This document shows positions 1 through 64,000 of a stretch of 64,000 bases of DNA, piece by piece. The notes under the pieces are model-generated. The model saw nothing but the letters and a program-made list of their open reading frames with translations. It was not told where the DNA came from and did no database searches. The translations under genes were made by a program, and so were the position numbers. Position 1 is the stretch's first letter. The number at the start of each line of letters is the position of its first letter. Source of the DNA: Fusobacterium ulcerans (GTDB lineage: Bacteria; Fusobacteriota; Fusobacteriia; Fusobacteriales; Fusobacteriaceae); the NCBI RefSeq assembly GCF_003019675.1, contig NZ_CP028105.1:2806282-2870281 (forward strand). Direction: 5' to 3'.

Positions 1-9
1 TTTAGCCAT
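1..9 (-). CDS. Start of an unidentified gene leaving the window
   Basis: Read on the minus strand, positions 9 to 1 give ATG GCT AAA (Met-Ala-Lys). A GGGAGG ribosome site lies about 6 bases upstream (complement of positions 15-20). Only three codons are inside the window, so no product can be named. Confidence 0.5.
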
Positions 10-212
10 AAATCCTCCCTTGATATATTGAATCAGAAATAAAAAACAGCAATTTTTCTCTTAATACTCTATGAAATGATGAATATTTAAATGATCTTTT
101 ATTTTATATTATAACATAAAATAATTAGGGAATTAAATAATTATTATAAAATAAAGGAAAGGGAAAACCAGCCTAGAATTATATAGTAACTAAAAATATG
201 GAGGCGGAAGTT

Positions 213-485
213 ATGAAAAAAGTAAAAGAGGATTTAAATGAAGTTAAAGAAGCAATAAAAAAGACTAAAGACGATTTAAAAGAGGTAACTAAAGAAAAAG
301 CTCATGAAAAGAAAAAAGATATAAAAGAAAAAGCTGATTATTTAAAAGAGGATATAAAAAACACTGCTAAAGAGGTCAAAGAGGATATAAAAGAAAAAAC
401 TAAAAAAGCAAAAGATACTGTAAAAGAAAAAGTAGAAAAGGATAAAGAAAAATTAAAAGAAATAAAAGAAGTTATAAAAAAATAG
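213..485 (+). CDS. Lys/Glu-rich helical repeat protein (90 aa), unknown function
   Basis: This is a small, highly charged protein made almost entirely of Lys, Glu, Asp and small residues. Spaced motifs such as VKEDLNEVKEAIK, LKEDIKNTAKEVKEDIKEK and VKEKVEK recur and suggest an amphipathic helix or coiled coil. There is no signal peptide or membrane segment. An in-frame ATG at 198 also exists, but the GGAGG just after it (199-203) is correctly placed as the ribosome site for the ATG at 213, so I start there. It resembles LEA/YtxH-type low-complexity stress proteins only in composition. It stands alone and is followed by a terminator hairpin at 496-527. Confidence 0.75.
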   Translation: MKKVKEDLNEVKEAIKKTKDDLKEVTKEKAHEKKKDIKEKADYLKEDIKNTAKEVKEDIKEKTKKAKDTVKEKVEKDKEKLKEIKEVIKK

Positions 486-495
486 TACGAAAAAG

Positions 496-527
496 AAAAG
501 AGCTTCAATTTAATGAGGCTCTTTTGT
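496..527. terminator. Probable bidirectional terminator
   Basis: The arms AAAAGAGC (496-503) and GCTCTTTT (518-525) form a hairpin with a T-run on either strand. It lies between the plus-strand gene ending at 485 and the minus-strand operon ending at 540, so it can serve both. Confidence 0.7.
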
Positions 528-539
528 ATTTAGCATATT

Positions 540-653
540 TTACATATCATAATCTTTTTTATTACTCTTATACTGCTTATAAATAAAAAATATACCTATA
601 AATAAGATAAGAAAAACTATTACAAAAGATAAAGTTAATAAAAGTATCCTCAC
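540..653 (-). CDS. Small single-span membrane protein (37 aa)
   Basis: Read on the minus strand from a GTG at 653, the frame encodes 37 residues to a TAA at 540-542. The start MRILLLTLSFVIVF leads into one long hydrophobic span, then a charged tail YKQYKSNKKDYDM. A textbook AAGGAGG lies five bases upstream of the GTG (complement of 659-665), which is strong evidence for translation of such a short frame. It follows the 204-aa membrane protein gene by 25 bases and is probably the last gene of that minus-strand operon. The layout suggests a type I (N-out or N-in unresolved) small membrane protein. Function is unknown. Confidence 0.6.
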   Translation of the reverse strand: MRILLLTLSFVIVFLILFIGIFFIYKQYKSNKKDYDM

Positions 654-678
654 AAATACCTCCTTATAAATGAACATT

Positions 679-1293
679 CTAATTATACCTTACTGTATCT
701 CTATACCATTCTTTTTGTTTTTTATATTCTTTTGAAAGAAAGCCTTTGCTTACTTTTATTTGAGGGGAGTTAGAGAGTATTTTTCTTAGCAGTCCTTCAA
801 ATAAATGAATTTTATTATATTCTAATAAAATTTTAACTTTTTTACCATCAATTTTATAAAGGTATACCATTAAAGAATTTCTGTATCTTTGAATTATTTT
901 ATGAGTATGTATCCATATTACTGAATTAATATCCAGCCTTTCAAGTGAAAATCCTCTGTTAATTATAAGAATATTATCTCGAAGCAGTAAAGGGAGAGAA
1001 TAAATACTAAAATTAAGAGAAAGATTTTTCTCCTCCTCAGTGAGAAGAGATTCAAAAGCATCTTGATTTTTCCAGATGGATTTCCATGCAAAAAACCAGA
1101 TAATACAAGCAAAGAAAACAACTACTGTAATAATAGAAACAGCCAAAATAGCATCTCTTCTTCTTGCTGGACCAACAAGCTCTACAGGAAATCTAGTAGC
1201 TTCTTTATAGAGAACAGCAGCAAAGAATATATTAATACTCAGCAAAATTCCCCATACTGAAAATAGAGATAAATATTTTATTTTATTTTTCAT
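679..1293 (-). CDS. Membrane protein with cytosolic C-terminal domain (204 aa), unknown
   Basis: Two hydrophobic spans are visible, at about residues 8-28 and 48-70. They are joined by a short loop containing RRRDA and followed by a soluble domain of about 130 residues. That domain reads as beta strands (NILIINRGFSLERLDI, VIWIHTHKI) with a final helix, which is reminiscent of PH-like domains found after two membrane spans, but I cannot assign a family securely. AAGGAG precedes the ATG. The gene is 15 bases downstream of the 246-aa gene and almost certainly co-transcribed with it and with the 37-aa gene. Confidence 0.75.
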   Translation of the reverse strand: MKNKIKYLSLFSVWGILLSINIFFAAVLYKEATRFPVELVGPARRRDAILAVSIITVVVFFACIIWFFAWKSIWKNQDAFESLLTEEEKNLSLNFSIYSLPLLLRDNILIINRGFSLERLDINSVIWIHTHKIIQRYRNSLMVYLYKIDGKKVKILLEYNKIHLFEGLLRKILSNSPQIKVSKGFLSKEYKKQKEWYRDTVRYN

Positions 1294-1308
1294 AAAATTA
1301 TTCTCCTT

Positions 1309-2049
1309 TTATCTAAAATCACTCTCTTTTGGAATATTTCCTTCTGCTATTATAGATTCAAATTTTTCAACTGCATTCTCAACTGCTTCATCATTTTCTA
1401 AATTCAATGCTTCATCCAGCAGGACTCTAAATACATTTTCAAGTTGATAATCATAATAGTCATATTCATTAGTCCATTCTGCTAATCCCTTCAAAAATTC
1501 ATCTAAGTTGCCATCTTTTTTTAGGTTTTCAGTAAGCTTTTCTGCATCATCTATTGTGAATATTTCAAGATTATGCTGACTGTGAACAAAGCTGTGAGCA
1601 TACAAAAGTGGATATATTACTTTGCTCCAGCCATATTTTTTTATTATACGAGCAAAACTTTCTTCAAAATAACTTGGTTCTTCATGATCTGGGTTTGTAC
1701 TTTGAAATAATTCTGCATAGAGAAGTACATCTTTTTCATTAACCAGTGCCAGTTCTGTTGCAAAAAATGAACCACCAGCAGATTCTCCATCTAATGAAAC
1801 TTCATCTTCTGGACTATTGAGGTTTATTAGTTTTCCTACTATTTTACGCATTAATGGATGAAGTTCTGGATATTTTACAGCTTGTTTAGCAAAATATTCC
1901 TCAATCACTCCTATAGAGTCATCTTCATTTTCAAAATCTTCCCATAAGATATCAAAATACCAGTTGTAATCATCTTGCTCTGACTTATCAATTCCTTTTG
2001 ATATTGCTTTTAGTTTCTTTTCAAGCCATTCTTTTGTGAGTTTTGCCAT
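1309..2049 (-). CDS. Acidic cytosolic protein (246 aa), unknown
   Basis: This is an acidic, helix-rich protein without signal peptide or membrane span; Asp/Glu-rich stretches occur throughout (for example WEDFENEDDS and WTNEYDYYDYQ). The frame is open back to 2097, but AAGGAGG sits just upstream of the ATG at 2047-2049, giving MAKLTKEWLEKKL as the correct N-terminus. It is the first gene of a minus-strand operon with the membrane protein at 679-1293. I recognise no catalytic motif. The composition and helical repeats would suit a protein-binding scaffold or immunity-type protein, but that is a guess. Confidence 0.75.
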   Translation of the reverse strand: MAKLTKEWLEKKLKAISKGIDKSEQDDYNWYFDILWEDFENEDDSIGVIEEYFAKQAVKYPELHPLMRKIVGKLINLNSPEDEVSLDGESAGGSFFATELALVNEKDVLLYAELFQSTNPDHEEPSYFEESFARIIKKYGWSKVIYPLLYAHSFVHSQHNLEIFTIDDAEKLTENLKKDGNLDEFLKGLAEWTNEYDYYDYQLENVFRVLLDEALNLENDEAVENAVEKFESIIAEGNIPKESDFR

Positions 2050-2259
2050 TATAAATCCTCCTTGTAGTAGCAATGTTGTTATAGATAATAGTATCATTTA
2101 TCTTAATTGCATACAAGAAAGTAGTACTTGCTTTTTGTCAATTAGCAGTTGATAAAAAATAGAAGGAAATTAATATCAACAATATAACATAAAACCTCTA
2201 TATTTTATATTTATAATATAAAAAGTATAAAATAGTTAAATGGTATTATGGAGGGAAGT

Positions 2260-2595
2260 ATGAGAAATAAACAGGATATTTTAAATTTGGAAAAAGAAAT
2301 AATAGAGAAAAAATCTTTGCCTTATTCGAGAGATGAAGCAAGAAAAGAACTTTTGGTAAGTAAATGTTTTAGAATTAGCAAAAATCATAAAAATTTTGAG
2401 TTTAATATTTTAAATATAGGAAAATTTAAAGGAAAAATGGAAGATTTAGTAGAAAAAATTAATAATTCTAATTTAACAATGTTAAAGACAAAATCTTGGA
2501 CAGAAGTTGGAGCTTATTCTATCAGCCATCCTAATTTAATAAAGCTGAATGAAAATCATGAAGTATTTAAAATATTGAAACATTTCGAAGTATAG
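2260..2595 (+). CDS. Hypothetical protein (111 aa)
   Basis: The frame is open from 2248, but GGAGG at 2250-2254 is the ribosome site for ATG 2260 (MRNKQDILNLEKE), so the short extension is rejected. The N-terminal third is helical and charged. The rest has alternating hydrophobic residues (FEFNILNIGKFKG) suggesting a small alpha/beta fold. No signal peptide, membrane span or catalytic motif is visible. It stands alone on the plus strand, divergent from the minus-strand operon. Confidence 0.65.
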   Translation: MRNKQDILNLEKEIIEKKSLPYSRDEARKELLVSKCFRISKNHKNFEFNILNIGKFKGKMEDLVEKINNSNLTMLKTKSWTEVGAYSISHPNLIKLNENHEVFKILKHFEV

Positions 2596-2675
2596 CAAAA
2601 AAGATATTCAAAATTATTTTTAAATATTTTTGTTATTAATAAAATTATAAACTTTGATAAAATCGTGGGGGAAGA

Positions 2676-2870
2676 ATGAAAAAAATAATTATGTTTCTTT
2701 TTATCATTTTAACAACTGTTTGTATTGCTGGACAACTTGTGTATATAACACCTAAAGGAAAGAAATATCATTCTACTAAAAATTGCAGAACTTTAGCAAG
2801 AAGTAAGGTTATTAAGGAAATAAAATTATCTGAAACAGGCAGAAGACAGCCTTGTAAAGTTTGCTACTAG
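2676..2870 (+). CDS. Exported small Cys/His protein (64 aa)
   Basis: An N-terminal signal peptide (MKKIIMFLFIILTTVCIAG) is followed by a compact domain with the pattern VYITPKGKKYH-x4-C ... PCKVC. This matches the short Cys/His motif often found at the C-terminus of secreted nucleases and alone in small exported proteins; the His and three Cys would suit one zinc ion (family knowledge). A GGGGGAAG ribosome site lies upstream. It is 12 bases before the lipoprotein gene at 2883 and probably in the same transcript. Biochemical role unknown. Confidence 0.75.
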   Translation: MKKIIMFLFIILTTVCIAGQLVYITPKGKKYHSTKNCRTLARSKVIKEIKLSETGRRQPCKVCY

Positions 2871-2882
2871 GGGAGGATTTAT

Positions 2883-3521
2883 ATGAGGAAAATAATTGTA
2901 TTAGGAGTATGCCTGATTTTATTATGCAGTTGTGTGAAAAAGAATAATTTATCAAGTAATGAAGAAAAGTTATTAAATGAAATAGGCTTTGATAAAGAGT
3001 TGATTGCAGAAGCAAAATCAATCATAAAAAGTGATTTTAAACAACTGCCGGCTATTGAGCAGGAAACAGGAGATATACTGAAAGATCAGTATTTTAATGG
3101 GATTTATTTTGAAAAGTATAATGATAAATATGTAAAGATAAAAGAAAAACTAGAGAAAAATAACTATAGAGTTTTTTTGTTTGAGATCAGCTATCCTGAA
3201 AAACATATTGCTGTAATAAAAGGAAATGATAAATTTGATGTTTTAAAATATAGAAGGACAGATGGGATTAATTATGGACTGCAAACAGAGGATATTATAA
3301 ATAAAATTTCAGAATGGGATAAGAAATATGGAGTAAATATAGTTGGATGTGGACGAGATTGGGTATGGATAGAACTTAATAAACTGCCAAAAGATTTAGA
3401 TATGTTTTCTGAAGAGGTATACGAATTCTGTCCTGATATAGTAGATCAGGGTGTAGGAGACATGAAAAAATTAAAAGATTCAATAAAAGTAAATAAAGAA
3501 TTGTTTTTATGGTGGGATTAA
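2883..3521 (+). CDS. Lipoprotein of unknown function (212 aa)
   Basis: The N-terminus MRKIIVLGVCLILLCSC is a type II signal peptide with the lipobox LLCSC, so the mature protein should be lipid-anchored at Cys17. The remaining sequence has mixed alpha/beta character, with YNDKYVKIKEKLEKNNYRVFLFE and a late GCGRDWVWIELNKLPKDL. I recognise no family. GGGGAGG precedes the ATG. Likely co-transcribed with the upstream exported Cys/His protein. A terminator-like hairpin follows at 3614. Confidence 0.75.
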   Translation: MRKIIVLGVCLILLCSCVKKNNLSSNEEKLLNEIGFDKELIAEAKSIIKSDFKQLPAIEQETGDILKDQYFNGIYFEKYNDKYVKIKEKLEKNNYRVFLFEISYPEKHIAVIKGNDKFDVLKYRRTDGINYGLQTEDIINKISEWDKKYGVNIVGCGRDWVWIELNKLPKDLDMFSEEVYEFCPDIVDQGVGDMKKLKDSIKVNKELFLWWD

Positions 3522-3613
3522 AGATAAAAATGTCATTAAAAATTATATATATTATGACAAACATTTAATATGTAAATATTTATAATTAGAATTTACTGGA
3601 ATAAAAATAAATG

Positions 3614-3666
3614 AAAAACTGACTAATTTAGAAGGAGGGAATTTTTCTCTATAAGTCAGTTTTTTT
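3614..3666 (+). terminator. Terminator with long loop
   Basis: AAAAACTGACT (from 3614) pairs with AGTCAGTTTTT (ending about 3665) across a loop of roughly 29 bases and runs into TTTTTT. It closes the lipoprotein transcript. Confidence 0.65.
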
Positions 3667-3725
3667 ATTTTCTAAGGATGAAAATTTGGATATTAAGCAA
3701 AAAAATATAAATTGTGACTGAAACT

Positions 3726-3843
3726 TTGTATACATTTTCAAAAAAAATCGTATACAAACACTTTTGCTCGATGTAAAAATTATAGTTTTTGTCATAATTA
3801 TAGACAGAACAATTTATATATGACGCTTATGGATTGTATACAA
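3726..3843. promoter_or_regulatory. Three GTATAC palindromic operator candidates
   Basis: TTGTATACAT (3726-3735), TCGTATACAA (3748-3757) and the perfect palindrome TTGTATACAA (3834-3843) share the core TNGTATACAN. Starts are 22 and 86 bases apart, close to 2 and 8 helical turns. They lie only upstream of the permease/amidohydrolase operon. Palindromes of this type are typical of GntR-family operators, but no regulator gene is adjacent. Confidence 0.5.
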
Positions 3844-3985
3844 ACGTTATATTTTTAATTACTAAAAAAATAGACTATAATCATATCAATACATAAAAAT
3901 TAAATATCTTTTAAACTTTAAAAAAGAAGGCCAATCTTATATTAAACTAGAAGATTAAAGTTTAAGAGAAGCAGGAGGATTAGGT

Positions 3986-5362
3986 ATGAGTACAAATGAG
4001 GCATCGGAATTAAAACGGGAAATTGGGGTATTTGGTGGAATTAGTATTATTGGTGGAATAATGATAGGGGCAGGAATATTTTATATAGGTTCTTATGTTC
4101 TTATGAGAGTTGGAATGAATATTGGATTAGCATTAATATGCTGGTTGATAGGTGGACTTATCAGTCTGATGGGTGGATTATGTTATGCTGAATTGGGAAG
4201 CATGATGCCTAAAGCTGGAGGAGCTACAGTATATTTGAATGAAGCATATCATCCAATAGTAGGATTTATGTCAGGAATGTCATCATGTTTGCTGGCTGGA
4301 CCCGGTTCAATAGCAGGACTTTCAATAGCACTTATTGCATCTTTTAGAACTTTTACTACTATAAGTGATGTTGGATTGAAAGCCTTGGCTGTAATGCTGA
4401 TAGTTTTTCTTACTGTGTGCAACTGTTATGGAGTAAAGAAAGCTTCTGTACTTCAAAATGTATCAATGGTAGCAAAACTAGTGCCTATTCTTTTGATAAT
4501 GATTTCAGCTCTGTTTATGGGAAATATTTTCCCAAATGTTTCATTATCTACAGTAAATGAAGCAGCTCAAAGTACAGGAAGAAGTGTTATCGGAATGATA
4601 GCTTTTGCTGTGGTAGCAACATTGTGGGCATATGATGGATGGCAGAATCTAAATGCTCTGGCAGAAGAAATAAAAGAACCTCAAAGAAATTTACCTCTAT
4701 CCCTTGCAATAGGTATTGGTGGAGTAATTATATTATATATGCTTTTTAACTTTTCTATATTCCGTGTTCTTCCAATGGAAGATATCAAGAATATGATAGC
4801 TAAAGGAGATTATTATTTAGGAACAGAAGTAGCAAGAAGAATATTTGGAAACACTGGAGCAGTAATAGTTGTTATAGGAATGATACTGGCTATCTTCGGT
4901 TCATTAAATGGATTGATACTGTCAGGACCGCGTGTATATTATGCTTTGGCAAAAGAGGGGCATTTCTTTAAAATGTTTTTAAATGTACATCCGGTTTATA
5001 AAGTTCCAACAAATGCAATTATAGCTCAGGGGATAGTTTCAATAACTCTTGTATTGTCACGTAATCTTGAACAATTAGCTACTTTGGTTGTATTTACTGG
5101 AATGATCTTTAAACTTCTGACTATATTATCAGTTGTAGTGTTCCGTAAAAAATATCCAAATATGGAGCGTCCATACAAGGTAATAGCTTATCCAGTAACT
5201 GTTATTATAACATCTCTGGTATTCTTGGGATTGATATTAAATAACCTTGCGAAAGATCCAGTAAACTCTATTTTAAGCTGTGCTGTTCAAATATTTGCAG
5301 TGGCTTTGTATATGTATTTTGATAGAAAAATAAAAAAAGAAAAAATGAATGAAGAGATATAA
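3986..5362 (+). CDS. APC-family amino acid/polyamine permease (458 aa)
   Basis: An integral membrane transporter with about 12 hydrophobic spans. The N-terminal GGISIIGGIMIGAGIF is the conserved unwound TM1 motif of the APC superfamily, followed by YAELGSMMPKAGGATVYLNEA (TM3 region) and WAYDGWQNLNALAEEIKEPQ (TM6 region), a pattern closest to the LAT/amino-acid exchanger branch. AGGAGG precedes the ATG. The next gene, an amidohydrolase, starts 29 bases downstream, so the pair probably imports and deacylates an amino-acid or amide substrate (inference). Substrate cannot be read from sequence. Three GTATAC palindromes upstream suggest substrate-responsive control. Confidence 0.9.
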   Translation: MSTNEASELKREIGVFGGISIIGGIMIGAGIFYIGSYVLMRVGMNIGLALICWLIGGLISLMGGLCYAELGSMMPKAGGATVYLNEAYHPIVGFMSGMSSCLLAGPGSIAGLSIALIASFRTFTTISDVGLKALAVMLIVFLTVCNCYGVKKASVLQNVSMVAKLVPILLIMISALFMGNIFPNVSLSTVNEAAQSTGRSVIGMIAFAVVATLWAYDGWQNLNALAEEIKEPQRNLPLSLAIGIGGVIILYMLFNFSIFRVLPMEDIKNMIAKGDYYLGTEVARRIFGNTGAVIVVIGMILAIFGSLNGLILSGPRVYYALAKEGHFFKMFLNVHPVYKVPTNAIIAQGIVSITLVLSRNLEQLATLVVFTGMIFKLLTILSVVVFRKKYPNMERPYKVIAYPVTVIITSLVFLGLILNNLAKDPVNSILSCAVQIFAVALYMYFDRKIKKEKMNEEI

Positions 5363-5391
5363 CATATATTTTCTAATATGAGGAGGCAAAA

Positions 5392-7020
5392 ATGGAAACA
5401 TTGTTTTATAATGCAAAAGTATATTTAGAAAGAGAAAAATTTGCTGAAGCTGTTTTGGTAAGAGATGGAATAATAGCAAAAATTGGAACAGGTGATGAGC
5501 TTTTAAAAGAAGCAGGTAAAGATTGTAAAAAAATAGATTGTCAGAAAAAAACAATAATTCCCGGACTGAATGATTCTCATATGCACTTATTGGTATTAGG
5601 AGAGTCTCTTCAGACAGTAAAGCTTACAAACAGCAAATCTATTGATGAAATAATAGAAAGATGCAGAAAATTTATAAAAGAGAATCCTGAATTATCAAAG
5701 AATGGAGTATTTGCTATAGGATGGAATCAGGATTTATTTGAAGGAGACAAGAGAATACCTAATAGACATGATGCAGATAAAATTTCTACAGAAATTCCAA
5801 TTATTTTGAGAAGAGTATGTGGACATCAAATGGTGTCAAATACAAAAGCAATAGAAATGCTGGGAATAGATGGAAGCTCTGAGCAGTATGAGGGAGGAAC
5901 ATTTGAGATAGGGGAAGATGGATATCCAAATGGAATATTTACTGAAAATGCCTGCCGTCACTTGAGAAAGGTTATTCCTGAATTTTCATTGGAAGATAGA
6001 GAAAGAATGGCTATTGAAGCTATGAAGCATGCTGTTTCTTTTGGAGTGACAAGTGTACAGAGTAATGACTTGGGAGCAGTTGTTTTAGGAGAAAAGGACA
6101 AATATTTTAAAATGTTCTGTAAAATATATGAAGAGGGAAAAGGACTCCTTCGTTACCATCATCAAATAACATTCCAGTCACCTGAAGAATTAAAAGAATA
6201 TGCAGAAAATGGAGAGCTTGTGAAAGGTAATTACCCAGAAGATTCATGGGTGACATTAGGACCATTGAAATTATTTAAAGATGGAAGTCTGGGAGCCAGA
6301 ACAGCAATGCTTGAAAATGATTATGCTGATGATCCTGGAAATCGTGGGGAAGAAAGATTCGATGAGAAATATATAGAAGATTTATGTAAAGCTGCTGATG
6401 AACACGGGATGCAGATAGTTACTCATGTAATAGGAGATGCAGCTACAAATAGTGTAATGAAAACATATGAGAAATTGATAAAAGATGGAAAAAATCCACT
6501 GCGTCATGCATTGATTCACTGTCAGATAACTAACAGGAAAATGCTTGAAAATATAGCTGAAAAAAATGTTTTGGTAATGTATCAGCCAATATTTTTAGAC
6601 TATGATATGCATATAGTAGAGTCAAGATGTGGAAAAGAACTTGCTTCAACATCTTATGCATTTAATACTTTGGATAAATTAGGCGGAAAAATTTCTTATG
6701 GAACAGACTGCCCAGTGGAAGGATGTAATCCTTTCCCAAATATATATTGTGCAGTAACTCGTAAAGATCTGAAAGGAAGCCCAGCAGAAGGATTCTATCC
6801 AGAGGAATGTGTAGATATATATACAGCTGTTGATGCCTATACTGAAGGAAGTGCTTATGCTGAATTTATGGAGAATAAAAAAGGAAGAATAAAAGAGGGA
6901 TTTTATGCAGATATGGTCATATTAGATAGAGATATATTTACAGTAAACCCACTTGAAATAAAAGATATTCAACCTCTATTGACTATGGTTGGTGGAAAAG
7001 TAGTATATGAAAAAAAATAG
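5392..7020 (+). CDS. YtcJ-like amidohydrolase (amidohydrolase 3 family, 542 aa)
   Basis: A cytosolic metal-dependent hydrolase of the amidohydrolase superfamily. Visible motifs in order: the N-terminal beta domain, DSHMHLLVLG (metal-binding HxH) near residue 63, LGPLKLFKDGSLGARTA near 285, VTHVIGDAA near 345, HALIHCQ, and GTDCPVEGCNPF near 437. These fit the YtcJ branch, whose known members hydrolyse N-substituted formamides and related amides. Length is normal for the family and nothing essential looks missing. AGGAGG precedes the ATG. It is translationally close to the APC permease and likely acts on the imported compound. Confidence 0.88.
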   Translation: METLFYNAKVYLEREKFAEAVLVRDGIIAKIGTGDELLKEAGKDCKKIDCQKKTIIPGLNDSHMHLLVLGESLQTVKLTNSKSIDEIIERCRKFIKENPELSKNGVFAIGWNQDLFEGDKRIPNRHDADKISTEIPIILRRVCGHQMVSNTKAIEMLGIDGSSEQYEGGTFEIGEDGYPNGIFTENACRHLRKVIPEFSLEDRERMAIEAMKHAVSFGVTSVQSNDLGAVVLGEKDKYFKMFCKIYEEGKGLLRYHHQITFQSPEELKEYAENGELVKGNYPEDSWVTLGPLKLFKDGSLGARTAMLENDYADDPGNRGEERFDEKYIEDLCKAADEHGMQIVTHVIGDAATNSVMKTYEKLIKDGKNPLRHALIHCQITNRKMLENIAEKNVLVMYQPIFLDYDMHIVESRCGKELASTSYAFNTLDKLGGKISYGTDCPVEGCNPFPNIYCAVTRKDLKGSPAEGFYPEECVDIYTAVDAYTEGSAYAEFMENKKGRIKEGFYADMVILDRDIFTVNPLEIKDIQPLLTMVGGKVVYEKK

Positions 7021-7106
7021 AATAAAAAAGAATAACCTATAAATTCAAATATAAATACAGTATTTAAAACTGTTAATTGTTGAATTGTTAAAAATTTAAT
7101 TTTAGG

Positions 7107-7168
7107 ATGCTCTCTTTTATAATAGACGGAATAATGAAAATTTGTCTATTGTGAAGGGAGCATTTTTT
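7107..7168 (+). terminator. Terminator after the amidohydrolase operon
   Basis: ATGCTCTC (7107-7114) plus AATAGAC (7121-7127) pair with GTCTATT (7144-7150) plus GGGAGCAT (7156-7163), giving a two-part stem followed by TTTTTT. Confidence 0.7.
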
Positions 7169-7189
7169 AACTTTAAAGAACTTATTAGT

Positions 7190-7218
7190 TTGTAATTACG
7201 AAAAAAATTTGTTATAAT
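7190..7218 (+). promoter_or_regulatory. Extended -10 promoter for the EAL gene
   Basis: TTGTAA (7190-7195), 17 bases, then TATAAT (7213-7218) with a preceding TGT (extended -10). It lies 53 bases upstream of the start codon at 7271. Confidence 0.6.
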
Positions 7219-7270
7219 GAAAACGTGATTCTATTGGTTCATATTTAAAAAAGAAATTGGAGGAAAGACT

Positions 7271-9493
7271 TTGGGGAACAAATCTGAAATATCTTATTTT
7301 TTAAGTATTAAAAAAGTAGTTTTTTGCATGGTGGCTTTAGTAGTAATAATAAGTTCGATTGCTGTAACTTATAACCAGAAAGCTATAAATAAGGAAATGG
7401 AAAAATATCTTTATGAATTATCCATTCAATCAAAAAGTAAAATAAATACTAGAATTGATTCTAATTTTTCAATTTTATACTCAATAAAAAGGTATATAAA
7501 AGATAAAAAGATGAGTGAAGATGAGATCAGAGATTATATAAAGTATTTAAAACATTGCTATCCTTTCGACTGGATTGGATATGTAGATGCTAATGGAGAT
7601 GCTGTAATTTCAAATGGAGAAAGGGAAAATTTTTTAAAACATCCTGTTATTAAAAGAGCATTAGAAGGTAAGGGAGGAATAAGCAACAATATTAAAAATA
7701 TATTTGGTGAAGATGGAATTCTTTATACTGTTCCATGTGATTCCACAAATAAAGGAGTTATTGTAGGATTCACTCCAGCATTTACTTTAAAGCGTCTTTT
7801 ATTCAGTGAGTCATTTAGTGGAGAAGGATTTTCACATATAATTAACAGAGATGGAGATTTTATTCTTAAAGCAGAAAATAAGAATTCTAAAACTAAAGGA
7901 AGCAATTTTTTTGACAATTTAAAAACAATAGAGATTAATAATGGATCATTAAAAGAGATAGAAAAAGATATTTCAGAAGGGAAAACTGGAAATATTAATT
8001 TTGTGCTGGAATCTATAAAATTTACTCTTAATTATATGCCGTTGAAAAATGGAGAATGGTATGTATTATCTATTGTTCCAACTGCTGTATACTCATCGCA
8101 ATTACTAAGTTATACCAGATATAATTTAGCAATTATATTTGTTTCTATGTTGGTATTTTTAGGAATGTTTATCTGTATTTTAAAACTGACATCTAAAAAG
8201 AATGAGGAAATAAGTAAAATAGCTTATGAAGATCCAATAACAAAAGGATTTACATCAGCACGTTTTGAGATAGATGTTAGGAAAAGACTTACAGAAAAAG
8301 AATTTAAACCTTTTACACTTGTATCATTGGATATTCGTAAATTTAAACTTATAAACGAATCCTTTGGAGAGGAAAAAGGAAACTTTGTATTAAGATATGT
8401 TCATGACTGTATAAAGAGAAGTCTTGGTAAGAATGAAAGTGTATCTCGTATTTCTTCAGATACATTTAATATTTTGCTGGATTCCATTGATGAAAGTGAA
8501 ATAAAATGCAAAATGAAAAATCTTTCTGCATTAATAAATGAATTTAATACTGATGTAGAAACACCATATTATTTATCTATTGATTGTGGTGCTTATATAG
8601 TTAAGAACGAAAATTTAAATGTAATAGTAATTCGTGATCGTGTTAATCATGCTAGAAAAAACAGTAAAAATTCTTCTAATACTGAATTATTCTATAATTG
8701 TGTTTTCTATAATAATATTGAAATAGAAAACTCTTTGAAAGAAAAAAATATAGAAGATAATATGGAGCGTGCTTTAGAAAATAATGAATTTGTAGTTTAT
8801 TTACAGCCTAAAGTTGAAATAAAAAGCAATAAAATAGCAGGAGCTGAAGCCCTTGTACGTTGGTTGGATCCTAAAAAAGGAATAATTCCACCTCTTGAAT
8901 TTATTCCAATATTTGAAAAAAATGGATTTATAGGAAAATTAGATATTTATGTATTTGAAGAAGTATGTAAGATGATAAGAAATTGGCTGGATGAAGGAAC
9001 TAATCCTGTTCCTGTATCAGTAAATTTATCTCGTATGCATTTACAAAATCCACATTTTTTGAAAAAATATAAAGAAATTCAGATGAAATATAATATTCCA
9101 GCTGATCTTTTAGAAATTGAATTAACTGAAACAATGGTATTTGAAAATTTTGAACATTTGAAAAAAATTATAGACGAGATACATCAAATGGGATTCTATT
9201 GCTCTATAGATGATTTTGGAAGTGGATACTCTTCTTTGAATCTTCTGAAAGAAATCCCTGTGGATATTTTAAAACTAGACAGAGTATTTTTCAGCAAAGA
9301 AAATGATGAAAGAGGAAATAATGTAATAGAGTCTATAATATCCTTAGCTAAAAAATTAAATATGACCACTATCTCTGAAGGTGTTGAAACAATATCACAA
9401 GTGGATTTCTTGAAAAAAATAAATTGTGATTTAGTACAGGGATATGTATTTTCAAAGCCCCTTAACAGAGATTCTTTTGAGAAAAATTTTTAA
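7271..9493 (+). CDS. Membrane c-di-GMP phosphodiesterase: sensor, degenerate GGDEF, EAL (740 aa)
   Basis: The start is a TTG preceded by GGAGG 7 bases upstream. One hydrophobic span (about 15-32), an extracytoplasmic Cache-like sensor to about residue 275, a second span (about 282-305), then GGDEF and EAL domains. The cyclase signature is lost: the loop near residue 392 reads RISSDTFNIL instead of RxGGDEF, so synthesis is unlikely. The EAL domain is intact, with AEALVRWLDP near 525 and DDFGSGYSSLNLL near 646, so it should hydrolyse c-di-GMP. The dead GGDEF may bind GTP as a regulator (known for other GGDEF-EAL proteins). A diguanylate cyclase gene follows, with its own promoter. Confidence 0.9.
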   Translation: MGNKSEISYFLSIKKVVFCMVALVVIISSIAVTYNQKAINKEMEKYLYELSIQSKSKINTRIDSNFSILYSIKRYIKDKKMSEDEIRDYIKYLKHCYPFDWIGYVDANGDAVISNGERENFLKHPVIKRALEGKGGISNNIKNIFGEDGILYTVPCDSTNKGVIVGFTPAFTLKRLLFSESFSGEGFSHIINRDGDFILKAENKNSKTKGSNFFDNLKTIEINNGSLKEIEKDISEGKTGNINFVLESIKFTLNYMPLKNGEWYVLSIVPTAVYSSQLLSYTRYNLAIIFVSMLVFLGMFICILKLTSKKNEEISKIAYEDPITKGFTSARFEIDVRKRLTEKEFKPFTLVSLDIRKFKLINESFGEEKGNFVLRYVHDCIKRSLGKNESVSRISSDTFNILLDSIDESEIKCKMKNLSALINEFNTDVETPYYLSIDCGAYIVKNENLNVIVIRDRVNHARKNSKNSSNTELFYNCVFYNNIEIENSLKEKNIEDNMERALENNEFVVYLQPKVEIKSNKIAGAEALVRWLDPKKGIIPPLEFIPIFEKNGFIGKLDIYVFEEVCKMIRNWLDEGTNPVPVSVNLSRMHLQNPHFLKKYKEIQMKYNIPADLLEIELTETMVFENFEHLKKIIDEIHQMGFYCSIDDFGSGYSSLNLLKEIPVDILKLDRVFFSKENDERGNNVIESIISLAKKLNMTTISEGVETISQVDFLKKINCDLVQGYVFSKPLNRDSFEKNF

Positions 9494-9562
9494 AAAAATA
9501 AAGATATAAAAGTAAAAAAATATGAGAACCCAAAAGTATAAAAATTAAAAAATAAATTAAAT

Positions 9563-9616
9563 AAAGTGTACCATGAGAGTTAGATATAACTAATATTTAG
9601 AGGTACACTTTTTTTA
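9563..9616 (+). terminator. Terminator with GTGTACC stem
   Basis: AAAGTGTACC (9563-9572) pairs with GGTACACTTT (9602-9611) followed by a T-run. The loop is about 29 bases with an inner TTAG/CTAA pairing. The same basal stem recurs at 48352 and 53577. Confidence 0.75.
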
Positions 9617-9655
9617 TTTCTATGAACAATTATCCCCTTAAAAATAAAATTATTC

Positions 9656-9684
9656 TTGATATTTGATAATAATCGTAATATAAT
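9656..9684 (+). promoter_or_regulatory. Promoter for the GGDEF gene
   Basis: TTGATA (9656-9661), 17 bases, TATAAT (9679-9684), a near-consensus housekeeping promoter 40 bases before the start codon. Confidence 0.65.
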
Positions 9685-9723
9685 ATAAAAACATATTTTA
9701 ACAAAAGAGAGGAAAAATAGAGT

Positions 9724-11970
9724 ATGAAAATTTATAATAGATCAAATAAATTTTTTTTAGTGATTATTAGTTTTTTATTCATAGCTTTTGTCTCTCTTTT
9801 TTTTATTGGAAGATCATTGAGTAATTTTTATGAAGATGAAATAGAGATATATAAGAAGAATTTAGAACATTCTACTGTTCAACAGAGTTTTACCATAGAA
9901 AATTATTTGAAACATAATATGGCATTATTAAAAGGGGCAGCTAATACTTTTATGTTTGATAAAAATTTGACTAATGATGAAATTATTGAAATTACAAAGA
10001 ATATTCAGAAATTAACAGAATTTGACAGAGTGTTTTTAGTTAAAAAAAATGGTGAAGCAGTTTTTTCAACAGGAGATATTATTAATATATCAGACAGAGA
10101 TTATTTTCAAAATATAACAACTGCTAAAAATAAAATAGAGGAAGTAAAAGATGGAGTGTTTGATAAAGATATTAATCTGGTTATAACTTCAGTACCAATT
10201 ATAAAAGACAATGAAGTGCAGGGAGCTGTTTGTGGAACATATAAAATGTCTACTTTTTCTTCAGCTGTCTATAATAATGTGAAAGATGAAAATGGATTTG
10301 TACTTTTATTAAATAGTTCACAAGAGTTTTTATTGAATTTTTCTACAAAAGACAAAGAGATAAATGAGAAGAATATGTGGGATTTTTTATCTGTTGTTGA
10401 AGTCAAAGGTCCTAATGGAATAGAAAAAATAAAAGAGGATATTTTTAATTCCAAAAGTGGTTTTTTAGAATATTCATATAAAGGAAATGAAGAGTTTGCA
10501 TACTACACACCTTTAGGGATAAATAACTGGTATGTAATTTCTATTACTTCTACAATAGAAGCTCAAAAACGATTGGAATATATAGAGCAGTTGTTGTATG
10601 ATCTTTCAATAAAAGTTTTAATTGCATTTATTCTTGGAATAATTCCTGTTATATATTTTAATAAAAAGGTCAAAGAAGAGCTGGAACTGGATAGAGAAAT
10701 CTTTTATATTGCAATGGATAAAACTTCAAATATAGTTTTTGAATATGATAAGAATAAAAAAACTATACTGTTTAAAAATACTGTTACAGAAAATCATAGT
10801 GTGAGCAGGATGCTGGATGAGGAAAAAACATTAAAAGGAATACCAGAAAGTTTAATAGAGAATAATTTCATATGTGAAGAATCAATTTCAGAATATCTAA
10901 AAATGTTTGAAAAAATCTCCAGCCCGAATGTTAAAAGTGTATCAGGAGTAATGAGAGTAAACAATAATGGACATAGAACATGGGAAAGACTATCTTTAAC
11001 TAATATAGTAGGCAAAAATAAAAAAATAGTACGCACTGTTGGAGTAGTGGAAAATATTACTGAGGAAAAAGAAAATGAATTTCTGTTATTTACAGAAAAA
11101 CAATATCGTGAGGTATTGTTAGAAGATAATGAAACTACATATGAGATAAATATTTCCAAAAATATAATAAGCCTTCTTAATGATTCAACAAAGAAAAGAA
11201 ACTATGATGAGTATTTAGAAGACTTTACAAGAGAGCAGATATATCCTGATGATATTGAGAATGTCAAGAAAATATGTTCAAGAGAAAATATGATAAGGCT
11301 GTATAGTGAAGGTAAAAGTGAATTTAAAGTAGACTATCGTATAAAAGATAAAAATGGAAATTTTAAATGGGAAGAGTGTAAAGTTCGTTTGATAAAAAAA
11401 CTTGATACAGAAGAATTGAAAGGGATAGTTTTAGTGAAAGATATTTCTAATATGAAGCAGTTAATTGAAATATCTGAAAAAGATTCATTGACTTTATTGT
11501 ATAATCGAAGAACTACTAAACTGGCAGTAGATGAAATTTTAAGAAAAAAATTAGAAGGAAAATCGCAATTTCATGCTTTTTTGATTTTAGATTTAGATAA
11601 CTTTAAAATGTTGAATGATAAATTTGGACATATGAAAGGTGATAGTGTTTTACAGGAAGTAGCAGCTAAATTAACTGAGTATTTTGGGAAAAATGGAATT
11701 ATAGGAAGATTAGGAGGAGATGAATTTATAGTTTTTGTAAAGAATCTTGTATCTATCAATGATCTGAAAAATACACTTAATAATATTTTAGAAGATATAA
11801 ATATAACATATACTATTGAAGAAATATCAGTAACAATTTCTACTTCAATAGGAATTGCCCTTGCTCCTAAAGATGGAAATTCTTTTCAGGAATTATATAA
11901 AAAATCAGATATAGCTCTGTATTATGTAAAAAATAATAAAAAGAATGGATATTCATTTTATAAGAGTTAG
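9724..11970 (+). CDS. Membrane diguanylate cyclase with Cache and PAS domains (748 aa)
   Basis: Hydrophobic span (about 10-30), extracytoplasmic sensor with Cache-like features (VFLVKKNGEAVFSTGD, ISDRDYFQNI) to about residue 285, a second span (about 295-312), two PAS-like regions (about 325-455 and 465-575), then GGDEF. The catalytic loop GRLGGDEFIVFV near residue 660 is canonical, as is DLDNFKMLNDKFGHMKGD, so this should make c-di-GMP from GTP. No RxxD inhibitory site is present before the loop (KNGI instead), suggesting no product inhibition by that route. It follows the EAL gene but has its own promoter and terminator. Confidence 0.92.
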   Translation: MKIYNRSNKFFLVIISFLFIAFVSLFFIGRSLSNFYEDEIEIYKKNLEHSTVQQSFTIENYLKHNMALLKGAANTFMFDKNLTNDEIIEITKNIQKLTEFDRVFLVKKNGEAVFSTGDIINISDRDYFQNITTAKNKIEEVKDGVFDKDINLVITSVPIIKDNEVQGAVCGTYKMSTFSSAVYNNVKDENGFVLLLNSSQEFLLNFSTKDKEINEKNMWDFLSVVEVKGPNGIEKIKEDIFNSKSGFLEYSYKGNEEFAYYTPLGINNWYVISITSTIEAQKRLEYIEQLLYDLSIKVLIAFILGIIPVIYFNKKVKEELELDREIFYIAMDKTSNIVFEYDKNKKTILFKNTVTENHSVSRMLDEEKTLKGIPESLIENNFICEESISEYLKMFEKISSPNVKSVSGVMRVNNNGHRTWERLSLTNIVGKNKKIVRTVGVVENITEEKENEFLLFTEKQYREVLLEDNETTYEINISKNIISLLNDSTKKRNYDEYLEDFTREQIYPDDIENVKKICSRENMIRLYSEGKSEFKVDYRIKDKNGNFKWEECKVRLIKKLDTEELKGIVLVKDISNMKQLIEISEKDSLTLLYNRRTTKLAVDEILRKKLEGKSQFHAFLILDLDNFKMLNDKFGHMKGDSVLQEVAAKLTEYFGKNGIIGRLGGDEFIVFVKNLVSINDLKNTLNNILEDINITYTIEEISVTISTSIGIALAPKDGNSFQELYKKSDIALYYVKNNKKNGYSFYKS

Positions 11971-12006
11971 CAGAAATATTTTAAATATTCTATATTAAAA
12001 TCAGAT

Positions 12007-12050
12007 AAATAGGTTAAATGGTTATTACAATTTAACCTATTTATTTTTTT
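12007..12050 (+). terminator. Terminator after the GGDEF gene
   Basis: AAATAGGTTAAA (12007-12018) pairs with TTTAACCTATTT (12031-12042), a 12-bp stem followed by A then TTTTTTT. Confidence 0.8.
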
Positions 12051-12083
12051 CAGTGTCTAAATTCTAGAAAAAAGAGGCAATTT

Positions 12084-12096
12084 TTGAAAATATATG
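12084..12096 (+). promoter_or_regulatory. Candidate upstream activator site of the sigma-54 regulon (copy 1)
   Basis: TTGAAAATATATG occurs 36 bases before the -24 GG of the promoter at 12119 and again at 15635-15647 before the second sigma-54 promoter. Here it sits inside an inverted pair TTTTTG / CAAAAA. The sequence is AT-rich, so chance is possible. Confidence 0.35.
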
Positions 12097-12118
12097 CAAA
12101 AAGATAAATGATATATTA

Positions 12119-12134
12119 TGGCATAAAAATTGCT
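12119..12134 (+). promoter_or_regulatory. Sigma-54 (-24/-12) promoter of the malY-like gene
   Basis: TGGCATAAAAATTGCT has GG at 12120-12121 and GC at 12132-12133, exactly the GG-N10-GC spacing of RpoN promoters and close to TGGCAC-N5-TTGCA. It lies 44 bases before the start codon and next to the gene of a sigma-54 activator. Confidence 0.85.
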
Positions 12135-12177
12135 TTATATCTAAATATAAAATTTTTGATATATAAAAGGAGAGAGT

Positions 12178-13362
12178 ATGAAATATTGTTTTGATGAAAA
12201 AATTGATAGAAGTAAAAATCACTCAGCTAAATGGGCAGAATTAGGGAAAAAATTTGGAACAGATGATTTATTCCCGATGTGGATAGCAGATATGGATATA
12301 AAAACAGCTCCTGAAATAGTTCAGGCAATGAAAGAAAAAGTAGAGCAGGAGATATTTGGATATGTTTACAGACCAGATTCATATTACAAAAGTGCAGCAG
12401 ACTGGCTTGAGAGAAGATTTGGATATAAAATATCTGAAAAAACTCTTATTCACAGCCCGGGAGTAGTACCAAGTCTGTCTATTCTTGTAAAACTTATGAC
12501 TAATGAAGATGAAAAAATATTGATACAAACACCTGTATATTATCCATTTGCTGAAACTATAAAGGATAATAAAAGAACACTTGTAACAAATGAATTAGTA
12601 AGAGATGAAAATGGATATTATACAATGAACTTTGCTGATTTAGAAGAAAAACTTTCAGATGAAAAAGTAACTTTATTTATTCTTTGCAGCCCTCACAATC
12701 CAGTGGGAAGAGTATGGAAAAAAGAAGAGCTGGCAAAAGTTGGAGAACTATGTCTTAAATATAATGTAAGAATAATAGCTGATGAAATCTGGAGAGACCT
12801 TATTATGCCAGGTGTTACTCATACTCCATTGGCATCTATCAGCAAAGAGATCGAGGATATTACAATAACTTGTTTTTCACCAACTAAAACTTTTAATATA
12901 GCAGGGCTTCAAGCTTCATTTGCTACATTCCCTAGAAAAGAAGAGTTGGAAAGATTTGATCGTGAATTGGGAATACTTGATATAAAAAGAAATAATCCAT
13001 TCAGCTTAGTAGCTTTTGAAGCTGCATATACAAAATGCGATGAATGGGTAGACCAGTTAAATGAATTTTTAAGTAGTAATATGGACTATACAATAGACTT
13101 TATTGAGAAAAGAGTTCCAGAAATAAAAATCTGTAAAGCAGAGGGAACATATTTACTGTGGCTTGATTTTTCAGCTTTAGGATTCACAAAGGAAGAGTTA
13201 TCTGAATTTATGAAAAGAGAAGCTAAAGTAGCTATGGATGATGGATACTGGTTTGGAGATAATGGAATTGGGTATGAGAGAATGAATATTGCATGTCCTA
13301 GATATATGCTTGAAGAGGGATTGACAAGAATAGAGAAAGCAGTAAAATCTCTAAGAAAATAA
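12178..13362 (+). CDS. MalY/PatB family PLP-dependent C-S beta-lyase (394 aa)
   Basis: A fold-type I aminotransferase-like enzyme of the cystathionine beta-lyase/MalY-PatB class. Visible signatures: FPMWIADMDIKTAPEI near residue 32, GYVYRP, HSPGVVPSLS, LCSPHNPVGRVW near 178, IIADEIWRDL near 202, and SPTKTFNIAGLQ near 240, whose Lys binds PLP. Known members cleave cystathionine or cysteine S-conjugates to pyruvate, ammonia and a thiol or H2S. GGAGAG precedes the ATG. The sigma-54 promoter and neighbouring D-cysteine desulfhydrase support a role in sulfur amino-acid degradation. It is monocistronic, with a strong terminator at 13391. Confidence 0.9.
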   Translation: MKYCFDEKIDRSKNHSAKWAELGKKFGTDDLFPMWIADMDIKTAPEIVQAMKEKVEQEIFGYVYRPDSYYKSAADWLERRFGYKISEKTLIHSPGVVPSLSILVKLMTNEDEKILIQTPVYYPFAETIKDNKRTLVTNELVRDENGYYTMNFADLEEKLSDEKVTLFILCSPHNPVGRVWKKEELAKVGELCLKYNVRIIADEIWRDLIMPGVTHTPLASISKEIEDITITCFSPTKTFNIAGLQASFATFPRKEELERFDRELGILDIKRNNPFSLVAFEAAYTKCDEWVDQLNEFLSSNMDYTIDFIEKRVPEIKICKAEGTYLLWLDFSALGFTKEELSEFMKREAKVAMDDGYWFGDNGIGYERMNIACPRYMLEEGLTRIEKAVKSLRK

Positions 13363-13390
13363 AAAGATAAAAAATTAATAGAATAATATT

Positions 13391-13438
13391 GAGAGTAACT
13401 AAAATTATATTATATATAATAGTTACTCTCTTTTTTAT
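13391..13438 (+). terminator. Strong terminator after the malY-like gene
   Basis: A perfect 10-bp inverted repeat, GAGAGTAACT (13391-13400) and AGTTACTCTC (13421-13430), runs directly into TTTTTT. Confidence 0.85.
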
Positions 13439-13445
13439 AATTTTT

Positions 13446-13474
13446 TTGAATCATTGAGATAAGAATGGTACAAT
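13446..13474 (+). promoter_or_regulatory. Sigma-70-type promoter of the activator gene
   Basis: TTGAAT (13446-13451), 17 bases, TACAAT (13469-13474) preceded by TGG (extended -10). The activator itself therefore does not depend on sigma-54. Confidence 0.6.
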
Positions 13475-13508
13475 AGGGATATAATAATGAAAAAGTCGAG
13501 GGGTGGAG

Positions 13509-15569
13509 ATGAGAAAAAAAGTAGCTATAGTAACTAATGCTAAAGAGGTAATAAGTGCATATGCGACTCAGCTTAAAACTCTTTTTGGAGATCTTGTGGA
13601 AACTGAGCTGTATAACTTTGAAGATGGAAGTGCCAAAAATATAAAAAAGACTGATCTTTATCTTATATCTACAAGTGCGTGTGAATTTTTTGATGATAAG
13701 TTTTTAAAAAATAAAAATGTAGTTATATGTGATTTGACTATAACAAAGGACAAGCTGGAATTTCTTAAAAAATTTCCTGAGGGAACAAGAGCAGTTTTAT
13801 TTAATGTAACAGTAAAAATGACTTATGAAACTATTTCATGCCTATATCATTTAGGAGTAAATAATATAGAGATGCTTCCGGGGTATCCACAGATGAAAGA
13901 ACTCCCTGATGCACCAATAATAATAACACCAGCAGAGACGGCTCTTATATCTGAGAAATATTTAGATAGAGAAATAGTTGATATAGGGCATAGAGTGCTG
14001 GATGCTAATACTATAATAGAAATAGCATTGAAATTAGAATATGAACATATACTTTATTATAAAGAGATAAAAGAATATCTGAAAACAGTGGCTTCAAATG
14101 ATTTCAGTCTTAATGAGATATTGGAAAAAGCGACAACAGCAGAAAGCCAGCTTCAGATATTGCTGAAAACTATGGATATAGGAATAGTTGGAGTGGATAA
14201 AGACAACTATGTATGTGCCTGCAACGAGGGAGCAGAGAAAATTTTAAGCAGAAAGACTGCTGCACTTCTTGGAGAAAGGGTGGATATTTTCTTTCCCTCA
14301 ATACCTTTTGACGAGGTAAAGAAAAGTAAAAAAGAGATAAAATCAAGACTTATAAAAATAAATGACCAGCCTATAAACTTAAATATAACTCCAATAGTGA
14401 GAGCCGATAACTATATGGGGGCATTTGCTTTTATTCAAAAGTTCCAAGATGAAGAATTAAAACAGCAGGAATTAAGAAGACAGCTTATGAATAAAGGGCA
14501 TGTGGCTAAGTACAATTTTGATGATATAATTGGAGATTCCCTTCAGATAACAAAGATAAAAGATATAGCTAAAAAAATGTCTAAGACTAATGCAGCAGTA
14601 TTGATAACTGGTGAAAGCGGTACTGGAAAAGAATTGTTTGCACACTCAATACATAATTATTCTGAAAGAAAAGACTCCCCTTTTGTAGCAATAAACTGTG
14701 CAGCTATACCAGAGAATCTTCTGGAAAGCGAGCTTTTCGGATATGAAGAGGGAGCTTTTACAGGAGCAAAAAAAGGTGGGAAGATAGGATTATTTGAATT
14801 TGCTCATATGGGAACATTATTTTTAGATGAGATAGAGGGAATGAGCCCTTCGCTTCAAATAAAACTGCTGAGGGTAATTCAAGAAAAAGAGATAATGAAA
14901 ATAGGAGGAGATAAGGTAATAAAAATAGATGTAAGACTTATTGCAGCTACTAATGAAAATCTTAAATCACTTATGAAAGAGGGAAAATTTAGAAAAGATT
15001 TATACTACAGAATAAATACCCTCCCAATAATCATACCTCCTCTTAGAGAAAGAAAAGAGGATATATCTTTATTGATGAATAAGTTTATAAAAGAAATAGG
15101 AGGAGAATTTATATTTTCCAAGAGGGCAAAGGAAGCATTTGATTTCTATAACTGGGAAGGAAATATAAGGGAAATGAAGAACTATGCTGAATTTTTTTCC
15201 TATTTAGATAAAGAGATAATAGAATATGAAGACCTTCCAGCTGCCATCACTGATTATTTTGAAGAGGAATATCAGAAAGAGTCTGATATAAAAGAAGAGA
15301 GCAGTGATGAGGAGAAATTAAGAAAAAAAGCCGGCAGCAGATACAGCAGTTATATTTTTATTATGAAAAAAATAAAAGAGAGCAATATAGCAGGAAAATC
15401 TTCTGGAAGAAAAGGGCTGGCAGCAGAGTGTAGTAAAAATAATATCATTCTCTCTGAACAGGAGATAAGAAAAATATTAAAAGATCTGGAAGAAATAGAG
15501 CTTATAGAAGTATATAAGGGAAGAAAAGGAAGTGTCCTTTCAGAGAAAGGAAGAAAATTCATAAAATAA
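13509..15569 (+). CDS. Sigma-54-dependent activator: PrpR-N-like sensor, PAS, AAA+, C-terminal winged-helix-like domain (686 aa)
   Basis: Residues 1-190 resemble the PrpR N-terminal sensor, with a helical linker to about 215. A PAS domain follows (near 220-310, GIVGVDKDNYVCACNEGAEKI). The AAA+ domain has GESGTGKE (Walker A, near 367), GAFTGA (sigma-54 contact loop, near 415), FLDEIEGM (Walker B) and RKDLYYRINTLPI. The usual Fis-type helix-turn-helix is absent. Instead residues about 610-686 (SYIFIMKKIKESNI ... LKDLEEIELIEVYKGRKGSVLSEKGRKFIK, shown in parts) read as a winged helix. A GTG at 13503 is in frame, but the ATG at 13509 is better spaced from GAGGGG. It probably activates the promoters at 12119 and 15692. 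Confidence 0.9.
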   Translation: MRKKVAIVTNAKEVISAYATQLKTLFGDLVETELYNFEDGSAKNIKKTDLYLISTSACEFFDDKFLKNKNVVICDLTITKDKLEFLKKFPEGTRAVLFNVTVKMTYETISCLYHLGVNNIEMLPGYPQMKELPDAPIIITPAETALISEKYLDREIVDIGHRVLDANTIIEIALKLEYEHILYYKEIKEYLKTVASNDFSLNEILEKATTAESQLQILLKTMDIGIVGVDKDNYVCACNEGAEKILSRKTAALLGERVDIFFPSIPFDEVKKSKKEIKSRLIKINDQPINLNITPIVRADNYMGAFAFIQKFQDEELKQQELRRQLMNKGHVAKYNFDDIIGDSLQITKIKDIAKKMSKTNAAVLITGESGTGKELFAHSIHNYSERKDSPFVAINCAAIPENLLESELFGYEEGAFTGAKKGGKIGLFEFAHMGTLFLDEIEGMSPSLQIKLLRVIQEKEIMKIGGDKVIKIDVRLIAATNENLKSLMKEGKFRKDLYYRINTLPIIIPPLRERKEDISLLMNKFIKEIGGEFIFSKRAKEAFDFYNWEGNIREMKNYAEFFSYLDKEIIEYEDLPAAITDYFEEEYQKESDIKEESSDEEKLRKKAGSRYSSYIFIMKKIKESNIAGKSSGRKGLAAECSKNNIILSEQEIRKILKDLEEIELIEVYKGRKGSVLSEKGRKFIK

Positions 15570-15577
15570 ATAGGTTG

Positions 15578-15620
15578 AAAAAGGGTAAATAGGATTTTTC
15601 TATTCACCCTTTTTATTTTT
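15578..15620 (+). terminator. Terminator after the activator gene
   Basis: AAAAAGGGT-A-AATAG (15578-15592) pairs with CTATT-C-ACCCTTTTT (15600-15614), with more T residues following. Confidence 0.7.
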
Positions 15621-15634
15621 TTAAAAGAATAAAA

Positions 15635-15647
15635 TTGAAAATATATG
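15635..15647 (+). promoter_or_regulatory. Candidate upstream activator site (copy 2)
   Basis: A second exact copy of TTGAAAATATATG, 58 bases before the -24 GG. The 22-base difference from copy 1 equals about two helical turns, so both copies would face the same side of the promoter. The local context GAA-AATATATG-TTC is an imperfect palindrome. Confidence 0.35.
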
Positions 15648-15691
15648 TTCTTTTTTAGATTAAATAACAGCTCTTAATTTTTTTATTTTTT

Positions 15692-15707
15692 TGGCATAAA
15701 AATTGCT
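15692..15707 (+). promoter_or_regulatory. Sigma-54 (-24/-12) promoter of the D-cysteine operon
   Basis: TGGCATAAAAATTGCT is identical over 16 bases to the promoter at 12119. GG is at 15693-15694 and GC at 15705-15706, the RpoN spacing. It lies 46 bases before the first start codon of the three-gene operon. Confidence 0.85.
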
Positions 15708-15752
15708 TTTATAATTAGCAATTAAAAAAAAATAAAATCAGGAGGTTTAATT

Positions 15753-16004
15753 ATGATCGTTGTAATAGGAAGTAATTTATGTTCAGATACTATGGGAGCA
15801 GTAGCAAAATTAAAAGAGGAAGGAATGGCATTTGAATTTCATGATATCTCAGCTAACCTTGATTGTTTAAAAGAATACCTTGAGCTTAGAGAAAAAAGTC
15901 CTCTATATGCTCCAGTAAAAGCAGAAGGAAGAATAGGAATTCCATGTTTCATAAAAGAAGATGGAACTGAAACTATGGATCTAGACGCTATATTGAAAAA
16001 ATAA
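15753..16004 (+). CDS. Glutaredoxin-like protein (83 aa)
   Basis: A small thioredoxin-fold protein: MIVVIGSNLCSDTMGAVAKL is the first beta strand and active-site region with a single Cys (CSDT rather than CPYC). GIPCFIKEDGTETMDLD is the cis-Pro region, with a second Cys right after the Pro. The one-Cys CxxT/S site suits a monothiol-type or atypical glutaredoxin. It is the first gene of the sigma-54 operon, 10 bases before the D-cysteine desulfhydrase gene. A role in cystine reduction or in handling persulfide made by the lyases is plausible but inferred. AGGAGG precedes the ATG. Confidence 0.8.
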   Translation: MIVVIGSNLCSDTMGAVAKLKEEGMAFEFHDISANLDCLKEYLELREKSPLYAPVKAEGRIGIPCFIKEDGTETMDLDAILKK

Positions 16005-16014
16005 GGAGAAGAAA

Positions 16015-16995
16015 ATGCAGAAAAAATTGAATTTAGCTAATTTTCCAACTAAGATAGAGAAACTAGAAAAAATTTCAAAAGATTCAGGAGTAAATATTTA
16101 TCTAAAAAGAGATGATCAAACAGGATCAGAAATATCTGGGAACAAAATCAGAAAATTAGAATATTCTATATATGAAGCAATAGAAAACGGCTGCGATACA
16201 TTGATTACTTGCGGAGGGATACAATCTAATCATGCGAGAGCAACAGCAGCAGCTGGAATAAAACTTGGGATGAGAGCAATACTTGTATTGAGATCAGATG
16301 AAACACCAGAACTTGAAGGAAACTATTTCTTAGATAAAGTAATAGGTGCAGATGTAAGAATAATATCAAGTGATGACTACAGAGAGAGAAGAGCTGAAAT
16401 TATGAAAGAGATTAAGGCTGAATCTAATGCTGAAGGTCACAAAGCATATATAATTCCAGAAGGAGCATCTAATGGAATAGGAAGTCTTGGATATTATTCA
16501 GCTATGGAAGAAATCAAAGAGCAGGAAAAGGAGCTTGGTATAAAGTTTGACAGAATAGTTGCAGCTGTAGGTTCTGGAGGAACTTATGCAGGACTTTGCA
16601 TGGGAAATGCTGAATTTTTTAATGGAGAGAAAAAAATTACAGGATTTAATGTATGTGATGATGCAGAGTTCTTCAAAAAAAGATCTGAGGAAATAATAGA
16701 GGAAGCTCAAAAATATTTAGACAAGAGTATCATTGTAAAAGCAGAAGATATGGATATAATTGATGGATATGTAGGGATAGGCTATGCACAAAGCAGACCT
16801 GAAGAATTAGAGTTTATTCAAAAGACTGCTAAAAAAGAAGGGGTAATATTTGACCCAGTGTATACTGGAAAAGCTATGTATGGAATGATGAACGAAATAG
16901 AAAAAGGAACTTTTGCAAAAGGTGAAAATGTACTTTTCATTCATACAGGTGGCTTATTTGGAATATTTTCTAAAAGAGATCAGTTTAAATTTTAA
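16015..16995 (+). CDS. dcyD: D-cysteine desulfhydrase / ACC deaminase family (326 aa)
   Basis: A fold-type II PLP enzyme that converts D-cysteine to pyruvate, ammonia and H2S in its best-known members. Motifs: YLKRDDQTGSEISGNKIRKLEY (PLP Lys in GNKIRKLE, near residue 45; quoted in part), TCGGIQSNHARATAAAG near 69, and AVGSGGTYAGL near 183, the phosphate-binding loop. Length is normal. It could also act on other beta-substituted D-amino acids. It lies in the sigma-54 operon between the glutaredoxin-like and symporter genes, which supports sulfur amino-acid use as carbon, nitrogen or energy source. Confidence 0.85.
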   Translation: MQKKLNLANFPTKIEKLEKISKDSGVNIYLKRDDQTGSEISGNKIRKLEYSIYEAIENGCDTLITCGGIQSNHARATAAAGIKLGMRAILVLRSDETPELEGNYFLDKVIGADVRIISSDDYRERRAEIMKEIKAESNAEGHKAYIIPEGASNGIGSLGYYSAMEEIKEQEKELGIKFDRIVAAVGSGGTYAGLCMGNAEFFNGEKKITGFNVCDDAEFFKKRSEEIIEEAQKYLDKSIIVKAEDMDIIDGYVGIGYAQSRPEELEFIQKTAKKEGVIFDPVYTGKAMYGMMNEIEKGTFAKGENVLFIHTGGLFGIFSKRDQFKF

Positions 16996-17025
16996 AGTAT
17001 AAAACAGCACAAAAGGAGAAAGACA

Positions 17026-18264
17026 ATGGCAGAAAATAAGAAGAAAAGTGTGTGGGAAGCATATAGATTTTCCATTATATTAGTGGGAGCTATACTGATA
17101 GGAAGTTTAGTTGGAATAAAAATGGGACCTAAGGCAGTTATGTTCAAACCTTTAGGAGATCTTTTCATAAATGGTATGTTCATGGTAGTAGTACCATTGG
17201 TTTTTGTTACAATAAGTGGTTCAATATCAGCAATGAGTGATATGGCAAGATTAGGAAAAATTTTAAAAAGTCTTTTATTAGTATTTGTATCTACTGGAGC
17301 AGTAGCCGCTGTACTTGTATTGATTGTAGTAAATATTTTTCCACCAGCAAAAGGTGTAGTACTTAGTATGCCTGCTGCTGAAGCATTAAAACCATTTTCT
17401 ACAGGAGGTCAAATAGTATCTGCTCTTACAGTTACAGACTTCCCAGAACTTATATCGAGAAAAAATATGCTTCCATTAATACTATTCTCATTAGTATTTG
17501 GAATGTGTGTAAATTCAATAGGTGAAAAAGGAAAGATAATAGCTGGAGGACTTGAAGCGTTGTCAGAAGTTTTCCTAAAAATAATTGGATTATTAATGTA
17601 TTATGCACCTATCGGACTTGGAGCTTATTTTGCTGCCTTAGTAGGAGAGCACGGAAAAGAACTTCTTGGATCTTATGCAAGAGCATTGGCAATATACTAC
17701 CCTCTATGTTTTGTGTACATGGCTACAGCTTTCCCAGTATATGCATATATTTCTGGGGGAATGAGTGGAGTAAGAGCTTTAAAACATGTTATATCTCCAG
17801 CAATTACTGCTGTTGCTACTCAAAGTAGTATAGCGACTCTTCCAGTAAACTTAGAAGCTTGTGAAAATATAGGTGTACCAAAAGATATCAGAGAGATAGT
17901 ACTTCCAATAGGAGCTACTGCTCACATGGATGGAACTGTACTTAGTACTATATTAAAAATATCATTCCTGTTTGGAATATTCCAGATACCATTTGCAGGT
18001 GTAGGAACTTATGTAAGTGCAATAATGCTTGCAATAGCTGGTGGAGTAGTAATGTCAGGAGTGCCAGGTGGAGGACTTATTGGGGAAATGTTAATCGTAA
18101 CTATGTATGGATTCCCACCAGAAGCATTCCCTATCATAGCTACAATAGGATATCTTGTTGACCCTCCTGCTACAATGATAAATGCAAGTGGAGATACATT
18201 AGCATCTATGCTTGTAACTAGATTCGTAGAGGGAAAAGACTGGATGAAAAGAAACTTAGGATAA
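17026..18264 (+). CDS. Dicarboxylate/amino acid:cation symporter (DAACS, 412 aa)
   Basis: A sodium- or proton-coupled transporter with about eight membrane helices and re-entrant loops. Diagnostic motifs are TQSSIATLPVNLEA (HP1 serine-rich loop, near residue 265), GATAHMDGT (TM7 region, near 297) and SGVPGGGLIGEML (HP2, near 346). Family members carry glutamate, dicarboxylates, serine/threonine or cystine. Context with D-cysteine desulfhydrase and a glutaredoxin-like protein favours cystine or a cysteine-like substrate (TcyP-like), as an inference. AAGGAG precedes the ATG; last gene of the operon. Confidence 0.88.
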   Translation: MAENKKKSVWEAYRFSIILVGAILIGSLVGIKMGPKAVMFKPLGDLFINGMFMVVVPLVFVTISGSISAMSDMARLGKILKSLLLVFVSTGAVAAVLVLIVVNIFPPAKGVVLSMPAAEALKPFSTGGQIVSALTVTDFPELISRKNMLPLILFSLVFGMCVNSIGEKGKIIAGGLEALSEVFLKIIGLLMYYAPIGLGAYFAALVGEHGKELLGSYARALAIYYPLCFVYMATAFPVYAYISGGMSGVRALKHVISPAITAVATQSSIATLPVNLEACENIGVPKDIREIVLPIGATAHMDGTVLSTILKISFLFGIFQIPFAGVGTYVSAIMLAIAGGVVMSGVPGGGLIGEMLIVTMYGFPPEAFPIIATIGYLVDPPATMINASGDTLASMLVTRFVEGKDWMKRNLG

Positions 18265-18287
18265 TAGATATAGGTACCCTTAAATAT

Positions 18288-18320
18288 AGAGAGGCAGACA
18301 AAAGTTTGTCTCTCTTTTTG
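18288..18320 (+). terminator. Terminator of the D-cysteine operon
   Basis: AGAGAG-GC-AGACAAA pairs with TTTGTCT-CTCT over a two-base loop with a small bulge and runs into TTTTT. Confidence 0.7.
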
Positions 18321-18403
18321 TTTTGGGAGAAAATTTAAGAAATAAGTATTTTTCAAATTTTAATTTGAAAAAAGTTAAATTTTGTTACAAAAATTAAAAA
18401 TAA

Positions 18404-18432
18404 TTGAATTGTTTGAATAAAAATGATAAAAT
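18404..18432 (+). promoter_or_regulatory. Promoter of the ATPase/TOPRIM pair
   Basis: TTGAAT (18404-18409), 17 bases, TAAAAT (18427-18432) preceded by TGA (extended -10), 41 bases before the ATPase start. No operator-like repeat is evident, suggesting constitutive expression. Confidence 0.5.
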
Positions 18433-18473
18433 AAATGTGAGAAATTTATCTGAATATTGAAAGAGGTGGTTAT

Positions 18474-19850
18474 ATGGAAAGTGTAGTAAGATTGCTGGAA
18501 ATAAATATTCAAAATATAAAAAATGTAAAAAATGGAAAAGTTGAGCTGTTAAATAATAATATAAAAAAAAGTTTAAAATTGGAAGCTGGAGATGTATTGG
18601 GAATATATGGACAAAATGGCTCTGGGAAAACAGCAGTAGTAGATACTTTAGGAATATTAAAAACTATTTTAAGTGGAGATTCTTTAGAGAAATCTTTGAA
18701 GGAGTTAATTACTGTAGAAGAAAAAGAGTGTATATTATTTTTTAAATTTTATATAGAAACTTTAGAGAAAAAATATATTGTGGAGTATGAAATAACAATA
18801 GAAAAAATAGAAGAAAAAATTCAAATTTCTAATGAAGTTATAAAGTATATTCAATTTGTTGATGGAATATGGGAGAAAAAACAAACTTTAATAGAAGTTC
18901 CATATAACAAAGAAATCATTAAACCTAAAAATAGATTTAAAGATATACTTGCAAATAATGAACATAAAATAAATATTAAAGTGGCAGAAGGTATAGCAAG
19001 AAAACTAAATATTTCCTTTATTTTTTCTTCTGAAGCTAATGAAATAATGAGGAATATATATGATCCTAAGAATGATTTGTTAGTTATTCTTGATATCTTA
19101 AAAAAGTTTGGTAAAATGGATTTGTTTATTGTGTCGAATAAAGAGATAGGAATGATAACACTGAACTTATTGCTGCCATTAAAAATCAAAAGAAATGAAG
19201 CTGCTGGAAGTATTCCTATAAATATAGGGCAATCAGAAAATCTAATAATAAATGAAAAAATTTTTGAAGATGTTAAAGATACTATAAAAGAAATAAATAT
19301 AGTTTTAAAAACTATTATACCAGAACTTCAGCTGGAATTATTTGAACAAAGAAGAGAGCTGGCAAATGATAATGAAATAAATATTGTGGCAGAATTAATA
19401 GCAGTAAGAGATAAGAAGAAAATTCCTTTAAGAAATGAATCAGAAGGGATTAAAAGAATTGTGTCTATTTTAGGAGTCATAATAGCTGTATATCATGAAA
19501 AAAATATTTGCCTTGTAATAGATGAATTTGATTCTGGAATATTTGAATATCTGCTTGGAGAAATATTGGAAATTTTATCATCAGAAATTAAAGGACAGTT
19601 AATCTTTACTTCTCACAATCTTAGAATTCTAGAGAAAATAAATAAAGAAAGTATTTTATTTACTACTAGTAATCCTGAAAATAGATACATAAGATTTAAG
19701 TATTTAAAACCAAATAATAATTTAAGAGATATGTATCTTAGAGAACTTATAGTACAGGAACAGGAAGAAGAATTATATAAAGAAACTAATACCTATGATA
19801 TAAGAAGATCCCTTTATAAAGCTGGTGAGCTTAATGGCAAAAAGAGGTAA
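18474..19850 (+). CDS. ABC-type AAA ATPase of a two-gene system (458 aa)
   Basis: A soluble ABC/SMC-type ATPase of the AAA_15/AAA_21 kind. Visible: Walker A GQNGSGKT at residues 46-53, a signature-like RNESEGIKRI near 321-330, Walker B LVIDEFDSG near 346-354, and an H-loop FTSHNLRIL near 379. The middle is helical with no coiled-coil arm of SMC length. GAGGTGG precedes the ATG. The next gene encodes a TOPRIM-like protein and overlaps by 17 bases, so the two are translationally coupled. This is the architecture of OLD-, PARIS- and AbiL/RloAB-type defence pairs (family knowledge); assignment to one of these cannot be made here. Confidence 0.85.
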   Translation: MESVVRLLEINIQNIKNVKNGKVELLNNNIKKSLKLEAGDVLGIYGQNGSGKTAVVDTLGILKTILSGDSLEKSLKELITVEEKECILFFKFYIETLEKKYIVEYEITIEKIEEKIQISNEVIKYIQFVDGIWEKKQTLIEVPYNKEIIKPKNRFKDILANNEHKINIKVAEGIARKLNISFIFSSEANEIMRNIYDPKNDLLVILDILKKFGKMDLFIVSNKEIGMITLNLLLPLKIKRNEAAGSIPINIGQSENLIINEKIFEDVKDTIKEINIVLKTIIPELQLELFEQRRELANDNEINIVAELIAVRDKKKIPLRNESEGIKRIVSILGVIIAVYHEKNICLVIDEFDSGIFEYLLGEILEILSSEIKGQLIFTSHNLRILEKINKESILFTTSNPENRYIRFKYLKPNNNLRDMYLRELIVQEQEEELYKETNTYDIRRSLYKAGELNGKKR

Positions 19851-20523
19851 GAAAATAATATTATTTTTAGTTGAAGGAATGTCAGATATGGTATCTTTAG
19901 AGCTTATACAGAAATTAAATACTAGTAAAGATATTAAATTTCAGATTACCAGAGGGGATGTGACAACTAAACCTGGAATTAAAGTTCAAAATTGTATACT
20001 GAAAGTAAATGAAAATATATCAGATTTTTTGAGAGATTCTAAATTAAAAAAACAAGATATAATTTCTATTATTCACATTTTAGATACAGATGGAACCTAT
20101 ATTCCAGATGAAAATATAACTGCTGAATCTTCTTTGGCAGGATTTGTGTATACAACAGCAGGGATTAAAGGACCTACAATAGAAGCTGTATCAGAGAGAA
20201 ATAGAAGTAAAAAAGATGTACTGGAAAAATTATTAAATACTTCATCTATTCAAGGAATTCCATATAAATTATATTATATGTCTTGTAATTTAGAACATGT
20301 ATTGTATGATAAATTGGAAATAGTAAGTGATGATGAGAAAAGAAGTTTATCAAATGAATTTGCAGATAAATTCTATGGAAGAGAAAGAGAATTCATAGAA
20401 TTTATAAATAATCCGATTTTTAAAGTTGAAGGAGATTATAAAGGAACATGGGACTTTATAAAACAAGGTTTAAATTATGTAAATAGATATAGTAATTTCC
20501 ATTTATTTTTTGAAAATGATTAA
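19834..20523 (+). CDS. TOPRIM-like effector partner of the ATPase (229 aa)
   Basis: The fold looks TOPRIM-like: IILFLVEGMSDMVSLELIQ near residues 8-26 gives the acidic VEGxSD strand-turn, and IIHILDTDGTYIP near 89-101 gives the paired-Asp motif. A later PYKLYYMSCNLEHVLYDKL recalls the conserved Cys/His-type region of RloB-like proteins, though the resemblance is faint. An in-frame GTG at 19825 exists, but GGTGAG supports the ATG at 19834 (MAKRGKKI). Overlap with the ATPase gene implies coupled expression. Expected role: nuclease or RNA-targeting effector gated by the ATPase (inference). No membrane span or signal peptide. Confidence 0.78.
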   Translation: MAKRGKKIILFLVEGMSDMVSLELIQKLNTSKDIKFQITRGDVTTKPGIKVQNCILKVNENISDFLRDSKLKKQDIISIIHILDTDGTYIPDENITAESSLAGFVYTTAGIKGPTIEAVSERNRSKKDVLEKLLNTSSIQGIPYKLYYMSCNLEHVLYDKLEIVSDDEKRSLSNEFADKFYGREREFIEFINNPIFKVEGDYKGTWDFIKQGLNYVNRYSNFHLFFEND

Positions 20524-20532
20524 ATAATAATT

Positions 20533-20587
20533 GAGAGTAGCTCATAAGCTTAAAATTTAATTTAGCTTTTGAGAGACTCTTTTTTTA
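20533..20587 (+). terminator. Terminator of the ATPase/TOPRIM pair
   Basis: GAGAGT-A-GCTCA-T-AAGCT pairs with AGCTT-T-TGAG-AG-ACTCT and continues into TTTTTTT. Confidence 0.75.
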
Positions 20588-20784
20588 TTACAGAAAATTA
20601 AAAATATAAAAATTTAGAATAAAATGTTTTTTGAGCATGAAACTATATAATCTACAAGCATTTGACTTGAAATTATTATTGAAATAAGAATTCTATTCAT
20701 CCATATTTTCCAGTCAAATACTGGAGAATTAAGAATGCATATTTAATTTGAAAACTAGATTTAAAAAAAGATTTAAAAAACTTC

Positions 20785-20815
20785 TTGACTTAGAGTGAAC
20801 TCTAGGTGCTAGAAT
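20785..20815 (+). promoter_or_regulatory. MerR-family type promoter (19-bp spacer with palindrome)
   Basis: TTGACT (-35, 20785-20790) and TAGAAT (-10, 20810-20815) are separated by 19 bases, and the spacer contains the perfect dyad TAGAGT-GA-ACTCTA (20791-20804), extendable to nine-base arms with one mismatch (20788-20807). An overlong spacer filled by a dyad is the hallmark of promoters untwisted by MerR-family activators (established knowledge). Aldo/keto reductase genes are frequent targets of the AdhR/NmlR branch. No merR gene lies nearby. Confidence 0.8.
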
Positions 20816-20898
20816 TATAAAAAATAGAAAAAGAAATTTTAAAAACAGAGAAGATTTTAAATTATAAGATTGACATTTAGAGAAATAAGGAGGAAGAT

Positions 20899-21819
20899 AT
20901 GAAAAAGATTATACCTGCATTTATTTTATCAGCAGCAATGGGCTTAACAGCTTATGGTGCTTCAGAAGTTTTTATGACAAAGGATATAAGTTCAGAAGGA
21001 TTGATGAAAGTATATGAAGCATTAAACAAAAAACCTACAGGTAAAGTGGCAGTAAAAATAAGTACTGGAGAGCCGGGAGGACATAATTTTCTTTCTCCTG
21101 ATTTGATAAAAAAATTAGTGACAGATGTAAATGGAACGATAGTGGAATGTAATACAGCTTATGGGGGAAGCAGATCAACTACAGCTATGCATATGCAGGT
21201 GGCAAAAGATCATGGATTTACAGCTATAGCTCCTGTAGATATTCAAGATGCAGAAGGTTCAATCAGCCTTCCAGTAAAAAATGGAAAACATTTAACAGAG
21301 AATTTAGTAGGCTCTCATTTTAAAAATTATGATTCCTATATAGTGATTTCTCACTTTAAGGGACATGCTATGGGAGGATTTGGAGGAGCTATAAAAAATA
21401 TCTCTATTGGAATTGCTTCAGCTGAAGGAAAAGCTTTGATACACAGTGCAGGAAAAAGCAGAACGAACCCTTGGGGAGGAGCACAAGATCCATTTTTGGA
21501 GTCAATGGCTGAGGCAGCAAAAACTGTATCAGATGAACTAGGTGGAAATATGCTTTACATAAATGTAATGAACAGACTTTCGGTAGATTGTGATTGCAGC
21601 AGTAATCCAGCAGAACCAGATATGCACGATATAGGAATACTAGCTTCCTTTGATCCAGTAGCTTTAGATAAAGCATGTGTAGATCTCGTATATGCAGCAC
21701 CTGATGGAAAATCTCTGATAGAACGGATAGAATCAAGAAATGGAACTCTTACTTTAAAGTATGCAGAAGAAATAGAATTGGGAAGCCAGCAGTACAGTCT
21801 GGTGAATGTAGATAACTAG
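20899..21819 (+). CDS. Exported DUF362-family protein (306 aa)
   Basis: MKKIIPAFILSAAMGLTAYGASEV is a signal peptide with a plausible cleavage after YGA. The rest is a DUF362 domain: KISTGEPGGHNFLSPDLIKKLV, ECNTAYGGSRSTT, SHFKGHAMGGFGGAIKNISIGIAS and DPVALDKACVDLVY are typical conserved stretches (quoted in pieces). DUF362 proteins often carry ferredoxin motifs, but no CxxCxxC cluster is seen here. Function of the family is unclear. AGGAGG precedes the ATG. It shares the MerR-type promoter with the aldo/keto reductase 62 bases downstream. Confidence 0.85.
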   Translation: MKKIIPAFILSAAMGLTAYGASEVFMTKDISSEGLMKVYEALNKKPTGKVAVKISTGEPGGHNFLSPDLIKKLVTDVNGTIVECNTAYGGSRSTTAMHMQVAKDHGFTAIAPVDIQDAEGSISLPVKNGKHLTENLVGSHFKNYDSYIVISHFKGHAMGGFGGAIKNISIGIASAEGKALIHSAGKSRTNPWGGAQDPFLESMAEAAKTVSDELGGNMLYINVMNRLSVDCDCSSNPAEPDMHDIGILASFDPVALDKACVDLVYAAPDGKSLIERIESRNGTLTLKYAEEIELGSQQYSLVNVDN

Positions 21820-21881
21820 TGATAGATAAAATTCTTTAAAAGGTTGAAGTTAAAATATCAAGGATAAAAGGAGAGGTTAAT

Positions 21882-23003
21882 ATGGAACAAAAAAAATTAG
21901 GATTTGGATTTATGCGTTTACCATTATTAGATAAGGAAAACCTTGAAAGCATTGATTTTGAACAATTAAATAAGATGGTAGATAAGTTTTTAGAAAAAGG
22001 ATTTACTTACTTTGATACTGCATATATGTATCATAATTCTAAAAGCGAGATAGCATTGAGAGAAACTTTAGTAAAACGTCATGATAGAAATACATTCACA
22101 GTAGCTTCAAAATTGCCTACTATGATGTTAAAAGCTGAAGAGGATCTGGAAAGAATATTTAATGAACAGTTGGAAAAATGCGGAGTAGAATATTTTGATT
22201 ACTATCTTCTTCATAATCTAGGAGTAACAAATTATGAAACAGCTAAAAAATTTGATGCCTTTTCATTTGTTTTGAAGAAAAAGGCAGAGGGAAAAATCAA
22301 AAAAGTGGGATTTTCTTTCCACGATACAGCTAACCTATTAGATGAAATACTTACTGCAAATCCTGAAATGGAATTTGTACAGCTTCAGATTAATTATTTA
22401 GATTGGGAAACTGAAAGTATTCAGTCAAGAAGATGTTATGAAGTAGCTCAAAAACATAACAAGCCTGTAATTGTAATGGAGCCTGTAAAAGGTGGAGTTT
22501 TGGCAAATGTACCAGAAAAAGCAGAGAAAATGCTTAAAGAATATGCACCGGATATGTCAGTAGCATCTTGGGCTATTCGTTTTGCTGCCAGTCAAAAAGA
22601 TGTAATGATGGTATTGAGTGGAATGTCTGAAATGTCTCAGCTTGAAAACAATACAGACTATATGGCAGACTTCAAACCTTTTACACAAGAAGAGTATGAG
22701 TTAATAGATAATGTAGTTAAAATAATTTCTGAATCTATTGCTATACCATGTACAGCCTGTCAATATTGTGTAGAGGGATGTCCTAAAAATATAGCTATCC
22801 CAAGCTATTTCTCTCTATATAATAATGAAAAGCAGTCAATAGTAACTGGGACTTTTTCTTTACAGAAACTATATTATACAAATCTAAGTCAAAATCATGG
22901 AAAAGCTTCTGATTGCATAGAATGTAAAAAATGTGAAAAAGCTTGTCCTCAACATATTGAGATTGTAAAAGCTTTAAAAGATGTAGCAAAAGCTTTTGAA
23001 TAA
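21882..23003 (+). CDS. Aldo/keto reductase with C-terminal 4Fe-4S ferredoxin domain (373 aa)
   Basis: An AKR barrel (residues about 1-280) with [25 protein letters not shown] near residue 44 (catalytic Asp and Tyr), KLPTMM and [18 protein letters not shown]. The C-terminal region has [18 protein letters not shown] near 290 and [17 protein letters not shown] near 347, two Cys clusters that should bind [4Fe-4S]. This fusion is a known subfamily of anaerobes, presumably linking carbonyl reduction to ferredoxin. Likely substrates are reactive aldehydes. It follows the DUF362 gene in the MerR-type operon. Confidence 0.9.
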
Positions 23004-23148
23004 TTACTCATAAGGATGTTTTAAAATAGATTATTTAAAAGAGTAAAGACTTACTATATGAAATTAAGTAAATTTTAGATATTTTTTAATCTTCATATGG
23101 GAAATGATAAAAATCTTTTGTAAAAAAGTTTAGAAATAAGGAGATAAA

Positions 23149-23895
23149 ATGGAGACACATGAAATATTATCAAAATTAAAGGAAGATAAAATTTCCATAG
23201 AAGAAGCAGAGTTATTACTGCGTAGACAGCCTTTTGAAGAAATGGGATTTGCCAAGCTGGATACTCATAGGAAAATAAGATCAGGCTTTTCAGAGGTAAT
23301 TTTTTGCAGTGGAAAAACTGATGAACATCTTCTCCAGATATTTGGAAAACTATATGAGGAAGATGGGGAAGTTCTTGGAACAAGAACTTCAAAAGATCAG
23401 TATGATATGATAAAAAAAGTGTATCCAGAAACTGAATATGATGAAGTATCGCATATAATAAAAATTGAGAAAAAAGATAAAAAGAAAATAGGAAAAATAG
23501 TTGTCTGCTCTGCTGGGACAGCAGATATTTCAGTAGCAGAAGAAGCAGCTAAAACAGCAGAATTTTTTGGTTCAAATGTCATAAGACTATATGATGTTGG
23601 AGTGAGTGGAATACATAGACTTCTGTCAAAATTAGATATAATTCAAAGTGCAAACTGCATCATTGCAGTAGCTGGAATGGAAGGAGCTTTGGCAGGAGTT
23701 CTAGGGGGATTAGTAAATAAACCTGTAATAGCTGTTCCTACATCAATAGGATATGGAGCAAATATGAAAGGACTTTCAGCACTATTGACAATGATAAATT
23801 CATGCTCAAATGGAATAGCAGTAGTCAATATTGATAATGGATTTGGTGCTGGATATATAGCTACACAAATTAACAGACTAGGGGAGGGAAGATGA
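23149..23895 (+). CDS. larB: LarB, pyridinium-3,5-biscarboxylic acid mononucleotide synthase (248 aa)
   Basis: LarB carboxylates and hydrolyses nicotinic acid adenine dinucleotide in the first step of nickel-pincer nucleotide (NPN) synthesis. The C-terminal half resembles PurE: VVCSAGTADISVAEEAAKTAEFFG near residue 120 (quoted in part), DVGVSGIHRLL, AVAGMEGALAGVLGGLVNKPVIAVPTS in pieces, and YGANMKGLSALLTMINSCSNG. The N-terminal part includes GFSEVIFCSGKT. Length is as expected. It opens a six-gene operon with larC, larE and an ECF nickel transporter, and overlaps larC by four bases (ATGA). Confidence 0.93.
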   Translation: METHEILSKLKEDKISIEEAELLLRRQPFEEMGFAKLDTHRKIRSGFSEVIFCSGKTDEHLLQIFGKLYEEDGEVLGTRTSKDQYDMIKKVYPETEYDEVSHIIKIEKKDKKKIGKIVVCSAGTADISVAEEAAKTAEFFGSNVIRLYDVGVSGIHRLLSKLDIIQSANCIIAVAGMEGALAGVLGGLVNKPVIAVPTSIGYGANMKGLSALLTMINSCSNGIAVVNIDNGFGAGYIATQINRLGEGR

Positions 23896-25280
23896 AAAAT
23901 ACATTGTATTTAGAATGCTACAGTGGAATCAGCGGAGATATGACAGTAGCTGCTCTATTGGATTTAGGTGCTGATAGAGAGGTGCTGGAAAAAGCATTGA
24001 AATCTCTTCCAGTAGATGGATTTGAAATTAAAATCAGCAAGGTAAAAAAATCAGGACTGGATGTATGTGATTTCAGTGTAATCTTAGATAAAGAGCATGA
24101 AAATCATGATCATGATATGGAATATCTTCACGGAGATCATGTACATACTCATGACCATGAGCACGAAGAAGAGGAACATACCCATGAACATGAAGAGAAC
24201 CATCATGGTCATATACATTTGCATGAGAAATCTCATCAACATGGACGTGTGCATCTGCATAAAAAATCTCATAGCCACACTCATGTACACCTTCACGAAC
24301 ATTCTCATCAGCATGAACACAGAACTTTGACAGGAATATTACATATTATTTCCCATGCAGATATTACTCCAGAAGCTAAGAAGATTGCAGAGAATATTTT
24401 TACAATACTGGCAGAAGCAGAGGCAAAGGCTCATGGAGTAGAACTTGATGAGGTGCATTTTCACGAAGTGGGAGCAGTGGATTCTATTGTGGATATAGTT
24501 GCAGTGGCAGTTTGTCTGGATAATTTGAATATTACAGATGTAGTATCAACAGAACTTTATGAGGGATACGGATTTGTAAGATGTCAGCATGGAGTGATAC
24601 CAGTTCCTGTACCAGCAGTGGCAAACATAGCTGAAAAACATGGACTTTCTCTTCATATTACTAATATTGAGGGGGAACTTGTAACTCCTACAGGGGCAGC
24701 CATAATAGCAGCTATAAAAAATATAGATAAACTTCCTAAAAAGTTTTCTATTGAAAAGATAGGTATAGGAGCAGGAAAAAGAAATTATGAGAGACCAAGC
24801 TTACTTAGAGCTATGCTCATAAAAGATAAAGCTTTTGAAGATAATAAGATTTACAAATTAGAAAGTAATATAGACGATTGTACTGGAGAAATGCTTGGAT
24901 ATGTAATGGAACTCTTATTCAAAGCTGGAGCAAGGGATGTTCACTACATACCAGTCTACATGAAAAAGAATCGTCCTGCTTACCAGTTAAATGTTGTATG
25001 TCTGGAAAAAGATATAGAAATTTTAGAAAATATAATTTTTGAGGAAACAACAACAATAGGGATAAGACGTATTCCAGTAGAGAGATCAGTATTAAAAAGA
25101 AGAATTGAAAAGATAAGGACATCTCTAGGAGAAGCAGAGGTAAAAATCTGTATGTTAAATGGAAAAGAGAGAGTATATCCTGAATATGAAAGCATTAAGA
25201 AAATCTGCTCTGAATATAAAATGAACTTTCAGGAAGTATATCAGCTGATTCAGAGAGAATATAAAGAAATAAAGGGGTAA
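23892..25280 (+). CDS. larC: LarC, nickel-inserting cyclometallase with His-rich insert (462 aa)
   Basis: LarC uses CTP to insert nickel into the pincer precursor. The start YLECYSGISGDMTVAALLDLG is the conserved N-terminus; HFHEVGAVDSIVDIVAVAVC (near residue 195), PTGAAIIAAI and NIDDCTGEMLGYVMELLFKAGA follow (in pieces). Residues 69-143 form a His-rich insert with about 30 His in 75 residues, ending in three 12-residue repeats. In Lactobacillus plantarum larC is split and read by frameshifting; here it is one continuous frame. ATG overlaps the larB stop by four bases. Confidence 0.95.
   Translation: MKNTLYLECYSGISGDMTVAALLDLGADREVLEKALKSLPVDGFEIKISKVKKSGLDVCDFSVILDKEHENHDHDMEYLHGDHVHTHDHEHEEEEHTHEHEENHHGHIHLHEKSHQHGRVHLHKKSHSHTHVHLHEHSHQHEHRTLTGILHIISHADITPEAKKIAENIFTILAEAEAKAHGVELDEVHFHEVGAVDSIVDIVAVAVCLDNLNITDVVSTELYEGYGFVRCQHGVIPVPVPAVANIAEKHGLSLHITNIEGELVTPTGAAIIAAIKNIDKLPKKFSIEKIGIGAGKRNYERPSLLRAMLIKDKAFEDNKIYKLESNIDDCTGEMLGYVMELLFKAGARDVHYIPVYMKKNRPAYQLNVVCLEKDIEILENIIFEETTTIGIRRIPVERSVLKRRIEKIRTSLGEAEVKICMLNGKERVYPEYESIKKICSEYKMNFQEVYQLIQREYKEIKG
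24213..24320 (+). repeat. Three 36-bp in-frame repeats coding His-rich dodecapeptides
   Basis: Residues 108-119, 120-131 and 132-143 of LarC read IHLHEKSHQHGR, VHLHKKSHSHTH and VHLHEHSHQHEH. The nucleotide repeats are imperfect, so the array is old or under coding constraint. It lies at the end of the His-rich insert and probably binds or stores nickel. Confidence 0.75.
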
Positions 25281-25282
25281 AA

Positions 25283-26116
25283 ATGAAAACATATGAAGAG
25301 AAATGCAGCTATTTGCAGAAATTAATGGAAAAATATACACAGGAAAATGTTGTTGTGGCATTTTCAGGTGGAGTAGACAGCAGCCTTCTTCTTAAAACTG
25401 CATGTATAAATGCTGTAAAAAATGGAACAAAAGTCTTTGCTGTTACAATGCATACTACTCTTCATACAATGAATGAAATAGAAAGCTCAAAAGAAACTGC
25501 TGGAGAAGTAGGAGCAGAGCATTTAATAATAAGTGTTGATGAATTAAAAGAAGCTGGAATAGAGAATAATCCAGTAGAGAGATGCTATTTGTGCAAGAAG
25601 TATCTTTTCCAAAAGATGAAGGATAAAGCTGAAAGCTTGGGAGTTAAAATTATTTTAGATGGAACAAATGAAGATGATCTCCATATGTTCAGACCGGGAT
25701 TGAAGGCATTGAAAGAGCTGGAAATAAAAAGTCCATTGGCAGAATCAGATTTTTCTAAGACCGATGTAAGAAAACTTGCAGAAGAGTATGGACTGTCAGT
25801 GTCTAAAAAACCATCTACTCCATGTCTTGCTACAAGATTTCCTTATGGAAGCAGACTGTCATATGAGGAAATGAAGAAAGTAGAAAAAGGTGAGGACTTT
25901 CTTAAAAATTTAGGGCTATACAATGTAAGATTGAGAATACATAATGACATTGCTCGAATAGAAGTAGATAAGGAAGATATAGTGAAAATAGTAGTATACA
26001 AAGAAGCAATTATATCTTATCTAAAAGAGTTGGGATATAGGTATATCACTCTCGACTTAGAAGGATTTCGTTCTGGAAGTATGGACTATTTTTTAGAAAA
26101 TAAGAGGGAGGGATAA
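25283..26116 (+). CDS. larE: LarE, ATP-dependent sacrificial or Fe-S sulfur transferase (277 aa)
   Basis: LarE adenylylates the pincer precursor and replaces carboxylate oxygen with sulfur. The PP-loop SGGVDSS lies at residues 28-34. Three Cys are placed as in the [4Fe-4S]-type LarE: RCYLCKKY gives C101 and C104, and STPCLATRFPYG gives C181. In enzymes with only the single Cys the sulfur is taken from the protein itself; the three-Cys class is thought to use a cluster and turn over (established knowledge). The start is 3 bases after the larC stop. Confidence 0.93.
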   Translation: MKTYEEKCSYLQKLMEKYTQENVVVAFSGGVDSSLLLKTACINAVKNGTKVFAVTMHTTLHTMNEIESSKETAGEVGAEHLIISVDELKEAGIENNPVERCYLCKKYLFQKMKDKAESLGVKIILDGTNEDDLHMFRPGLKALKELEIKSPLAESDFSKTDVRKLAEEYGLSVSKKPSTPCLATRFPYGSRLSYEEMKKVEKGEDFLKNLGLYNVRLRIHNDIARIEVDKEDIVKIVVYKEAIISYLKELGYRYITLDLEGFRSGSMDYFLENKREG

Positions 26117-26118
26117 TT

Positions 26119-27123
26119 ATGCATATGGCAGATGCATTAATTGCACCAACAGTAGCTGGAGCTATGTATATCTTTTCAGCAGGAGCTGCAAGATATTCAA
26201 TGAAAAAGCTCAGCTTGGAAAATGATCCTAAAAAAATTCCATTGATGGGAATAATGGGAGCTTTTGTATTTGCTGCCCAAATGATAAATTTTACTATTCC
26301 GGGAACAGGCTCTTCAGGACATCTATGTGGAGGAATGCTTTTATCAGCAGTACTAGGTCCCTATGCAGGGTTTTTAACAATGATAGGAGTTTTATTTATT
26401 CAATGCCTTTTATTTGCTGATGGAGGAATATTAGCTTTTGGTGCTAATGTTTGGAACATGGCTTTTTATGGGTGCTTTATTGGAGCTATGATCATATGGA
26501 AATATACTATGGCAAAGGGAATAACTAAAAAGAAAATTATTTTTGCTTCTGTACTTGGTTCTATTTTAACTCTACAGCTTGGAGCTTTTTCTGTAACTTT
26601 GCAGACGCTAGCTTCAAATATTACAGAGCTTCCATTTGCAGTTTTTGTTTCAACTATGCAGCCTATCCATCTGGCTATTGGATTGGTGGAAGGATTGATT
26701 ACAGCATCTGTACTGTGTTTTGTGTATGAAGCAAGACCAGAACTTTTATGGAAAGGAAAGGACATATCACTGGAAAAGGAAGGAAAAGTATCGTATAAAA
26801 ATACAATAATTATTTTAGCAGCAGCAGCTTCTGTTATAGGAGGGCTGTTATCATTAATGGCTTCTTCACATCCAGACGGACTGGAATGGTCTATTGAAAA
26901 AATAGCTGGTTCTACAGAATTAGCTTCATCAGGAATAGCATATGAAGCAGCTGAAAAAATACAAGGAATAACAGCACTGTTCCCAGATTATTCTTTCAAG
27001 GGTTCTGAATCAATTTTAGGAACATCATTCTCAGGAATATTTGGTGGAATAGCAGTAATAGTTTTGTGTATTGTCAGCTGCTATCTCTTCAATTTCTTCA
27101 AAGGAAAATCTGAAAATGAGTAA
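26119..27123 (+). CDS. nikMN: Nickel/cobalt ECF transporter S component, CbiM-PDGLE fusion (NikMN type, 334 aa)
   Basis: An integral membrane substrate-binding component. MHMADALIAPTVAG carries the N-terminal Met-His metal-binding sequence of CbiM/NikM, where His2 is essential in known members. Further signs are IPGTGSSGHLCGGML and FVSTMQPIHLAIGLVEG. The C-terminal part contains SSHPDGLEWSIEKIAG, the PDGLE domain of the NikN/CbiN-like partner, fused in one polypeptide. Context with lar genes points to nickel rather than cobalt. ATG follows the larE stop by 2 bases. Confidence 0.92.
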   Translation: MHMADALIAPTVAGAMYIFSAGAARYSMKKLSLENDPKKIPLMGIMGAFVFAAQMINFTIPGTGSSGHLCGGMLLSAVLGPYAGFLTMIGVLFIQCLLFADGGILAFGANVWNMAFYGCFIGAMIIWKYTMAKGITKKKIIFASVLGSILTLQLGAFSVTLQTLASNITELPFAVFVSTMQPIHLAIGLVEGLITASVLCFVYEARPELLWKGKDISLEKEGKVSYKNTIIILAAAASVIGGLLSLMASSHPDGLEWSIEKIAGSTELASSGIAYEAAEKIQGITALFPDYSFKGSESILGTSFSGIFGGIAVIVLCIVSCYLFNFFKGKSENE

Positions 27124-27883
27124 AGTAAATGAGGCAATACATACTATACACTATCTGGATAGAATGTCATTGCAAAATAAATGGATTAATAATATTCATC
27201 CATTAGCTAAAATGATTGTCACTTTCTTTTATATATATGCTTTAATATCTTTTCATAAGTATGATTTAATTAGACTGCTGGGAATGAGTACATATATATT
27301 TGCTGTTTTTATTTTGGGAAATGTGTCATTAAAACAAAGCATAAAGCAGTTGAGAGCAGTTCTTGTAATTGTATGCGTTATTGGAATAGCCAATCCTTTT
27401 TTTGATAAAAAAGTCCTTATAGATATAGGTACAGTGAAAATTACTGGTGGAGTAATATCTATGATGACATTGATGATAAAAGGGATACTGGCTGTTCTTG
27501 CATCATATTTTCTTATAGTTGTAACTTCTATAGAAGAGATATGTTATGCTTTGAGAATTATTCATGTTCCAAAAGTATTTGTGACCCTTGTGCTTCTTAT
27601 TTACAGATATATTATTCTCTTTCTAAAAGAAGTAGAGAGAATGACACTGGCATATGAGCTTCGTGCCCCAAACCAAAAGGGAATACATATAAAAGTATGG
27701 GGATCTATGGTTGGAATGCTCCTTTTACGAAGTATAGACAGAGCCCAGATAGTTTATGAAAGTATGCTGTTAAGGGGATTCGATGGAGAGTTTAAAAGAA
27801 AACCTTCTAAAGAACCCTTGATGAAAAGTTATCTCTACTGCATATTTTGGATTGGGGTAATAGGAATTTTGAGATTTTATTAA
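27116..27883 (+). CDS. nikQ: ECF transporter transmembrane component NikQ/CbiQ (255 aa)
   Basis: The energy-coupling membrane protein linking the S component to the ATPase. Several hydrophobic spans are followed by the coupling motif ELRAPNQKGIHIK near residue 180 and ESMLLRGFDGEF near 223, matching the two Ala-Arg-Gly-type motifs of CbiQ. A longer frame from 27071 exists, but the ATG at 27116 (MSKVNEAIHTIHYLDRMS) gives the usual CbiQ N-terminus and overlaps the upstream stop by eight bases (ATGAGTAA), a coupling arrangement. Confidence 0.9.
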   Translation: MSKVNEAIHTIHYLDRMSLQNKWINNIHPLAKMIVTFFYIYALISFHKYDLIRLLGMSTYIFAVFILGNVSLKQSIKQLRAVLVIVCVIGIANPFFDKKVLIDIGTVKITGGVISMMTLMIKGILAVLASYFLIVVTSIEEICYALRIIHVPKVFVTLVLLIYRYIILFLKEVERMTLAYELRAPNQKGIHIKVWGSMVGMLLLRSIDRAQIVYESMLLRGFDGEFKRKPSKEPLMKSYLYCIFWIGVIGILRFY

Positions 27884-27901
27884 AATTATGTGGAGGCATA
27901 A

Positions 27902-28630
27902 ATGGAGAGAATAAAAATAGAACAGCTTACTTTTTCCTATGGAGGATTTAAAGAAGTTCTCTCAGATATCAACTTAAAAATATCTGAAGGGGAAACAATA
28001 GGAATCATAGGAGAAAATGGGGCTGGGAAATCTACTCTTTTAAAACTGATAATAGGTCTGCTCTCTGATTATACTGGAAAAATAGAAATAGATGGAACAG
28101 AGGTAAAGAAATCTACTTTATCAGATATACGAAAAAAAATCGGCTATGTATTTCAGGATTCTGACAGTCAGCTTTTTATGTCAAATGTATATGAAGATAT
28201 AGCCTTTGCTCCACGTAATTATGGATATTCAGAGGAAGAAGTGGAAAAGTGTGTTGCTAAAGCTATGGAAATGGTCAACATAGAAAATCTCAAAGACAGA
28301 ATGATTTATCAGTTGTCAGGAGGGCAGAAAAAACTTGTTTCTCTCGCTACAATTCTTTCAATAGAACCAGAAATCATATTATTTGATGAGCCTTCTGTAG
28401 CTCTTGACCCTAAAAATAGAAGAAATTTGATAAATATTTTAAACTCCATAAAGGGTATAAAGATAATTGCTTCTCATGATTTAGATATGATACTTGATAC
28501 TTGCAACAGGGCAATTCTCATATCAAAGGGAAAGATAATAAAAGATGGAAATACAGAAAATATATTGTCAGACAAAAACTTGCTGGAAGAGAATGGTTTG
28601 GAACTTCCCCTATCTTTTGGAAGAAAATAA
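27902..28630 (+). CDS. nikO: ECF transporter ATPase NikO/CbiO (242 aa)
   Basis: An ABC ATPase with Walker A GENGAGKST near residue 38, Q-loop VFQDSDSQLF near 83, signature LSGGQKKLVSLA near 138, Walker B IILFDEPSVALDP near 158, and H-loop ASHDLD near 193. It powers nickel uptake with NikMN and NikQ. GGAGG precedes the ATG, 18 bases after nikQ. It ends the lar/nik operon. The typical CbiO homodimer arrangement is expected since only one ATPase gene is present. Confidence 0.92.
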   Translation: MERIKIEQLTFSYGGFKEVLSDINLKISEGETIGIIGENGAGKSTLLKLIIGLLSDYTGKIEIDGTEVKKSTLSDIRKKIGYVFQDSDSQLFMSNVYEDIAFAPRNYGYSEEEVEKCVAKAMEMVNIENLKDRMIYQLSGGQKKLVSLATILSIEPEIILFDEPSVALDPKNRRNLINILNSIKGIKIIASHDLDMILDTCNRAILISKGKIIKDGNTENILSDKNLLEENGLELPLSFGRK

Positions 28631-28866
28631 ATAGCCAAACAAAAAATTTTTTGATAAAAGTTCTTTAGTTTAAAGAAAGGAACTGATTAGAGAAAGATTT
28701 GAGCAAAAGAAAAAGCTTGAAATAGCGTATTAAATATAGTATTATTTACTCAGGTTGTTAATTTAATGTTTGTTTTGTGAAAAAATGAACAAGAGAAGAT
28801 AACTTGCATGAATGTGTTTACTCCAAAAACTACATTCTTACTTCTTAGAAAAAATATAGTTTAGAA

Positions 28867-28901
28867 AAAGAGAAGCTATTGTAAAAATAGCTTCTTTTTT
28901 T
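28867..28901. terminator. Bidirectional terminator
   Basis: AGAAGCTATT (28871-28880) pairs with AATAGCTTCT (28886-28895) over a five-base loop. AAAAAG precedes and TTTTTTT follows. Confidence 0.8.
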
Positions 28902-28981
28902 GTTGTAAAAAGATAAAATCTGAAAAATAAAAAAGGAAAGTTTTATTTATTTCTAATGACCTAAATATCAATCCCTGTTTG

Positions 28982-29005
28982 TTCACAATGAAAAGATGTT
29001 GTGAA
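28982..29005. promoter_or_regulatory. Operator candidate TTCACAA-N10-TTGTGAA
   Basis: A perfect seven-base inverted repeat with a 10-base spacer, about 95 bases before the start of the efflux operon. The second arm could double as a -35. Such dyads are common for TetR-type repressors of efflux operons, but no regulator gene is adjacent. Confidence 0.4.
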
Positions 29006-29098
29006 TAAAGTAAAAACAGAAAATAAAATCAGGGTATTTGATAACTATTTTTGAATTGATAAGAAATAAAATTTAAATAATGGAGGTAAAAATTTTTT

Positions 29099-31300
29099 AT
29101 GAAAAGGAAGATTTTAATCTTATCTGGGCTCATACTTTGGAGCTTATGTGTTTTTTCGAAAGATTTGGATGTAGGAGTTATATTTGATAATAATTCAAAT
29201 TTTTCTCAAAATATAAAGGAACTCCTGCAAAAAGAACTGGATAAAGATTTTTCAAAGACAGGATATATTCCTAAAATATCCAAGGTGAATTATCTTGGTA
29301 AAAATAATTTGGAGCAGGTATTAAAAGAAATGAGCAGAGATAAAGAACTGGATTCTATCTTTGTATTCAGCAGTTCAAAACTTGGGAGTTATAAGGAATT
29401 AAACAAAAATAAGCTGTATTTTTTCCCATTGAATTTTGAAAAAAGTCAAAAAGCTGTACCTAAAAATGTGAGCTATATCTATGGAGAATTAAATCTAGAT
29501 AAAGGAATAAAGATAATAAAGGAAATACCGGGGGTCTCTGAAATAAATATAGCTGTATCTAATTTATCTGACAATGATATGAAGAAAGTGGGAGAAAAGT
29601 ATCAAAATAGTTCTGTCAGAATAAATATTCAAAAAGCCACTAGAGAATTTTTAGAGGAATCTGAAAGAGAAAATGTTCCCACTCTTTTAGCTGATTATGA
29701 AAATTCTTTAGATAAATATGCTTTCATGGGCTACAACATGAATGATGAACTTGGAAAAAGAATTAAAGCTTCTGTACTAAACTATATTTATTTTAAAACA
29801 GGAGATGGAATCAGCAAGATAGAAAAAATAACTTCTCCAGAGGGAGAACTCTTTTACAATGAAGAGGTTGGAATACAAATTGGTTACAGTCTTCCTCTAA
29901 GCGTAATGCAAGAAGTATCAGTTATAAATAAAAAGAAAGTGGAATTAAAGAAGTTAGATTTAAAAAGTGCTGTAGAAATTGGATTGAAAAACAACCTTGA
30001 AATTCTGAAAAAGAATCAGGATCTGACAACAAGCAAATATGATGTAAATGTAAGTAATTCATATAGATTACCTCAGTTATCAGCAAATATAGACGGAACA
30101 TTTCTGGATAAAAAGAGTAATGATGTGGTATTTAACAAAGCACAGCAGAACTCAGCAAAATCATATTTGCAGCTATCTCAAGTGATTTATAGTGAGCAGC
30201 TGAATACAAATGTATATCTTTCAAAATTGGCTATGGAAAGCAAGAGGTCTGATCTGGAGCAGCAGAAGCTGGATATTATTTATTACATATCTTCTACTTA
30301 TCTGAATATTCTGCAATTAAATGCACAGTTGAAAATACAGGAGAGCAATTATGATCTCCTTAAAGAAAGTCTGAAAATAGCAAATATAAATTATAAAGTA
30401 GGAGCAGGGGGAGTACAGGATATCTACAGATTGGAATCAAGTGTTTCTGAAGCTTATTCAAATATCGTCTCTGTAAAAAATCAGATAAGGCAGTCAACTA
30501 TCCAGTTAAATACTTATCTTGATCTTCCTAAAAATCAGCAGTACGCTTTTGAAGAGCTGGAAAATATATCAAGATATTTTGTATTCAATAGAAATTTCAG
30601 CAGTTTCTTTGTAAACAGTGAAAAAAATGATGCTATTGAGCAGTTCCTTTTTGAAGGAGCATTAAAAAACTCTAATAATCTGAATATTATAGAAAATGAG
30701 ATAAAAGGAAAGAAAAGGGAATATTCATCAGCAGGAAGAGAGAGAATAATTCCTAAAATAGAAGCCTTTGCTCAATACAATAAAGACAATATGATAGAGC
30801 CATGGGGGAAAAATAGAAATTATCCACCTAATGGTGAAGATGAATATTGGCAGGCTGGTGTGAAGATAACTCTTCCTCTTATTTCAGGAGGAGAGATACA
30901 CTATAAAAGAAAATCTCTTCAAAGTGAGATAGATTCATTAAACTATACTAAAAAAATAACAGAATCTCAATTATCACAGGCAGTGTCTCAATCTTTCAAT
31001 GAATTTCTAACTAACTATATACAAACCTATACTTCTAAACAGGCAGCAGAAGCAGCAGAAAAAAATATGAAGATAGTAAAAAATCTTTATTCAAATGGAA
31101 GTATAAATATTACAGATTTTTTAGATGCTCAGAATAATGCATTGTCTCAACGTTTAGAAAATACAATAAAAAATTATAGTCTTCTGAACTCTATATTAAA
31201 GTTAGAAAATCTATATGGAAAATCATCTCTGACAATGGCTCAAAATGAAAAAGAGCAGTTGAGGAATCAATTATCCAGCATTTTAAAGGAGTATAAATAA
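29099..31300 (+). CDS. TolC-family outer membrane protein with extra N-terminal periplasmic domain (733 aa)
   Basis: Signal peptide (MKRKILILSGLILWSLCVFSK), then about 265 residues not found in ordinary TolC (KDLDVGVIFDNNSNFSQNIKELLQ ..., in part). That part has alternating strands and helices like a periplasmic binding protein. The TolC part starts near residue 290 with LKKLDLKSAVEIGLKNN. It shows the internal duplication: LKIANINYKVGAGGVQDIYRLES in the first half and KNLYSNGSINITDFLDAQNNAL in the second. Ordinary TolC is about 450 residues. It is coupled to the adaptor gene (TAATG overlap) and forms the outer-membrane duct of an RND pump. Confidence 0.88.
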   Translation: MKRKILILSGLILWSLCVFSKDLDVGVIFDNNSNFSQNIKELLQKELDKDFSKTGYIPKISKVNYLGKNNLEQVLKEMSRDKELDSIFVFSSSKLGSYKELNKNKLYFFPLNFEKSQKAVPKNVSYIYGELNLDKGIKIIKEIPGVSEINIAVSNLSDNDMKKVGEKYQNSSVRINIQKATREFLEESERENVPTLLADYENSLDKYAFMGYNMNDELGKRIKASVLNYIYFKTGDGISKIEKITSPEGELFYNEEVGIQIGYSLPLSVMQEVSVINKKKVELKKLDLKSAVEIGLKNNLEILKKNQDLTTSKYDVNVSNSYRLPQLSANIDGTFLDKKSNDVVFNKAQQNSAKSYLQLSQVIYSEQLNTNVYLSKLAMESKRSDLEQQKLDIIYYISSTYLNILQLNAQLKIQESNYDLLKESLKIANINYKVGAGGVQDIYRLESSVSEAYSNIVSVKNQIRQSTIQLNTYLDLPKNQQYAFEELENISRYFVFNRNFSSFFVNSEKNDAIEQFLFEGALKNSNNLNIIENEIKGKKREYSSAGRERIIPKIEAFAQYNKDNMIEPWGKNRNYPPNGEDEYWQAGVKITLPLISGGEIHYKRKSLQSEIDSLNYTKKITESQLSQAVSQSFNEFLTNYIQTYTSKQAAEAAEKNMKIVKNLYSNGSINITDFLDAQNNALSQRLENTIKNYSLLNSILKLENLYGKSSLTMAQNEKEQLRNQLSSILKEYK

Positions 31301-32394
31301 TGAAAAAGCAAATATTAATAATATCAATTTTAGCATTGGCAGTAAGTGCCTGTGGAAAAAAGGAACAGGAATATAAATATGACATGGCTGTAAGACCTGT
31401 TGTATATAAAATTGCAAAGAAAACTGATGAAAACATTCCTAAAAATTATGTGGGAGTGATAAAATCCCAAGCGTTATCAAGCCTTAGCTTCAGAGTATCT
31501 GGAACTATTGAAAAAAGGACAGCACAGCTTGGAGATCATGTAAAAAAAGGAGAAGTATTGGCAGCTCTTGACCCAACAGAATATAAAGTAAATTATCAAA
31601 AAGCTCTGGCAGAACTGGAAAAAGGAAGAGCAGGATATACAGAAGCAAGGTCAAGCTATGAAAGAGCACAGGCTTTATATTTAGAAAACAGTATATCAAA
31701 AGCCAGTTATGATAATGCAGTGGCTTCATACAGATCAGCAGCTGCAACAATGAATGCTTTAAAAAATAGTGTTGATCTGGCAAAAATTCAACTGGGATAT
31801 ACAGAGCTTAAGGCTCCAGCAGAAGGAACTATTGGAGAGGTAAAAAGTGAAGTTAATCAATCTGTAAGTCCGCAAACTCCAGTATTTATATTGAATACTT
31901 CTGGAGATAAAACAGTAGAATTTAATGTTTCTGAAACAGCAGTACCTACTTTGAAAGAGGGAGAAAAGGTACTGGTAACTATAGATTTTATTCCAGGAGC
32001 ACTTATTACTGGGAAGATAACTAATATAGGAACTGTATCAAATGAATTTGGAAATACTTATCCTGTAAAGGCTAAACTGGAAGATGTTCCTGAAAATGTG
32101 AGAGTGGGAATGACTGCAAATGTACTTTTAGAGTCTAAGGAAAAAGAGAATATAACAGTTCCATTTGAAGCAATATTAAAGGATTCAGAGAACAGACCAT
32201 ATGTTTATATAATCACTGATATAAATGATGAAATAGGACATGCTGATAAAAGATTGGTAAAAACTGGAGAGATAAATCAAAATGGGATAGAGATACTTGA
32301 TGGGGTACAATCTGGAGAATATATAATTATAAAAGGAGTTTCACAGATTCAAAATGGTCAGGAAGTTTCTCTGTTGGAAGGAGTGAAAAATTAG
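31300..32394 (+). CDS. RND efflux periplasmic adaptor lipoprotein (364 aa)
   Basis: A membrane fusion protein. MKKQILIISILALAVSACGKK has the lipobox AVSAC, giving a lipid anchor. The biotinyl-lipoyl and hairpin regions follow: VIKSQALSSLSFRVSGTIEKR, GDHVKKGEVLAALDPTEYKV, then a coiled-coil hairpin (about 90-150) and LGYTELKAPAEGTIGEV near 160, all in short pieces. The C-terminal barrel and membrane-proximal domain are present. Start codon overlaps the TolC stop by one base; the RND gene starts immediately after its stop. Confidence 0.93.
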   Translation: MKKQILIISILALAVSACGKKEQEYKYDMAVRPVVYKIAKKTDENIPKNYVGVIKSQALSSLSFRVSGTIEKRTAQLGDHVKKGEVLAALDPTEYKVNYQKALAELEKGRAGYTEARSSYERAQALYLENSISKASYDNAVASYRSAAATMNALKNSVDLAKIQLGYTELKAPAEGTIGEVKSEVNQSVSPQTPVFILNTSGDKTVEFNVSETAVPTLKEGEKVLVTIDFIPGALITGKITNIGTVSNEFGNTYPVKAKLEDVPENVRVGMTANVLLESKEKENITVPFEAILKDSENRPYVYIITDINDEIGHADKRLVKTGEINQNGIEILDGVQSGEYIIIKGVSQIQNGQEVSLLEGVKN

Positions 32395-35300
32395 ATGAAA
32401 CTTACAGATGTAGCTTTAAAAAACAAAGTAACTACCTATCTGATATTTATAACTCTTCTTTTGGTGGGGTATATGTCATATGAAAAGTCAGAAAAATCAG
32501 AGGATCCGGGGTTTACAGTAAAGGTAGCTCTCATAACAACTAACTGGCCGGGGGCGACTTCTAAACAGATGGCTGATTTAGTAAGTAAAAAGATAGCAGA
32601 TCAGATACAAAATATAGAAACTTTGGATTATGTAGATTCAAAAAATATACCGGGGCAGTCAAATGTTTATGTAAATATTAAAAGCGGAAACAGAGATTTA
32701 GTTCCAATCTGGCAGGAGCTGAGGAACAGAATAAATACTTTTGTTGTACCTGCTCTTCCAGAGGGAGTGCAGACACCAATAATTAATACATATTTTGGAG
32801 ATATATATGGTACACTCCTCACAATAAGCGGGGATAGTTATTCCTATGAGGAACTGTATAAGACAGCTGAAAATCTGAAAGCGAAGCTTCTGTTTTCAGT
32901 GCCGCAAATAGGAAGAATAGATATAAGTGGAGTACAAAATGAAGTTATCTATGTAAAAGTGGATAATGAAAGGCTTTCACAATCTAAAATATCAATGAGC
33001 AATATAATAGAAACACTTCAAAATGTCAATGTAATAGAAAATGGAGGAGATGTAGTATCTGATGATTACAGAATAAAAATATCTCCAACAGGAAATTTTA
33101 AAAATATAAAAGATATAGAAAATACTATAATAACAGATTCAAATGGGCAAAATGCTATTTATCTGAAAGAAATAGCCAAAGTGGAAAAAACTTATCAGGA
33201 TCCTTCTGATTATATGATTTCATATAATGGAGATAAAGCTATAACATTGGGAGTATCTCTTGGAGATAAAGAAGATGTCTTGGTAATGAGCAAAGGAATA
33301 AAAAGTGTTTTGAAAGACTTTAAGAGTAAACTTCCCATTGGAATAGAAGTTGGACAGATTTATTATCAGCCGGATCTGGTGCAGGATAAAGTAACTTCTT
33401 TCATAGCTAACTTGGTGCAGGCAATAGTGACAATAGTAATTGTAATGCTTCTATGTCTGGGACTTCGTTCTGGATTAATAGTAGCAGCACTGACACCAAC
33501 ATCTATTGCTTTCACTATAATTGGATTATACTATCTCGGCTATGGAATAAATCAGATAACACTGGCAGGTTTGATAATTGCTCTGGGAATGCTGGTAGAT
33601 AACGCAGTAGTGATGTCGGAAAATATAATGGTGCTGATGCAGGAGGGGAAAAGCAGGATGGATGCCTGTCTGGAATCTGGTAAAATGCTAGCTGTTCCTC
33701 TTCTTGTAAGTTCTCTTACTACAATAGTAGCCTTTTCTCCCATTATATTAAATAAAGAGAATATGGGAGAATATGTAGGACCTCTTACAATAGTTGTACT
33801 CCTTGCACTCCTTGGTTCTTGGCTTATTAATCAGACCCTTATTCCGTTACTGTGTTATGATTTTCTGAAAGTAAAATCTGGAAGCAAGCAGAATATGGAT
33901 TCCAAGCCTTATCTTATTTACAGAAAAGTTCTTACAACATTGTTGAAGAATAAAAAGATATCTATATGTGCAACCATAGGAGCTTTCTGCCTTGGACTTG
34001 TACTTTTAGGAGTAGTACCTAAAAACTTTATGCCGGATTCTACAGACCCTGTAATGTCTACATATATAAGAATGCCAAAAGGTACAGATATCAATCGTAC
34101 AGCAGAAGTGGTAAATGACTTAAATGAATTTATAAAGAAAAATTACAGTACTGGGGAGCAGGAACCCCTTTCTCCTTCTTTGTGGAACTATATAACTACT
34201 GGAGGTACAGATAAAAAATATAAGAAACAGGGAATATTGAGCTGGGGAATATTTATAGGGGGAGGAGCTCCTAAATATTCTACAAGTTATCAGCCTGAAA
34301 CAAGGCTTCCAGAATATGCCTATGTAATGTACAATGTCACAGACTATAGAATAATAAAAAAACTAAGTTCTGAAATTAATCTATATATGCAGAGTAAATA
34401 TCCTGGAATAGATATAACTACTAAAGGTATGGGAAGCGGAGTATCTTTAGAAAAAGATTTAGGATATGTATTTGTTTCAGATAATGTAGAGCTGCTGAAA
34501 AAAGTATCAAAGGAATTTGAAGAAAAAATAAAAACAGTAAAAGGTATAAGAGCTGTAAGCAATAACTGGGGAAATGATGTTCCTAGAATAACAATAAATA
34601 TAAATCAGGAAAAAGCTAAAAAAGCTGGTCTGTCAAATAGTGTAGTTGGAAAAACTCTTCAATTTATATTACAGGGAACAAATGCCACTGTATATAGAAA
34701 TTTTGAAGCTCCCCCAAAAAGTACTATTATTCCTGTAATGCTTAAAGGGAGCAGATCATATAAAGATGATATTACAAATATAGAGACTATACAGTTTATG
34801 ACTCCATCAGGAGTGTCAGTACCGCTTAACCAGATAGCAGATATTAAAGTGGAATATGTTCCAGACTTTGTGTATACAAGGGATATGTCATATGGAATAG
34901 AAGTAGATGCTGGAATACAAGATGGATATACTCCACCAGAAGTGAATGATGAAATAATTCCGTGGCTCACTGAAAAATTAAAGGAGTGGGGTCCAGAGAT
35001 TAAATATTATCCAGCAGGTATAATGAAAACTTCTTCTGAAAATGAGGGAGCATTGTTTCAAGCTGTTCCAACAGCATTACTTGTTATGTTTTTACTGGTA
35101 ATAGGACAGTTTAATTCTGTAAAAAAAGGATTGTCAATAATGCTTGTAATTCCTTTATCTATACCAGGGATAGCAGTAGGACTTTTATGTACAAATACCC
35201 AGCTTGGATTTATGGCTATTATAGGAATAATTTCACTGGCAGGGGTAGTTTTGAATCATGCTATTATTCTTGTGGATAAAATGACTATAGAAAAAGATGA

Positions 35301-35580
35301 TATAGGAAGAAATGATCAGGATGCAATAGTGTTTGGATGTCAGTCAAGATTGAGACCAATATTTTTAACAGTTGCCACTACACTTATGGGGCTTATGCCT
35401 CTGTATTTCTTTGGAGGACCTTTGTTTCAGCCTTTGGCAGTAGTATTGATATTTGGGCTGGCAACTGATACAGTACTGGCTCTTGGAATAATTCCTGTAA
35501 TATATGCACTATTCTTTAAAGTAGATTTTAAAGATTATGTCTATGATGGGAAAAAATTAGAAATGGAAAGTAAAGAATAA
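32395..35580 (+). CDS. RND-family efflux permease (HAE-1-like, 1061 aa)
   Basis: A 12-span inner-membrane pump with two large periplasmic loops. The duplicated layout is visible: spans near 12-30, 335-480, 525-545 and 865-1045. The TM4 proton-relay stretch reads GMLVDNAVVMSENI near residue 400, Asp-Asn rather than the Asp-Asp of AcrB, and the TM10 stretch reads SLAGVVLNHAIILVDKM near 950. This Asp-Asn type is common in RND pumps outside the AcrB group. Substrate unknown. The transcript ends at the bidirectional terminator at 35583. Confidence 0.93.
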   Translation: MKLTDVALKNKVTTYLIFITLLLVGYMSYEKSEKSEDPGFTVKVALITTNWPGATSKQMADLVSKKIADQIQNIETLDYVDSKNIPGQSNVYVNIKSGNRDLVPIWQELRNRINTFVVPALPEGVQTPIINTYFGDIYGTLLTISGDSYSYEELYKTAENLKAKLLFSVPQIGRIDISGVQNEVIYVKVDNERLSQSKISMSNIIETLQNVNVIENGGDVVSDDYRIKISPTGNFKNIKDIENTIITDSNGQNAIYLKEIAKVEKTYQDPSDYMISYNGDKAITLGVSLGDKEDVLVMSKGIKSVLKDFKSKLPIGIEVGQIYYQPDLVQDKVTSFIANLVQAIVTIVIVMLLCLGLRSGLIVAALTPTSIAFTIIGLYYLGYGINQITLAGLIIALGMLVDNAVVMSENIMVLMQEGKSRMDACLESGKMLAVPLLVSSLTTIVAFSPIILNKENMGEYVGPLTIVVLLALLGSWLINQTLIPLLCYDFLKVKSGSKQNMDSKPYLIYRKVLTTLLKNKKISICATIGAFCLGLVLLGVVPKNFMPDSTDPVMSTYIRMPKGTDINRTAEVVNDLNEFIKKNYSTGEQEPLSPSLWNYITTGGTDKKYKKQGILSWGIFIGGGAPKYSTSYQPETRLPEYAYVMYNVTDYRIIKKLSSEINLYMQSKYPGIDITTKGMGSGVSLEKDLGYVFVSDNVELLKKVSKEFEEKIKTVKGIRAVSNNWGNDVPRITININQEKAKKAGLSNSVVGKTLQFILQGTNATVYRNFEAPPKSTIIPVMLKGSRSYKDDITNIETIQFMTPSGVSVPLNQIADIKVEYVPDFVYTRDMSYGIEVDAGIQDGYTPPEVNDEIIPWLTEKLKEWGPEIKYYPAGIMKTSSENEGALFQAVPTALLVMFLLVIGQFNSVKKGLSIMLVIPLSIPGIAVGLLCTNTQLGFMAIIGIISLAGVVLNHAIILVDKMTIEKDDIGRNDQDAIVFGCQSRLRPIFLTVATTLMGLMPLYFFGGPLFQPLAVVLIFGLATDTVLALGIIPVIYALFFKVDFKDYVYDGKKLEMESKE

Positions 35581-35582
35581 TA

Positions 35583-35622
35583 AAACAGGTGTTGATACTT
35601 TTTTAGTACCAGCACCTGTTTA
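35583..35622. terminator. Bidirectional terminator between RND operon and pyk
   Basis: AACAGGTG-T-TG-A-TACT pairs with AGTA-C-CA-G-CACCTGTT, with A/T tracts on both sides. It serves the convergent efflux operon and pyruvate kinase gene. Confidence 0.8.
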
Positions 35623-35624
35623 TT

Positions 35625-37034
35625 TTAAGATATTTTTATTAATTTGATAGAGTTGGTAGTTCCAACTTTAAATATAGATTCTCCACAGTTTGCAATTATA
35701 ACATCATCTTTTGTAGCCAGTTTCAGATCTACAGAGACTTTTTCTGCTAATTGGAAGAATGAATCCAGACTTTCAGGCTGTCCGTCAATGAAAGGAGTGA
35801 TTCCTCTTACAATAAGAAGCTGATTAGCAGTTTTTTCATTATTGGTAATTGCTACAATTTCAGCTTTTGGGAAATATCTTCTCATATCTCTGGCTGCTCT
35901 TCCTGATTGAGTTGCAACAACTATAACTTTTGTACCAAGAGATTCACTTATTTCAGCAGTACCCTTAGTAACAGCAGTAGTGATTGTCATATTTTCTGTA
36001 AAATAATTTTTCTTAGAAACAAGGGGATCGATTTTTTCAGATATTCTAGTCATTACTCTAACTGCTTCTACTGGGTACTTACCATTAGCAGATTCTCCAG
36101 AAAGCATGATACAATCAGTTCCATCAAGAATTGCATTAGCCACATCATTTACTTCTGCTCTTGTAGGTCTAGGATTTTTAATCATAGAATCAAGCATTTG
36201 AGTGGCTGTAATAACTACTTTACCAACAATATTACACTTTTCTATCATCATCTTTTGAGCAATAGGAACATCTTCAATAGGAATTTCTACTCCAAGATCT
36301 CCCCTTGCTACCATGATACCATCTGAAACTTTTAATATTTCATCAAAGTTGTCTATTCCTTCCTGAGTTTCTATTTTAGATATTATAAGAATATCTTTTC
36401 CACCATTTTCATCTAATACTTTTCTTACATCTTTTACATCATCAGCTTTTCTAATAAATGAAGCAGCTACATAATCAACACCTTGCTGGCAGCCGAAAAT
36501 AAGGTCGTTTTTATCTTTTTCAGATATAGCAGGAAGACTTACTTTAGCTTTTGGAAGATTGACACCTTTGTTTTCTCCAAGCTCTCCATTATTTAAAGCT
36601 ATACATATAATTTTATTTCCAACGATTTCTTTTATGCTGAATTGTAAAAGCCCATCATCAATAAGAAGTTTCTCTCCTATTTTAACGTCTTGTATAATAT
36701 CCTCATAAGTAACTGCTGCTATTGTTTCATCACCAATTACAGATTTGTCAGTAGTGATAATAAATTCCTGTCCAGCCACTATATTTACATTTTTTCCATC
36801 TTTAAGTTTAGTAGTTCTTATTTTAGGTCCTTTAATATCAAGCATAAGAGCTGCTCTGATACCTGTTTCAGCTTGAGCTGCTCTGAAATTATCTATTTTT
36901 TCTTTGTGTTCTTCATAATTTCCATGAGAGAAATTCAATCTCATCATATTCATTCCTGATTTAAGAAGTTCTTTTAGAGTTTCTTTTGTTTCAGAGCTTG
37001 GTCCAATGGTACATATTATTTTTGTTTTTTTCAC
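35625..37034 (-). CDS. pyk: Pyruvate kinase (469 aa)
   Basis: Catalyses phosphoenolpyruvate plus ADP to pyruvate plus ATP. N-terminal KTKIICTIGPSSETKETL, MRLNFSHGNYEEH, then LDIKGPKIRTTKLKDG, ISKIETQEGIDNFDEIL (catalytic Lys), MVARGDLGVEIPIEDVP, TATQMLDSMIKNPRPTRAEV and MLSGESANGKYPVEAV are all intact (in pieces). The usual A, B and C domains are present with no extra C-terminal PEP-utilising domain. The start is a GTG (complement of 37032-37034) with AGGAGG seven bases upstream. Stand-alone gene convergent with the RND operon. Confidence 0.96.
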   Translation of the reverse strand: MKKTKIICTIGPSSETKETLKELLKSGMNMMRLNFSHGNYEEHKEKIDNFRAAQAETGIRAALMLDIKGPKIRTTKLKDGKNVNIVAGQEFIITTDKSVIGDETIAAVTYEDIIQDVKIGEKLLIDDGLLQFSIKEIVGNKIICIALNNGELGENKGVNLPKAKVSLPAISEKDKNDLIFGCQQGVDYVAASFIRKADDVKDVRKVLDENGGKDILIISKIETQEGIDNFDEILKVSDGIMVARGDLGVEIPIEDVPIAQKMMIEKCNIVGKVVITATQMLDSMIKNPRPTRAEVNDVANAILDGTDCIMLSGESANGKYPVEAVRVMTRISEKIDPLVSKKNYFTENMTITTAVTKGTAEISESLGTKVIVVATQSGRAARDMRRYFPKAEIVAITNNEKTANQLLIVRGITPFIDGQPESLDSFFQLAEKVSVDLKLATKDDVIIANCGESIFKVGTTNSIKLIKIS

Positions 37035-37150
37035 AATGATACCTCCTGAATATATCTTTTCTTCTAAAAAGTTATTTTTATGATGAATTTAAAATACTCT
37101 TATATTATACCCTTAATCTTAAAAATTTACAAAATATATATGAAAATATC

Positions 37151-37179
37151 TTGTCAAAATACAATTAATATTATATTAT
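37151..37179 (+). promoter_or_regulatory. Promoter of the exported nucleosidase-like gene
   Basis: TTGTCA (37151-37156), 17 bases, TATTAT (37174-37179); start codon 40 bases downstream. Confidence 0.55.
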
Positions 37180-37218
37180 ACTAGAATCTAATATATTAAA
37201 ATATCTAAGGAGGAAATG

Positions 37219-38082
37219 ATGAAAAATTTATTCAAAAAAGTTTTATTGTTGATGGTGCTTTCAGCTTCAGCAGTTTATGCACAGGTTAAAAGTGTAACTG
37301 TACCATCACATTCAGTACCAAAGCAGCCTATAATAATTCAAGGACCTATGCCTATTGAAGCTCAAAATTTAGCTGCAAGACTTGAAAATGTAAGAGAGGA
37401 AAGAACAGGAAACTATATTTTCTACATAGGAACATTAGAAGGATATCCTGTAATTGTTACTAAAACAAGCAAGGGAATGGAAAATACTGCTGCTGCAACT
37501 GCTATTGCAATAGAAAGATTCAAGCCAGCAGCTATAATAAATCAGGGAACTTCTGGAGGACATGACAAGTCTTTAAATGTTGGAGATATTGTTCTAGGAA
37601 AGAGAACATTCAATGCTGGAAACTTTAAAACTCTAACTAAAAATGAAAAAGAGGGAAGCAATCCTTTTGAATGGCTGCCTATGGATGTAATGGCTTCTGA
37701 AGGAAGTGCTGGAGAAGGTACAGATGCAGAAAAAGTTCGTTATTACGAAGGAAATCCTATGCTTTTAAAAGCTGCAAATGCAGTAAAAAGTCAATATAAA
37801 AGAGGAAAAGTTGTAGAAGGGACTGTGGCTTCAGCTAACTTCTGGAATAATGAAATTGACAGAATAAACTGGCTTCATGAAGAGTTTGGATCAAGTGTGG
37901 AAGAAATGGAAGCTGCCAGTGCTGCTTTGATTTGTGAAGCATACAAGGTACCATTCCTTACAGTTAGAGTTTTATCAAATAATAAAACAAATGGTGGAAA
38001 ATATGATCCTAGCACAGCAAAAGATTGTCAGGATTATGTAGAAAAAATAGTTAAAGAATATATAAAAATGCTTGAAAAATAA
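37219..38082 (+). CDS. Exported MTA/SAH nucleosidase-like protein (287 aa)
   Basis: Belongs to the purine nucleoside phosphorylase/5'-methylthioadenosine nucleosidase superfamily. Unlike the cytosolic enzyme it has a signal peptide (MKNLFKKVLLLMVLSASAVYA, cleavage before Q). Core motifs: IIIQGPMPIEAQNLA (catalytic-acid region), INQGTSGGHDKSLNVGDIVLG in pieces, and SSVEEMEAASAALICE (ribose-binding MEAA). The position of the catalytic Asp, normally in a RxxSD motif, reads RVLSNN with Asn about residue 254. That may alter or abolish N-glycosidase activity. GGAGG favours ATG 37219 over 37216. Confidence 0.85.
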   Translation: MKNLFKKVLLLMVLSASAVYAQVKSVTVPSHSVPKQPIIIQGPMPIEAQNLAARLENVREERTGNYIFYIGTLEGYPVIVTKTSKGMENTAAATAIAIERFKPAAIINQGTSGGHDKSLNVGDIVLGKRTFNAGNFKTLTKNEKEGSNPFEWLPMDVMASEGSAGEGTDAEKVRYYEGNPMLLKAANAVKSQYKRGKVVEGTVASANFWNNEIDRINWLHEEFGSSVEEMEAASAALICEAYKVPFLTVRVLSNNKTNGGKYDPSTAKDCQDYVEKIVKEYIKMLEK

Positions 38083-38095
38083 TATTGATAATATA

Positions 38096-38151
38096 AAATG
38101 GATGATCCCAAATCTAAATTAAATTTTAGAAATTGGAGTCATCCATTTTTA
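38096..38151. terminator. Bidirectional terminator
   Basis: AAAATGGATGA pairs with TCATCCATTTTT, reinforced by an inner CCAA/TTGG pairing. It separates the convergent nucleosidase-like and MBL-fold genes. Confidence 0.7.
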
Positions 38152-38155
38152 AGTT

Positions 38156-39034
38156 TTAAATGGTTTTCCATAAAAGCATATTATTTTCAAAAATAACATC
38201 AGCTTTATTGTTATCTCTTAGCCACGAAAGAAAAGAACGAACTGTACTTCCAACTAGGACATACTGCTCAAAGTTCATTGTAAGTCCATACTCGTTAAAT
38301 ACTTTTTGCAGGATAGATTCAAAATTTGTAGGTTCAGCACAAAATTCCAATAACTTATCAGCTACTTCAAAGACCTTTTTTCTATTCAGCGATACAAGCT
38401 CTTTTATATCAGTCATAACTTCTGTATGAGCTGGAATGTAGATATCAGCTTCCATATTTTCTATAAGATCAAGAGTATCTAAAAAAGCAGCAACATCATA
38501 AATAAAAGTTATCTGATATTTTTCAAGTACAGCTTTACTGCTGATACAGTCAGCAAGAAATACTACATTATCTGGAGTACGCAATCCTATCATATGAAAA
38601 AAATGTCCCGGAAGGTGAATTACTTCTAACTCTTTTGGGAAATTCGTATCACTTATATCAAGAGCATCACTTTCATTAGCCATAAGAAATTTATGACGAA
38701 GATCTCTAGGAGGATACCCTCCATAGAGAAAAGAAGTCTCAAGAATAGGATGTTTAGTAAAAGCAGTTTCTATTCCATTGGAAAATATCTGGCATCCAGT
38801 CTGCTGTTGAAGATAACAGTTTCCACCAATATGATCAGCATTAGAATGTGTATTGACTATAGCTTTAAGATTCCAGTTGTTTTTTTCAAGTATCTGTCTG
38901 ACTTTTCTTCCAGCATTTTTATCATTTCCACTGTCTATGAGATATACATCATTTTCATTGACTCTGTAAAGTCCAATTTTTGCTGGAGATTCTATATAAT
39001 AAGTATTCTTTCCCACTTGTATCAATTCATACAT
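38156..39034 (-). CDS. MBL-fold metallo-hydrolase (292 aa)
   Basis: A metallo-beta-lactamase-fold protein. The metal motif reads NTHSNADHIGG at residues 61-71, giving H63, N65, D67, H68: Asn takes the place of the second His of HxHxDH, as in a known HSNADH subgroup. Later ligands are present: LPGHFFHMIG, VFLADCIS and IPAHTEVM. The C-terminal part (about 215-292) is helical and could bind a partner or substrate. Substrate not inferable. GAGGATG precedes the ATG. Stand-alone gene. Confidence 0.85.
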   Translation of the reverse strand: MYELIQVGKNTYYIESPAKIGLYRVNENDVYLIDSGNDKNAGRKVRQILEKNNWNLKAIVNTHSNADHIGGNCYLQQQTGCQIFSNGIETAFTKHPILETSFLYGGYPPRDLRHKFLMANESDALDISDTNFPKELEVIHLPGHFFHMIGLRTPDNVVFLADCISSKAVLEKYQITFIYDVAAFLDTLDLIENMEADIYIPAHTEVMTDIKELVSLNRKKVFEVADKLLEFCAEPTNFESILQKVFNEYGLTMNFEQYVLVGSTVRSFLSWLRDNNKADVIFENNMLLWKTI

Positions 39035-39239
39035 AACATCATCCTCGCTTTGTAATTATTCCTAAGTAAAATATAGCACAGAAGAGACAGCTAAATCAAG
39101 GAATCATTAATTTTGATATTTTATATATAAGAAAATGTTATTCGAATATAAAAATATATAATTTTATTTTATCAATGCTTTGTGCTAAAATTAACTTGAA
39201 AATAAGTAATAAAGTAAATTATATAGATGGAGGAATAAT

Positions 39240-40367
39240 ATGGATTTCAGAATTGACAAAGAACATGAGGATTTTATTTTAAAAGTAAGAGAGTTTACAG
39301 AAAAATATGTAAAACCAGCAGCAGCAGAGGTAGATAGAAAAGCAGAAGCCCCAATGGAGAATTTAAAAAGAATGGGTGCTGAAGGATTGATGGGAATCCC
39401 TTTTGATAAGAAATATGGAGGAGCTGGACTTGATACAAAAGCATATATATCAGCTGTAGAAGAACTTTCAAAAGGTTGTGCTTCAACTGGGGTAATTATG
39501 TCAGCTCATACTTCACTATGTGCATGGCCCATATATCAATATGGAAATGAAATGCAGAAAGAAAAATATCTGGTACCTTTAGCAAAAGGTGAAAAGCTAG
39601 GAGCATTTGGATGGACAGAATCTCAGGCAGGAACAAGAGTGACAGCAGTATTAGATGGAGATAAGTACATACTTAATGGAAAAAAGGTCCTTATAACTAA
39701 TGCACTTGAAGCAGAAATATTTGTAGTATTTGCTAAAACAGATATGGAAAAAACTGAAAATAATTTGTCAGGATTCATAGTAGAAAAAGGAGCAAAGGGA
39801 TTTACAATAGGAGAACCAGAAGATAAAATGGGAGTAAGAGGTTCATCTACATGTGAGCTTATTTTCGAAAACTGTATAGTTCCTAAAGAAAACCTACTGA
39901 GAAAAGAGGGAACTGGATTCAAAATTGCTATGTGTACACTGAATGGTGGAAGAATAGGTGTAGCAGCTCAAGCAGTGGGACTGGCTCAGGGAGCATTAGA
40001 TGAAGCAATAAAATATGTAAAAGAAAGAGAAGTCAATGGGAAAAAAGTATCTCAATTTCAACATACACAATTTTTGTTAGCTGATTTACAAACAAGAATA
40101 GATGCAGTGAGACTTTTGACATATAGAGCTGCTGATACAAAAGACAGTGAAGGAGAGTATGCTCATATGGCATCAATGGCAAAATTCCTTGCTTCAAAAG
40201 TTGCATTAAAAGTTACAGAAAAGGCAGTACAGCTCTTTGGAGGAAATGGATATTTGAAAAAATACCCTGTTGAAAGAATGTTGAGAGATGCCAAAGTCAC
40301 AGAAATATATGAAGGAACTTCAGAAGTTCAAAAAATAGTTATAGCAAATTGGATGGGAATTAAATAA
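39240..40367 (+). CDS. Acyl-CoA dehydrogenase (375 aa)
   Basis: A flavoprotein oxidising an acyl-CoA to the enoyl-CoA or, in fermenters, the reverse with electron bifurcation. DFRIDKEHEDFILKVREFTEK, GIPFDKKYGGAGLDTKAYI, MGVRGSSTCELIFENC, QLFGGNGYLKKYPVERMLRDA and IYEGTSEVQKIVIANW (catalytic Glu in YEGTSE) are clear, in pieces. The FAD/CoA loop reads GWTESQAGTRVTAVLDG instead of the usual LTEPNAGSD, so chain-length specificity is uncertain. No etfAB neighbours, which argues against the main butyryl-CoA dehydrogenase complex. AGGAGG-like GGAGG precedes the ATG. Confidence 0.92.
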   Translation: MDFRIDKEHEDFILKVREFTEKYVKPAAAEVDRKAEAPMENLKRMGAEGLMGIPFDKKYGGAGLDTKAYISAVEELSKGCASTGVIMSAHTSLCAWPIYQYGNEMQKEKYLVPLAKGEKLGAFGWTESQAGTRVTAVLDGDKYILNGKKVLITNALEAEIFVVFAKTDMEKTENNLSGFIVEKGAKGFTIGEPEDKMGVRGSSTCELIFENCIVPKENLLRKEGTGFKIAMCTLNGGRIGVAAQAVGLAQGALDEAIKYVKEREVNGKKVSQFQHTQFLLADLQTRIDAVRLLTYRAADTKDSEGEYAHMASMAKFLASKVALKVTEKAVQLFGGNGYLKKYPVERMLRDAKVTEIYEGTSEVQKIVIANWMGIK

Positions 40368-40510
40368 TCAAAAATAAGTGTGAAAAATAAAAATTAAAAA
40401 ATATTTATAATAGGGAAAAACTAAAAAACAGATATGTAAAAATTGAAAAAATATATTGAGATTTTCAAAAAAAATCTATTGATAAAATTTATTTTTATAA
40501 AATAATTATA

Positions 40511-40539
40511 AAAAATAGGAGGAATACTCCTATTTTTTT
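40511..40539. terminator. Terminator after the acyl-CoA dehydrogenase region
   Basis: AAAATAGGAG (40512-40521) pairs with CTCCTATTTT (40527-40536) over GAATA, flanked by A and T tracts, so it may act in both directions. Confidence 0.8.
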
Positions 40540-40782
40540 GTTGTCAAAAAAAGGTCGATTTTTGCTTGTGTACTAAATAAACGAACAAAATGCTTTTTTG
40601 AATTTTTGTAATGTAAGATTATTTCTAAAGTATGTTTATCAATGGTTTCATTAATATTTTTAATAGAATTATTTATAATCTAAAAAAAAGTGTAGTAAAA
40701 AAAAATGAACTTTGACTATTCTGTAATTTAAATTAAATATAATAATCATATATAATATATTACTTTCATCAATAAAAAAGTG

Positions 40783-40811
40783 TTGACTAAATATGACCGT
40801 AGTATTATACT
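40783..40811 (+). promoter_or_regulatory. Strong promoter of the threonine operon
   Basis: TTGACT (40783-40788), 17 bases, TATACT (40806-40811), close to consensus. Confidence 0.75.
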
Positions 40812-40998
40812 TGAAACGTATTAGAGTATGAAGTTTTAGAACTTAGTATATCAATTTTAAACACAAGCAACTGTTTTATGTTGTATTGAGATTGAAAAAG
40901 TAAGTTATAAAAACATTGATTTTAATTAAAATATCAATCAGTAGAATTTAAAATGTGAATGATTTATTAAATCAGGTTGATACCAAGGAGGAAAAGTC

Positions 40999-42201
40999 AT
41001 GGCAGTAACACTAGAAACCATCAAAAAAGCAAAGGAAACTATCGAGCATTCGATAAAAAGAACACCTTTAATAGAGTGCCCTACACTAGAGAAAGAACTT
41101 GGAGGAAAAGTTTTATTCAAGCTTGAAAATCTTCAAAAAACTGGATCATTTAAATTAAGAGGAGCTTTAAACAGAATAGCTAACTTAACAGAAGAAGAAA
41201 AGAAAAAAGGAGTAATAGCTTCATCAGCTGGAAACCATGCACAAGGAATAGCTTTAGGAGCAACAGCGCAAGGGATAAAATCAACAATAGTAATGCCAGA
41301 AACTGCACCAATAGCAAAAGTAGCAGCAACAAAAGGATATGGAGCAGAAGTAGTATTATGCGGAAGTGTATATGATGATGCTTTTGCAAAAGCATGTGAG
41401 ATCCAAAAAGAGACAGGAGCAATATTCCTACACCCATTTGATGATGACTATGTAATCTCAGGACAAGGAACTATTGGATTAGAAATATTAGAAGATGCGA
41501 TAGATATAGATACAGTTCTTGTTCCTATCGGAGGAGGAGGAATCCTTGCAGGAATAGCAACAGCAATAAAATCTATCAATCCATCAGTGAGAATAATCGG
41601 AGTAGAATCAGCAAATGCTGCATCAATGACAGAAGCTTTAGCAAAGGGAGAATGTTGTGAAGTATGTGCAACACCAACAATAGCAGATGGAATAGCAGTA
41701 AAAAAAGTTGGATGCAAAACTCTTGAATTAGTAAAACAATATGTAGATGAAGTAGTAACAGTAACAGAAGATGAAATAGCAAGAGCAATATTATTTTTGA
41801 TGGAAAAAAGTAAAGTAGTTGCAGAGGGAGCAGGGGCAACACCTTTAGCAGCGATACTTGCAGGAAAAGTTGAATGTAAAGGTAAAAAGACTTGTGCAGT
41901 AGTATCTGGAGGAAATATAGATGTAAACCTTATTGAGAGAGTACTGAACAGAGCTTTAATCAATGCAGGAAGAAGATATGAATTTAAAGTAAAAGTACAT
42001 GACAGATTTGGAGAAACTGAAAAATTATTAAGTTTGATAACTCAAAATAGAGCAAATATACTTTTCATAACACAAAGTATGTATAATGTAGAATTAGGAA
42101 TCACAATGCAGGAAGTAACACTTGTAATAGAGTGTAGTGACATGGCTCATAGAGATGCTGTAAAGGCCAAAATTATAGAAGCAGGATATGACATTCACTA
42201 A
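40999..42201 (+). CDS. Threonine ammonia-lyase (400 aa)
   Basis: Converts L-threonine to 2-oxobutyrate and ammonia. A PLP fold-type II enzyme: LENLQKTGSFKLRGALNRI near residue 45 (PLP Lys in SFKLRGA), SSAGNHAQGIALGA near 74, GGGGILAGIATAI near 178, and VVSGGNIDVNLIE near 300. A C-terminal ACT-like domain begins near residue 325 (FKVKVHDRFGETEKLLSLI). Length and the single ACT domain fit the catabolic/anaerobe IlvA-TdcB group. The four-subunit 2-oxoacid:ferredoxin oxidoreductase downstream shows the product is oxidised rather than used for isoleucine. AGGAGG precedes the ATG. Confidence 0.93.
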   Translation: MAVTLETIKKAKETIEHSIKRTPLIECPTLEKELGGKVLFKLENLQKTGSFKLRGALNRIANLTEEEKKKGVIASSAGNHAQGIALGATAQGIKSTIVMPETAPIAKVAATKGYGAEVVLCGSVYDDAFAKACEIQKETGAIFLHPFDDDYVISGQGTIGLEILEDAIDIDTVLVPIGGGGILAGIATAIKSINPSVRIIGVESANAASMTEALAKGECCEVCATPTIADGIAVKKVGCKTLELVKQYVDEVVTVTEDEIARAILFLMEKSKVVAEGAGATPLAAILAGKVECKGKKTCAVVSGGNIDVNLIERVLNRALINAGRRYEFKVKVHDRFGETEKLLSLITQNRANILFITQSMYNVELGITMQEVTLVIECSDMAHRDAVKAKIIEAGYDIH

Positions 42202-42280
42202 TAAGAAAATATAAACGGGTTAATAAAAAGTAGGTAATAAAAATCAGTATATAAAAAAATAAAAAGGGAAGTGGAAATTT

Positions 42281-43477
42281 ATGAAAAAATTAGGATTACT
42301 ACCAAAACTGATACTAGGTTTGATAGCAGGTATCATAATCGGGAAAATTGGATTTGTACCATTATTAAGAATAATGATGACATTTAATGGATTATTTGGA
42401 AACTTTTTACAATTCGTTATCCCATTGATAATCTTAGGATTCGTAGCACCAGGTATTGGAGACTTAGGTAAAAAAGCTGGGAAATTACTAGCAGTTACTA
42501 CAGTTCTTGCATATGGTTCAACAATCGTATCTGGATCATTGGCATTCTTCACAAACTCTATCTTACTTAGAAAGATACTTCCAGCTGGAGCAGCTTTAGC
42601 AGAAGGAAGCCATCCAGAAGCAGGACTTTTAACTGGATATTTAACAGTTGATATGCCTCCGATCATGGGAGTAATGACTGCATTACTTATGGCATTTATC
42701 ATTGGTATTGGAATTGCAGTAGTTGAAGGAACAACACTTAAAAACTTCATGAATGAAATCCAAACAATAGTTGAAAAGATAATAACTAATATTATTATTC
42801 CATTCTTACCTCTATATATAGCTGGTATCTTTGCAAATATGACTTATGCTGGAGAAATAGTAAAAATCATGTCAGTATTCGCAAAAGTATTTGGAATAAT
42901 AATAATTCTTCACTTTGTTATCCTATTAATTCAATATACAATAGCTGGAACTTTAGCAGGAGCTAACCCGCTATTATTAATAAGAAAAATGCTTCCAGCA
43001 TATTTCACAGCTATAGGAACTCAATCATCAGCAGCAACTATTCCAGTTACTCTTAACCAAACTAAAGAAAATGGAGTAAATGAAGGAATCGCTGACTTTA
43101 CAATTCCATTATGTGCAACTATCCACTTATCAGGAAGTACAATTACTTTAGTAAGCTGTTCAATGGCAGTAATGATGTTACACGGAATGCCTATTACATT
43201 CTCAGGAATGTTTGGATTCATCCTTATGTTGGGAGTAACAATGGTAGCAGCACCAGGAGTACCAGGTGGAGCAGTAATGGCAGCACTTGGATTATTAGAA
43301 AGTATGTTAGGATTTGGTCCTGAACTTACATCTTTAATGATTGCACTTTACTTAACTCAAGATAGTTTTGGAACTGCTTGTAACGTAACAGGAGATGGAG
43401 CTATTGCTATAATGGTTAATAAAGTTGCTGGATTTAACTTAATAAAAAGAACTAAGAAAGAAACAGTAGAGGCATAA
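42281..43477 (+). CDS. Dicarboxylate/amino acid:cation symporter, probable threonine/serine importer (398 aa)
   Basis: A DAACS-family transporter. TQSSAATIPVTLNQT near residue 247 (HP1 loop), LCATIHLSGSTITL near 278 and AAPGVPGGAVMAALG near 326 (HP2 loop) are diagnostic; NVTGDGAIAIMVNKV near 368 replaces the usual NxxGD. The first residues are hydrophobic with no cleavable signal. Position between threonine ammonia-lyase and the oxidoreductase genes suggests threonine or serine uptake as in SstT, by inference. It differs from the symporter at 17026 and is likely not a recent duplicate. Confidence 0.88.
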   Translation: MKKLGLLPKLILGLIAGIIIGKIGFVPLLRIMMTFNGLFGNFLQFVIPLIILGFVAPGIGDLGKKAGKLLAVTTVLAYGSTIVSGSLAFFTNSILLRKILPAGAALAEGSHPEAGLLTGYLTVDMPPIMGVMTALLMAFIIGIGIAVVEGTTLKNFMNEIQTIVEKIITNIIIPFLPLYIAGIFANMTYAGEIVKIMSVFAKVFGIIIILHFVILLIQYTIAGTLAGANPLLLIRKMLPAYFTAIGTQSSAATIPVTLNQTKENGVNEGIADFTIPLCATIHLSGSTITLVSCSMAVMMLHGMPITFSGMFGFILMLGVTMVAAPGVPGGAVMAALGLLESMLGFGPELTSLMIALYLTQDSFGTACNVTGDGAIAIMVNKVAGFNLIKRTKKETVEA

Positions 43478-43522
43478 TAATATTACTAAAATATTATAAT
43501 AAATACTTAAAGGAAGGTAATT

Positions 43523-44098
43523 ATGAAAGAAATTTTTGAAATAAGATGGCATGGAAGAGGAGGTCAAGGAGCTAAAACAGCTTCTTTACTATTGGCAGAT
43601 GCAGCATTCAGTGGTGGAATGTTCGTTCAAGGGTTCCCAGAATATGGACCTGAGAGAATGGGTGCTCCTATTACAGCTTACAATCGTATCTCTAAAGAAA
43701 GAGTTACTGTTCATTCTAACATTTATGAACCTGATTTCGTAGTTGTTGTTGATGAAACTCTTATCGAAAGTGTAGATGTTACTAAAGGTCTTAAAGAGGA
43801 TGGAGCTATCATTATCAATAGTTCTAAACCTGCTTCTGAATTTAAAGCTCTTTTAAAAGGATACAAAGGAAGAGTATGTACTTGTGATGCAAGAACTATT
43901 TCTGAGGAAACTCTTGGTAAGAACTTCCCTAACACTCCTATGCTTGGAGCAGTAGTAAAAGTAAGTGGAGTTATGGAAGAGAAAGCTTTCCTTGAAGCAA
44001 TGGAAAACTCTTTTGCGCACAAATTTGCAAGTAAACCAGAAGTACTAAAAGGAAATATGGCTGCATTAGTACGTTCTATGAATGAGGTGAAAGAATAA
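43523..44098 (+). CDS. 2-oxoacid:ferredoxin oxidoreductase gamma subunit (191 aa)
   Basis: Gamma subunit of the four-subunit POR/VOR type. EIRWHGRGGQGAKTASLLLADAA at the N-terminus is the family signature (in part), followed by GFPEYGPERMGAPITAYNRI. It helps bind CoA and completes the alpha-beta-gamma-delta unit. The stop overlaps the delta start (TAATG). In this operon the natural substrate is probably 2-oxobutyrate from threonine, giving propionyl-CoA, CO2 and reduced ferredoxin; pyruvate cannot be excluded. Confidence 0.93.
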   Translation: MKEIFEIRWHGRGGQGAKTASLLLADAAFSGGMFVQGFPEYGPERMGAPITAYNRISKERVTVHSNIYEPDFVVVVDETLIESVDVTKGLKEDGAIIINSSKPASEFKALLKGYKGRVCTCDARTISEETLGKNFPNTPMLGAVVKVSGVMEEKAFLEAMENSFAHKFASKPEVLKGNMAALVRSMNEVKE

Positions 44099-44400
44099 TG
44101 AAAAATAAAGCTGGTGTACCAATTACTGAAGATATTAGCTGGAGAGATATAACTCCTGGTGGAGTGGTTTATGAAGCTGGAAGTGCTCAGCACTTCAGAA
44201 CTGGAGACTGGAGATCAATGAAGCCAGTTCTTTTGAGAGATAAATGTATTGACTGTCTTTTATGTGTTCCTTGCTGCCCAGATTCAGCGATACCTGTAAA
44301 AGATGGAAAGAGATTAGATTTCGATATGGATCATTGCAAAGGATGTGGAATCTGCGTTAAAGCATGTCCATTCAAAGCAATAGAATTGATAAAAGAGTAG
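44098..44400 (+). CDS. 2-oxoacid:ferredoxin oxidoreductase delta subunit, 2[4Fe-4S] (100 aa)
   Basis: Ferredoxin-like subunit. KCIDCLLCVPCCPDSAIPV near residue 50 and HCKGCGICVKACPFKAIEL near 80 hold eight Cys for two [4Fe-4S] clusters. It passes electrons from the thiamine-bound intermediate to free ferredoxin. The N-terminal part (WRDITPGGVVYEAGSAQ, TGDWRSMKPVLL) is typical of the delta subunit. Start overlaps the gamma stop by one base; alpha begins 16 bases downstream after GGAGG. Confidence 0.93.
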   Translation: MKNKAGVPITEDISWRDITPGGVVYEAGSAQHFRTGDWRSMKPVLLRDKCIDCLLCVPCCPDSAIPVKDGKRLDFDMDHCKGCGICVKACPFKAIELIKE

Positions 44401-44416
44401 TTCGGAGGTAGAATTA

Positions 44417-45595
44417 ATGAGTATAAGAGAAAGAATGTCAGGAAACGAAGCTATTGCAATAGCAATGAGACAAATAAATCCAGATGTAGTGCCTGCTTTT
44501 CCAATCACTCCATCGACAGAAATACCACAATATTTCTCTCAATATGTTGCTGATGGTTCAGTAGACAGTGAATTTATTCCAGTGGAATCAGAGCACAGCG
44601 CTATGTCAGCTGCAATGGGATCACAGGCAGCAGGAGCAAGAACTATGACTGCTACTTCATCATGCGGACTTGCATTGATGTGGGAAATGCTTTATGTAGT
44701 ATCTTCAGCAAGATTACCTGTAACTTTAGCTTGTGTAAACAGAGCCCTTACAGGACCTATCAATATCAATGCAGATCATAGTGACTCTATGGGTGCAAGA
44801 GATGCTGGATGGATTCAGCTATATAGTGAAACAAACCAAGAAGCTTATGATAATATGCTTCAAGCTAACAGAATAGGAGAGCATCCAGATGTTCAGCTTC
44901 CTGTAATGGTATGTCAAGATGGATTTATCACAAGCCACGCTGTTGAAAATATAGAATTATTAGAAGATGACAAAGCTAAAGCTTTTGTTGGAGAATACAA
45001 CCCAGAAGATTATCTTCTAAATGCAAAAAGACCTACAGCAGTAGGACCATATGATATCGTTTCTTACTATATGGAACATAAAGTAAGTCAAGCTCATGCT
45101 ATGATGAATGCTAAAAAAGTAATTCTTGAAGTAGCAGCAGAGTATGAAAAACTTACTGGAAGAAAATATGGACTATTTGAAGAATATAAATTGGACGATG
45201 CAGAAGTAGCAATAGTAGTTATCAACTCAACTGCTGGAACAGCTAAAGCAGCTATAGAAGAAATGAGAAAAGAAGGTAAAAAAGTTGGACTTCTAAAAAT
45301 CAGAGTATTCAGACCATTCCCTATGGAAGAAATAGCACAAGCGCTTAAAAATGTAAAAATGGTAGCAGTAATGGATAAATGTGAAGGATTCTCAGCAGCT
45401 GGAGGACCAGTTTTTGCAGAGGTAAGATCAGCACTTTATGACTGTAGCCCAAGACCTAAAATGATCAACTATGTATACGGACTTGGAGGAAGAGATATAA
45501 CTGTAAATCATATAAAAGAGATCTTTAATACTCTATTGGCAGAGAAAGATCAAGAAGTAAAAGATACATATAGACATTTTGGTGTAAGAGGGTAG
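44417..45595 (+). CDS. 2-oxoacid:ferredoxin oxidoreductase alpha subunit (392 aa)
   Basis: Alpha subunit carrying the pyrimidine-binding and transketolase C-terminal-like domains. SGNEAIAIAMRQINPDVVPAFPITPSTEI in pieces, EFIPVESEHSAMSAAMGSQAAGARTMTATSS in pieces, and VIVVINSTAGTAKAAIEEM-like AIVVINSTAGTAKAA start the C-terminal part, then GLLKIRVFRPFP. Length matches four-subunit POR/VOR alpha. The catalytic PVESEHSA stretch with Glu is intact. The operon context favours 2-oxobutyrate. Confidence 0.94.
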   Translation: MSIRERMSGNEAIAIAMRQINPDVVPAFPITPSTEIPQYFSQYVADGSVDSEFIPVESEHSAMSAAMGSQAAGARTMTATSSCGLALMWEMLYVVSSARLPVTLACVNRALTGPININADHSDSMGARDAGWIQLYSETNQEAYDNMLQANRIGEHPDVQLPVMVCQDGFITSHAVENIELLEDDKAKAFVGEYNPEDYLLNAKRPTAVGPYDIVSYYMEHKVSQAHAMMNAKKVILEVAAEYEKLTGRKYGLFEEYKLDDAEVAIVVINSTAGTAKAAIEEMRKEGKKVGLLKIRVFRPFPMEEIAQALKNVKMVAVMDKCEGFSAAGGPVFAEVRSALYDCSPRPKMINYVYGLGGRDITVNHIKEIFNTLLAEKDQEVKDTYRHFGVRG

Positions 45596-45606
45596 GAGGA
45601 AAGGAT

Positions 45607-46545
45607 ATGGCATATAATTTCAAAAAAGAAATGGAAAAACCTGAAAGACTTACTGGAGGACACAGAATGTGTGCAGGGTGTGGAGCACCAGTAGCAGTAA
45701 GAGGAGTATTAAGAGCATTAAAAGAGGAAGATGAGGCAGTAATATGCAGTGCAACAAGCTGTCTTGAAGTATCAACTTTCCTTTATCCATATACAGCATG
45801 GAAAGATTCATTTATTCACTCAGCATTTGAAAACGCAGCAGCAACAATAAGTGGAGCGCAGACTGCATACAAAGTATTAAAGAAAAAAGGTAAAATAGAC
45901 GAGTCATATAAATTCATAGCTTTCGGAGGAGACGGAGGAACTTACGATATAGGATTCCAATCACTTTCTGGAGCAATGGAAAGAGGACATGACATGGTTT
46001 ATGTATGTTACGATAACGAAGCATACATGAATACAGGTATCCAAAGATCATCAGCGACACCTATAGGAGCAGATACAACTACAACTCCAATAGGAAAAGA
46101 AAGCGCTGGAAAACCACAAGGAAGAAAAGATCTTACAGATGTAATATCAGCTCACAATGTAGCATATGTAGCTCAGACAACATTTATAGGAAACTTTAAA
46201 GACCTTCATGAGAAAGCAGAAAAAGCAATCTATACAGAAGGAGCAGCATTCCTAAACATATTAGCACCATGCCCAAGAGGATGGAGATATGAAGGTGAAG
46301 ACCTAATGGAAATGTGTAAATTAGCAGTAGAAACTTGCTACTGGCCACTATTTGAAGTAATAGATGGAGAATGGAAATTAAGCTACAGACCAAAAGTAAA
46401 ACTACCTGTAGAAGAGTTCTTAAAGAAACAAGGAAGATTCAAGCATCTATTTAAACCACAAAACAGACACATCATAGATAGAATTCAAAAAGATGTAGAT
46501 TTGAAATGGGAAAGACTTCTTAAAAGATGTGGAGAAGAGCTTTAA
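45607..46545 (+). CDS. 2-oxoacid:ferredoxin oxidoreductase beta subunit, TPP-binding (312 aa)
   Basis: Binds thiamine diphosphate and a proximal [4Fe-4S]. GGHRMCAGCGAPVAVR gives the CxxC, SATSCLEVSTFLYPY a third Cys, and FIAFGGDGGTYDIGFQSLSGA with YDNEAYMNTGIQRSSATP is the TPP motif (GDGG ... NEAYMNTG), all in short pieces. A C-terminal Cys for the cluster lies at ILAPCPRGWRY. It closes the threonine operon, followed by a strong terminator at 46586. Confidence 0.95.
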   Translation: MAYNFKKEMEKPERLTGGHRMCAGCGAPVAVRGVLRALKEEDEAVICSATSCLEVSTFLYPYTAWKDSFIHSAFENAAATISGAQTAYKVLKKKGKIDESYKFIAFGGDGGTYDIGFQSLSGAMERGHDMVYVCYDNEAYMNTGIQRSSATPIGADTTTTPIGKESAGKPQGRKDLTDVISAHNVAYVAQTTFIGNFKDLHEKAEKAIYTEGAAFLNILAPCPRGWRYEGEDLMEMCKLAVETCYWPLFEVIDGEWKLSYRPKVKLPVEEFLKKQGRFKHLFKPQNRHIIDRIQKDVDLKWERLLKRCGEEL

Positions 46546-46585
46546 TTAAATATGAAATATTGTCTGCAAACAATAGAACCTATAC

Positions 46586-46614
46586 AAAGAGCTGCCTTTT
46601 TGGCAGCTCTTTTG
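46586..46614 (+). terminator. Terminator of the threonine operon
   Basis: AAAGAGCTGCC (46586-46596) pairs perfectly with GGCAGCTCTTT (46602-46612) over a five-T loop, then TT. Confidence 0.85.
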
Positions 46615-46874
46615 TTAAAATAAATAAAGGGAATAAATATTTATTTTAGAAAAAGAAATTTTTTGAAAAATTAAAAGTATGGATATTATTAACAATGAAT
46701 GTAAATTTCATAGAATTGATAATTTTAATTATAATTTATTAAGAAATTTTATTAAAAAATTCTTGAACAATTTTGAAATAAAGGATATAATTGTTCTTGT
46801 AAAAAAACTATACTTATGTAATTTAGATAAAAAGGAGATATATGACATATCTAAAAATATTTTGGGAGGAGTTA

Positions 46875-48332
46875 ATGAAGAAGCATATTTTGCTGAAGAC
46901 CAATATAATACTCTGTTTGATAATATTTGCTGGTTTTTTAGGAATAACATCAACAAGTTATAATACTTATAAAAAGGTATTAGAAGATGATGTTGAAAAT
47001 ATTTCAAAACTTACTTCATCAACTTTATATTCAAAAATAGATGGGAAATTAATAGAACCTCTTTTTGTAGCCCAAACTATGGCTAATGACACTTTTTTGA
47101 AGAGCTGGCTGAAACATGAAAAAGAAAATATAAATAATAATGAATATAAAGAAGTCGTTGAAGAATACTTATATGCTATCAAGGAAAAATATGGATATGA
47201 TTCTGCATTTCTTATTTCTGCTGGAACAAATATTTATTACTTTTATGATGGAATAAATAAGATAGTTAATGAAGAGAATGAACATGATATATGGTATTAT
47301 AATTTTATAAATAAAAATAAGCCATATATGCTGAATATAGATTATGATGAAGTAAACAATGAAACTCTTACAATATTTGTTGATTGTCGAGTAGAAAATA
47401 AAGAAGGAAAACTTTTAGGGGTAGTAGGAGTAGGGATTAAAATGGACCATCTTCAAAAGCTTTTGAAAAGTTATGAAGATGAATTTGATTTAAATGCTTT
47501 TTTGACTGATAAAAATGGTTTGATAAAAGTGGATACAGACTCAGAAAACATAGAAATGGTAAATCTTTTTGAAGATGAAAAACTCTCTAAAGTAAAATGT
47601 GATATTTTTACAGAGCACTCAAATGCCAAGATTCATTGGTATGGAAAAAATAAAATGTGCAGTTGTTTAATTGTGCAGTATATACCTAATCTTGAATGGT
47701 ATTTAGTAGTAGAAAAGAACACTCAAGTTATAAGAGATTCTTTTCATTCTCTTCTTAAAAAAGATATAGCTATATCTTCCTTAATACTTGTATTGCTGAT
47801 GGCATTAAGCAGTTATATTATCAAACGATATAATCATAAGCTTTTTGTACTTTCAAAAATGGATGAACTTACAGGGCTTCCAAATTCAGATGCTTTGGAA
47901 ATGCGTTTTCTATTGGAAGAAAATAAATGGGCAGAAAAAGGAACTATATTATTCTTACTTGATGTAGATGATTTTAAAATTATTAATGACACTAAAGGAC
48001 ATATATTTGGGAATACTATTTTGACTAATATAGGAGAGATAGTTGGTAAAATGACTAAGAGCTATGGAATGAGTGTGAGATGGGGTGGAGATGAATTTGT
48101 TGGAACGATATCTCTTCCACTGGAAGAATCAAGAGTGCTGATAGAAGAAATAATGGAGGAAGTTTATAAAACATGCCTTAAAGATGGATGGAAAGTTACA
48201 TTAAGTATAGGAATAACTGATATTAAAAAAAATAGCAAATTAAATGATTTAATTGAAGAAGCAGATAGAGCTATGTATTTTTCTAAATGTTCTGGAAAAA
48301 ATAAAATAACTTACTATGAAGATATAAAATAA
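46875..48332 (+). CDS. Membrane diguanylate cyclase with Cache sensor (485 aa)
   Basis: The frame is open from 46842, but GGGAGG just upstream supports ATG 46875 (MKKHILLKTNII). A hydrophobic span (about 8-26), an extracytoplasmic dCache-like sensor (YGYDSAFLISAGTNIYYFYDGIN, DCRVENKEGKLLGVVGVGIKM, in pieces), a second span (about 300-320), then a GGDEF domain. VRWGGDEFVGTI near residue 405 is canonical, and FLLDVDDFKIINDTKGHIFGN is intact, so it should make c-di-GMP. No RxxD inhibitory site is evident (MSVR at that place). Stand-alone gene. Confidence 0.9.
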   Translation: MKKHILLKTNIILCLIIFAGFLGITSTSYNTYKKVLEDDVENISKLTSSTLYSKIDGKLIEPLFVAQTMANDTFLKSWLKHEKENINNNEYKEVVEEYLYAIKEKYGYDSAFLISAGTNIYYFYDGINKIVNEENEHDIWYYNFINKNKPYMLNIDYDEVNNETLTIFVDCRVENKEGKLLGVVGVGIKMDHLQKLLKSYEDEFDLNAFLTDKNGLIKVDTDSENIEMVNLFEDEKLSKVKCDIFTEHSNAKIHWYGKNKMCSCLIVQYIPNLEWYLVVEKNTQVIRDSFHSLLKKDIAISSLILVLLMALSSYIIKRYNHKLFVLSKMDELTGLPNSDALEMRFLLEENKWAEKGTILFLLDVDDFKIINDTKGHIFGNTILTNIGEIVGKMTKSYGMSVRWGGDEFVGTISLPLEESRVLIEEIMEEVYKTCLKDGWKVTLSIGITDIKKNSKLNDLIEEADRAMYFSKCSGKNKITYYEDIK

Positions 48333-48351
48333 AAATTATATAAATAATGAT

Positions 48352-48402
48352 AGTACACTAAAAATATTAGAGATAATCTATATTTATGGTGTACTTTTTT
48401 AT
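48352..48402 (+). terminator. Terminator with GTACAC stem
   Basis: AGTACAC (48352-48358) pairs with GTGTACT (48389-48395), then TTTTT. The long loop has inner pairing AAATAT/ATATTT and TAGA/TCTA. Same basal stem as the terminators at 9563 and 53577. Confidence 0.7.
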
Positions 48403-48423
48403 TTTAAAAAGGATATAGAAAAT

Positions 48424-48453
48424 TTGATTAGAATACCCATTATGTGATATAAT
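48424..48453 (+). promoter_or_regulatory. Promoter of the riboswitch/MATE transcript
   Basis: TTGATT (48424-48429), 18 bases, TATAAT (48448-48453) preceded by TGA (extended -10). Transcription should start near 48460, just before the structured leader. Confidence 0.7.
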
Positions 48454-48459
48454 GGCAGA

Positions 48460-48566
48460 AGAATAAGTGGAAACCTGTAACTCTGCCGCCGGGTAGAGCA
48501 TGAATCAGGCGTTCGATTTCACATCTTTAGGCCTTAGTAGATGTGAATAATCGGACGCTTTTTTAT
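48460..48566 (+). ncRNA. Transcription-terminating riboswitch upstream of a MATE pump, candidate guanidine-IV (mepA motif)
   Basis: The leader folds two ways. In the aptamer form GTG-G-AAA (48467-48473) pairs with TTTCAC (48517-48522), CCTG (48474-48477) with CAGG (48506-48509), and CTCTGCC (48481-48487) with GGGTAGAG (48491-48498); loop GCC can also pair with GGC near 48508. In the other form 48509-48526 makes a terminator with 48539-48558, using the same TTTCAC. Ligand binding should therefore prevent termination (ON switch). The guanidine-IV class is known upstream of mepA-type MATE pumps and has this compact design. I could not align it to a consensus, so the class is inferred. Confidence 0.65.
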
Positions 48567-48567
48567 T
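48509..48567 (+). terminator. Conditional terminator of the riboswitch
   Basis: GCGT-T-CGAT-T-TTCACATCT (from 48509) pairs with AGATGTGAA-TA-ATCG-G-ACGC (48539-48558), followed by TTTTTT. The 5' half contains the aptamer P1 3' strand. Confidence 0.8.
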
Positions 48568-48580
48568 TGGAGGTAGAAAA

Positions 48581-49897
48581 ATGGAAAAAAATATTGTACT
48601 TAAATCTTTTGTAAAGTATGTAACGTTAAATGTAATGGGAATGATAGGGCTGTCCTGCTATATTCTTGCAGATACCTATTTTGTTTCCAAAGGAATGGGA
48701 ACAGATGGATTGACAGCTTTAAATTTAGCTATACCCCTTTATACTTTTATTAATGGAACTGGATTAATGATAGGGATAGGTGGAGGAGCTAGATATGCAG
48801 TATTAAAAGCTAAAGGAGAGAATGACAAAGCAGACAGTATTTTTACTTATTCAATAGAAATAGGAATTTTAATTGGTTTGGTTTTTTTAACTGTGGGGAT
48901 ATTTTTAGGAGACAAAATAAGTTATCTGCTAGGAGCTGATAATGTAACTTTTAAAATGACAAGTATATATCTTAAAACAATTATGACTTTTGCTCCTTTT
49001 TTTATATTGAATAATATATTTTTAGCATTTGTAAGAAATGATGGTGATCCCAAACTTTCAATGACTGGAATGCTTCTTGGAAGTTTTTCAAATATAGTAC
49101 TAGACTATGTCTTTATATTTCCTTTAGGAATGGGAATGTTTGGAGCTGCTTTTGCAACTGGATTAGCTCCAGTCATCAGTATAGGAGTTATGTCTGTACA
49201 TTTACTAAAGAAAAGAAATCAGTTTCATTTGAAGAAAGAAAAATTAAATATACATAAAGTTGTTGAATTATGTGGAACAGGAGCTTCTTCATTCATAACT
49301 GAAATATCTTCTGGAATAGTGTTGATTGTATTTAATATAGTAATATTAGGATTGAGAGGAAATACAGGAGTAGCAGCGTATGGTGTAGTGGCTAATCTAG
49401 CTTTAGTGGTGATTGCTATATTTACAGGAGTAGCTCAGGGAGTACAGCCGTTGGTAAGTAAAAGCTATGGAAGTAAGAATAAAGAACAGCTTTACTATAT
49501 TTTAAGATACTCTATGATTCTATCGGTTGTTATTGCTGTATTTGTCTATATTGTGGTATTCTTTTCAGCAGATAAGCTAGTTTCCTTTTTTAACAAAGAA
49601 GGAAATAGAGAACTTTCAGCTTTAGCTGTAAATGGGCTTCATATATATTTTACAGGATTCTTATTTGCAGGAATCAATATAATATCATCTGTATTTTTCA
49701 GCTCAATGGAACATTCAAAGACAGGTTTTATAATTTCTATCACAAGAGGATTTGTAGCTGTAATCCCAGCAGTATGGCTGCTCTCACATATATTTGGAAT
49801 GATAGGAGTGTGGATGTCTTTTCCAATAGCAGAAATGATTGCATTATCATCAGTAATTTACTTCATGAATAACTATAAAAAACTTTTTAGAAATTAA
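48581..49897 (+). CDS. MATE-family multidrug efflux transporter (438 aa)
   Basis: A 12-span cation-coupled exporter of the MATE/MepA group. Two similar halves are visible: VMGMIGLSCYILADTYFVSKGMGTDGLTALNLAIPLYTFINGTG (in pieces) near the N-terminus and GVAAYGVVANLALVVIAIFTGVAQGVQPLVSKSYGS in pieces near residue 260. RNDGDPKLSMTGMLLGSFSNIVLDYVFIFPLGMGMFGAA is the hallmark internal loop (in pieces). TTGGAGG precedes the ATG. Expression is controlled by the riboswitch directly upstream, so the physiological substrate may be the riboswitch ligand (guanidine-like cation, inferred). Confidence 0.93.
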   Translation: MEKNIVLKSFVKYVTLNVMGMIGLSCYILADTYFVSKGMGTDGLTALNLAIPLYTFINGTGLMIGIGGGARYAVLKAKGENDKADSIFTYSIEIGILIGLVFLTVGIFLGDKISYLLGADNVTFKMTSIYLKTIMTFAPFFILNNIFLAFVRNDGDPKLSMTGMLLGSFSNIVLDYVFIFPLGMGMFGAAFATGLAPVISIGVMSVHLLKKRNQFHLKKEKLNIHKVVELCGTGASSFITEISSGIVLIVFNIVILGLRGNTGVAAYGVVANLALVVIAIFTGVAQGVQPLVSKSYGSKNKEQLYYILRYSMILSVVIAVFVYIVVFFSADKLVSFFNKEGNRELSALAVNGLHIYFTGFLFAGINIISSVFFSSMEHSKTGFIISITRGFVAVIPAVWLLSHIFGMIGVWMSFPIAEMIALSSVIYFMNNYKKLFRN

Positions 49898-49903
49898 AAT
49901 ATC

Positions 49904-49942
49904 AAGGACAGTATGCTATCTATAAAGCAGCTGTCTTTTTTA
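49904..49942 (+). terminator. Terminator after the MATE gene
   Basis: GACAG (49907-49911) plus inner TGCT pair with AGCA plus CTGTC (49931-49935), followed by TTTTTT. Confidence 0.65.
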
Positions 49943-49953
49943 TAAAAAAACTA

Positions 49954-49982
49954 TTGACATTAAAAAGAGTTAGTACTATAAT
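49954..49982 (+). promoter_or_regulatory. Consensus promoter of the DUF134/NifX-like operon
   Basis: TTGACA (49954-49959), exactly 17 bases, TATAAT (49977-49982): a perfect housekeeping promoter. Confidence 0.85.
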
Positions 49983-49986
49983 TATA

Positions 49987-50002
49987 TTGTGCATATGCAC
50001 AA
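49987..50002. promoter_or_regulatory. Perfect 16-bp palindrome at the transcription start (operator candidate)
   Basis: TTGTGCATATGCACAA is a perfect palindrome starting five bases after the -10 and ending just before the AGGAGG site, so a bound protein would block initiation. The first gene encodes a helix-turn-helix DUF134 protein, a natural candidate autorepressor. As RNA it could also form a hairpin near the ribosome site. Confidence 0.7.
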
Positions 50003-50014
50003 ATAGGAGGTTGT

Positions 50015-50344
50015 ATGCCTAGAGGAAAAAAGAGAAGATGCTGTAGAACATTAGAAAATGAAACTATATTTAAACCAACAGGAATACCATTGTCAGAGAT
50101 GGAGATAGTAGAGTTGGAATTAGATGAATTAGAAGCAGTGAGATTGGCTGATTATGAAGGAAAGAGTCAGATAGAAACAGGAGAGATAATGAATGTATCC
50201 AGAGGAACTGTACAAAGATTATTAGCTTCTGGAAGAAAAAAGATAATGGATGGATTTTTACATTCGAAAGCAATAAAGCTAAAAAATACATATTCAAACT
50301 ATACAGATGAAAAAATAGAAAATGGAGATGATGAGAATGAGTAA
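50015..50344 (+). CDS. DUF134 family helix-turn-helix protein (109 aa)
   Basis: The opening MPRGKKRRCCRTLENETIFKP and the sigma-70 region-4-like helix-turn-helix in the middle (LDELEAVRLADYEGKSQIETG then IMNVSRGTVQRLLASGRKKI, in pieces) match DUF134. Two adjacent Cys near the N-terminus may sense or bind metal. Family members usually sit beside NifX/NifB-type dinitrogenase-cofactor proteins, as here. Function is not established; DNA binding is likely. AGGAGG precedes the ATG. The stop overlaps the next gene by eight bases (ATGAGTAA). Confidence 0.9.
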   Translation: MPRGKKRRCCRTLENETIFKPTGIPLSEMEIVELELDELEAVRLADYEGKSQIETGEIMNVSRGTVQRLLASGRKKIMDGFLHSKAIKLKNTYSNYTDEKIENGDDENE

Positions 50345-50723
50345 CGAAATTTTAAGAGTGGGATTTTCAACAAATGACGAGGTAATGTTAGAAGGGCACT
50401 TTGGACATTGTGAAAAATTTGCAATATACACTATTGAAAATGGAAAAGCTGTAAAAAAAGAAATCGCAGTAGCACCAGAACATGCACCAGGAGTATTCCC
50501 TAAATTTATAGCTGAGCAAAAAGTAAATGTAGTTATTACTGGAGGAATGGGTCAAAGAGCTATTGATATGTTAAAAGCTAATGGAACAGAAGTTATACTG
50601 GGAGCAAGTGGAAAAATAGAAGATATATTGAAAACATACCTTGAAGGAAATCTTGTTTCAAATGGAGCTGCTTGTGCACATCACCATCATGATCACCATG
50701 AGGAGCATAACTGCAAGCACTAA
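50337..50723 (+). CDS. NifX/NifB-type (dinitrogenase Fe-Mo cofactor biosynthesis-like) protein with His-rich tail (128 aa)
   Basis: A small RNase-H-like fold protein of the NifX/VnfX/NafY family: VGFSTNDEVMLEGHFGHCEKFAIYTIENG in pieces, VAPEHAPGVFPKFIAEQKVNVVITGGMGQRAIDMLKANG in pieces. Family members bind iron-sulfur or Fe-Mo cofactors, but there are no nitrogenase genes here. The tail CAHHHHDHHEEHNCKH is strongly metal-binding. Several Met codons lie near the start; GGAG at 50324 is best spaced for ATG 50337. Translationally coupled to DUF134. Confidence 0.9.
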   Translation: MSNEILRVGFSTNDEVMLEGHFGHCEKFAIYTIENGKAVKKEIAVAPEHAPGVFPKFIAEQKVNVVITGGMGQRAIDMLKANGTEVILGASGKIEDILKTYLEGNLVSNGAACAHHHHDHHEEHNCKH

Positions 50724-50763
50724 TATAATTATTTGAAATATCCAGAAAATAAAATAATTAATT

Positions 50764-50794
50764 AAGGCAGAGAATTTTTTCTCTGCCTTTTTTT
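50764..50794 (+). terminator. Terminator of the DUF134/NifX-like operon
   Basis: AAGGCAGAGAA pairs with TTCTCTGCCTT over a four-T loop, followed by TTTTT. Confidence 0.85.
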
Positions 50795-50961
50795 GCTTTA
50801 ACAAATAATAAAATTTCTTGAGAGAAATCTTTGCCTTTTTATTTATCTGTCATTCATTTTATTTTTGATCTCGTAGAGATTCTTAATCTTAAAGAATCTT
50901 TTAATTAAATATAGTATTTAAGGTATTTTTTATAAAGAAAATTAAAAAAATTTTAAAGGAG

Positions 50962-50990
50962 TTGCCTCAAATTATTTGAATATATACATT
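50962..50990 (+). promoter_or_regulatory. Weak promoter candidate for the lipoprotein gene
   Basis: TTGCCT (50962-50967), 17 bases, TACATT (50985-50990), 31 bases before the start codon. Confidence 0.4.
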
Positions 50991-51021
50991 AGAACGACTG
51001 TTCAAATTTAAGGAGGTAAAA

Positions 51022-51690
51022 ATGAAAAAAATATTTTTCTCAATGCTAGTTGTACTATTTACTGCTTGTGGAGGTGCCAAAGATATAACAGTGGACAAAC
51101 TTTCTTTTGAAAAGAAAAGTGACACTTTCTCATATAACATTACAGTTCCTCAAATAAAAGGAACTGGGAATAAAAATATAGAAGAATTAAATGAGGAATT
51201 GGCATCTGATGCAAAAGCTCTTATTGCTTCAATAGAAAAAGGAGAGGAAGATACACCTGAATTTTATGAGGAAGGATTTGAAACTTTTGATAACTCATTT
51301 GGAGTGACTTCTATACTTATGGGATCATATGGAATTTCTAAAGGAGATGCAAATGGTTATGGAGCATCTCAAAGTATCAATGTAAAAAACAAAGATGGAA
51401 AACTTATTACTTTTGATGATGTTTTCACAAAAGAGGGAGAAGCATATTTAAATGAGCAGTTAAATGCTATGGTTCAAGGTAATAGCGACAGAGTAGTTTT
51501 AAATTCAAATGGAGATAAAGTTACAGTATTCTTTGATGAGCCAGAAATAAATATCAGAAATGCCTCTATGTATTTTGAGCTTGATGATATATGTTTCCTA
51601 TTTGAAGAGTATGAATTATCACCAAAATCAGAAGGAAAACCTGTAATAAGATTCCCTAAAACAGAAATTCAAAGCTTCTTACAAAAATAG
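51022..51690 (+). CDS. Lipoprotein with DUF4163/DUF3298-like domains (222 aa)
   Basis: MKKIFFSMLVVLFTACGGAKD is a lipoprotein signal with lipobox LFTAC. The mature part has the layout of DUF4163 plus DUF3298 (RsiV/PdaC-like): YNITVPQIKGTGNKNIEELNEEL, a conserved YGISKGDANGYGASQSINVKNKDGKLITFDDVF in pieces, and a C-terminal strand pair FFDEPEINIRN. Family members are cell-envelope proteins, some binding lysozyme or peptidoglycan. Specific role unknown. AGGAGG precedes the ATG. Confidence 0.85.
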   Translation: MKKIFFSMLVVLFTACGGAKDITVDKLSFEKKSDTFSYNITVPQIKGTGNKNIEELNEELASDAKALIASIEKGEEDTPEFYEEGFETFDNSFGVTSILMGSYGISKGDANGYGASQSINVKNKDGKLITFDDVFTKEGEAYLNEQLNAMVQGNSDRVVLNSNGDKVTVFFDEPEINIRNASMYFELDDICFLFEEYELSPKSEGKPVIRFPKTEIQSFLQK

Positions 51691-51722
51691 ATATTATATA
51701 ATATTAACAAACTCTTATGAAA

Positions 51723-51791
51723 TAGGCACCTGCATTGTGGGTGCTTATTTCTTTTTTATAAATAAAAAAGCTGTAGAAATTTTTCTACAGC
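51723..51791. terminator. Two terminators between convergent genes
   Basis: AGGCACC/GGGTGCTT (51723-51747) followed by a T-rich run ends the plus-strand lipoprotein gene. GCTGTAGAAA/TTTCTACAGC (51770-51791), read on the minus strand into TTTTTTATT, ends ssb. Confidence 0.75.
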
Positions 51792-51811
51792 CTAAATTAC
51801 CTTATACAAAA

Positions 51812-52240
51812 CTAGAATGGAAACTCATCGTCATCATCAAAAGGAACATCCTCTGCTTCTTTTACAGATGGCTTAGGAGCTGATGCAGGAGCAGCTGCTG
51901 CATAGTCATGAGGCTCATAACCAGCAGAATCTCCAGAACCTTTAGCTTCTAGGAATTCAATATTTTCAACAAGTACATCATAGCTTGTTCTTTTTTCTCC
52001 GTTTGCTTCATATCTATTCATTTGAAGTCTTCCATTAACTCCAACTTTTCTACCTTTTCTTAAATACTCACCTATAAGTTCAGCAGTTTTTCCAAAAGCT
52101 ACACAGTTGATAAAATCAGCTTCACCTTTTTGGAATGGTCTATCTACTGCAAGTGAAAATCTAGAATAAGCTTTCCCGCTTTGTCCAAATTTTAATTCAG
52201 GATCTCTAGTTAATCTTCCAGTTAAAACAACTAAGTTCAT
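51812..52240 (-). CDS. ssb: Single-stranded DNA-binding protein (142 aa)
   Basis: An OB-fold SSB: MNLVVLTGRLTRDPELKFGQSGKAYSRFSLAVDR in pieces, FINCVAFGKTAELIGEYLRKGRKVGVNGRLQMNRYE in pieces. The C-terminal tail ends DVPFDDDDEFPF, the acidic peptide that recruits repair proteins. Length is slightly short but normal for anaerobic Firmicute-type SSB. AGGAGG lies upstream of the ATG. A promoter is at 52277-52305. It is not flanked by rpsF/rpsR, so this may be a second SSB paralogue or simply a rearranged locus. Confidence 0.95.
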   Translation of the reverse strand: MNLVVLTGRLTRDPELKFGQSGKAYSRFSLAVDRPFQKGEADFINCVAFGKTAELIGEYLRKGRKVGVNGRLQMNRYEANGEKRTSYDVLVENIEFLEAKGSGDSAGYEPHDYAAAAPASAPKPSVKEAEDVPFDDDDEFPF

Positions 52241-52276
52241 TTAATAACCTCCTAATATTTTTACCTATATGATATA

Positions 52277-52305
52277 ATTATATCAGAAAAGTGCTCTAAA
52301 AACAA
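52277..52305 (-). promoter_or_regulatory. Promoter of ssb (minus strand)
   Basis: On the minus strand TTGTTT (complement of 52300-52305), 17 bases, TATAAT (complement of 52277-52282) with TGA before it. The -10 lies in a perfect 16-bp palindrome TGATATAATTATATCA (52270-52285). Confidence 0.6.
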
Positions 52306-52548
52306 TTTGATATTTAAATAAGTTTTTACGACTGGCAACAAAAAAAATAAAAAAAATTCAGTCTTAATTTTTCAGCTTTATAGATAAAAAATAATGAAAT
52401 GTCCATTTTATTGAGGTTTAGAACAAAAAAATAAAAGGAAATTTCATTTTTTTATGAATACCTAAAGTGTAAAACGTGAAGAAAGATTTTGATAGGAAGC
52501 AGGCGTACCTGTTTTAAATAATTTTAATTACAAAAAGGAGTGGGCATA
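52306..52548 (+). other. Intergenic leader of the first HU-like gene with an orphan terminator-like hairpin
   Basis: AATGAAAT-G-TCC (52393-52403) pairs with GGA-A-ATTTCATT (ending 52448) across about 33 bases and runs into TTTTT. No plus-strand gene lies upstream to terminate. It may be an attenuator in the HU-like leader or the end of a small RNA. A CAGG-CGTA-CCTG dyad lies at 52500-52511. Confidence 0.45.
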
Positions 52549-52842
52549 ATGACAGAAAAAGAATTTTTGACTTTATATCAAAAAAAGAGAGGATTAAAAA
52601 GTTTAAACGAAGCTAAAGAGAAAGTAAATATGTTCTGGGATACATTATTTGAAGCATTGGAAGAAAATGAATCAGTAAGTTTTAGAGGATGGGGAGTATT
52701 TGAAAAGAAAGTAGTTCCAGCTAGAAGAATAATGAATATAAACACTAAAAAAATTCAATATTCAACACCTAGAAAAACAGTTAGATTCAGAACAGGAAGC
52801 AATCTTTCTTTGAGGATCAATGAAGAAAAGAAAGTAGACTAG
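52549..52842 (+). CDS. HU/IHF-like DNA-binding protein, copy 1 (97 aa)
   Basis: A histone-like protein of the HU/IHF superfamily, divergent. MTEKEFLTLYQKKRGLKSLNEAKEKVNMFWDTLFEALEEN (in pieces) is the helical N-terminus, VSFRGWGVFEKKVVPARR the first beta strands, and TPRKTVRFRTGSNLSLRIN the C-terminal part after the DNA-binding arm. The canonical NPxTG arm tip is not preserved. An upstream GTG (52540) is rejected because AAGGAG at 52535 fits ATG 52549. It is followed by a terminator, then two more HU-like genes. Confidence 0.85.
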   Translation: MTEKEFLTLYQKKRGLKSLNEAKEKVNMFWDTLFEALEENESVSFRGWGVFEKKVVPARRIMNINTKKIQYSTPRKTVRFRTGSNLSLRINEEKKVD

Positions 52843-52850
52843 CAGAAATA

Positions 52851-52881
52851 AAAACAGGGCATACTAAAGCCCTGTTTTTTT
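52851..52881 (+). terminator. Terminator after HU-like copy 1
   Basis: AAAACAGGGC (52851-52860) pairs with GCCCTGTTTT (52869-52878), followed by TTT. Confidence 0.8.
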
Positions 52882-52921
52882 CTATCAAAGAAATAAAATA
52901 AACTATTTTTATCTTGTCTTA

Positions 52922-52950
52922 TTGACAAAAAACCATTAAGGTGCTAGAAT
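52922..52950 (+). promoter_or_regulatory. Strong promoter of HU-like copies 2 and 3
   Basis: TTGACA (52922-52927), 17 bases, TAGAAT (52945-52950) preceded by TGC (extended -10). Confidence 0.75.
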
Positions 52951-52993
52951 TTGGTATTAAAATTCTTTAATTCTAAATTTTAGGAGGAAAAAT

Positions 52994-53293
52994 ATGAAGG
53001 AAGCAGATTTTATAAAATTATATAAGAAAAGAAGCGGAGATAAAGATAAAAAAATTGTAAAAGAAAAAATTGACAGATTTTGGGAAATGCTTTTTAAGGC
53101 ATTAGAAGAAGAGAAAAAAGTAAAATTTAAAGACTGGGGAGTATTTGAAACTAGAGAAATGAAAGGAAGAAAAATAATAGTTCCTGTTTCAACAGAAGCG
53201 ATATATACAGAACCTAAAAAGACAATAAAATTCAGAGCCGGAAAAGGACTTCTAGATCTTATAAATAATGAAAGTGGTGATGATAATGAATAA
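52994..53293 (+). CDS. HU/IHF-like DNA-binding protein, copy 2 (99 aa)
   Basis: Similar in layout to copy 1: MKEADFIKLYKKRSGDKDKKIVKEKIDRFWEMLFKALEEEKK in pieces, VKFKDWGVFETREMKGRKI, then TEPKKTIKFRAGKGLLDLIN. It shares the GVFE and KKTxKFRxG landmarks with copy 1, showing duplication and divergence. AGGAGG precedes the ATG. Its stop overlaps the start of copy 3 by eight bases (ATGAATAA), so the two are made together and may form a heterodimer. Confidence 0.85.
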   Translation: MKEADFIKLYKKRSGDKDKKIVKEKIDRFWEMLFKALEEEKKVKFKDWGVFETREMKGRKIIVPVSTEAIYTEPKKTIKFRAGKGLLDLINNESGDDNE

Positions 53294-53558
53294 GAGTCAA
53301 TTAGCTGAATTATACAGAAGAGAAACTGATGGAGAAATAAGTAAACTAAAAGCTTTAAAAGAGATTGATGATTTTATGGAAACATTAAATGAAGCTTTGA
53401 TGACAGATGGAAAAGTAAAGTTTCACGAAAAGGCAACATTTGAAGTGTTGGAAAGAAAGCCAAGAGTGATATCAAACCCTGCTACAAGAGAGCGTTTAGA
53501 AATCTTTCCTAAGAAAACAGTAAAATTTAAGCTTTCTAAGATAGTAAAAGTTGACTAG
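53286..53558 (+). CDS. HU/IHF-like DNA-binding protein, copy 3 (90 aa)
   Basis: The most divergent of the three: MNKSQLAELYRRETDGEISKLKALKEIDDFMETLNEAL in pieces, VKFHEKATFEVLERKPRV, then NPATRERLEIFPKKTVKFKLSKIV. This copy retains NPATRE near the arm, closest to the canonical NPxTG. The open frame extends to 53268, but GGTGAT supports ATG 53286. Coupled to copy 2; ends at the terminator at 53577. Confidence 0.82.
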   Translation: MNKSQLAELYRRETDGEISKLKALKEIDDFMETLNEALMTDGKVKFHEKATFEVLERKPRVISNPATRERLEIFPKKTVKFKLSKIVKVD

Positions 53559-53576
53559 GAATTATTTTAATGATCT

Positions 53577-53627
53577 AAGGTACACCAAAGTTATTGGAAA
53601 AACAATATCTCAGGGTGTACTTTTTTT
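53577..53627 (+). terminator. Terminator with GTACACC stem
   Basis: AAG-G-TACACC (53577-53586) pairs with GGTGTACTT (53614-53622), followed by TTTTT. Inner pairing TTATTG/CAATA. Same family as 9563 and 48352. Confidence 0.7.
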
Positions 53628-53779
53628 ATGTCAAAAATTTTAAATATTAATGAGAATGTTTGAAAAATTTCAAAAGATAATTATTTTTTATTTCAAATAT
53701 AATATTTGCAGGTATTCTAAAATTTTAAAAATATAAAAATGCCCCAAAATTTTATATAAGACTTTGTGTATATTTATGA

Positions 53780-53785
53780 TATAAT
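53780..53785 (+). promoter_or_regulatory. Extended -10 of the polA transcript
   Basis: TGA then TATAAT (53780-53785), 38 bases before the start codon. The -35 (TAAGAC, 53757-53762) is poor, as is usual for extended -10 promoters. Confidence 0.45.
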
Positions 53786-53823
53786 ATGAGATGGAAAATA
53801 AATAGACCTATGGAGGAGAAAAA

Positions 53824-56550
53824 ATGAAGAAAGCTGTACTTTTAGACGTAAGTGCAATAATGTATAGAGCATATTTTGCCAACATGAATTTTAGAACTAA
53901 AAACGAACCTACAGGAGCAGTATATGGTTTTACTAATACACTTTTAAGTATTATAAAAGAATTCTCCCCTGATTATATAGGAGCGGCTTTTGATGTGAAG
54001 AGAGCTTCGCTGAAAAGAAGTGAGATATACAGTGAGTATAAAGCTCAAAGAGATGCAGTACCTGAGGATCTTCTATTACAGATACCAAGAATAGAAGAAC
54101 TATTAGATGGGTTTAATATAAATAGATTTAAAATAGAAGGATATGAAGCTGATGATGTAATGGGAACACTTTCTCAAAAGCTTTCAAAAGAAGGAATAGA
54201 AGTAATTGTAGTAACAGGAGATAAGGACTTAGCTCAAATACTTGATAAAAATGTCAAAATTGCTCTTCTTGGAAAAGGAGAGGGCGGAGATAAATTTAAA
54301 ATATTAGAAACAGATGAAGATGTTGTAGAATATCTGGGAGTAACTTCTAAAATGATTCCAGATTTTTTTGGACTGATTGGAGATTCTAGTGATGGAATAC
54401 CGGGAGTTAGAAAAATTGGACCTAAAAAAGCTGCCCCTATGCTTGAAAAATATGGAGATTTAGAAGGTGTTTATGAAAATATAGATAAACTGACTGAAAT
54501 TCCCGGAATAGGAAAATCTCTTATAGCAAATATGATAGAAGATAAAGATATAGCTTTTATGAGTAGAAAGCTTGCTACTATAGAAAAAGATATTCCAATA
54601 GACTGTACAATAGATGATCTGAAATATTCAGTAGATAATAAAAAACTTTTAGATTTGTTTAAAACTCTTGAATTTAGAGTGCTTGTAAAGAAAATGGGAC
54701 TGGAATCAGCTCCAGCAGCAGCAGAAAAAGCTCCTGAATCTGCAAATACAAATCTTCAAATGGGATTATTCTCAACTGCTCCTGTACAGGAAAATGAGCC
54801 AGCAGCAGTAATAACAAAAGATAGAAACTTTACAGTAGTAGATGATGAAGAAAAATTTAAGCAATTCAGTGATAAATTAGCAGGAGAGAAGAGATTAGCT
54901 TTCTTTTATTCAGGAACAGGATTTGCTGTAAGTTCTCTAAAAGATGATTTTTATCTTCCTCTAGGACATACACCATTGTTTCATAAAAATCTTGATTTTA
55001 ATAAAATAAAGGAATTCTTCAGAAATTCTGATTCTAAATTTATAACATATAATTTCAAACCTCTGCTGAATGAGGGAGTAGAAATAAAAAATATGGATGT
55101 AGATTTGATGATAGCATATCACTTGATATCTTCTCAAACTAAAGAGGGAGTAGAGATACCTCTTGAACAGCTGTCTGGAATAGATATTGCTCCATATTCA
55201 GAAAAATTTGGAAAAGAGGCTCCGGGAAACCTTTCAACTGAAGAATATGGGAAATTTCTTACAGAAAGAAGTAAGGGAATAATGGAAACTTATGGTATAG
55301 CAATGGAAGAGATCAAAGGAAAAGATCTGCTTGAAGTTCTTGAAAAAACAGAAATGCCTCTTATCAAAGTTCTTTCTGCAATGGAGAGAAAAGGGATAAA
55401 AATTGATCCTGTTTACTTTGCTAAATATGAAAAAGAACTTGAAATATTGTTAAGTGATCTTCAAAAGAAAATATTTGAAATAGCAGGAGAAGAGTTTAAT
55501 CTAAATTCACCTAAACAATTAGCTGAAGTATTGTTCTTTAAATTGAATTTAGACCCTGTAAAGAAAACTAAAACAGGGCTTTCTACTGATGAAGAAGTAT
55601 TGGAAAAATTAAAAAGTGATGGAGTGGAAATAGCTTCATATATACTTGAATATAGAAAATATGCAAAATTAAAAAATACATATGTAGATGCTCTTCCTAA
55701 ATTAGTAGACAGCAAGGATAGACTTCATACTACATTTAATCAGATAGGAACTACTACTGGAAGACTTTCATCTTCTAACCCTAATCTTCAAAATATTCCT
55801 GTAAAAACAGATGAAGGAATGAAAATAAGACAGGGATTTATAGCAGATAGTGGAAATGTTCTTATGGGAATAGACTATTCACAGATTGAACTTAGAGTTT
55901 TGGCAGAGCTGTCAAAAGATGAAAATCTGATAGCTGCTTACAAAAATAATGAAGACCTTCATAGAGTAACAGCGAAAAAAATCTTTGAACTGGGAGAAGG
56001 GGAAGAAGTAAGCCGTGAGCAGAGAATTATTGCCAAGACAATAAACTTCAGTATAATATATGGAAAAACTGCTTTTGGATTGTCTAAAGAACTGGGAATA
56101 CCTCAAAAAGAGGCTACAGACTATATCAATAGATATTTTGAACAGTATCCTAGAGTTAAGGATTTTGAAAGATCAATAATTGATTATGCTGAAAAGAATG
56201 GATATACAGAAACTTATTTTGGAAGAAGAAGAATAATAGAAGGAATAATTTCAAAGAATAAGAATATAAAAAATCAGGCTGAAAGAATGGCAGTAAATAG
56301 TGTAATACAGGGAACTGCTGCTGAAATACTAAAAAAAGTTATGATAGAAATATTTAAAGTTATAGACGGCAAAGAGGATATATCTCTTCTTTTACAAGTA
56401 CATGATGAACTTATATTTGAAATAAAAGAGGAAAAAGTAGAAGAGTACAGAACAATAATAGAAAATATCATGAGAAATTCTGTTAAATTTAACGATGTAG
56501 TTCTTGATATAAATACTAATATTGGTAAAAACTGGGCAGAAACAAAATAA
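53824..56550 (+). CDS. polA: DNA polymerase I (908 aa)
   Basis: Residues 1 to about 290 are the 5'-3' nuclease: AYFANMNFRTKNEPTGAVYGF, EGYEADDVMGTLSQK, VVTGDKDLAQI, GDSSDGIPGVRKIGPKKAA in pieces. The middle domain (about 320-500) has lost the 3'-5' exonuclease acidic motif (AFFYSGTGFAV where DxExD is expected), so proofreading is unlikely. The polymerase is intact: DYSQIELRVLAELS near 683, KTINFSIIYGKTAFGLSKEL near 740, and VHDELIFEI near 860. It begins a run of housekeeping genes with whiA 27 bases downstream. Confidence 0.97.
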   Translation: MKKAVLLDVSAIMYRAYFANMNFRTKNEPTGAVYGFTNTLLSIIKEFSPDYIGAAFDVKRASLKRSEIYSEYKAQRDAVPEDLLLQIPRIEELLDGFNINRFKIEGYEADDVMGTLSQKLSKEGIEVIVVTGDKDLAQILDKNVKIALLGKGEGGDKFKILETDEDVVEYLGVTSKMIPDFFGLIGDSSDGIPGVRKIGPKKAAPMLEKYGDLEGVYENIDKLTEIPGIGKSLIANMIEDKDIAFMSRKLATIEKDIPIDCTIDDLKYSVDNKKLLDLFKTLEFRVLVKKMGLESAPAAAEKAPESANTNLQMGLFSTAPVQENEPAAVITKDRNFTVVDDEEKFKQFSDKLAGEKRLAFFYSGTGFAVSSLKDDFYLPLGHTPLFHKNLDFNKIKEFFRNSDSKFITYNFKPLLNEGVEIKNMDVDLMIAYHLISSQTKEGVEIPLEQLSGIDIAPYSEKFGKEAPGNLSTEEYGKFLTERSKGIMETYGIAMEEIKGKDLLEVLEKTEMPLIKVLSAMERKGIKIDPVYFAKYEKELEILLSDLQKKIFEIAGEEFNLNSPKQLAEVLFFKLNLDPVKKTKTGLSTDEEVLEKLKSDGVEIASYILEYRKYAKLKNTYVDALPKLVDSKDRLHTTFNQIGTTTGRLSSSNPNLQNIPVKTDEGMKIRQGFIADSGNVLMGIDYSQIELRVLAELSKDENLIAAYKNNEDLHRVTAKKIFELGEGEEVSREQRIIAKTINFSIIYGKTAFGLSKELGIPQKEATDYINRYFEQYPRVKDFERSIIDYAEKNGYTETYFGRRRIIEGIISKNKNIKNQAERMAVNSVIQGTAAEILKKVMIEIFKVIDGKEDISLLLQVHDELIFEIKEEKVEEYRTIIENIMRNSVKFNDVVLDINTNIGKNWAETK

Positions 56551-56577
56551 TTAAAATCAACAGGGGGGAGAGCAGAA

Positions 56578-57474
56578 ATGTCTTATACCTTTAAAGTAAA
56601 GCAGGAGATATTAACAAATGAGATGGTCACTGAGATAGAAAAAACAGCTGAACTATCTGCTGTCCTGCTTAGTAAGAACGCATTAGGAAAAGATAAAGTT
56701 GAACTTAAACTTGAAAATCTTCCTTTAGCAAAGAGAGTATATAAGATACTTAAAGAAATAACCGATCTTACTATTGGAATAAAATATCTTACAAGCAGAA
56801 GACTTGGAGAACACAATGTATATGTTATAACTGTGCAGAAGCAAAGAGGATACAGAGATTTTGTAAATAAGATGAATATATCTACAGGGGTGATATCAGC
56901 CAGTGAAGACATACTTAAAGGTTTTATAAAAGGTATGTTTTTAGCATGTGGATATATAAAAGATCCAGTGAAAGAATATGCTTTAGATTTTTTCATAGAT
57001 AATGAAGAAGCAGCAGAGAAACTTTATGAACTTCTTCAGGAAAAAGGGAAAAAAGTATTTAAGACTAAAAAGAGAAATAAACCTCTTGTATATCTTAGAA
57101 ATTCAGAAGATATAATGGATGTAATGGTAATGATAGGTACGATACAGGCTTTCTTTAAATATGAAGAGACTACGATGATAAAAGATTTGAAAAATAAAAC
57201 TATCAGAGAGATGAACTGGGAAGTTGCCAATGAAACTAAAACATTAAATACTGGTAATAATCAAATAAAAATGATAAATTATATAGGAAAAGTACTCGGT
57301 CTGAATACCTTGAGTCCTGTGTTGGAAGAAGTAGCATTTTTAAGATTACAGAATCCTGAAAGTTCTCTTCAAGAAATAGCTGAAATGATTGGTATATCAA
57401 AATCAGGAGTAAGAAACAGATTTAGAAGAATAGAAGAAATTTACAACAATCTTTTAGAGGAAGAAAGAGAATAG
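56578..57474 (+). CDS. whiA: WhiA-family DNA-binding protein (298 aa)
   Basis: WhiA (DUF199) has an N-terminal LAGLIDADG-like domain and a C-terminal helix-turn-helix. MSYTFKVKQEILTNE is the classic start, GFIKGMFLACGYIKDPVKEYALDFF in pieces is the central conserved motif, and LQEIAEMIGISKSGVRNRFRRIEEI is the C-terminal DNA-binding element in pieces. In Gram-positives it links cell division and chromosome segregation; here it sits apart from its usual yvcJ-yvcK partners, between polA and ribF. GGGGGGAG precedes the ATG. Confidence 0.92.
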   Translation: MSYTFKVKQEILTNEMVTEIEKTAELSAVLLSKNALGKDKVELKLENLPLAKRVYKILKEITDLTIGIKYLTSRRLGEHNVYVITVQKQRGYRDFVNKMNISTGVISASEDILKGFIKGMFLACGYIKDPVKEYALDFFIDNEEAAEKLYELLQEKGKKVFKTKKRNKPLVYLRNSEDIMDVMVMIGTIQAFFKYEETTMIKDLKNKTIREMNWEVANETKTLNTGNNQIKMINYIGKVLGLNTLSPVLEEVAFLRLQNPESSLQEIAEMIGISKSGVRNRFRRIEEIYNNLLEEERE

Positions 57475-57487
57475 GGGAATAAGCAAT

Positions 57488-58444
57488 ATGAAGATAATCA
57501 ACGACATTTTTGATACAAAGGAACAATTCCACAATAGTTATGTTGCCATAGGAACATTTGATGGAATACATTACGGGCATCAGCAGCTGATAGAGGCAGC
57601 TGTGGAAAAAGCTAAGGAAAACAATGGAATCTCTGTTGTATTTACTTTTGCCAATCATCCTATGGAAATAATAGATGCTTCAAAAACACCTAAATGTATC
57701 AATACTTTAGAAGAAAAGATATATATACTGGAAAGTATGGGGATAGATTACCTCATACTTCAGCCTTTTAATAAAAAATTTGCTGATTTAACAGCTGTGG
57801 AATTTGTAGAAATATTGAAAAAAGATGTAGACAGCAAAGAAATCTTTGTTGGATTTAACTTTTCATTTGGAGAAGGTGGAAAGGCAAAAACTAAAGACCT
57901 TATAGAAATAGGCGAGAGCATGGGTATTAAAGTTAATGAAATACCTGCTGTAACAATTGATGATCAAATTATCAGTTCTACTCTTATTAGAAAAAGTATT
58001 CAAAGAGGAGAATTTGAAAAAGTAAACAGATATCTGGGACATCAGTTTTTGATAATTGGTGAAGTAATACATGGTAAAAAAATTGCAAGACAGCTTGGTT
58101 TTCCCACTGCCAATATCAAACTATCAAATAGACTATATCCTCCTTTTGGAATATATGGTGCTATGGTGAAAATAGAGGGAGAAGATATCGAAAGATACGG
58201 AGTGGTAAACATAGGAGTCAATCCTACATTAAAGCCGGGTGAAAGAAGTGTAGAAGTACATATACTTGATTTTGATGGAGACATCTATGGGAAAAAAATA
58301 TATGTAGAGATAATGAAGTTCATGAGAGATGAGAAGAAATTCAATTCTGTAGATGAACTTAAACAGGTAATAGGAAACGATGTTAAAAATTGGCAGAATT
58401 TTGTAAAAGTGAGGAAAAATGGATATAGTTCTAAAGATAGATAA
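57488..58444 (+). CDS. ribF: Bifunctional riboflavin kinase / FAD synthetase (318 aa)
   Basis: Makes FMN from riboflavin and FAD from FMN. The N-terminal nucleotidyltransferase has AIGTFDGIHYGHQQLIEAA near residue 20 and TFANHPMEII; ISSTLIRKSIQRGEFEKVNRYLGH in pieces joins the domains. The kinase domain has GKKIARQLGFPTANIKL near 195, YPPFGIYGAMVKIEG, VVNIGVNPTLKPG and EVHILDFDGDIYG. Both halves look complete. The stop overlaps scpA by 26 bases. Confidence 0.96.
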   Translation: MKIINDIFDTKEQFHNSYVAIGTFDGIHYGHQQLIEAAVEKAKENNGISVVFTFANHPMEIIDASKTPKCINTLEEKIYILESMGIDYLILQPFNKKFADLTAVEFVEILKKDVDSKEIFVGFNFSFGEGGKAKTKDLIEIGESMGIKVNEIPAVTIDDQIISSTLIRKSIQRGEFEKVNRYLGHQFLIIGEVIHGKKIARQLGFPTANIKLSNRLYPPFGIYGAMVKIEGEDIERYGVVNIGVNPTLKPGERSVEVHILDFDGDIYGKKIYVEIMKFMRDEKKFNSVDELKQVIGNDVKNWQNFVKVRKNGYSSKDR

Positions 58445-59105
58445 TTTTGAAGGGCCTTTGGACCTTCTTCTTCATCTTATAGACAAAAAAAAGCTGAAGA
58501 TATCTGAAATAAAAATATCTCAAATAATAGATGAATATCTGTCTATACTGGAACAGGCAAAAGATGAAAACTTCCACATAAAAGTGGAATTTCTTGTTGT
58601 GGCTTCTGAACTTTTAGAAATAAAAGCTTCTACTCTTCTTACTATTAATGATGAACAAAACAAAGAAAAAGAACTGAAAAGAAGACTGGAAGATTATAAA
58701 CTTTTCAAAGAAATAGCTGTAAAAGTTTCAGAGATGGAAAATGAGTATAATATCTCTTACTCCAGAGGTGAAGGAAGAAAGATAATTAAAAAAGTAGCAA
58801 AAGAATATGATCTTTCAAAGTTGAAAGCTGGGGATTTATATAGTTCATATGTAAAGTATCTCAAGAAAAATGAAGATGATGAATATATGGAACTTCATTT
58901 AGACAAGCAGTATACATTGAAAGATGAAATGGATAGATTGTATTTAAAGACTTTCTCACAAAATAGAACTTTTGATTCTCTTTTTGGAGAAGCAGAGAAC
59001 AGAATGCACCTTGTATATATATTTCTTGCTATATTGGAGTTATATAAAGATGGGCTTATACTTATAGATGGAGATATGGTCATGAGAAATAAACATGAAT
59101 CATAA
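58419..59105 (+). CDS. scpA: Segregation and condensation protein A (228 aa)
   Basis: Kleisin subunit of the SMC-ScpAB condensin. VLKIDNFEGPLDLLLHLIDKKKLKISEIKISQI in pieces is the diagnostic N-terminus that binds the SMC neck; EFLVVASELLEIKASTLL follows, and the C-terminal winged helix ends IFLAILELYKDGLILIDGD. Length is normal. ATG is inside ribF with GTGAGG upstream, so expression is coupled. No scpB follows here, so its partner is encoded elsewhere. Confidence 0.94.
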   Translation: MDIVLKIDNFEGPLDLLLHLIDKKKLKISEIKISQIIDEYLSILEQAKDENFHIKVEFLVVASELLEIKASTLLTINDEQNKEKELKRRLEDYKLFKEIAVKVSEMENEYNISYSRGEGRKIIKKVAKEYDLSKLKAGDLYSSYVKYLKKNEDDEYMELHLDKQYTLKDEMDRLYLKTFSQNRTFDSLFGEAENRMHLVYIFLAILELYKDGLILIDGDMVMRNKHES

Positions 59106-59163
59106 ATAAATTAAAAAGTTTTAAAATAATAATTACATATAATAAAAATAGAGGAGTTTTTTT

Positions 59164-60624
59164 ATGTTCAGAAGTGGGCTTCTAGTAATGATAATAACAA
59201 TGGTGAGCAGAGTGCTTGGACTTGTAAGAGCAACTATTATAGCTTACTATTTTGGGGCTTCTGGGGCAACAGATGCCTACTTTAGTGCTTTTAAAATAAG
59301 TAATTTCTTTAGACAATTACTGGGAGAGGGAGCTTTGGGAAGCTCATTCATCCCTTTATATAATGAGAAAATAGAGATAGAAGGGGAAGAAAAAGGAAAA
59401 GAATTCATATATTCTATATTGAATCTTATTTTTGTTTTCAGTACCATTGTAACTCTTTTAATGATAATATTTTCACAGGATATAATAAACCTCATTGTAA
59501 ATGGGTTTCCAACAGAAACAAAAATACTAGCATCACAACTTTTAAAAATAATGTCAGTGTACTTTATATTTATAAGTCTTTCTGGAATGATATGTGCAAT
59601 GCTGAATAACTTTAAGCAGTTTGCTATACCAGCTTCAACTTCAATATTTTTTAATCTTGCTATAATTCTGGCTTCAATGGGATTCAGCAAGACTTTTGGT
59701 ATATCAGCTTTAGCATATGGAGTGGTTTTAGGAGGGGCATTTCAGCTTTTAATAGTACTTCCATCATTCTTTAAAATAGTAAAAGGATATTCTTTTAAAA
59801 TAAATTGGAAAGATCCATATCTGAAAAAAATATTTATACTTATGTGTCCTATGCTGGTAGGAATAGTTGCCAGACAGGTAAATACAATAGTAGATCAGGT
59901 ATTTGCTTCATATCTGCAAGAGGGGGGAGTTACTGCTCTTGAGAATGCAACAAGATTATATCTGCTTCCAGTGGGAGTATTTGGAGTATCTATATCTACA
60001 GTCATATTCCCTGTGCTGTCAAAGGCAGTAGCAAGAAATGATTTAAAGACAGCAGAAAATAATATTGTTAAAGGATTAAATATACTTCTTTTCCTTATTA
60101 TTCCATCAACAGCAGTGTTGACATTTTATTCAACTGATGTAATCAGATTGACTCTTTCTTATGGAAAGTTTGGAGAAGAAGCTGTAAAAGTTACATCAGA
60201 AGCTCTCTTATATTATTCACTTGGATTATATTTCTATACAGCAATATATTTAATGACAAGAGCATTTTACAGTGTAAAGAATAGTTCTTATCCTGTGAGA
60301 TTCTCTATTGTTTCTATTATTATAAACATAGTGCTTAACTTTGCTTTGATAAAGCCAATGGCATACAGAGGACTTGCACTTTCTACATCTATAGCTTCAG
60401 GAGTAAATTTTGTCCTTCTTGTATATGTATTCAGAAAAAAATATATGGAGTTTCCATTAAAAAGATCACTTATATTCTTTGGAAAGGTAATACTCACTAC
60501 AGCAGTTGCTTTAGGAGCAAGTTATTATGTACATAATACTATAATTAAATTAGTTGTATTTTCAGCAGTATATATGGTATTCTGGGCGAAGTCTCTTATA
60601 AAAAATAAAATGGAAGTGTTTTAA
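59164..60624 (+). CDS. murJ: Lipid II flippase MurJ (486 aa)
   Basis: A 14-span MOP-superfamily flippase for peptidoglycan lipid II. MVSRVLGLVRATIIAYYFGASGATDAYFSAFKISNFFRQLLGEGALGSSFIPLYNE (in pieces) carries the conserved Arg and the FxxLxxEGA motif. RQVNTIVDQVFASYLQEGGVTAL and LYLLPVGVFGVSISTVIFPVLSK in pieces also match. GAGGAG precedes the ATG. The stop lies 3 bases before the DNA methyltransferase start, which probably shares the transcript. Confidence 0.95.
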   Translation: MFRSGLLVMIITMVSRVLGLVRATIIAYYFGASGATDAYFSAFKISNFFRQLLGEGALGSSFIPLYNEKIEIEGEEKGKEFIYSILNLIFVFSTIVTLLMIIFSQDIINLIVNGFPTETKILASQLLKIMSVYFIFISLSGMICAMLNNFKQFAIPASTSIFFNLAIILASMGFSKTFGISALAYGVVLGGAFQLLIVLPSFFKIVKGYSFKINWKDPYLKKIFILMCPMLVGIVARQVNTIVDQVFASYLQEGGVTALENATRLYLLPVGVFGVSISTVIFPVLSKAVARNDLKTAENNIVKGLNILLFLIIPSTAVLTFYSTDVIRLTLSYGKFGEEAVKVTSEALLYYSLGLYFYTAIYLMTRAFYSVKNSSYPVRFSIVSIIINIVLNFALIKPMAYRGLALSTSIASGVNFVLLVYVFRKKYMEFPLKRSLIFFGKVILTTAVALGASYYVHNTIIKLVVFSAVYMVFWAKSLIKNKMEVF

Positions 60625-60627
60625 TTT

Positions 60628-62148
60628 ATGAAAGAAGAGTATAATTACAGTATTTATACCCCTCATAAGATAGCAAAGGAAATCATAGAACAAGCATTTA
60701 AATGCTATTTTGGTGAGAACAAAACTCTGAAAAAATTAAAAAATGTAAAACTGGGAGATCTTTCCTGCGGAAATGGAAATCTTTTATTGATAGCTTTAGA
60801 GAAACTTCTTGAGGTATCTAAAGAGATAACAGGAGAGTATTTTTTTGTGAGCTCTTGGATTACAGGTTTTGATATAAATGAAGAAGCAGTGAAACTCACT
60901 ATGGTAAGAGGAAGAGAACTGCTGAAGAAGTATGGACTTGCTGGGGAAGTAAATGTGTTGTGCTGCAACTCATTAGAAATAGAAAATATGAAATTTAATA
61001 TACTTTTAGGAAATCCTCCATATTTGGGAGAAAAGAATAATAAAAGCATATTTCAGGAAATAAGAGAAACAGAGTTTGGAAAAAAATATTATGAAGCTAG
61101 AATGGACTATTTTTATTTCTTTATAGAAAAAGGGATTGAGATATTAGAAGATGAAGGAATAATGGCATATATTACTACTAATTACTGGCTGAGAGCTGAC
61201 AGCGGCAAAAAGCTCAGACAGGTATTAAAGGAAAATGGAAATTTTCTGGAAATAAAGAATTATGACAATTCAGTATTTACTAAAGCTGTTGGACAGCATA
61301 ATATAATATTTCTTTGGGAAAAAGATAAAAAGAAAGATAAAAAAGTAAAAATAAATATTCCTGAAAAAGATTTTGAAATAAAAAATTCATTATTATATGA
61401 TGACAGTGGAAAAATAGTTCTGGCTGATGAAGAGGCCCTTAAATTTAATAAGAAAATTTTGAAAATGTCTAATTATAAAATGAAAGATTTAGTCAATGTT
61501 AATCAGGGGATTGTTTCTGGACTAGATAAGGCATATATATTTGAAGAATATAGGGAGGAATTTAAAGATTTTTTGAAGCCTTTTTATAAAAATAAAGATA
61601 TAGGAAAATATACAAATGAAAAGAACAGCTTCTGGATACTGTATTTAGATGAAAAAGCTGTTCCTGATGAAACTGTTATGGAGCATTTGAAAAAATATCA
61701 AGACAAGCTTTCACAGAGAAGAGAAGTAAAGACAGGAAGTATTAATTGGTGGGAGCTTCAATGGGCAAGGGAAAGAGAGATATTCACTAAACCTAAAATA
61801 TTGGTGCGTCAAAGATGTAAAACCAATCAGTTTTCATATGATGATGGAGAGTTTTATGGAAGTGCAGATATATATTTTATAACAAAAAAAAGTGATGAAC
61901 TAAGTCTTTTTTACATACTGGGCTACATAAATTCAGAAGTTTTTTTGCAATGGTTCAAATATAATGGTAAGATAAAAGGGAAGAATTTTGAATTTTATTC
62001 TACCCCTTTAAAAGAGACACCTGTATATTATTCTGAAAATAAAAAAGAGATAATATACATAGAAGAACTGGTAAAAAAACAAATAAAAAGTTTTTCTCAG
62101 GAAAGAGAAAAGGAAATAAACGATTATTTTAGAAAAAAAATGATGTAG
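60628..62148 (+). CDS. Orphan N6-adenine DNA methyltransferase, Eco57I/TaqI type (506 aa)
   Basis: A class I SAM-dependent methyltransferase of the gamma (N-terminal catalytic) order. GDLSCGNGNLLLIALEKLL (SAM motif I, near residue 47), TGFDINEEAVKLT (motif II) and ILLGNPPYLGEKN (catalytic NPPY at 129-132) are clear. The C-terminal half, with KPKILVRQRCKTNQFSYDDGEFYGSADIYFI in pieces and YILGYINSEVFLQWF, fits a TaqI-like target-recognition domain. No restriction endonuclease gene adjoins it. It is embedded between murJ and corA with tight spacing, so it is probably a resident orphan methylase rather than a mobile R-M system. Confidence 0.9.
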   Translation: MKEEYNYSIYTPHKIAKEIIEQAFKCYFGENKTLKKLKNVKLGDLSCGNGNLLLIALEKLLEVSKEITGEYFFVSSWITGFDINEEAVKLTMVRGRELLKKYGLAGEVNVLCCNSLEIENMKFNILLGNPPYLGEKNNKSIFQEIRETEFGKKYYEARMDYFYFFIEKGIEILEDEGIMAYITTNYWLRADSGKKLRQVLKENGNFLEIKNYDNSVFTKAVGQHNIIFLWEKDKKKDKKVKINIPEKDFEIKNSLLYDDSGKIVLADEEALKFNKKILKMSNYKMKDLVNVNQGIVSGLDKAYIFEEYREEFKDFLKPFYKNKDIGKYTNEKNSFWILYLDEKAVPDETVMEHLKKYQDKLSQRREVKTGSINWWELQWAREREIFTKPKILVRQRCKTNQFSYDDGEFYGSADIYFITKKSDELSLFYILGYINSEVFLQWFKYNGKIKGKNFEFYSTPLKETPVYYSENKKEIIYIEELVKKQIKSFSQEREKEINDYFRKKMM

Positions 62149-62166
62149 AGAAGTGAGGTGAATTAG

Positions 62167-63231
62167 ATGAACGATTCATCAAATAGAAAAAAGAAGGTGG
62201 GGCTTCCTCCGGGGAGTATAATTTATACTGGTGAAGATTCCAACCATAAAATATCTATTGAAGTGTTTTCATATAATGACAGTATAATAAAAAAAGAGAA
62301 TTATAGTGAAGATGATGACTTTGGTTTTGATAAAAATTTCAGAGGAGTTACCTGGGTAAATATAGATGGTATCCATAATATCCCACTAATAAAAAAAGTA
62401 GGAGAAATGTACGATCTGGACAATCTGGTACTAGAAGACCTTGTAAACAGCACTCAAAGAGCGAAGGTAGAGGAACGTGAGGATTATCTATTTATAGTAA
62501 TGAAGATGTTGAATCTAAATCTTATTTCAAAAGAAATAGGATATGAGCAGGTATCATTCATACTAGGAGAAGATTATCTTCTTACATTTCAGGAAAGTCC
62601 AGGGGATATTTTTGATACTATAAGAGCCAGAATAGAGTCTCATAATTCTAAAATGAGAAAGAAAAGCGTGGGATATCTTGCTTATACAATAATAGATACA
62701 ATAGTTGACAATTATTTTCTTATATTAGATGAGGTAGAATTGGAAATAGATCGTTTAGAGTCTAAAGTTATAGACAATTCAGATAAAGATGATCTTCAGT
62801 CTATAATGACTCTCAAACAGAAAGTAACAACTTTAAAAAGATCAATATCACCAATCAGAGAACTTATAGCTAAATTACAGTCAAAAGGACTTACAGAATA
62901 TTTTAATGATGATATAAAAATATATCTGACAGACTTATATGATCACGGTATAATTGTATGTGATACTTTGGATATATTAAACAGCAGAGTAACTGAACTT
63001 GTTCAGCTATATCATTCCACTATCAGTAATGGAATGAATGAGGTTATGAAAATACTTGCAATTATATCTACAATATTTATGCCATTAAGTTTTTTAGCAA
63101 GCTTATATGGTATGAACTTTAAATATATGCCTGAATTGGAGTGGCGTGATGGATACTATGCAATTCTATGCATCATGTTTATTTTGGTTTTAGGGATGCT
63201 TGCGTACTTTAAAAGAAAAAAATGGTTGTAG
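62167..63231 (+). CDS. corA: CorA-family magnesium/cobalt channel (354 aa)
   Basis: A large cytosolic N-terminal domain, a long helix (about 185-295) and two C-terminal spans. YGMNFKYMPELEW near residue 315 is the GMN signature at the pore entrance, followed by the last span and the basic tail FKRKKWL. VNIDGIHNIPLIKKVGEMYDLDNLVLEDLVNSTQRAKVEEREDYLFIVMKML in pieces is the typical central region. RBS GTGAGGTG precedes the ATG; 18 bases after the methyltransferase gene. Confidence 0.94.
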   Translation: MNDSSNRKKKVGLPPGSIIYTGEDSNHKISIEVFSYNDSIIKKENYSEDDDFGFDKNFRGVTWVNIDGIHNIPLIKKVGEMYDLDNLVLEDLVNSTQRAKVEEREDYLFIVMKMLNLNLISKEIGYEQVSFILGEDYLLTFQESPGDIFDTIRARIESHNSKMRKKSVGYLAYTIIDTIVDNYFLILDEVELEIDRLESKVIDNSDKDDLQSIMTLKQKVTTLKRSISPIRELIAKLQSKGLTEYFNDDIKIYLTDLYDHGIIVCDTLDILNSRVTELVQLYHSTISNGMNEVMKILAIISTIFMPLSFLASLYGMNFKYMPELEWRDGYYAILCIMFILVLGMLAYFKRKKWL

Positions 63232-63286
63232 TTATTGAAAAAATGCTTTATAATCTAATTAATATCAATGTACTTGGGAGGGATTT

Positions 63287-63958
63287 ATGGGACTGCTATC
63301 AATATTCAAAAAAAGTAATGATGAGGAATATTTGAAAAAAATCGAAAAATTGGAAGAGACTCTTGCTTCTAAAGAAAACGAAATTTCTAATTTAATCAAT
63401 GAAATCGAATCTTTGAATAAGTTTACACCAAGACAGTTGGAAGTATTCGAAAAAAATCTTAAGGAGAACAAAGAGGAAGTTCAAAGGCTAAAAAATATCT
63501 TGGATTCTTACTGCATCCCTTACAATACTAAAGAAAGATATTCTTATAAAGTTGAAATTGAAAAATTTTTCTCATCAAGTAAATTTCAAGAATTAAATAC
63601 TGCATTAAAAGAAAAAGGAATCACATATCTTCAAGAGGTAAGTGTAGATATTCTTGAAACTATGCCGGCTGATCTAAAAGGTATAGATGAAGGAAAGAAA
63701 AAATATCAGGATTACCTAAGCAAAAAAATTGAATGGGAAATAGTTACTCTTTTAAATAAAGGGGAAAAAATCAGTAAGATATACAGCAAAACTAGAAAAT
63801 TTGCAAATATTCTTAGTGAAGGATGCTATGAATTCATGGAAGATATAAGAGATTATGATTTCGACAGTCTGGTAGATGCTGGATTTAATGCTGAACAGAT
63901 AAAGGAATTTAAAGAAAAAAGAGATGAATATTACCTTGAAAAAAGAATAGGTAAGTAA
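63287..63958 (+). CDS. Coiled-coil protein with helix-rich C-terminal domain (223 aa)
   Basis: No family recognised. The N-terminal third (residues about 10-75) is a heptad-like coiled coil (EEYLKKIEKLEETLASKENEI, LEVFEKNLKENKEEVQRLK, in pieces). The remainder is soluble and mostly helical, with a YLQEVSVDILETMPADLKGIDEGKKKYQDYL segment in pieces reminiscent of helix-hairpin-helix-like repeats, and VDAGFNAEQIKEFKEKR near the end. No signal peptide or membrane span. GGGAGG precedes the ATG. The next gene starts 13 bases after its stop. Confidence 0.8.
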   Translation: MGLLSIFKKSNDEEYLKKIEKLEETLASKENEISNLINEIESLNKFTPRQLEVFEKNLKENKEEVQRLKNILDSYCIPYNTKERYSYKVEIEKFFSSSKFQELNTALKEKGITYLQEVSVDILETMPADLKGIDEGKKKYQDYLSKKIEWEIVTLLNKGEKISKIYSKTRKFANILSEGCYEFMEDIRDYDFDSLVDAGFNAEQIKEFKEKRDEYYLEKRIGK

Positions 63959-63971
63959 TCGGAGGACAGCA

Positions 63972-64000
63972 ATGAAGAACATACTGCTGGGAGTAACTGG
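63972..64000 (+). CDS. coaBC: Start of a flavoprotein, probable CoaBC (partial)
   Basis: Only nine full codons are inside the window: MKNILLGVT, with GGAGG upstream. This matches the usual N-terminus of phosphopantothenoylcysteine decarboxylase/synthase (typically ...ILLGVTGGIAAYK). Any flavin-dependent decarboxylase of the same fold, such as UbiX-like, starts similarly, so the name is provisional. Confidence 0.5.

Follow-up and report, generated by a model that had tools for sequence, protein, structure and literature searches.

Earlier publications already describe the guanidine-IV class of riboswitches, its occurrence in Fusobacteria and its association with MATE genes. As far as the published text goes, MATE and PnuC are given as transporters linked to these RNAs and Fusobacteria as one of the phyla that carry them; in the L. 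lactis RNA the residues G62, G66, U67 and G72 are given, the last three 97% conserved and G62 90%, a G62C change weakens switching without abolishing it, and the 147-nt template runs through the first 31 nt of sugE (PMC7736828). For the C. botulinum RNA, the text describes the kissing pairs A29-U72 and C30-G71, the rescue of U72C by A29G, a loss with G77C, and the finding that shortening the linker makes kissing and the complete terminator mutually exclusive; kissing is not restored in the C30G/G71C double mutant, so more than pairing is needed (PMC11611296). B3/4 proteins (CtdA) are described as canavanyl-tRNA editing enzymes under the control of guanidine-I or guanidine-IV RNAs (PMC11477304), and a D2 hairpin on the terminator is stated to occur always in transaminase-linked members of the Gd4v variant and never in sugE-linked guanidine-IV (PMC9788692). 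The locus analyzed in this work was not itself found in the main texts; the published members are listed in their supplements.

The window, i.e. the whole stretch of 64,000 nucleotides that was analyzed, belongs to Fusobacterium ulcerans, whose genome is a single contig of 3.54 Mb. Between a likely promoter and a MATE family transporter gene it holds a leader of about 105 nt, which we identify, with a probability of roughly 93%, as a guanidine-IV (mepA / GGAM-1 class) transcriptional ON riboswitch controlling the MATE efflux pump. The initial annotation had proposed a candidate guanidine-IV ON riboswitch for this pump, and sequence, covariation and gene context agree with it in class, target and ON logic. 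The match to the class was made through numbered residues, constructs and gene lists taken from published text. The features of the locus are as follows.

48352-48401, + strand: probable terminator (AGTACAC...GTGTACT, then a T-run) of the GGDEF gene lying upstream, found by eye on the sequence.
48424-48453, + strand: sigma-70-type promoter TTGATT-N18-TATAAT with TG ahead of the -10, 10 of 12 consensus matches.
48460-48564, + strand: guanidine-IV-type riboswitch RNA, from the predicted start site to the end of the U-run, as judged from sequence models, with the 5' end placed from the promoter.
48481-48498, + strand: hairpin P1, with loop L1 GCCG at 48488-48491, from folding and comparative structure.
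48499-48508, + strand: linker from P1 to the complete terminator stem, from sequence and structure.
48509-48558, + strand: intrinsic terminator stem P2, with a lower part of 10 pairs (48509-48518/48549-48558) and an upper part of 8 pairs (48519-48526/48539-48546).
48527-48538, + strand: terminator loop L2 UUAGGCCUUAGU, 12 nt, of which GGC 48530-48532 kisses L1, from the comparative alignment.
48559-48564, + strand: terminator U-run of six U, from folding.
48569-48573, + strand: ribosome-binding site GGAGG, from sequence.
48581-49897, + strand: gene of the MATE family transporter (438 aa), the regulated gene, by protein family match.

The RNA appears to open its own transcription unit, given the probable terminator and the promoter-like site ahead of the leader. 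The terminator at 48352-48401, absent from the output of the consensus scan, would probably set the GGDEF unit apart from the MATE unit; the upstream neighbor is a dCache-GGDEF diguanylate cyclase gene (46842-48332), with no evident link to the switch. The promoter scan over 301 bases found one site against a mean of 1.9 in shuffled sequences, so that a chance match is expected and the site is not significant alone. It is kept in all four same-genus copies of the RNA, a promoter score of at least 10 was obtained upstream of P1 in 78 of 109 homologous RNAs, and the mean score over the homologous RNAs was 10.1 versus 8.1 with shuffled letters. From the position of this promoter, transcription would start at about 48460. 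The start at 48424 assigned to the element in the initial annotation falls on the opening letter of the -35 box; the RNA itself would span about 48460-48564, with its first hairpin at 48481-48498. A hairpin, CATTATGTGATATAATG, taken as an RNA stem in a first fold, was rejected, as its letters make up the spacer and the -10 box of the likely promoter. Just 3' of the MATE gene, a hairpin GGACAG...CTGTC followed by a T-run (49905-49950) was seen by eye, and the pump is thus probably transcribed alone.

The initial annotation was confirmed in that the MATE gene is immediately preceded by a compact, structured leader containing an intrinsic terminator. None of 200 dinucleotide shuffles folds as well as the stretch 48424-48566, which reaches -43.3 kcal/mol where the shuffles average -29.5 kcal/mol (z -4.05). 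The terminator contributes the main share of the folding energy, and its lower stem alone is worth about 14 kcal/mol. The consensus scan, limited to loops of 3-8 bases, reported no terminator at the leader because the loop of 12 exceeds that limit. The linker between P1 and P2 measures 10 nt with the whole stem and 20 nt with the upper stem alone. GCC 48488-48490 in L1 is the 5' partner of the kissing helix, which in the window consists of three pairs, L1 GCC with L2 GGC.

This kissing helix is retained among the relatives of the RNA. In 65 RNAs (alignment A7, 67 rows minus two antisense matches) the first kissing pair is A-U in 30, G-C in 27 and G-U in 7, with one gap in a misaligned row, and the second and third pairs are C-G in all 64 RNAs with letters there. 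A second set of 53 RNAs gave A-U 26, G-C 21, C-G 5, G-U 1 and no mismatches; these counts are not independent events, since the two sets overlap and their sequences are related. A further alignment of 63 RNAs (A8), from which the two near-identical sources behind the antisense matches were left out, was fitted to P1 and P2 with the kissing pairs excluded from the fit. Over its 27-pair structure, kissing pairs included, 93.3% of positions were paired versus 66.0% after shuffling and 33-42% with slid partners, and none of 500 shuffles reached the observed value. At shorter range, the four same-genus copies show one terminator pair changed on both sides and one broken in one copy, and their covariation alone is not significant (124 of 500 shuffles reach it); once two distant sequences are included, both partners vary in 14 of 24 pairs, and the observed pairing is matched by 0 of 500 shuffles.

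The distribution of the RNA was followed with three successive models. Of 12 genomes of the same genus that were searched, 4, among them the host genome, have a full copy (90-95% identity), and the model built from these four sequences (R1) was searched against 98 Fusobacteriota genomes. It gave two distant matches, one upstream of a DUF6485 gene (G027, E 3.8e-10) and one in Sebaldella (G092, E 1.6e-8) ahead of a SugE-like SMR gene, which scores highest in NCBIfam against SugE, with 90 bits where the cut-off is 126. All remaining R1 matches in these genomes had E-values of 0.006 or worse; weak ones were seen in G088, G056 and G034, and those in G070 and G075 were discarded as lying inside unrelated ORFs. 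The second model (R2, six sequences) was run on the best 80 of 568 loci, chosen by similarity to the G092 SMR protein, and in 61 of these best 80 of 568 it found the RNA (E<=0.062) on the sense strand upstream of SugE/Gdx-type genes; the locus at E 0.062 (L060) is within this count and in neither alignment. Elsewhere in those loci (again the best 80 of 568) it gave four matches only, with E 0.95-9. The 19 RNA-less loci of the best 80 of 568 carried guanidine-I (10) or guanidine-II (1) RNAs in the same place, or neither (8). No RNA was found with R2 at an Enterococcus plasmid SMR gene (70% identity), a Paraclostridium SMR gene or a Cytobacillus plasmid SMR gene.

The third model (R3, 63 sequences) added three further copies in Fusobacteriota, one before a DUF6485 gene (G003) and two before genes with a B3/4 domain (one in G031, the other being the second copy of G002); in the host genome, at E<=0.1, it found the window copy of the RNA only. 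The RNA is present in 45 of 206 genomes of the Clostridium rhizosphaerae family and, as 12 copies, in 11 of 18 genomes of the genus Lactococcus, and was found in none of four genomes of the genus of G098. Several of these occurrences can be recorded in their own right. Phascolarctobacterium sp. ET69 (genome G102, of L099) holds two copies, L140 and L141, about 6 kb apart. The same-genus genome G002 has both a MATE copy and a B3/4 copy, and RNAs stand before B3/4-domain genes in two Fusobacteriota genomes (L154:768-1475, L146:1618-2319). DUF6485 is a small Cys-rich protein behind the RNA in the two genomes G027 and G003 (L036:1501-1595, L145:1501-1600); a literature search on the word DUF6485 found no paper, and it may be an unreported guanidine-linked protein.

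The downstream genes were compared over 48 proteins, made up of 47 loci with a downstream ORF out of 49, plus the window (the picks for L171 and L183 are among those more than 100 nt away, and that for L188 is shortened). They comprise MatE 14, window included, SMR 12, GNAT 9, PnuC-type 3, B3/4 2 and DUF6485 1, the rest being others. The MATE, PnuC and GNAT contexts all come from the Clostridium family, except the window and one Enterococcus MATE, and the SMR contexts from Lactococcus, Enterococcus and Phascolarctobacterium. SugE, MATE, PnuC and GNAT, the gene contexts of guanidine-IV, are thus all found among the relatives, the window contributing a MATE gene.

The agreement with guanidine-IV extends to the architecture and to single residues. 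The window RNA has two hairpins, the second serving as an intrinsic terminator immediately before the gene, and an L1-L2 kissing helix. G48531 corresponds to L. lactis G66 and C. botulinum G71, and all 65 of 65 RNAs in the alignment have G there; G48537, the equivalent of L. lactis G72 and C. botulinum G77, is G in 61 of 65 by column, or 56 of 65 ungapped. In validated members of the class, both of these G residues are essential. At the position of L. lactis U67 and C. botulinum U72 the window has C48532, which pairs with G48488; the pair is kept with its letter changed, and is the very form (A29G/U72C) that is rescued in C. botulinum. Over the 65 RNAs this column holds C 28 and U 37, where the published text gives a U conserved at 97% (PMC7736828). 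A G was not found at the equivalent of L. lactis 62, the window having U at both -4 and -5, and its affinity could be lower as a consequence; this column also varies in gdx-linked members, with G at -5 in 23 of 65. Among the 12 Lactococcus RNAs, six have G62, G66, U67 and G72 in the published spacing; UUAGGCC and a loop of 11 nt occur in five, and AAGU in one. The 31st base of the gene falls on position 147 in four of the six matching RNAs, as in the published construct, and on 148 and 151 in the other two. By this likeness, the window RNA would bind guanidine.

The initial annotation had called for a check with Rfam covariance models, counting their failure to match as a refutation. They gave no match in the window at the gathering score and, at E<=10 within 48100-48800, only five unrelated weak ones. 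No Rfam 15 riboswitch family matched in 20 loci that carry the RNA either, which indicates that Rfam 15 apparently lacks guanidine-IV; this would explain the failure at the window, and the refuting clause does not apply.

How the switch would work can be proposed from the published class. If no ligand is bound, the terminator would be completed and transcription would end at the U-run. Guanidinium would bind to the kissing L1 and L2 at a stage when the terminator stem is formed in its upper part only; the short linker would then block the lower ten pairs, and RNA polymerase would continue into the gene of the pump, which presumably exports guanidinium. As the lower stem adds about 14 kcal/mol, the ligand would have to act before it forms.

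A classical antiterminator ON switch, in which ligand binding would make GUGGAA of the leader pair with UUUCAC of the terminator, is an alternative that we consider very improbable. It is close to the design first annotated, with TTTCAC shared between an aptamer P1 stem and the terminator. TTTCAC (48517-48522) is indeed part of the 5' half of the terminator stem; its sharing with an aptamer stem was not borne out, as the pairing is at chance level. One candidate partner, GTGA at 48444-48447, falls within the likely promoter and hence upstream of the proposed start and outside the RNA; the other, GUGGAA at 48467-48472, is within the RNA. Pairing of the latter is possible in the window and near relatives, a related helix occurs in folds of intermediate length, and single RNAs show strong leader pairing (e.g. 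L179, -13.4 versus -4.5 kcal/mol shuffled). In the window, however, 252 of 1000 shuffled leaders pair equally well, and over 95 RNAs (from 116 alignment rows, after dropping duplicates and rows without L2 by pattern) a terminator pairs with its own leader no more strongly, on average, than with a shuffled or swapped one (means of -4.37, -4.23 and -4.31 kcal/mol, respectively); the top 5% is reached by 9 of 95 leaders in the comparison with shuffles and by 4 of 95 in that with swaps. The published loop-loop kissing mechanism fits in place of the shared-strand mechanism.

We regard it as very improbable that the RNA belongs to the guanidine-IV variant Gd4v and would thus sense something other than guanidine. 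Gut bacteria are among the relatives of the host, which counts in favor of Gd4v. So does the architecture, since Gd4v is described with the same two hairpins, kissing loops and terminator and occurs before MATE genes too (PMC9788692). Against it, the 12-nt L2 of the window holds no extra terminator hairpin; G48537, at +6, stands at what we infer to be the D1 position, where Gd4v is described as having a base other than G; and Gd4v is stated never to occur before sugE, where RNAs of the window type do occur (PMC9788692). The same model also found five RNAs of the Clostridium family (L183, L186, L189, L193 and L196, match from 1501; 5 of the 53 RNAs) that the window RNA does not resemble. They have an apparent extra hairpin and a longer L2, such as UUAGGGCCUUUUUAAGG, have no G at +6 and kiss by C-G, the third covarying pair type; four stand before GNAT genes and one lies 139 nt before a PLP-enzyme ORF. 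These are probably the orphan Gd4v motif.

Two further explanations are hardly credible: an intrinsic terminator or attenuator alone, with no aptamer, would fit a folding energy dominated by the terminator and would not need both hairpin loops to be conserved across phyla and to covary together, as they do; and for the other riboswitch classes initially suggested, to whose aptamers CCGCCGGG bears a superficial likeness, ZTP and guanidine-I, -II and -III gave no window match at the gathering score and none at E<=10 in 48100-48800, nor was guanidine-I found in the host genome.

With the RNA read as guanidine-IV, the window MATE would be an exporter of guanidinium. It shares 44-57% identity with 13 RNA-linked MATEs of other genomes and, among the matches listed, at most 34% with 19 other MATEs of the host genome. 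The 14 RNA-linked MATEs cluster together in a 32-row tree (100/99); as the tree is drawn without the RNA-less MATEs of other genomes, this grouping does not establish the whole clade as RNA-linked. The duplicate of the window gene, the broken fragment L223 and L203, an ORF in the wrong frame without a match to any other MATE, were left out. The host genome has 50 matches to PF01554 (30 given as loci), corresponding to some two dozen MATE proteins. One host MATE, L223, has an in-frame TGA, and a weak second MatE match lies in the window at 59848-60342 (G000:C1:2866129-2866623, E 1.3e-9), perhaps a flippase-like transporter. A search of the host genome for SMR genes found none; 8 of 14 control genomes were positive. 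We see an even chance that the guanidine-IV RNA marks a clade of MATEs (the window and 13 others, from the Clostridium family and Enterococcus) as dedicated guanidinium exporters, replacing Gdx in this SMR-less Fusobacteriota genome, and that DUF6485, twice behind the RNA in the phylum, is a further guanidine-response protein.

A ligand is thereby suggested for one among some two dozen MATE pumps of the host, and the speculation, found in the published text, that riboswitch-linked MATE proteins export guanidine (PMC7736828) becomes testable in an organism without SMR/Gdx. The alignment is a usable model for a class apparently missing in Rfam 15, and its matches can be sorted by eye into guanidine-IV and Gd4v-like RNAs.

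Among the known systems, guanidine-I and guanidine-II are guanidine ON switches with folds that differ from the guanidine-IV type. In 11 of the 19 RNA-less loci (best 80 of 568), a guanidine-I (ykkC, RF00442) or guanidine-II (RF01068) RNA stands ahead of the gdx-type gene where the other loci have the RNA of the window type; the models of these two classes gave no match to the window. Gd4v, as far as described, resembles the window RNA in its two-hairpin kissing architecture, its terminator and the presence of MATE among its genes, and differs in having an extra terminator hairpin and no D1 G, whereas the window has no such hairpin and a G at the inferred D1 (PMC9788692). From the L. lactis sugE and C. 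botulinum mepA examples of guanidine-IV, as published, the window RNA differs in a kissing pair that is G-C instead of A-U, in a U instead of G at the G62 position, and in its MATE target in a genome without SMR genes. With the same examples it shares two hairpins, the 3' one a terminator, three kissing pairs, GG before the kissing Y of L2 and G at +6, a transcriptional ON logic that in the window would follow from the class, and, among its relatives, the MATE, SugE, PnuC, GNAT and B3/4 contexts (PMC7736828, PMC11611296).
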